A DNA stretch of 22,861 nt from a virus: the IMG/VR virus record IMGVR_UViG_3300050821_024063, positions 1 to 22,861 of that record. One strand, 5' to 3'. Below the pieces are notes generated by a model, which saw only the letters and a program-made list of their open reading frames with translations, was not told where the DNA came from and did no database searches. Position numbers and translations under genes: made by a program. This document shows, piece after piece, positions 1 to 22,861 of this stretch (positions are counted from its first letter, which is position 1; the number at the start of each line of letters is the position of its first letter).

Positions 1-501
1 ATGGCTATAATTAAAAATATAGATCGTTTTTTATTGAGATTAGGAATAATACTATTTATTATATTAGGAGCAATATTTGTTTCAATGTTGAGTAGCTGTA
101 CTCCAGCTGAAAGATTAAAGAGTATTTTAAAGAAAAATCCTAATTTAATTTCAACAACTCACGATACAGTATACAAGAGAGAAATATATACTACAAAGGA
201 AGCAAGTAAAGATACTATATTTTCTTGGAAAGAAAATGAACATGATACAGTAATGATAAAAGAAGGTAATTTAAGAGTAGAGTATTATCACGTTCATGAT
301 TCGGTAGTTATAAAGGGAATGTGTGATACTTTACGTATAATAGAAAGAATACCTATTCAAGTTGATAATACTACTAAGATAGTTACAGCAGGTAAATCCT
401 GGTGGCAAGCTTTTAAAGATAATTCATTATTAGTTGTATGTGGAATGTTTTTAGTAATAATAATTTATATAGTTTTAAAGGTATTAAAAAAGCTTCCATG
501 A
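1..501 (+). CDS. Small lipoprotein with C-terminal membrane anchor; candidate unimolecular spanin
   Basis: This 166-residue protein has an N-terminal hydrophobic segment (about residues 10-30) ending in a lipobox-like LSSC, with Cys33 as the likely lipidated residue. A roughly 110-residue polar, Thr/Asp-rich periplasmic-type region follows, containing several DT-V/I strand-like repeats. After a WWQ motif there is a second hydrophobic segment (about 143-162) ending in basic residues. An outer-membrane lipoprotein plus an inner-membrane anchor in one chain is the known topology of unimolecular spanins, which join the two membranes in the last step of Gram-negative host lysis. Similar lipobox...WWQ-TM proteins recur in Bacteroidota phages, usually as hypotheticals. 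The ATG is the first base of the window, so a longer N-terminus cannot be excluded. The stop codon overlaps the next gene's start (ATGA). The topology is visible; the spanin role is inferred. Confidence 0.6.
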   Translation: MAIIKNIDRFLLRLGIILFIILGAIFVSMLSSCTPAERLKSILKKNPNLISTTHDTVYKREIYTTKEASKDTIFSWKENEHDTVMIKEGNLRVEYYHVHDSVVIKGMCDTLRIIERIPIQVDNTTKIVTAGKSWWQAFKDNSLLVVCGMFLVIIIYIVLKVLKKLP

Positions 502-1802
502 CTGAAATAGTAAAAACATTTGGACAACGTATAAAGGAGTTTTTTAGTTTTAAAGTTACTCCTATTGAAACTCTTGAAGGTTATCAGGGAAATAAAGAAT
601 TAGTTAAATCTTTATTTGATCAAGATATTATTGGTATTGATGAATATATTGAGCAGATAAAATTTCTTGATGATAAAATACAAGAAGTAATTAAAAAAGA
701 CACTTCATCAAAACAATATGCAGACGCTATTATTTTTAATGTTGATGGAGAAATTCTTTTTTTAAAGAGAAGCAGTCAAGATAAGTTTGCTCCAAACACA
801 TATGGATTACCAGGAGGACATATTGAAAAAGATGAAACACCAGAAGAAGCTGTTAAGAGAGAGGTAAGAGAAGAAACAGGTAAGAAAGTTGTAGAGTGTT
901 ATCAAATAGCTGTAAAAACGCTAGCTAATGGCGGTAAGATTTATTATTTTGTTTGTGCTGTAGAGGGTGTTGATGACTTTATTGTATTAGATAATGATGA
1001 ACATTATTCAGCACAATATATTCCAACTAAAGATTATGATAAATATGATTTTATTTTAGATTTAAAAGATACTATTCTTCAAATCCAGGATAAATTAAAG
1101 GGAAATGAAATTACAAAAGCATTAGAGAAATTAGAATTTATTACTATCAGTAATAAAGATAAATTAACTTCAATAAAAAAATTAACCGACGATAAGATAT
1201 TATCAGATACTTTCTTTTTACAATATATACAAGCATTTAATATTGCTTGGAGTGAAGATGAAGAAATAGAAAAATCTGAAAAGTTAGAATATAAGGGATA
1301 TGAAATAAATATGATTCCACTAAAGCATAAGTTGGGAATGTATAGTATGAATGCTACATTTAAAGGAGAATATAAAGCTGGAATTAAAGGTCCATCGATT
1401 AAAGAAGAGGGAATAGAATTCCTAAAAGGAGTTATTGATGGAGAAGTAAAGAAAGCTATGCAAGCAGGAAATACAACAGGAACTGATACAACAAATCAAA
1501 GCCTTACTATTCAACCTTTAAAAAAAGAAGATATAGAAAAAGCTGAAAAGACAGATAAGTATAAGAAGGATAAACAAGGAGGATTTATATATACTGGAGA
1601 TGAAAGTTTAGGTAAAGCTAAAGTAGCTGATTTGATTACTTTACCAAAAGATGTAAAAGGTACTAATTGTGGTAATTGTAAATTTATGAGTAATGGTTTT
1701 TGTAATAATGAAAATATACAATTACCAGTTACTGAAAAGATGTGTTGTTCATATTGGGATAGTGAAGGTGCTTTAAGAAGTTGGGAAGAAGAGAAAAAAT
1801 AA
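498..1802 (+). CDS. Nudix-domain head-module protein with C-terminal Cys cluster
   Basis: A 434-residue protein. I chose the ATG at 498 because it overlaps the upstream stop as ATGA; an in-frame ATG at 438 lies deep inside the previous gene. A helical N-terminal region (about 1-70) precedes a Nudix fold (about 73-190) with a complete Nudix box: G107, E113, then REVREETG at 121-128. Nudix enzymes hydrolyse nucleoside diphosphates linked to another group, so catalysis is plausible, but the substrate cannot be read from sequence. Residues 319-342 closely match residues 28-51 of the capsid protein encoded at 3446. The C-terminus carries C391, C394, C402 and C416-C417, a probable metal-binding cluster. 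Lying just before the prohead protease and capsid genes, it is likely a virion or prohead component. The Nudix assignment is firm; the head role is inferred. Confidence 0.85.
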   Translation: MTEIVKTFGQRIKEFFSFKVTPIETLEGYQGNKELVKSLFDQDIIGIDEYIEQIKFLDDKIQEVIKKDTSSKQYADAIIFNVDGEILFLKRSSQDKFAPNTYGLPGGHIEKDETPEEAVKREVREETGKKVVECYQIAVKTLANGGKIYYFVCAVEGVDDFIVLDNDEHYSAQYIPTKDYDKYDFILDLKDTILQIQDKLKGNEITKALEKLEFITISNKDKLTSIKKLTDDKILSDTFFLQYIQAFNIAWSEDEEIEKSEKLEYKGYEINMIPLKHKLGMYSMNATFKGEYKAGIKGPSIKEEGIEFLKGVIDGEVKKAMQAGNTTGTDTTNQSLTIQPLKKEDIEKAEKTDKYKKDKQGGFIYTGDESLGKAKVADLITLPKDVKGTNCGNCKFMSNGFCNNENIQLPVTEKMCCSYWDSEGALRSWEEEKK

Positions 1803-1837
1803 TTTTTGGTTTTTAGTTGTCTAAATGAAATTTTTAT

Positions 1838-1845
1838 TATCTTTA
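1838..1845 (+). promoter_or_regulatory. TATCTTTA promoter-like element before the protease gene
   Basis: TATCTTTA sits in the 88-nt gap between the Nudix gene and the protease gene, within a T-rich run (TTTTTATTATCTTTACG). It resembles the Bacteroidota -7 box TAnnTTTG with A for the last G. A TTG at 1817-1819, 18 nt upstream, could serve as the -33 element. The same octamer precedes five other transcription units in this window. Confidence 0.5.
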
Positions 1846-1855
1846 CGTTCTCTTC

Positions 1856-1866
1856 GATAAACGGTT
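1856..1866 (+). promoter_or_regulatory. GATAAnCGGTT leader element (protease gene)
   Basis: GATAAACGGTT ends 24 nt before the GTG start of the protease-scaffold gene and falls just after the predicted transcription start of the upstream TATCTTTA element, so it would lie in the 5' leader. The same 11-mer, differing only at position 6, precedes the capsid and sheath genes at similar distances. Its function is unknown; translation enhancement or RNA stability is possible. Confidence 0.45.
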
Positions 1867-1890
1867 CACTGAGTTCTAGTTTCTATTTTA

Positions 1891-3396
1891 GTGAGCAATT
1901 CAGAAAATTTTAAATTTTATTTACCAGCAGACCTCATTAAAGCTACTGATCCCAAAACGGGGAAAGAAAAGATGTTGGTTAAAGGTATAGCCTCGACTAC
2001 ATCTAAAGATAAGCAAGGAGAATTTCTTGATCCGTCTGGCTTTGATTTATCAAATTTTCAATGGTTAAACTGGAATCATTTAGGAAAAGATGATCCAGGT
2101 AAAATTATAGGGGAACCTACTAAAGCGCAAGTTACTGCAAATAATGAATTATATATAGAGGGAATGTTATATCCTGAAGTTGATGCTGCTAAAGCAACCC
2201 ATGCTTTAATGAAAGCATTACAGAATTCACCTTCAGGCAATAAGCTTTCTCTTTCAGTAGAAGGTAAAGTGTTAGAGCGTGGTTCTAAGGATCCTAAAAA
2301 TCCTTTATACAATAAAGTAACTAAATCACGTATTACAGCAGTAGCTCTTTGTCCTACACCTATAAATGGTGATACTTGGGTAGATCTTGTAACAAAAGGC
2401 GTTACTGATGATATGTTTAAGAGCGCTGAATATGATAACGACACAAAACAAATACTTGATATAGTGGAAAAGCCTGTAGAAGAAGTTACTATAAAAGAAT
2501 TACGCAAGAGCGATATATATGAAAGGATAGTAATGAAATATCCTGACATACATCCAGAACAAGCAACATCGGTTTATAATTTAATTTTAAAAGTAGCAAC
2601 AATGGAACAAAACAAAACGGTTTCTGATGAAACTCTGAAAAAGTCCTTCGCTATCTTAGACTTAGCTTCTGAGGAAATCGCGAAGGCGGAAAAGAAAGAT
2701 GATAAGAAAGAAGAACCGAAGGATGATGATGAAGACAAAGACATGACAGAAAAAGCTTTTAGTCATGCTAAGGAAATGAAGAAAAGTGGTATGAAGAAAG
2801 AAGAAGCTAAGGATAAGCTTATTAAGAAAGGGTACAACGAAAAGGTTGTTGAAAAAGCTCTTCAAAAGGCCGAATCTGAAAGCGAAGGTTGGAAGCAAGA
2901 AGGTAAAAACGATAAAGAAGAAGAAACTACAACTGCTGCAAGAGAAGTAAAAAAATCTCTTGATGGAGTTACTGATTTGATTAAGGCGCAAGATGGTAAA
3001 TTTAAAGCATTAGGAAATATAATGCTTGCTCAACAAGAAGAAATAGGGGAATTGAAAAAATCTCTTACATCCATTGGAGAAGAAAATGCTACTTTAAAAG
3101 ATACTATTCAAAAGATTGCTGAAACTCCAAATACAAGGAAATCAGTTTCTGTAAAATCTTATTCTGAAAAGTTTGAGAAATCAACAGATGGTAAACATAT
3201 CTACAACATTGCAAGTAATGCTGATAAGAAAGCATTAAGAGCTAAGTTACATGATCTCTCAGAATTGAATAAGAGTGAGAAATTCGATGTTGGTTTAGCT
3301 AAAGCAGCACAAAACCTTGAATTATCTGGCATCTTAACAACTCAAGATGTTCAGCTTTTAGCAAAGCATGATATTAAAGTTGTTCTTGAGAAATAG
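1891..3396 (+). CDS. Prohead protease fused to scaffold-like C-terminal domain
   Basis: A 501-residue protein starting with GTG. Residues about 8-165 resemble HK97/S78-type prohead proteases: a KGIAST strand at 31-36, a WLNWNH motif with likely catalytic His63, and an LSLSVEGKV segment with likely nucleophile Ser122 (Ser120 is the alternative). A helical linker follows. Residues about 238-501 are very rich in Lys, Glu and Asp with coiled-coil character (for example 330-410), as expected for an internal scaffold. Protease-scaffold fusions mature phage proheads: the scaffold directs shell assembly and is then cleaved. The neighbours, a Nudix head protein and the capsid gene, support this. The gene has its own TATCTTTA element and GATAAnCGGTT leader, whose spacing supports the GTG start. 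An in-frame ATG at 2602 could give a separate scaffold product. The protease call is solid by motif; exact catalytic residues are inferred. Confidence 0.82.
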   Translation: MSNSENFKFYLPADLIKATDPKTGKEKMLVKGIASTTSKDKQGEFLDPSGFDLSNFQWLNWNHLGKDDPGKIIGEPTKAQVTANNELYIEGMLYPEVDAAKATHALMKALQNSPSGNKLSLSVEGKVLERGSKDPKNPLYNKVTKSRITAVALCPTPINGDTWVDLVTKGVTDDMFKSAEYDNDTKQILDIVEKPVEEVTIKELRKSDIYERIVMKYPDIHPEQATSVYNLILKVATMEQNKTVSDETLKKSFAILDLASEEIAKAEKKDDKKEEPKDDDEDKDMTEKAFSHAKEMKKSGMKKEEAKDKLIKKGYNEKVVEKALQKAESESEGWKQEGKNDKEEETTTAAREVKKSLDGVTDLIKAQDGKFKALGNIMLAQQEEIGELKKSLTSIGEENATLKDTIQKIAETPNTRKSVSVKSYSEKFEKSTDGKHIYNIASNADKKALRAKLHDLSELNKSEKFDVGLAKAAQNLELSGILTTQDVQLLAKHDIKVVLEK

Positions 3397-3411
3397 ACTT
3401 TTTTAAAATAC

Positions 3412-3422
3412 GATAAGCGGTT
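3412..3422 (+). promoter_or_regulatory. GATAAnCGGTT leader element (capsid gene)
   Basis: GATAAGCGGTT ends 23 nt before the capsid ATG in the 49-nt gap after the protease stop. The match extends one base upstream (CGATAA) to the protease-leader copy. No TATCTTTA element is visible here, so the motif is not simply part of that promoter. Confidence 0.45.
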
Positions 3423-3445
3423 GATTTTATAACAAAGAAAACATC

Positions 3446-4936
3446 ATGGAAGGAGACGACGTAAGTTTGCAAGATTATCAAGGTGGATTCCTTGGCGGCC
3501 AAGCAGAAGGCGCTATGGAACTCTTGAAAGCCATGCAAGCAGGACAGATTACTGGTCGCGATACTGCGAATCAGAGCTTAACAATGGAGCCTCTGAAAGC
3601 AGAAAGCTTAGAGACAACTCTTAAATTGTTAGAATACAGGCAAAAGGATATCCGCCTATTAAATAGGATGCCTAAATTAACAGCATACAATACAGTAGAG
3701 GAGTTCTTGCAATTAGAATCTTATGGTCAGCAAGCTGGCGGGTTCTATAACGAAGGTGAACTTTCGGATGTTCAGGATTCTAGTTACGTAAGGCGTGCTT
3801 CTTTAATTAAGTACATTCAAGTAACAGGTGAAGTAACCATGCAAGCTCAAATGGTTCGCTCATTTGTTGATGCAATGCGCCAGGAAGTTGAAAATAAAAC
3901 AATGTGGATTCAGAGAAGAGCAAATATTGCCTTAACACAAGGTAATTCAAATACAGTTCCTCAAGAATTTGATTCATTGTATGTTCAACATGCTAATATA
4001 GGTACTGGAAGTGGAGATTATCTATATCCATCTCTTGCAGCATATTATGGTTCAAACGTAGTAATTGATCTTAGAGGTGAGTCTTTAAAACAGATTCATG
4101 TTGAAGAAGGAGCAGTAGCTGTAGATGCGAATTATGGTAACGTAAGTGATCTATTTGCACCGACTTCAGTTATTTCAACTTTATCTCAAGACTATTTTGC
4201 TAGTCAAAGAATTATGTTGAATGCAGGTAATCCTGATGCTTATAAAGGTCAAATAGGTACAGTAGCAAAATCAATTGCAACTACAATTGGTGATGTTGCT
4301 TTGCAACCTGATAAGTTTATTAATAAATATAATACTAATGGTATTACTACTGCAACTCCTGCAACTTCAAATAAGGCACCATCAGCTCCTACTGCTACTA
4401 GCAGAACTTTAGTATCTGATGCTGGTTCTTCTTATCAAACAGGAGATGCTGGAGCAGTGTATTATGGCGTTACAGCATTTAATCGTTATGGTGAATCAGC
4501 TATGGTAGTTATAGGTGCTTCTGTAACCTTAGCAGCAGCTTATTCAGTAGATTTAATCTTTACTGCAACTGCAGGCGCATACGCTCCTACAGGTTACAGG
4601 ATCTATCGTACGTTAGTAGGCGGTGCTTCAACAGGCACTTTCTATCCATTGTTTGACGTAGCTGTATCTGATTTGGCAAATGGTTATGATGGTGCTGCTG
4701 CACTTGCAATTCGTGATCGTGGTAGGATTCTTCCTAATACTGAAACTGCCTTTTTAACTGAAATGGTAGATGATGTATTAAGTTACAAGCAACTTGCTCC
4801 TATCAGTAAACTTGATTTGGCAATCATAAGTATGAGTCGTAGGTTTATAGCATTCAGTTTTGCTACTCCTCAGCTATATACTCCAAAGAAGTTTGTGAAG
4901 TTTGTGAATTGCGGTAAGGTACTTACCAATCCTTAA
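3446..4936 (+). CDS. Major capsid protein with Ig/FN3-like insertion
   Basis: A 496-residue protein forming the icosahedral shell. Following the Gly/Gln-rich N-terminus, residues 51-135 (SLETTLKLL, then a QKDIRLLNRMPK segment, EEFLQLESYG, GGFYNEGELS, SSYVRR) match a capsid-protein family common in phages of anaerobes and Bacteroidota. It directly follows the protease-scaffold gene, the canonical position. Residues about 305-415 form a Ser/Thr/Ala-rich segment with a YYGVTAFNRYGES strand and a GYRIYRT strand, typical of an Ig/FN3-like surface domain inserted in the capsid fold. Residues 28-51 repeat a segment of the upstream Nudix protein and may belong to a cleaved or targeting N-terminal region. 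The gene is noticeably richer in G and C, especially in its first 450 bases, than its neighbours, consistent with codon optimisation for high expression. A strong terminator follows. Confidence 0.9.
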   Translation: MEGDDVSLQDYQGGFLGGQAEGAMELLKAMQAGQITGRDTANQSLTMEPLKAESLETTLKLLEYRQKDIRLLNRMPKLTAYNTVEEFLQLESYGQQAGGFYNEGELSDVQDSSYVRRASLIKYIQVTGEVTMQAQMVRSFVDAMRQEVENKTMWIQRRANIALTQGNSNTVPQEFDSLYVQHANIGTGSGDYLYPSLAAYYGSNVVIDLRGESLKQIHVEEGAVAVDANYGNVSDLFAPTSVISTLSQDYFASQRIMLNAGNPDAYKGQIGTVAKSIATTIGDVALQPDKFINKYNTNGITTATPATSNKAPSAPTATSRTLVSDAGSSYQTGDAGAVYYGVTAFNRYGESAMVVIGASVTLAAAYSVDLIFTATAGAYAPTGYRIYRTLVGGASTGTFYPLFDVAVSDLANGYDGAAALAIRDRGRILPNTETAFLTEMVDDVLSYKQLAPISKLDLAIISMSRRFIAFSFATPQLYTPKKFVKFVNCGKVLTNP

Positions 4937-4958
4937 TCGGTAGGTAATTAAAAATAAG

Positions 4959-4988
4959 AAAAAGGAGAGTTAAATACTCTCCTTTTTT
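4959..4988 (+). terminator. Rho-independent terminator after the capsid gene
   Basis: A perfect 10-bp stem, AAAGGAGAGT (4961-4970) with ACTCTCCTTT (4976-4985), has loop TAAAT and runs into six T residues (4983-4988). It closes the head operon and insulates the tmRNA unit that starts about 50 bases later. Confidence 0.93.
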
Positions 4989-5021
4989 GTTATATAAAGA
5001 TATTTTCTATATTTAGAAATT

Positions 5022-5029
5022 GTTCTTTG
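5022..5029 (+). promoter_or_regulatory. Possible -7 element for the tmRNA
   Basis: GTTCTTTG ends 7 nt before the first base of the tmRNA acceptor stem (G5036). It partly matches the Bacteroidota TAnnTTTG -7 box (TTTG kept, TA not). Its position relative to the mature 5' end fits, but no convincing -33 box is seen. Confidence 0.4.
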
Positions 5030-5035
5030 ATATAT

Positions 5036-5369
5036 GGGGCCGATAGGTTTCGACAGGTAATGTAATTATAATATTTAAGTACCGCATGTTAGTAAGCGGT
5101 TAATAAATTACTTTCACAATTACAAAAGGCAAGGTTAAATATCTTCCTGGAGTTATGGCTGCTAAAGCAACCAATACTTGCGAGTTGAGAAAAGTAGCGT
5201 AAGCTATTCTTAGGAACAGAAATTCTCAAATAGTTATATTTCTATAAAAAATAAAAATTGCTCTCTCATTCTTTTGTTAGTACGATAGTAAGATAAATTA
5301 ACTAACTAAACTTATAACAACTATTATGAGGATTTATTTTGGACAGGGGTTCAAATCCCCTCGGCTCCA
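5036..5369 (+). ncRNA. ssrA: Transfer-messenger RNA (tmRNA) encoded by the phage
   Basis: tmRNA rescues stalled ribosomes, acting first as an alanyl-tRNA and then as a short mRNA that tags the nascent chain. A 7-bp acceptor stem pairs GGGGCCG (5036-5042) with CGGCTCC (5362-5368), with discriminator A5369. The D-arm region carries the hallmark TTTCGACAGG. The T-arm has a 5-bp stem (5345-5349 with 5357-5361) and loop TTCAAAT. CCA is not encoded. An H-type pseudoknot PK1 is complete: 5081-5085 with 5096-5100, and 5091-5095 with 5108-5112. Helix H5 pairs 5185-5191 with 5223-5229 and 5193-5198 with 5203-5208, placing the tag stop TAA (5200-5202) in its apical loop, as in known tmRNAs. The frame ending there can resume at GGC 5128 (15 nt after PK1; 24-residue tag ending TCELRKVA) or at a later codon such as ATG 5155. 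The unit is flanked by terminators. Identity is firm; the resume codon is inferred. Confidence 0.95.
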
Positions 5370-5373
5370 CAAA

Positions 5374-5500
5374 CTCTGATTCGCCGTTAGAGAAGACTCT
5401 TATACAACAACGGACAAGGCTAAGATGGGTAGCAATTCTCTTATGAAAGGTAAAGGAAGTCCCAATAGGTAGCGGGTGGTTGACCAGGTATAAGAGTCTT
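5374..5500 (+). ncRNA. Compact structured RNA of unknown class downstream of tmRNA
   Basis: A perfect 13-bp stem (5393-5405 with 5488-5500, AAGACTCTTATAC and its complement) encloses 82 nt that are much richer in G than the surroundings. Directly abutting its 5' base is a hairpin (CTCTGA 5374-5379 with TTAGAG 5387-5392, loop TTCGCCG), so the two helices could stack coaxially. The hairpin loop/stem CCGTT (5384-5388) can alternatively pair with AACGG (5409-5413). Inside are a GCTA/TAGC hairpin (5419-5433), a short GGAC/GTCC pairing (5412-5415 with 5459-5462), and two copies each of GGTAGC (5428, 5468) and CTCTTAT (5397, 5438). The second CTCTTAT could compete for the 3' arm. No start codon with a sensible frame is evident. 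It lies 5 nt after the tmRNA and just before a terminator, so the two are probably co-transcribed and cut apart. I do not recognise the class. Confidence 0.6.
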
Positions 5501-5690
5501 AATTTAAAGTAGTAAACCAGATTACTTTTTTGTCTTTATTTGGAATAGACTTATCATAAGGATATTGATAAGTAAGTATTAAAGTAACATCTTCTGTATC
5601 TTTATTCAATTCAATATATATCTCAGTATGAGGAATGAAAAAGTTATGATTATTAGGTATATTAGTTTCTTTATTCATATTCTTATACAT
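5499..5690 (-). CDS. Small hypothetical protein on the opposite strand
   Basis: This is the only plausible minus-strand gene: up to 63 codons, reading toward the RNA island. It occupies the otherwise unexplained 160 bases after the terminator. A minus-strand TATCTTTA element (5703-5696) lies only five bases before the first ATG (5690). With a transcription start about 7 nt past that box, the second ATG (5678, giving 59 residues) may be the true start. The protein is hydrophilic, Asn/Lys/Thr-rich, with an alternating IYIELN...VTLILTYQYPY segment that suggests a small beta structure. It has no signal peptide, membrane segment or family I recognise. Its last codons overlap the terminator at 5506-5531 and the final two bases of the structured RNA, so the two transcripts would be antisense at their 3' ends. 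It could still be a chance frame. Confidence 0.4.
   Translation of the reverse strand: MYKNMNKETNIPNNHNFFIPHTEIYIELNKDTEDVTLILTYQYPYDKSIPNKDKKVIWFTTLN
5506..5531 (+). terminator. Probable terminator of the tmRNA/structured-RNA unit
   Basis: AAAGTAGT (5506-5513) pairs with ATTACTTT (5521-5528) through one G-U, with loop AAACCAG and a T run to 5531. The stem is AU-rich and weaker than the one at 4959. It lies within the 3' end of the opposing small gene. Confidence 0.6.
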
Positions 5691-5695
5691 ACCAA

Positions 5696-5703
5696 TAAAG
5701 ATA
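5696..5703 (-). promoter_or_regulatory. Minus-strand TATCTTTA element before the small opposing gene
   Basis: Read on the minus strand this is TATCTTTA followed by TTGGT and an ATG. It matches the plus-strand promoter-like elements and faces away from the one at 5735, about 31 bases off, giving a divergent arrangement. Confidence 0.35.
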
Positions 5704-5734
5704 AGTTAAAATTCATTTATTGAGAAAAAAATAT

Positions 5735-5742
5735 TATCTTTA
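5735..5742 (+). promoter_or_regulatory. TATCTTTA promoter-like element before the neck operon
   Basis: ATTATCTTTATA follows an A-run and lies 42 nt before the ATG at 5785. It restarts transcription after the RNA island and would drive the connector and neck genes to 9429. Confidence 0.5.
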
Positions 5743-5784
5743 TATTCCTTTATTATTAACAAAACTAATCTAAAAATCGAAATC

Positions 5785-6195
5785 ATGACAACAAAATTAA
5801 TTTGCACTGAACAAAAAATTCATAAGAAATTTCATAAAGCCAACGTAAGTGGTCAAGCTCATGAATTTCCAATTATCGGTACAGTCACTTTTGATAAAGA
5901 AAATTCTATTGAAGTTGAAACTTCAAAAGTTGAAACTTTTTTAAAACTTGATTGTGGCTTTAAGTTCATTAAGGCAGAGAATAACAAGAAAGAACAAAAG
6001 AAAGAAGAAGTTAAAGATGAAATAGTAGAAACAGATCCAAAGAAAATTTATGCTAAAGAATTAAAGCTTCTTCCTACTGCTGATTTAGAATCTTTACTTT
6101 CAATACATCCTGAAAAGGAAACTAAGAAATTAAATGGTAAAGATGCACAAATTGGATATTTGGTAAATAAGCAGTTTCCAAAGAAAAAATCCTAA
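5785..6195 (+). CDS. Hypothetical protein, first gene of the neck operon; possible HeH-like C-terminus
   Basis: A 136-residue protein. Residues about 1-65 look like a small beta domain (GTVTFDKENSIEVE, then FLKLDCGFKFI). A Lys/Glu-rich linker follows (about 66-85), then a helical C-terminus (about 88-130; LKLLPTADLESLLSIHPE and later GKDAQIGYLVNK). That end resembles short helix-extended-loop-helix modules seen in phage head-tail joining proteins. In many phages a small protein of this build sits between the capsid and connector genes as a decoration, completion or joining protein. The ATG follows an A-rich leader, and its stop TAA abuts the next gene's GTG with no gap. No enzymatic motif is visible. 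A structural role is inferred from position only. Confidence 0.7.
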   Translation: MTTKLICTEQKIHKKFHKANVSGQAHEFPIIGTVTFDKENSIEVETSKVETFLKLDCGFKFIKAENNKKEQKKEEVKDEIVETDPKKIYAKELKLLPTADLESLLSIHPEKETKKLNGKDAQIGYLVNKQFPKKKS

Positions 6196-6990
6196 GTGTC
6201 GACTATAACTCTAACATCTAATTTTTCTAAAAATACAGGATTAGTAATTTCACCTGGAGAGCTTAAACGTAATTATCTTTACGGTATTACTGAAAGCTCT
6301 CCATTTGCAAATAAACTTAATCTTAGTTTCTCAGATGAAGATATTGAATTTTATATTCGTGCAGCTCAAAAGGAAATAGAAAATTATTTAGCTATTAAAT
6401 TGTTTCGTCAAGTGTTTTGGGAAAAGTTACAATTTAATAATGATGATTGGAGAACATGGGGATTTATTAAGACAAATATGATGGTTGTACAACCTCTAAA
6501 ACTAGAGGGGTTCTTAAATACAACTAAAATGGCAGTGTATCCATTAGATTGGTTATCTGCTAAAGCTGAATCAACTGATGAATTATATGATAGAAGCGTA
6601 TGGCTTGTACCAGCAGGAAATACAGGTGCAGTAACAAATGCAGTTATTTTTGCTGGATTGCTTCCTAATCTAGGTTATTTGAATGCTGGAAGGATACCTA
6701 ATTATTGGACTTTTACATATGTTACAGGATTTAATAAAATACCGTATGATGTATTGCAGAGCGTAGGTCAGTTAGCAAGCATATCGTTATTATTAATTGC
6801 AGGTAGTAATGTTTTAGGTTTTCCAGGATTACAGAGTCAATCTATAGCTATAGATGGATTATCACAATCTATATCATCATCAGCTATGAATGCATATGGT
6901 ACGAGAATTAAGGCTGTAGCAGATCAATTAGAAAATAGAATGAAAAATCAACGTGATATTTATCGTGGATTCTCGTTTGCTGTTTGTTAA
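6196..6990 (+). CDS. Head-tail connector (adaptor) protein
   Basis: A 264-residue protein beginning with GTG immediately after the previous stop. The segment FSDEDIEFYIRAAQKEIENY (about 45-64) is characteristic of gp6/gp15-like head-tail adaptors, in which helices pack around the portal. Long central strands (WTFTYVTGF near 175) and a hydrophobic helix (about 190-215) follow, then a Ser-rich LSQSISSSAMNAYGTRI segment and a charged terminal helix. Such proteins form a ring under the portal that continues the DNA channel toward the tail. Position after the capsid and before other neck genes agrees. An alternative start would have to be well inside the conserved region, so the GTG is preferred. 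The adaptor class is inferred from motif and order. Confidence 0.7.
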   Translation: MSTITLTSNFSKNTGLVISPGELKRNYLYGITESSPFANKLNLSFSDEDIEFYIRAAQKEIENYLAIKLFRQVFWEKLQFNNDDWRTWGFIKTNMMVVQPLKLEGFLNTTKMAVYPLDWLSAKAESTDELYDRSVWLVPAGNTGAVTNAVIFAGLLPNLGYLNAGRIPNYWTFTYVTGFNKIPYDVLQSVGQLASISLLLIAGSNVLGFPGLQSQSIAIDGLSQSISSSAMNAYGTRIKAVADQLENRMKNQRDIYRGFSFAVC

Positions 6991-6999
6991 TTAGATAAC

Positions 7000-7905
7000 A
7001 TGGAAAAAGCTGTTATACATAAGACACCAGCTCCTAGTGGAGCTAATGGAACTCAATCTAATTTTATTAAGAGCGCTTTCGATACTCTTATTTGGAATAA
7101 GGGATATCGAGTAACTATTGAAGAATGTTTAAGATGTCCTTGTAAAGGAAAAGGAACTAATCAACAATCAGATTGTCGTAATTGTGGAGGAACTGGTTAT
7201 GTTTTTATCAATAAGAGAGAAACAAGAGCAGTTATTCATTCACAAAATATGAATACTAAATTTAAGGAATGGTCAGAGGAGAATGCTAGTCAAGCATCAG
7301 CTACTTTTATGCAAGAAGAGGAAGTATCATTTATGGATAGAATAACCGTACTTGATACAAATGCTATTCAAGAACAGGTTTTATTTTTAATTGAACAAGT
7401 AAATGGTAATGATGAGAGTAGAAGTTCTAGTGAGAGTGAAAGTCAAAGTACATTAATTAAAGATTCAGCTTTTTATTTTGCTTCTACATATGATATAAAA
7501 GAGATAAAGTATATTGGAATTTATAATGGTAGTCAAAATCCAATTGTACCGTTAGTATATGGTACAGATTTTACTTATAAGGGAAATCGTATTATATTGT
7601 CAACAGCGACAGCAAGGAAATATATAGATACAGCAAAAGAAGGAAATCAAGATGTAAGTATTACTCTTCGTTATATGTATGCTGTTCAATATCATGTAAT
7701 AGATTTACCTCGTGAAACAATTCAAACTAATACAAAATTTGGAGAAATTGATGAAGGAAAAACAGGAGTAAATCTTCCAATTCATGCTCAATTAAGAAGA
7801 AGTCATTATGTTTTAGATGAACCTAATTTTGATTATAATCGCTTAAATGATAATAATCATAAGTTTAAATATTCAGAAGTAAATCCTCCTAAGAGTAAAT
7901 GTTAG
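7000..7905 (+). CDS. Neck/virion protein with DnaJ-like zinc-binding motif
   Basis: A 301-residue protein starting nine bases after the previous stop. Its N-terminal part carries C43, C46, C48, C59 and C62 with Gly spacing (CPCKGKG and CRNCGGTG), which resembles the zinc-binding CxxCxGxG repeats of DnaJ and likely binds one zinc. The rest contains beta-rich segments (VSFMDRITVLD, IKYIGIYNGSQNPIVPLVYGTDF, ITLRYMYAVQYHVIDLPRE) and a Ser/Glu linker near 143-152. Proteins of this build occur in the neck region of large Bacteroidota and related myophages. The role is most likely head-tail joining, but no specific function can be read from sequence. Its final seven bases overlap the next gene. Confidence 0.65.
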   Translation: MEKAVIHKTPAPSGANGTQSNFIKSAFDTLIWNKGYRVTIEECLRCPCKGKGTNQQSDCRNCGGTGYVFINKRETRAVIHSQNMNTKFKEWSEENASQASATFMQEEEVSFMDRITVLDTNAIQEQVLFLIEQVNGNDESRSSSESESQSTLIKDSAFYFASTYDIKEIKYIGIYNGSQNPIVPLVYGTDFTYKGNRIILSTATARKYIDTAKEGNQDVSITLRYMYAVQYHVIDLPRETIQTNTKFGEIDEGKTGVNLPIHAQLRRSHYVLDEPNFDYNRLNDNNHKFKYSEVNPPKSKC

Positions 7906-8699
7906 TACCAATAAATGTAAATGTTAATGATCTTCTCTCTCAATACAATATGGATAAGAGAGATGTGGAAGATTTATTGGATTATGTTGTAAAGGAAATT
8001 ACAGCAGCTTTTGCTGTTAAATGGACTCAAGAAGCTCAACTTACACTTCATTCTACTAGAAGCCGTTATATAGAAAACCTTAGCGTTATTGATAGTGGTA
8101 GGTTATCAGGTACAGTGATATTAGATTATAGTAAGGACCCTCTTATACGAATGATTGAAGAAGGAGCATCAGCATTTGATATGAAAGAAGGATTTGAGAA
8201 AAGTGATAAAGTTAAATATGGTAAAAGTGGAAATTGGTATTTAACTATTCCCTTTAAATTAGGAGCACCAGATACTACTGGAGATAGTTTAGGAGGAGTT
8301 ACGAATCTTCCTACGCCAGTTTATAATATATTAAAGAAAGAGTCAGTTGATACTAATACTGGTAAATCAACTGGATTAAGTGAATCACAAATTCCTGAAC
8401 AGTATAGAGTTCCTTCTTCTCGTGCTAAAATAGATATTCCTAAATCAGCAACGTTTGAAGAATATAAACATAAAAGCAGTGTTTTTAAGGGAGCATTTAA
8501 ACAAATAGATTCTATTACTGGACAAAGTAGTTATGGTTCGTTTAGAAGAGTGGGGGAAAATAGTGATAGTAATGCTTTTATTCATCCAGGTTTAGAGCCT
8601 GCTAATTTAGCAGAAAGCTCTTTTGCTAAATTTGAAGAAAATATGGGACTTGAATTAACTCGAGCAGTTGATAATGCTTTAACTTCATTAGGATTTTAA
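7899..8699 (+). CDS. Tail-completion / neck structural protein
   Basis: A 266-residue protein whose ATG lies inside the last codons of the previous gene (7-base overlap), implying translational coupling. It begins with a helical region (about 8-50, DLLSQYNMDKRDVEDLLDYV), then RYIENLSVIDSGRLSGTVILD and a RMIEEGASAFDMKEGF segment. That pattern, an Ile-Glu-Glu-Gly loop followed by a KYGKSGNWYLTIPFK strand, is like HK97 gp10-type neck/tail-completion proteins. Ring proteins of this type sit between connector and tail tube. Order (after adaptor, before the tail terminator-like gene) agrees. Function is inferred at family level; no catalytic residues are seen. Confidence 0.65.
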   Translation: MLVPINVNVNDLLSQYNMDKRDVEDLLDYVVKEITAAFAVKWTQEAQLTLHSTRSRYIENLSVIDSGRLSGTVILDYSKDPLIRMIEEGASAFDMKEGFEKSDKVKYGKSGNWYLTIPFKLGAPDTTGDSLGGVTNLPTPVYNILKKESVDTNTGKSTGLSESQIPEQYRVPSSRAKIDIPKSATFEEYKHKSSVFKGAFKQIDSITGQSSYGSFRRVGENSDSNAFIHPGLEPANLAESSFAKFEENMGLELTRAVDNALTSLGF

Positions 8700-8703
8700 T
8701 AAT

Positions 8704-9429
8704 ATGCAATCTAAAAATATTTACATACCAGAAATTATTCTTTTAAATGCTTATAGATTAGGTCTTGAGTATATTCGTAATAATTATAAAGCAAATAAAG
8801 CAGCTCCTCAAAATTCTTATCTTGCAACAGTTTTAGGGTTTACTGATGTTAATGTTTTGGATACACGCTATGATTTTTATACTCAAGCAACATCTGTTTT
8901 TTGTACGCAAGAATCAGATCCACGAGATATTAAAGTAAATCTTTTTTTTAATGCAGCAAGAGCAAAAATACCTACAATACATATTACTAATCCAGCTGAA
9001 TTACCAATTCATGACTCACTTGCAATAAATGAAGGATTTCAAGATCCTATTGTAAATGAAGTAACGGGTGAGTATACAGTAGTATATAGTAGACGTTTTA
9101 AAGCAAAATATAATATTGTATTAACGTCTGATAATACAAATGAAATTGTTTTAATGTATCAAGTATTAAGAAGCTTAACAATTTCAATGATTGATCATTT
9201 ACAGTTATCAGGACTTGAAAATATTAAAATATCAGGTTCTGATCTTAATATTAAATCAGACATAGTACCTTTAGGAGTGTTTATGAAAAATATAGGTATT
9301 GAATTTGAATATGACGTTCCTGCAGTTAAACTAAGTACGAATGATTTTTTACTTTGTTTCAAATTACAGGGAGTAGTAATAAATGTAAATGACGAAAGTA
9401 TTTCAGGTTCTGAATGTAAAAAGTCTTAG
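8704..9429 (+). CDS. Probable tail terminator-like / neck protein
   Basis: A 241-residue protein starting four bases after the previous stop. A helical start is followed by beta segments (YDFYTQATSVFC, IKVNLFFNAARAKIPTIHI) and the sequence YSRRFKAKYNIVLTSDNTNEIVLMYQVLRSL (about 128-160). The latter resembles proteins that cap the tail tube and sheath, where a strand-helix unit assembles into a hexameric ring. It is the last gene before the sheath, where tail terminators and sheath-joining proteins usually lie. The TAG stop falls close to the sheath promoter-like element. I cannot tell a terminator from another neck ring protein. Confidence 0.55.
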   Translation: MQSKNIYIPEIILLNAYRLGLEYIRNNYKANKAAPQNSYLATVLGFTDVNVLDTRYDFYTQATSVFCTQESDPRDIKVNLFFNAARAKIPTIHITNPAELPIHDSLAINEGFQDPIVNEVTGEYTVVYSRRFKAKYNIVLTSDNTNEIVLMYQVLRSLTISMIDHLQLSGLENIKISGSDLNIKSDIVPLGVFMKNIGIEFEYDVPAVKLSTNDFLLCFKLQGVVINVNDESISGSECKKS

Positions 9430-9445
9430 TGAAAGAAAAATTCAT

Positions 9446-9453
9446 TATCTTTA
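9446..9453 (+). promoter_or_regulatory. TATCTTTA promoter-like element before the tail sheath
   Basis: ATTATCTTTACA follows an A-rich run in the 81-nt gap before the sheath gene and gives a leader of about 50 nt. No clear -33 box is visible. Confidence 0.5.
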
Positions 9454-9480
9454 CATCATCAATTAGAGATTTCACTTTCG

Positions 9481-9491
9481 GATAATCGGTT
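9481..9491 (+). promoter_or_regulatory. GATAAnCGGTT leader element (sheath gene)
   Basis: GATAATCGGTT ends 19 nt before the sheath ATG. It is enclosed by a CTTTC/GAAAG pairing (9475-9479 with 9506-9510), so the start codon may sit next to a short leader helix. Confidence 0.45.
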
Positions 9492-9510
9492 ATTTCTTCA
9501 ATTCTGAAAG

Positions 9511-11163
9511 ATGGCTACACTGTTTAATTTTGACGGGAAAATAATCAGCCTACCTGGTGTTTACGGCAATATAAAGTCAGGCGTTGTAAATCCCCCTGTT
9601 GCGCAACCTTATGGCGATGTATTAATAATAGATACAGGTTCAGGAGCAGGATTTGGAGGCGGTTCAGGTATTAATGGTCAATTATATCAAGATAAGAATA
9701 CTATATATGAATTTGATAACTTACCAGATTTTGAAGCCTTTTGTAAAGGTGGACTTTGGTGGTTGTTAGGAAATCCCTTATTTAATCCAGCTGGACCAAA
9801 TTTTCAAGGAGTATCAAAAATTTATTTTATTAAAGCAGCTACTACAACTGCTGCTAAATTAAACTTTACATTTTGGGGAGATGGTCATAGATCAATATCT
9901 GAAACAGGAAGTCCTAATGGAGGTACATTAAACATCTTATGTCTTGATGAAGGTGTTGTTGGAAATGGTGTTTTGACAAATGGAGTATTGAGTCAAGGAT
10001 ATGCAGGAATAATGACTCCTGGTAAATTAAATCCTTCAGCCTTTATATTGTCATTCTATTTAGGATCCTTTACAGGATTAGATCAAAATGGATTACCATA
10101 TAATGGAGTATATCCAGGTAGTACTACTCCAACATTAGTGGCGCAGTCTCCAGAATTTACTAATATAAGTACAGTTATTACTTGGATGCAGCAAGATGCT
10201 ACGTTTAATAAATATTTTAAACTTACTGCTTCTACAATAAGTGGCTCTGGACTTGTAGATAGTCACGATCTGGAGGATTATTCAAGCTATGAACTTGCAT
10301 ATGGAGGTACAGAGAGTTATGCTGATCCAAGTCATATCTTAATGAATAGAGTGTTGACAGCTGTTGAAAATATGGTAATTAATTATGTATTTGCTGATCA
10401 ATGGGGTAGTAGTGCTACTTCAGCTACAAATGAATTATTAGCTAATTATGTAGTTAATCAAAATAAATACAAGCCTCAGTTATGGATTGGAGGAGGTGAT
10501 AGTGCTAATGATTTTGTAAGTAATTCATTAAATACAGCATCGTTCTATAATCAAGATTCTGTAACTGTTGTACATGGTGCTATATATATAAATTCTCTTT
10601 TAGGTCAGAGAACTTACAATGTTATGTATCAAACAGCAGCAGTACTTGGTAGAGAAGCTGGATTAGAACCTCAAATTCCAATAACTTTTAAAAATATAAG
10701 TGTTGATGGAGAGGTTCATAAACTTACAAATACAGATGCAACTAAAGCTTTAGCAGCAGGTGTTATTGCAGTATGGAATCAAGACGGAGCATTTGAAATA
10801 ATTAAAGGAATAACATCATTACAAAATAATCAGTTCCTTATTAATAATGATGGTACAATTTCTTCTCAACAATTAAAGAGAGTGACTCGTCAAGTTAATC
10901 TTAATATGATAGTAAATGGAAAACTATTATTTAAGAATCCCAAAGGAACAAATAGAAATACTCTTTCTGTTATAGATCTTGTAAATTGGGCTCAGACAGA
11001 GTTAAAATCTATGATTGCAACTCCTCAAGCTGATAATTTAATATTATCATTTCTAACTCCAACAGTTACAAGACGACAAGATGGTTATTATTTAAAGTAT
11101 AAATTTACACCAAATACAGAAATATCATTCTTGTTCGAAACAGGAGTTGTGATTGGAGTATAA
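9511..11163 (+). CDS. Tail sheath protein
   Basis: A 550-residue protein forming the contractile outer tube. It starts ISLPGVYGNIKSGVVNPPV, typical of sheath N-termini, followed by a Gly-rich loop (about 43-53). The central region (about 200-330) includes the variable surface domain. The C-terminal domain carries RVTRQVNLNM (about 455-464), NRNTLSVIDLVNWAQ and TRRQDGYYLKYKFTPNTEISFLFETG, which build the conserved sheath core by strand exchange between subunits. Length is in the normal range. The next gene is the tail tube, the standard pairing. It has its own promoter-like element and leader motif. The first 100 bases are unusually G/C-rich for this genome. It defines the phage as a myovirus. 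Confidence 0.9.
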   Translation: MATLFNFDGKIISLPGVYGNIKSGVVNPPVAQPYGDVLIIDTGSGAGFGGGSGINGQLYQDKNTIYEFDNLPDFEAFCKGGLWWLLGNPLFNPAGPNFQGVSKIYFIKAATTTAAKLNFTFWGDGHRSISETGSPNGGTLNILCLDEGVVGNGVLTNGVLSQGYAGIMTPGKLNPSAFILSFYLGSFTGLDQNGLPYNGVYPGSTTPTLVAQSPEFTNISTVITWMQQDATFNKYFKLTASTISGSGLVDSHDLEDYSSYELAYGGTESYADPSHILMNRVLTAVENMVINYVFADQWGSSATSATNELLANYVVNQNKYKPQLWIGGGDSANDFVSNSLNTASFYNQDSVTVVHGAIYINSLLGQRTYNVMYQTAAVLGREAGLEPQIPITFKNISVDGEVHKLTNTDATKALAAGVIAVWNQDGAFEIIKGITSLQNNQFLINNDGTISSQQLKRVTRQVNLNMIVNGKLLFKNPKGTNRNTLSVIDLVNWAQTELKSMIATPQADNLILSFLTPTVTRRQDGYYLKYKFTPNTEISFLFETGVVIGV

Positions 11164-11168
11164 TAAAA

Positions 11169-11174
11169 ACGGTA
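11169..11174 (+). promoter_or_regulatory. Degenerate CGGTT-type leader element (tube gene)
   Basis: ATAAAAACGGTAA in the 30-nt gap before the tube gene keeps ACGGT at the same spacing (CGG 24 nt before the ATG, as for the sheath) but has lost the GATAA half. It is a weak fourth instance of the leader motif. Confidence 0.25.
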
Positions 11175-11193
11175 AGTCTTAAAAGATTAAAAC

Positions 11194-11724
11194 ATGGCTA
11201 ATCAAGGAGTATATACTGGTGCACTAGCAATCATTAAAGTTAAAGGTACAGCAGTAGGACTAATGAAAAACATTAGTATTAATGAAGATGAAGAACGAGT
11301 ATCAATTTATGGACTCGGAACTATTATTCCTAGTGAAGCACCCGTTGTGAGGTGGGCTGGAACATTAACTTGCTCATTTTGGGAAATAGGTTATGCTGAA
11401 TCAGGTATTCCTGGTGCAATACGAAGAGATGTTGGCGTAGGTAATACTACTTCTCAAATTGCATCTGGTATTAATACTCCTAACTTTGAAGATCAATTAG
11501 TTCTTGATAGTGATGGTGTAGAGGTAGATATTTTTAAGAAAGGAGAAGACGTTATTGATCCATCAACTGGCTTAATTAATCCGAAAGCTGTTCCATATGC
11601 TATTGTAGGAAGATGCTTGATTAAATCAGATAATGTAACAATAGATGAAGGTCAGCCTTCTGGAAGGAGTCAAACTTTTGTATATCTTGATCCAGTAGTA
11701 TATACTCCAGGTACTGTAGCTTAA
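11194..11724 (+). CDS. Tail tube protein
   Basis: A 176-residue protein that polymerises into the inner tail tube through which DNA passes. It opens with MANQGVYTGALAIIKVKG and continues AVGLMKNISINEDEERVSIYGLG, matching myophage tube proteins built on a beta-barrel with a long loop. Later segments, VEVDIFKKG and YAIVGRCLIKSDNVTIDEGQPSG followed by a strand, complete the barrel. Size and position directly after the sheath are canonical. A strong terminator follows, so sheath and tube form a two-gene unit. Short intergenic spacing suggests one transcript. Confidence 0.88.
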   Translation: MANQGVYTGALAIIKVKGTAVGLMKNISINEDEERVSIYGLGTIIPSEAPVVRWAGTLTCSFWEIGYAESGIPGAIRRDVGVGNTTSQIASGINTPNFEDQLVLDSDGVEVDIFKKGEDVIDPSTGLINPKAVPYAIVGRCLIKSDNVTIDEGQPSGRSQTFVYLDPVVYTPGTVA

Positions 11725-11745
11725 TAAAAAAGCTTATTAGATAAG

Positions 11746-11777
11746 ACTCCAATTATTCAGAATAGTTGGAGTTTTTT
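11746..11777 (+). terminator. Rho-independent terminator after the tail tube gene
   Basis: A 12-bp stem with one G-U (11746-11757 with 11761-11772; ACTCCAA pairs with TTGGAGT at its base) and a minimal CAG loop is followed by a run of T residues. It closes the sheath-tube unit only a few bases before the next promoter-like element. Confidence 0.93.
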
Positions 11778-11780
11778 ATT

Positions 11781-11788
11781 TATCTTTA
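11781..11788 (+). promoter_or_regulatory. TATCTTTA promoter-like element before the tail-chaperone genes
   Basis: TATCTTTATA begins four bases after the terminator T-run and 31 nt before the ATG at 11812. The terminator-promoter pair separates abundant sheath/tube from the lower-copy tape-measure unit. Confidence 0.55.
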
Positions 11789-11811
11789 TATACTAATTAA
11801 TTCAAAAACAA

Positions 11812-12216
11812 ATGGAAATACAAAATCAAAAACCAATCTCAAAATTACCAAATCGTAAACTAACTTTTAAAGTAGAGGAAAATGAATATACTGTCGATTA
11901 TCCTAATACTGGACAGTATATTGAGATGATTCGCTTAAGACATGCTCTAGCTCTTAATAATTATACTGTCTTAGTAAGTGGACAGACTGAAGCCGATCAA
12001 AGAGCTCGATATATTATCGAGACTATAGCTTTTTGTATGGTTTGCTGCACTAAGTTAAAAGAAGATTTAAAAGTACAAAGTATTTCAGAACTAGATATGA
12101 TTACAAGTAAGAAGTTGCTAAAAGTATATATGACAGCTATTCTTCCTTGGCTTACAGAATGGGAGACTATATTAAGTTCTGATGAAGATGTTAAGGTTGA
12201 GGAAGGAAAGAAATAA
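11812..12216 (+). CDS. Tail assembly chaperone (first)
   Basis: A 134-residue protein located between the tail tube and tape measure, where tail assembly chaperones lie. It starts with a beta segment (LPNRKLTFKVEENEYTVDYP, about 17-36) followed by helices (GQYIEMIRLRHALALN and IETIAFCMVCCTKL), and ends in an acidic, Lys/Glu tail. This layout, a beta-start then a helical core, fits chaperones that coat the tape measure before tube polymerisation. No slippery sequence leading into the next frame works, since a stop lies before the next ATG, so it is not an obvious gpG/gpGT pair. Assignment rests on position and size. Confidence 0.65.
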   Translation: MEIQNQKPISKLPNRKLTFKVEENEYTVDYPNTGQYIEMIRLRHALALNNYTVLVSGQTEADQRARYIIETIAFCMVCCTKLKEDLKVQSISELDMITSKKLLKVYMTAILPWLTEWETILSSDEDVKVEEGKK

Positions 12217-12226
12217 ATAATCCTTC

Positions 12227-12541
12227 ATGTTTGGTAATCAGTCTTTAGAAAGCTTCATTATTGATTGGAATATACGATTCAGATATGATCGTCAATATCG
12301 GAAGAAGTATAATATTCCTTTTGGTTCAAAGGAACATCTTGAAACCAATCAAATAGATATATATCTTGACTCACTTGAAGATAAGCAATTTGAAAAATTA
12401 GAAAAAGAATATAGACAGATAGTAAAGGATAAAGAGGATTATAAGAAAACTGGAAAATTCTTAAAGCCAAGAGCAACTGATCCAGGTAGAGCTAATGAGA
12501 TTTATAATTTGTTAAAGCAGTTTATTAAGAAAAAGAAATAA
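12227..12541 (+). CDS. Tail assembly chaperone-like protein (second)
   Basis: A 104-residue, strongly charged, helical protein: FIIDWNIRFRYDRQYRKKYNIPFGSKEH near the start, then DIYLDSLEDKQFEKLEKEYRQIVKDKEDY and a Lys-rich end. It begins ten bases after the first chaperone gene and shares its last base with the tape-measure start (TAATG), which implies coupled translation. The place normally taken by the frameshifted T segment is filled here by this separate gene. A role in tape-measure folding is inferred from position only; there is no motif that proves it. Confidence 0.6.
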   Translation: MFGNQSLESFIIDWNIRFRYDRQYRKKYNIPFGSKEHLETNQIDIYLDSLEDKQFEKLEKEYRQIVKDKEDYKKTGKFLKPRATDPGRANEIYNLLKQFIKKKK

Positions 12542-14376
12542 TGTCAGACGAAAAGAAAATAGTATTTAGTGCTGATGACAAGGTTTCAGGTAAAGCTAAA
12601 CAGATATTTACTGGCATTTTAAATGATGCACAAAAGTATACTACTTCTATAAAGGAGCAAAATTCCTTTATACAGCAACAAATCAAACTTCTTGAAAAGA
12701 AAGCTCAAGCTGAAAAACAAGCTGGTGAAGGTATATTAAAAAGAACTCAACAAACTTTATCTAGAACAGCACCTGGTTTAGAGCAACAACAAGAACTTTC
12801 TAAATACAGAGCTTATCAGACTCAATATAAAACTGAATCAAAAAATAACGAACAAATACTTGGTGTATTAAAGCAATTACTTAATGAAAGTAAAAAAGAA
12901 AATAATACTACTGAGAGAACTGAAAAAGAACAAGAAAGAGAAGATGAAAGAAAAGCTAAATATGAACTTCAAAGACGTTGGAGAGTAGAAGCTAAAAGTG
13001 ATAAGGAAGCTGTAAGAGATAGAATTAGTAAGGCTGAAGAAGAGGGATATGGAACTATGGATTCTGTTGATATAGAAAAGCTTCATTATCAAAAAAATAT
13101 TTTAGGAAAAGAAAAGCCAGACGAAAGTACTTTTAGAACTATTGTAGGTGCTATGATGACTACAGCAGCTATTAGTACTGTTATGGGAGGAGTGAAGCAA
13201 TTTATTGCTTCACCAACAGGCACTCAAGGATTAGCTAATATTACTTCAGGAGTAGGACAAGGAGTAATGGGAATGGGAATAAAATCTGGAAATGCATATG
13301 TAGCAGCAGCAGGTGGAGTAATAGATTTGTTATCTAGTTTACTTGGTGGATCAGTAGAAGCTAGACATGCTTTGCAACCAGGATATAATCGAATGGGAGC
13401 TAAGAGTGGTGGAAATATAGGAATAGGAGGAAATGTAGAATTAGGATATACATCTTTACAAGCACAACAATTACAAGAAGGATTATTAAATGCAGGTGGT
13501 TCAGCTGCTAATGTTGAAACAAATACAGGACAAGCTCAAACTCTACAAAGAGGTTTAGGTTTAGATCAATCAGTTTTAATACAAGCTGTTATGGCTGCAA
13601 GAACTATTGGATCATCTACAGATCTTGTATCTATTGTTTCTAAAGTATTAAAATATAATCCTGATTTAGTTAAAGATCAAACAAAAACTCAAGAAATATT
13701 ACAAGGTCAATTAATATTAACTAATCAATTAGCACAGCAGACAGAGAAGGTTAATCAAGGACAAGTCGCTGGAGTATTTGGAGCATTAAGAAGTGTAGGA
13801 GGTTCATTTCTTAATAACCCAGAATTAATGGCGAGAAATGCAGCAAGTATAAATCAGTCACTCGCTAATCCAACAACTGATTATCAAAGAGCTAGGAGTT
13901 TTGGCGTATTAAGTAAAATGAGTCCAGGTTCATCTTATCTTCAATTACTTGAAGCACAAGAAAAAGGCATAAGTCAGCAAGGCTATTTAGGTTCATATGC
14001 CAAACAATTATTAAAAGAAACTGGAGGTGGAGATAATTTTGCTCTATCTTTAAAACAAAATTTAGGATTAAGTTCATATAGTACAGCAGAATTATTTGCT
14101 AAAGATTTTCAAGCACATCCTGAAAAATATACGAGCTTTAAAGGATCTGAAGCTGATATTGCTAAAATGGTGGGTGTCGATAGAGCAAAGCAATATACTC
14201 CTGAACAAGAACAAATTAAAGCCCGTACAGATGAACAAGCTTTAACTGGAGCTATGGGTAATTTAGCAGGACAATTTAATAAACTTACAAGTGTTGTTCA
14301 AGCTAATACTGTTTCTACTAACAATCTTGAGAAAGCAATAAGTAGTAAGTATGAAAACGGAATAGCAACTCAATAA
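12541..14376 (+). CDS. Tape measure protein
   Basis: A 611-residue protein that sets tail length and occupies the tube lumen. The first 190 residues are charged and coiled-coil-like with many Gln, Lys and Glu. Hydrophobic Gly/Ala/Met-rich stretches follow at about 200-220 and 235-270 (typical of tape measures, which may insert into the host membrane), then Gln/Ser/Asn-rich helical segments to the C-terminus. Its position after the chaperone-like genes and before the baseplate hub supports the call. At the rule-of-thumb 0.15 nm per residue the tail would be roughly 90 nm. It is short for a myophage with so large a hub. No lytic or peptidase motif is seen; the peptidase is in the next gene. Confidence 0.8.
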   Translation: MSDEKKIVFSADDKVSGKAKQIFTGILNDAQKYTTSIKEQNSFIQQQIKLLEKKAQAEKQAGEGILKRTQQTLSRTAPGLEQQQELSKYRAYQTQYKTESKNNEQILGVLKQLLNESKKENNTTERTEKEQEREDERKAKYELQRRWRVEAKSDKEAVRDRISKAEEEGYGTMDSVDIEKLHYQKNILGKEKPDESTFRTIVGAMMTTAAISTVMGGVKQFIASPTGTQGLANITSGVGQGVMGMGIKSGNAYVAAAGGVIDLLSSLLGGSVEARHALQPGYNRMGAKSGGNIGIGGNVELGYTSLQAQQLQEGLLNAGGSAANVETNTGQAQTLQRGLGLDQSVLIQAVMAARTIGSSTDLVSIVSKVLKYNPDLVKDQTKTQEILQGQLILTNQLAQQTEKVNQGQVAGVFGALRSVGGSFLNNPELMARNAASINQSLANPTTDYQRARSFGVLSKMSPGSSYLQLLEAQEKGISQQGYLGSYAKQLLKETGGGDNFALSLKQNLGLSSYSTAELFAKDFQAHPEKYTSFKGSEADIAKMVGVDRAKQYTPEQEQIKARTDEQALTGAMGNLAGQFNKLTSVVQANTVSTNNLEKAISSKYENGIATQ

Positions 14377-14379
14377 GAA

Positions 14380-17300
14380 ATGCCAAATAGTAAAGCTAAT
14401 TATTATCCTTATACTCATAATAATCCTGATATAACTACTATTGGAGATTTTGTAGGTAGTCAGTTATCTATTGCAATAGGATTAAGTATCGTATCACTTC
14501 TTACTTATGAAGATGAAAATGGAACATTGAATTTAGATAATCTCATTCAATTATATTCAGCTGATGAATTAAATCAATATAAATCACTTATTGATCAAAT
14601 ACGTCAAAGTACTGCTAAGCAACAAGTTAGTCAGACTACTAAAACAACTAGCATCATTGATGGAAATTCTTCATCAGTAGATGTTATTAATTCAACTAAT
14701 ACTCCTAATCCAGATTCATTAGTTCGATTAACAGATTCAACTCGAATGAATATTAATTTGAGTGATTATCAATCATTAATAAACACCAATCAATTAAATG
14801 CTCAACAACAATCATTTATTAATACTCTTTTAGATGATAATGTAAAAAAATTATTTACAAAATTTATTTTTCAAATACAAAATCAATTAAATTATATTGT
14901 TCAAATTACGAGTGCTCGTAGAAGCTTAACTCAACAACAAGGACTAGCTGGTAGTAATCCAAATGCAAGTTCAGGATTTTCATATCATTTAGCTGGATTA
15001 GCAATAGATATTGCACTATTAGATAAGAGTACTGGTCAAATAGTTCTTACTCAACAACCTTACGGTAATAAAATAACGGCAATAGAGAGAACAAATATAA
15101 TTAGTCAATGGAGCAGTGTCAACACTATTGCTTCTGCTTTAAATTTAACATGGGGAGGAAACTCATTTGGAAGTAATTGTGATCCTGTACATTTTGATGC
15201 TAGAAATTATTATAGTGTAGATCAATCTGCCTATATGAATGCTGTTTCATCTCCAACTAATGTATCTTCACCAATAGTAAATAGTAATACTAATGAAGAA
15301 GAGGAAACTAGTGATAATGCAATTTATGAAGATCTACCTCTTAAAGTAGGTACTGTTTTAAATTTATGTTTAATAGAATTAGATAGAGAAGTATTGGCTG
15401 TAGAAACAAATCAAGCTGTTAATTTAACAGATTTTGAAAGTTTCTTAGCTCGTGAATTATATTATTTATTATCTGATCCAGGATATGAAAGAACCTTTAT
15501 ACCTAAAAAAACTGTTACATTAGGAGAAATACGTGAAATTTTTCCATATTTAACAGTATGGATATGGAGTAGAGCATTATCCATAGATTTAAGTGGAAAT
15601 TATAATCACACTATTTTAAATATTACTCCATATATAAGTTCTATAAATACAGGAGTAGGAGATAATGGTGGTTCTTTTACAATAGATATTGCACCTATTA
15701 CAGCTGAATTAGGAAATGAAGGATGGCAATTAGAAATAGGTACGCAAAAATCAGCTCCTATAAATGGTAGTGATTATGTTAGTGAAGGATTTCTTCATTA
15801 TAAAGAAACAGGAGCTAATGGTGAACAATTAAAGAGAAATAGACATTTTTTTGAAAAAGTATTACAGCAAAATGATATTATATTTATACGTTTTGAAAAA
15901 TTAAAATTAGAAACTAATAGACAAAATTTAGATCAACTTGAACGAATACCTATTAGTCAATTACCTGGACAGATATTTGATATGATAGGTTTATTAGATA
16001 CTCCAAGCATTACTACGAATCCAGAGAGTGCTAATGTATCAATAAATTTAAGTGGAAAGGATTTAGTGAAATTAGTTATTGAAGATGGAATATATTTTTA
16101 TCCAGCTGATTTTGTAAGTGGTGGAATTTTTGCTAATACAGGTGCAGGTAATCAAAGATTAAATAGATTTGGAGCTAATGGTGAAATATTAAGTAGATTT
16201 CAAGTTTTAAATAAGACAATTGAAAAAAGTTTAGAATATATAATTAATTCTTTAAGTTCTATTGAAATATGTCCAACTAGTTTATTTCAAGGATATGCAA
16301 ATTCTAAAGATAGAATTACTGGTGCAATAATTGATAAACGTTCTACTTCTTATCAATTAGATAATCCACAACAAAATACTATTCAAGATAATCAAAGAGC
16401 AATTGATAATTTAAAAACACAAGTACTAACATTAATTGATAATGTACGTAGCGGGAATAATATTACAGAAGGAACTGATATTGATGTATATAATATTATT
16501 CATGACTATATTGTAAGTAATGGACAAGTTATTGGACAAGCGCCTTCAAATTTAAAGGATTTATTATTTTTGAGAAATAGAATTTGGATTGATAATAGAA
16601 ATAATCCAGTTAGTTCTCTTCAATCTAAAGATGTTACTGATTCAATAGAAAATTTATTTTCACAAATAAATTCAGGTTTTTCTATTAATACACCTCTATA
16701 TCAATTATCTCGTACAAGTTTAAGTACATATCCTAATAATATTAATAATTATGATAAATATTCTATAACTGATATTATATCTCAATTACAGGATATTGTT
16801 AATAATAGTATATTGATTGATGATGAAGTAAGTAGTAGTCCAGCTAATACTATTGTAAAAGATACTTCTAATCAGCAAGTATCAGTTCAACAAGATGTTG
16901 TAGAGATACAAAGTAAATATCAAGTAGTAACAGCAATAGGACAAACAATAACTTTATTGATTTTAGAAAAAGTACTTTCGCAACTTACATCAAATGAACA
17001 AAATATTTTTAATCAAATTTATCAAATAGTTCAACAAGAAAATGCAGTAGCAGCACAACAAGCAGGTACTCCTCAATTATTACCTGTTAATGGTATTTGG
17101 CAAATAGTTAAATTGATAGTCGACGATAGTGTTAAAAATCGTGTATTAGCTGATGCAAGTATAGGTAATGAAATGGGATCCCTAATAAATGCTATTAGAA
17201 AGATTTGTCAAGATCCATTTTGTGAATTTTTTACTGATACTTATGGAGATCAATTTTATTTTATAGTAAGAAAAAAACCATTTGATTTAGAAAGCATTAC

Positions 17301-18216
17301 TTCATATTTAGAAAATAGAGCAGTATATGAAAAATTAATTACTACTAGTAATAATTCAATGAGTCTTGATATAGGCGTTGATAAGCAAGCTCGAATGTTC
17401 AATGCTAATACAGCTCCTTCATCAATTGCAGGTACTGATATTTCTTATATCAGTATTGTTCGTTCGATTAATGAAATAGACGTTATTGACGATACATTAG
17501 ATTATTCACAAGAAGCTTATTCATGGTATCGTTTACAATTAAAGAATTTAATTTCAGGAAGTGATTCTGATATGGCATTTGCTTATTTAAAAGCAGTTTA
17601 TTTTAATGAATATGCAGATATATTTGGCAGTAAGCCTTTAGATATAAGTACAAATTATATACCTTATCAATCACTCATTGATAAAAATCAATCATTACCT
17701 ACAGCTTATTTTATAAGACAAGGTATTTATGATTTAAAGTATATGATTGAATCTAATGCCTATTTACCATTTACAAGACAAGGTACGATAATAGTAAATG
17801 GAGATAGGACGTATAAAAAGGGAACATTTGTTAGATTAGAATCAACAGATGAAATATTTTATGTAGATGGAGTTCAACATCATTTTAGTATATCCGATAA
17901 TATAATTGAAAGATACACTACTTTGCAAGTATCAAGAGGTATGGTAGAGAAATACATTAAAGGAGTACAGTATGGTGCTAGTGAAAATTCAGTTAATTTT
18001 TCTTATTTTAATATTATTAATTTACCAATTGATGAAAGCGTATTTACAAGTCAACAGGCAGGATATACAGATTTTAATCAATTAATTTTATCAAAATGGA
18101 AAGTAAATATACCTGTCTTTAATTTCTTTATAAAAAAGTTACAGTTTGCAAAAAATGATAATGAGATATTTAATGCTCTAGATCCTCAAGATTTAGAATA
18201 CAATATATTTGTGTAA
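14380..18216 (+). CDS. Giant baseplate hub protein with M15 peptidase (cell-wall lysin) domain
   Basis: A 1278-residue protein, the largest in the window. Residues about 130-290 form a peptidase M15 (VanY/L-Ala-D-Glu endopeptidase-like) domain. SYHLAGLAIDI gives zinc ligands H203 and D210, and DPVHFDA gives D268 and zinc ligand H271. The H-x6-D and D-xx-H spacings are those of T5-type endolysin, so the site looks complete. A TSARRS segment near 177 is also family-like. After a Glu-rich linker (about 305-316), residues about 330-1270 read as a beta-rich hub. The region near 405-460 and a C-terminal block near 1139-1195 (FYVDGVQHHFSISDN, then TLQVSRG) resemble late-control/gp27-like hub proteins. 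It probably cuts peptidoglycan during injection while forming the platform for the spike encoded next. Domain calls are by motif; domain borders are approximate. Confidence 0.82.
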   Translation: MPNSKANYYPYTHNNPDITTIGDFVGSQLSIAIGLSIVSLLTYEDENGTLNLDNLIQLYSADELNQYKSLIDQIRQSTAKQQVSQTTKTTSIIDGNSSSVDVINSTNTPNPDSLVRLTDSTRMNINLSDYQSLINTNQLNAQQQSFINTLLDDNVKKLFTKFIFQIQNQLNYIVQITSARRSLTQQQGLAGSNPNASSGFSYHLAGLAIDIALLDKSTGQIVLTQQPYGNKITAIERTNIISQWSSVNTIASALNLTWGGNSFGSNCDPVHFDARNYYSVDQSAYMNAVSSPTNVSSPIVNSNTNEEEETSDNAIYEDLPLKVGTVLNLCLIELDREVLAVETNQAVNLTDFESFLARELYYLLSDPGYERTFIPKKTVTLGEIREIFPYLTVWIWSRALSIDLSGNYNHTILNITPYISSINTGVGDNGGSFTIDIAPITAELGNEGWQLEIGTQKSAPINGSDYVSEGFLHYKETGANGEQLKRNRHFFEKVLQQNDIIFIRFEKLKLETNRQNLDQLERIPISQLPGQIFDMIGLLDTPSITTNPESANVSINLSGKDLVKLVIEDGIYFYPADFVSGGIFANTGAGNQRLNRFGANGEILSRFQVLNKTIEKSLEYIINSLSSIEICPTSLFQGYANSKDRITGAIIDKRSTSYQLDNPQQNTIQDNQRAIDNLKTQVLTLIDNVRSGNNITEGTDIDVYNIIHDYIVSNGQVIGQAPSNLKDLLFLRNRIWIDNRNNPVSSLQSKDVTDSIENLFSQINSGFSINTPLYQLSRTSLSTYPNNINNYDKYSITDIISQLQDIVNNSILIDDEVSSSPANTIVKDTSNQQVSVQQDVVEIQSKYQVVTAIGQTITLLILEKVLSQLTSNEQNIFNQIYQIVQQENAVAAQQAGTPQLLPVNGIWQIVKLIVDDSVKNRVLADASIGNEMGSLINAIRKICQDPFCEFFTDTYGDQFYFIVRKKPFDLESITSYLENRAVYEKLITTSNNSMSLDIGVDKQARMFNANTAPSSIAGTDISYISIVRSINEIDVIDDTLDYSQEAYSWYRLQLKNLISGSDSDMAFAYLKAVYFNEYADIFGSKPLDISTNYIPYQSLIDKNQSLPTAYFIRQGIYDLKYMIESNAYLPFTRQGTIIVNGDRTYKKGTFVRLESTDEIFYVDGVQHHFSISDNIIERYTTLQVSRGMVEKYIKGVQYGASENSVNFSYFNIINLPIDESVFTSQQAGYTDFNQLILSKWKVNIPVFNFFIKKLQFAKNDNEIFNALDPQDLEYNIFV

Positions 18217-19088
18217 TGAAAGGTAAATACGTTTCTACAAGACCTAATGGAGCAAGGGATTATTGCGGTATTGGTAATATTGTTATTCCTAAAGATAAGG
18301 ATCCACAACAATATATTACGAGATGTTTTCGAACTGGCATGGTATCAATTGTATTAGAAAATGGAGGTATTGTTGATAATGTAATTGTTTCAAAATCTGC
18401 AATTAAGGATTTAGCTTTTCCAGATGATTATAAGAGTTTAGGATCACAAGTAATATGGTTAAATAAACCTAGACAGAATCAACCTATAATTATAGGTATA
18501 TTTTCTAAAAATAACGAACTTATAAATGTAAGTCGTTATAAAGATTCTATGAGAAAGGCTTCTCAATATGGACTTGTTGAAATGATAGTAGATAGTAGTA
18601 AGGGAGTTGCAATTATTAATTCTACTTCATTTAGTGAAAAGGGAGGAGATATTTATATCATATCAACTAATAAGCAGCAGAGTTCTAAATTAAATATTAT
18701 GGTATCAGGTACTATTAATATTACAACGCCTGATTTGAATATAATTAACTCTGATACATTATCTATAGTTATTAAAGATTCTACAAAAGATAAAAACGTA
18801 ACTTCTATAAGTTATACAAAAGGTAAGGGATTTAGTTATGCAGACGAGTTTGGAAATAAATATATTATTAATCAAGATAATATTCAATTTAGTCCTAAGA
18901 GTAAGTTTAATATAGGTAACGGCAATCAACCTATACCTCTCGGTAATGCATTACTTGAACAGTTACAAAATACACAAGCACAGGTTACAGCTATAATAAC
19001 TGCTCTATCTGTAATAGGAATAAGTATTACACTACCTCCTGGTGTTTATGATAGTAGTTTGCTTTCAGGAATATCAAATACGGATTAA
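18216..19088 (+). CDS. Baseplate spike protein (gp5/gpV-like, OB-fold)
   Basis: A 290-residue protein whose ATG shares a base with the hub stop (TAATG). Residues about 36-100 (RCFRTGMVSIVLENG, VIWLNKPRQNQPIIIGIFSKN) look like the OB-fold that joins a spike to the hub: a channel-lining strand, then the QPIIIG loop. Residues about 125-215 contain short repeated strands (GTINITTPDLNIINSDTLSIVI), as in the beta-helical stem of membrane-piercing spikes. A helical Gln-rich segment and a PPGVYDSS tail close it. Gene order (hub then spike) matches myophages. The tip protein may be separate. The assignment is good at fold level, not residue level. Confidence 0.75.
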   Translation: MKGKYVSTRPNGARDYCGIGNIVIPKDKDPQQYITRCFRTGMVSIVLENGGIVDNVIVSKSAIKDLAFPDDYKSLGSQVIWLNKPRQNQPIIIGIFSKNNELINVSRYKDSMRKASQYGLVEMIVDSSKGVAIINSTSFSEKGGDIYIISTNKQQSSKLNIMVSGTINITTPDLNIINSDTLSIVIKDSTKDKNVTSISYTKGKGFSYADEFGNKYIINQDNIQFSPKSKFNIGNGNQPIPLGNALLEQLQNTQAQVTAIITALSVIGISITLPPGVYDSSLLSGISNTD

Positions 19089-19102
19089 AGAGGAATTCTT
19101 CG

Positions 19103-19110
19103 TATCTTTA
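19103..19110 (+). promoter_or_regulatory. TATCTTTA promoter-like element before the 19131 gene
   Basis: CGTATCTTTATA lies in the 42-nt gap after the spike gene, 20 nt before the ATG. The upstream context is less T-rich than in the other copies. Confidence 0.45.
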
Positions 19111-19130
19111 TAAATTCATATTAAGGAATT

Positions 19131-19850
19131 ATGAGTGTTCAAAGTACACAAGATACATATATAAGTTTATTAGGAACGCTTGGTAAAGCAGCTCTTAATA
19201 GTTTATATCCAAATGACTTTGAGTTGTATGTTATTGCTCTTGATCTTGTAAATTCAGACGGAAAATCAGAAGCTTATTTTATCTTTCCAGTAATGCCATT
19301 TACTATGGCAGAAAGTCATAAACCAATTCAAAGTATTAAAAAAACTGCTGGAGGTATAACGGTTTTAAATACACAAACCTTTGCTCCTACTGATACGACA
19401 ATTCAAGGTAATTTTGGACGGAAATTTAAGTTCTTATTAGGTAATCAACTTATTAATTTTTCAGCTTTAACTTTAGTACCTCCTGTTTCTCAACCCTTAT
19501 TTGCACAAGAATTTGATCCAACTATTAAAACGGGTTATGGATGTATAAAAGTATTGGAAGCCATATATTTAAAATCAAACACTCTTGATTCAAAAGGAAA
19601 ACCTTATGCATTATATTTTTATAATTTAGCATCTGGTAATAATTATTTAGTAAAAATAACAACTTTTGAAAAACATCAGAATCAAGAAAATAATATGATT
19701 TGGCATTATAATATGGGAATTAAATCATTATTACCAGTAGAGCAAGTTTCTAGTGTTTCAGCTTCATCTCTGACTGCTAATTTAGCAGCAAATAGTATTA
19801 TACAAAACGGTGTTAATAGCGTTGGTAATTTTTTAGGTTCTGTTTTATAA
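19131..19850 (+). CDS. Baseplate hub-associated / tube-initiator-like protein
   Basis: A 239-residue protein. FIFPVMPFTMAESHKPIQSIKKTAGG (about 50-75), GNFGRKFKFLL (about 95-105), and the later YLVKITTFEKHQNQENNMIWHYNMGIKSLLPV (about 177-208) form the pattern of baseplate proteins that join tube to hub in contractile tails (the LysM-type XkdP/gp53-like group, here without a LysM domain). An Ala/Ser-rich amphipathic tail ends the chain. It is coupled to the next gene by TAATG, and that gene carries the LysM-like segment, so the usual fusion may be split in two here. Function is inferred from sequence pattern and position. Confidence 0.6.
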   Translation: MSVQSTQDTYISLLGTLGKAALNSLYPNDFELYVIALDLVNSDGKSEAYFIFPVMPFTMAESHKPIQSIKKTAGGITVLNTQTFAPTDTTIQGNFGRKFKFLLGNQLINFSALTLVPPVSQPLFAQEFDPTIKTGYGCIKVLEAIYLKSNTLDSKGKPYALYFYNLASGNNYLVKITTFEKHQNQENNMIWHYNMGIKSLLPVEQVSSVSASSLTANLAANSIIQNGVNSVGNFLGSVL

Positions 19851-20812
19851 TGGAAGAGACAGCATTAACACCAGATGATCTTGAGAGATTTCAATATTTA
19901 ACGAAATTTCCCATTACTGATTATTTAACTTCATTTCAATCATTTATAACTAATGATGCTCCGTTAATTATTGCGTACTATAATGGAGATATAAAGTCTT
20001 TAAATCAAGCTTCAAATACTAATTTACAAAATCTTATTATGCAAAGTCAAGCTTGCTTTATGGCTATTGCTAATAATAACACAGCACTTAGAAATTATAA
20101 ATGGTGGGTGTTGATAGAGCAATTAGAAGAAATGGATAATTTACTTTTAAAATTTAATACAATATCTAAGTGGTTACGAAGTTCTATTACAAACGGTAAT
20201 TATTCAACTAATCCTCCAGTACAAGTTAAATTCAATCAAGGACAAACCCTTGAAATGATTGAACGAAATATATTAGGAGATGTTAATGGATGGGATGATG
20301 ATTGGATAGATCTTGCTTTAAAGAATAATTTACGAGAAGAAGATTATACTTCAGACGCTGGATTTCTATTGACTGTAAATTATAATTATACAGTTAATAA
20401 TGTTAAGCCGAATAGTATTGTTGATAATCCTATTGGAACAAAAGTATTGGGAATTGATTTACAGGCTCAATTACAATTTGATTCAGTAGCGCAAGATTAT
20501 GTAGTTTTAACTCCTCAACAAACATTTTTCCAAACTGTTGCAACTTTAATTAATTTACGTCAAGGAGATAATCCTGAATTTCCAAATGAAGGAATAACAG
20601 CTTCGCTAATAGTAGGAAGTAATGTCGGTAGTCTTTCATATCCAGCAATATTTCGTCAGTTGCAGCAATTATTTAAAGGAGACGACACTATTGCTTCCTT
20701 TACATTAAATAATTTAAGTCGTCAACAAGACGGTGTATTTTTGAAGTTCACTGTTAAAAGTTTATATGGATTACTTCAACAGAGTACAACATTAAACCTT
20801 AATCAATCTTAA
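19850..20812 (+). CDS. Baseplate protein with LysM-like and gp25-like regions
   Basis: A 320-residue protein. Residues 1-125 are helical and acidic with several aromatic residues. Residues about 128-185 (GQTLEMIERNILGDVNGWDDDWIDLALKNNL, then DAGFLLTVNY) resemble a LysM-type module as found in phage baseplate hubs, though the spacing is not perfect. From about 196 on, GTKVLGIDLQAQ, TFFQTVATLINLRQGDNPEFPNEGI and LSRQQDGVFLKFTVKSL match the gp25/gpW-like wedge fold: a helix, a proline-rich turn, then paired strands. Such wedge proteins link the hub to the baseplate J-like arm encoded next. The gp25-like part is likelier than the LysM-like part. Its start overlaps the previous stop (TAATG). Confidence 0.6.
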   Translation: MEETALTPDDLERFQYLTKFPITDYLTSFQSFITNDAPLIIAYYNGDIKSLNQASNTNLQNLIMQSQACFMAIANNNTALRNYKWWVLIEQLEEMDNLLLKFNTISKWLRSSITNGNYSTNPPVQVKFNQGQTLEMIERNILGDVNGWDDDWIDLALKNNLREEDYTSDAGFLLTVNYNYTVNNVKPNSIVDNPIGTKVLGIDLQAQLQFDSVAQDYVVLTPQQTFFQTVATLINLRQGDNPEFPNEGITASLIVGSNVGSLSYPAIFRQLQQLFKGDDTIASFTLNNLSRQQDGVFLKFTVKSLYGLLQQSTTLNLNQS

Positions 20813-20820
20813 ATTTTTAT

Positions 20821-20828
20821 TATCTTTA
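20821..20828 (+). promoter_or_regulatory. TATCTTTA promoter-like element before the baseplate J gene
   Basis: TTTTTATTATCTTTATA follows the previous stop and lies 44 nt before the ATG at 20873. It is almost identical in its T-rich upstream half to the copy at 1838. Confidence 0.5.
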
Positions 20829-20842
20829 TAGGATAAAATATT

Positions 20843-20857
20843 ATGGCTAATGTTTAA
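20843..20857 (+). other. Four-codon minigene (MANV) in the baseplate J leader
   Basis: ATG GCT AAT GTT TAA lies in the leader, 15 nt before the real start. It may be a chance minigene or a remnant of a start region, since MAN is also how the tail tube begins. A role in translation control is only a possibility. Confidence 0.2.
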
Positions 20858-20872
20858 TTTTAAAATTATATA

Positions 20873-22087
20873 ATGTCATTAAATATTTCACCATCTACAG
20901 CTGCTCAACGTAAACAGCTTTTTGTTGAGATTTTATTATCTAAAACTAATAAAATAAATAAGGTTAGTGATAATGCTATTACTAATGCAATGGCATATGG
21001 CGTAGGTAAGGTTTCAGGTAAAGCTGAAAAGGATATAATTCAAGCACTTTCGCAATTGTTTCCTGATGATGCTTGGAGTACTGGACTAGATCAATGTGCT
21101 CAAAATTTTGGAATCACTACACGTTTTGGTGCTTCCGTTTCATCTACATATGTTCGTGTAGTAGGAGCTGCTGGAACAGTTTATACTGCTGGCGTTAATG
21201 TATTCAGTAGTAATACTGGTGTTCAATTTAATATTGAGAAAACAGTAGTTATAGGAAGTTCAGGATTTGCTTATGTTCCAGTACGAAGCATCACAACTGG
21301 ATCGTCATCAAATGTTGATCCAGGAACAATAACATCCATTACACCTACTCCTACAGGACATCAGTTTTGTGTAAATGAATATCAAGCTTTAGGAGGTCGT
21401 GATCAAGAAAGTGATATAGATTATAGACAACGTATTAAAAATGGTCCTGATATTCTTGCTAAAGGAACTATCGCTGCTATTGAGCAAGCTTTTATGCTTA
21501 TTAATGGTAATATATTAGAAGTAATATATCAAGGAATAAATGGAAGCGGACAATTACAATTAGCAATCGTAACTCAAAATGGTATTGCATTAAATGATGC
21601 TGAGATAGATACGCTTTTAGTACAAGCGGAAACATTTTTTGGATTAGCAGAATTAAGACCTTTTGGAAGAAAATCTTATGGTGTAAATATTTATAATATA
21701 AATGTTCAACCTATAGATGTAAGTTTTCGTTGTCAATTACAACCATCTGCTATTGCTGATAATGTTAGAATAGCTATTCAAGTAGCTATGTCAAAATATG
21801 TTGATCCTAGATATTTTCAATCTGGGATTGATTATGTTGATTGGACAGTATTATTAGAATTAGCTCGTAATGTAAGTGGAATGAAGAATGTTCCAGATAC
21901 ATATTTCTATCCTAATGCTAATGTTCCAACAGATCCAAATAGTATTATTCGTATCCGAGGATTTGAAATGCTTAATTTAGATGGCAGTATTATAAATAAT
22001 AGTACAGGAAGCTTTAATCCTGTATATTACCCCAATGTAGGTTTGATTGATTTTAATTATTGGGCGAGTGTATTGAAAACTATATAA
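20873..22087 (+). CDS. Baseplate J-like wedge protein (T4 gp6/P2 gpJ family)
   Basis: A 404-residue protein. The central GTVYTAGVNVFSSNTGVQFNIEKTVVIGSSG (about 100-130) and FAYVPVRSITTGSSSNVDPGTI (about 131-152) are the signature of Baseplate_J proteins. They are followed by ALGGRDQESDIDYRQRIK (about 172-190), the conserved helix of that family. The N-terminal helices (about 5-75) and C-terminal beta segments (VNIYNINVQPIDVSFRCQLQPSAI) fit wedge arms. Wedges form the ring around the hub that drives sheath contraction. It lies just after the gp25-like gene, the usual order. The next gene starts in its stop codon (TAATG). This is one of the most certain calls in the region. Confidence 0.88.
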   Translation: MSLNISPSTAAQRKQLFVEILLSKTNKINKVSDNAITNAMAYGVGKVSGKAEKDIIQALSQLFPDDAWSTGLDQCAQNFGITTRFGASVSSTYVRVVGAAGTVYTAGVNVFSSNTGVQFNIEKTVVIGSSGFAYVPVRSITTGSSSNVDPGTITSITPTPTGHQFCVNEYQALGGRDQESDIDYRQRIKNGPDILAKGTIAAIEQAFMLINGNILEVIYQGINGSGQLQLAIVTQNGIALNDAEIDTLLVQAETFFGLAELRPFGRKSYGVNIYNINVQPIDVSFRCQLQPSAIADNVRIAIQVAMSKYVDPRYFQSGIDYVDWTVLLELARNVSGMKNVPDTYFYPNANVPTDPNSIIRIRGFEMLNLDGSIINNSTGSFNPVYYPNVGLIDFNYWASVLKTI

Positions 22088-22383
22088 TGGCAAAAACTAA
22101 ATTAATAAATAGTAATCAAGGTATTTATTCGATATATTGTGAAATGTGTCAAATCAATCATCATATACCTACAGTAGGAGATCATCCAGTATGGACATTC
22201 AATGGTGATTTAGAATATCCAACTTTTATGCCGAGCGTTGTTGTTTCATCTAAATATTCGGCAGAAAATAATGCGAATCCATATATATGTCATTTCTTTA
22301 TTAAGAATGGCACAATCGAATATCAGGGAGATTGTACTCATGAATTTAAAAATAAAACACTTTCTTTAAAAGATATTGAATAA
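22087..22383 (+). CDS. DUF6527-like small protein with Cys/His sites
   Basis: A 98-residue protein. I chose the ATG at 22087, which shares a base with the baseplate J stop, over an in-frame ATG at 22060 that overlaps coding sequence of the previous gene. It shows CEMCQINHH (about 22-30), WTFNGDLEYPTFMPSVVVS (about 36-54), CHFFIKNGTIEYQGDCTHEF (about 68-87) and a short KTLSLKDIE end. This matches the phage family DUF6527, whose Cys/His pairs suggest one bound metal ion. Its function is unknown; members occur among structural genes of many phages. Here it lies within the baseplate operon, coupled on both sides. The family call is from memory of the motif. Confidence 0.65.
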   Translation: MAKTKLINSNQGIYSIYCEMCQINHHIPTVGDHPVWTFNGDLEYPTFMPSVVVSSKYSAENNANPYICHFFIKNGTIEYQGDCTHEFKNKTLSLKDIE

Positions 22384-22685
22384 TGGGATTTCCAATACAA
22401 ACAACAATAACAGGTTCAGGAAATAACTTATCACAAGTCATAACGTTTGCTAATGATGTATTACCAGATACATTATCGGGTACTATAACTGATAATGTAG
22501 GACAACAAGAAGATGCATCATTTGAAGAGGGACAATTAGTTATGAGATTAAAAAACAATCCTAAGAATATAGCATTTGTTTTAGATGAAGATTCTGGAAT
22601 ACTTATTCTACTTTGTGCAACAGGAGATCAAGATAATTATTTCATAGATGATAATGGCGATTTAATTTATACAATTAACGATTAA
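22383..22685 (+). CDS. Hypothetical small baseplate-region protein
   Basis: A 100-residue acidic protein starting in the stop codon of the DUF6527-like gene (TAATG). It contains beta-like segments (IQTTITGSGNNLSQVITF, QLVMRLKNNPKNIAFVLDED, GILILLCATG) and a terminal YFIDDNGDLIYTIND. The shape suggests a small beta-sandwich virion protein. I recognise no family. Tight coupling to both neighbours implies assembly in the baseplate or fibre unit, but this is positional inference only. Confidence 0.6.
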   Translation: MGFPIQTTITGSGNNLSQVITFANDVLPDTLSGTITDNVGQQEDASFEEGQLVMRLKNNPKNIAFVLDEDSGILILLCATGDQDNYFIDDNGDLIYTIND

Positions 22686-22861
22686 TGGTTAACGGAAACA
22701 CAGCAACCCAACTTGGAGATATAATATTGGTTCAATCTGATATACCAATTGTTGGATTAGAATCTTTATCTAGCTATAGTGATGTTACTACTGGAGAAAA
22801 TAGTAATACTTATTTTTATAGACAATTTCAATATTCAGTAGATGGTGTAACGTGGAGTGAA
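22685..22861 (+). CDS. Partial structural protein (start only), cut by window end
   Basis: The frame opens at the ATG sharing a base with the previous stop (TAATG) and stays open for 59 codons to the window edge. The protein starts MVNGNTATQLGDIILVQSDIP and later has a YFYRQFQYSVDGVTWSE stretch. F-Y-R...S-x-DG-x-x-W-S is a common strand pattern in baseplate wedge and fibre-attachment proteins of myophages. Its C-terminus lies outside the window, so domain content cannot be judged. The coupling pattern makes it a genuine gene; its function is only guessed. Confidence 0.7.
   Translation, partial: MVNGNTATQLGDIILVQSDIPIVGLESLSSYSDVTTGENSNTYFYRQFQYSVDGVTWSE

Follow-up and report, generated by a model that had tools for sequence, protein, structure and literature searches.

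Why phages carry tmRNA is unsettled: the gene may provide extra rescue capacity, or it may change the fate of the tagged chains. This question is raised by a tmRNA gene with a long, basic tag in a virus record of 22,861 bases whose head and tail module is of the SPO1 type; the whole record was analysed here and is called the window. A virus group with host-divergent tags, tag ends conserved as peptides, and two gene architectures makes the question directly testable.

Mycobacteriophages that carry tmRNA include Bxz1, Cali, and Wildcat. Published carriers also comprise, besides mycobacteriophages, Bacillus phage G (PMC4131195) and Bradyrhizobium elkanii phages (PMC12656738), while the tmRNA database holds 79 phage sequences and gives a modal tag length of 10 aa (PMC11915505). 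An earlier note on this DNA was right that phage tmRNAs are established, but its example of some mycobacteriophages understates how common they are: a survey published in 2021 covered 18,146 phage genomes and found tmRNA in 402 (PMC9004378). In the same survey, 53 of 133 unique tmRNA structures were two-piece, and the tmRNA gene of the type found in the marine phage Melnitz has the permuted form and shows a relationship to the ssrA of alphaproteobacteria (PMC9004378). Both that gene and the window gene are phage-carried; the latter differs in its standard form and in a tag of the GK...A family.

The earlier note placed a complete tmRNA at positions 5036-5369, and its coordinates are right. The covariance-model search matched Rfam RF00023 (tmRNA) at 5036-5372 over model positions 1-374 with 81 bits (gathering 47) and E 2.7e-30. 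The mature 3' end is discriminator A5369, and the match to 5372 only extends over the CCA columns. The acceptor, T-arm, PK1, and H5 with the stop in its loop, all named in that note, were found by direct pairing. The parts of the gene are as follows:

5036-5369, plus strand: standard (one-piece) tmRNA gene, CCA not encoded (RF00023, 81 bits, E 2.7e-30)
5036-5042, plus strand: acceptor stem 5' strand GGGGCCG, pairing with CGGCTCC at 5362-5368 (direct pairing)
5046-5054, plus strand: D-arm motif GGTTTCGAC (sequence)
5081-5112, plus strand: PK1 pseudoknot with 5-bp stems 5081-5085/5096-5100 and 5091-5095/5108-5112 (direct pairing)
5128-5202, plus strand: tag frame GKVKYLPGVMAAKATNTCELRKVA and stop, with resume codon GGC 5128 and stop TAA 5200-5202 (best resume candidate on the related-tag profile)
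5186-5212, plus strand: helix H5, stop codon inside the GTAA tetraloop at 5199-5202 (direct pairing)
5345-5361, plus strand: T-arm of 5 bp (5/5 pairs) with loop TTCAAAT (direct pairing)

All seven acceptor pairs form, the third being G3:U70, the alanine identity pair; with the complete T-arm, they make up the tRNA-Ala-like domain of a tmRNA. PK1 is of the H type, the tag frame follows it after a 15-nt spacer, and the stop lies in H5. P2 is weak and A+T-rich, as judged by direct pairing. The gene is not of the permuted two-piece form (RF04321), since the 5' acceptor strand is encoded first and cmscan matches RF00023 only. The MFE fold alone fails to recover the tmRNA structure, and it was left out of the evidence. 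The window gene is confirmed as an intact standard-form phage tmRNA. It resembles bacterial ssrA of the standard type (RF00023) in its full-length match, Ala-type acceptor, TTTCGAC D-arm, PK1, and H5 loop stop; however, it is phage-encoded and its 24-aa basic tag ends in LRKVA. An IMG/VR search with its exact 5' end gave no match. ARAGORN at default settings does not detect it. Consequently, routine annotation would skip this tmRNA, and phage tmRNAs are undercounted.

The phage structural region described in the earlier note is borne out by a phage profile search, which identified the major head protein (PHROG 752), a head maturation protease, and baseplate genes in the window. Two features lie directly upstream of the tmRNA:

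3446-4936, plus strand: major head (capsid) protein gene, 496 aa (PHROG 752, 1e-70; 61.5% identity to the MA9V-3 protein)
4959-4987, plus strand: terminator-like hairpin, a 12-bp perfect inverted repeat followed by a T run, which would end the capsid transcript

By capsid, the closest named relative is Chryseobacterium phage MA9V-3, and Bacteroides phages come next at 37-38% identity. Because these are the nearest named relatives, a Bacteroidota host is likely for the window virus. A scan of genomes for capsid relatives recovered only Myxococcota and Planctomycetota MAG contigs.

The reading of the tag depends on the point of resumption. The earlier note proposed GGC 5128, 15 nt after PK1 and with A at -4, and a tag of 24 residues with a charge of about +4 that stops at TAA 5200-5202. 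Length, charge, and stop are correct, as GKVKYLPGVMAAKATNTCELRKVA has 24 aa and a net charge of +4. A 24-codon open frame is by itself not improbable. Start and end profiles were built from the relatives' tags with the window left out, the start profile using only tag sets found without a tag pattern. Among the resume candidates at positions 5110-5189, GGC 5128 is the top position; against a background of this one window only, 17 of 29,385 stop-free positions (5.8e-4) score as high. All other resume codons and frames in that interval score lower. The score of the last five residues is equalled at 4 of 2085 window stops, and comparison of upstream sequences places an A at -4 in the window and in nearly all relatives. 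On the window-free profile, the tag belongs to the GK-type family, but partially at positions 4-5: only Lys-2 and the ends match, position 4 being Lys instead of Ile and position 5 Tyr instead of Asn. Lys-2 is encoded by AAG in the window and by AAA in the relatives. As far as sequence comparison reaches, the frame from GGC 5128 to TAA 5200 is supported by the tags of related phages, many of which belong to one family.

The capsid relatives were found without reference to tag sequence. The RF00023 search placed 8 of 50 IMG/VR records with capsid homologues above the cut-off, and the RF04321 (permuted) search 7 of 43, MA9V-3 among them, giving fifteen capsid relatives with tmRNA (8 standard, 7 permuted). 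Their tags, read with ARAGORN and by eye from genes distant from that of the window, include GKVVNLFNNPVQAAA, AKVIQMNPFQAVATAA, GKTINFSNAPLRAVA, and GKVINLFGNTVQAAA, as well as GKAKNFSMRRRSVHRMMRAAA, AKVINLFTPQMRFAA, GKQINFRPSFSPMRFAA, and GKVLTMPSMNAPMRAAA (list not exhaustive). Most start with G/A-K-[VTQ]-[IV]-[NQ]-[LFM], the sixth residue being bulky and hydrophobic, and the family end is [LMV]R-x-[AV]-A or similar. Every confidently read tag, those of L218 and L219 with their ambiguous resume codon not being counted here, has Ala as its final residue, mostly as Ala-Ala, and one ends in -RAVA. Their charges range from 0 to +7, that is, from neutral to basic.

The closest comparison is with the capsid homologues MA9V-3, L220-L223, L225, and L227 (permuted) and L214 and L215 (standard), which have long neutral-to-basic tags, most starting with G/A-K and all ending in Ala, as in the window. 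The window tag is longer than most of these and shares its -VA end only with L222; in many of these relatives, by contrast, the gene is permuted and the D-arm reads TTTTGAC. Judged from these readings, the tag family is common to both gene forms, and the window tag is not a single-virus oddity. The earlier note called the tag striking, which is justified in that it is long, basic, and unlike the host type; however, it is not unique, since its family is spread over related phages. The open-licence literature yielded no description of a GK-type tag family or of permuted tmRNA in Bacteroidota phages. While phage tmRNAs are already known, the tag family across both gene forms thus appears undescribed in the open-licence literature searched.

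Several further observations concern these genes. The known permuted tmRNA lineages are alpha- and betaproteobacteria, cyanobacteria, and mitochondria. The permuted genes of the Bacteroidota-type phages MA9V-3, L220-L223, L225, and L227 score 50-65 bits with RF04321; that of MA9V-3 lies at L009:2767-3125 (PV245944.1, 22766-23124), and that of L225 encodes the strongly basic tag GKAKNFSMRRRSVHRMMRAAA (+7). L218 (1501-1916) and L219, identical in sequence, hold a standard-form tmRNA candidate of 48.5 bits, in which a tag frame runs uninterrupted through about 72 codons to a final RVEAEQELELAA and two stops, while stops are abundant in the other frames; the tag may be a giant one, with about 65 residues.

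The host-type tag used for comparison is GENNYALAA (9 aa, charge -1), seen in 8 virus or prophage contigs that were selected by pattern for that tag and serve as a reference, not a census. It is presumably the Bacteroidota ssrA tag type, which the earlier note described as short, beginning with G-E and ending in ALAA; the literature search found no papers giving host tag strings. Thus a long, basic (+4) window tag stands against a short, acidic (-1) host-type one. The Bacteroidota-type ssrA genes with GENNYALAA in this comparison are one-piece, unlike the permuted phage genes.

Conservation was assessed by codon comparison of sixteen tags, of which five were found by a GK codon pattern that fixes codons 1-2 only. 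In the relatives, the last Ala shows 88 synonymous and 0 nonsynonymous pairs, Ile-4 63 and 29, and the penultimate position 67 and 29, whereas the variable middle shows at most 10 synonymous and at least 100 nonsynonymous pairs. Because the codons of conserved residues differ synonymously and those of the middle nonsynonymously, selection on the peptide is indicated at both tag ends. In a quick tmRNA tree, the window gene groups loosely, on long branches, with the capsid relatives L213, L214, and L215 (support 85) and stays apart from the host-type group with GENNYALAA (support 99). On the capsid tree, the gene form switches between standard and permuted no fewer than 4 times; this count is only indicative, since recombination may act on the capsid gene and the tmRNA gene independently. 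One such switch separates the sisters L084 (permuted) and L085 (standard), both of which have GKV tags. These patterns suggest that tag type tracks phage group more than gene form.

The reading preferred here is also the most economical: trans-translation would run in its ordinary way, but with a tag specific to the phage. Host alanyl-tRNA synthetase and host SmpB would load the phage tmRNA into ribosomes stalled during infection on broken or stopless mRNA. After resuming at GGC 5128 and adding Ala plus GKVKYLPGVMAAKATNTCELRKVA, the ribosome would terminate within the H5 loop at TAA 5200 and be recycled. Host proteases would most likely still receive the tagged chain by way of its Ala-ending C terminus, and the long basic N-terminal part would be a phage-group tag design in place of the short acidic tag of the host. 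Host SmpB and proteases would be needed, because searches of the phage group detected SmpB in none of 43 related records and ClpP in none of 26. A working tmRNA carrying this 24-aa tag is very likely on the evidence of the gene, and the whole account, with host SmpB and proteases, is considered likely. We infer transcription, charging, tagging, proteolysis, and a benefit to the phage. That the tag is still degradative is somewhat favoured; in sequence, its end KVA looks compatible with the ssrA degron recognised by ClpX, which consists of hydrophobic or small residues and has Ala at the C terminus. The suggestion of the earlier note that a tag without LAA escapes ClpXP is unsupported, given the Ala ends of the relatives' confident tags, including -RAVA. 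Among ssrA variants in E. coli and Salmonella, LVA was degraded fastest, ahead of AAV and ASV (PMC11003136); consequently, the absence of LAA is no argument against proteolysis. The annotated clpX gene of MA9V-3 was considered as a source of a phage tag partner and rejected, as Pfam identifies its product (279 aa) as a generic AAA ATPase, and 42 related records contain no match to it.

The alternative that survives best, although rather unlikely, is a non-degradative or re-targeting tag, by which rescued chains would be kept from degradation, moved elsewhere, or passed to a different protease; the basic GKx..N/Y-hydrophobic N terminus would bind a phage or host factor or avoid host adaptors. 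The shift from -1 in GENNYALAA to 0 to +7 in the phage group would fit it, as would an N-terminal motif that is conserved as a peptide and recurs in standard and permuted genes. However, the strict conservation of the last Ala is what a ClpX-type degron would show, the rapid degradation of -LVA tags elsewhere (PMC11003136) points the same way, and no phage protease or adaptor was identified. The conserved basic start may serve to bind or to evade an adaptor, or it may be there because of the RNA context around the resume codon. Unlikely as a joint claim is the bolder version, in which Bacteroidota-type SPO1-like phages use tmRNAs of their own, in two interchangeable gene forms, to swap the acidic GENNYALAA for a long basic tag; some phage or host factor would recognise the conserved GK[VT]IN[LFM] start of this tag, which would put the chains rescued during infection under viral control.

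The site of the gene bears on another alternative, namely that the tmRNA is a host ssrA copy which was picked up passively or is decaying and has no role under selection. Between the capsid gene and the forward gene that follows it (head/tail) there is a gap of 848 bases, in which the tmRNA lies. This gap is 107 bases in MA9V-3 and short in L010 and L013; in L003, a cold-shock-domain gene (7600-7791; PF00313, 4e-18) takes the place of the tmRNA. Judged by these contents, the post-capsid site accepts cargo and is a hotspot for it. The nearest capsid relatives L003, L010, and L013 have no tmRNA at this site, so purifying selection on the window gene itself is seen in no close homologue; the gene was either gained by the window lineage or lost in the other relatives, and its distribution in the clade is patchy. 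An intergenic cargo site and this distribution are what a passive copy would lead one to expect. However, all defining stems are intact, the tag fits the phage-specific family and not the host tag, and the sequence falls outside the host-type group in the tmRNA tree, which makes such a copy quite improbable. Highly improbable is a role mainly in competing with host tmRNA by titrating SmpB, as reported for RNAs with a tmRNA-like domain, for although a tRNA-like molecule of the mycobacteriophage DS6A type inhibits tmRNA (PMC4131195, PMC11915505), DS6A has no tag frame, whereas the window gene keeps a complete PK1, tag, and H5 and a peptide-conserved tag.

Directly downstream of the tmRNA, positions 5373-5500 hold a second candidate structured RNA with a 13-bp perfect closing stem (5393-5405/5488-5500), a fold z-score of -2.7, and a possible CCGTT/AACGG pseudoknot; it has no Rfam, phage, or plasmid homologue and no convincing one in related phages. 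The same inserted stretch contains a 63-aa ORF on the minus strand (5499-5690) with no Pfam match. At 438-1802, a Nudix-hydrolase domain lies inside a 454-aa protein; another match of this protein is to PHROG 15528, a portal-protein profile that itself includes a domain of this kind.
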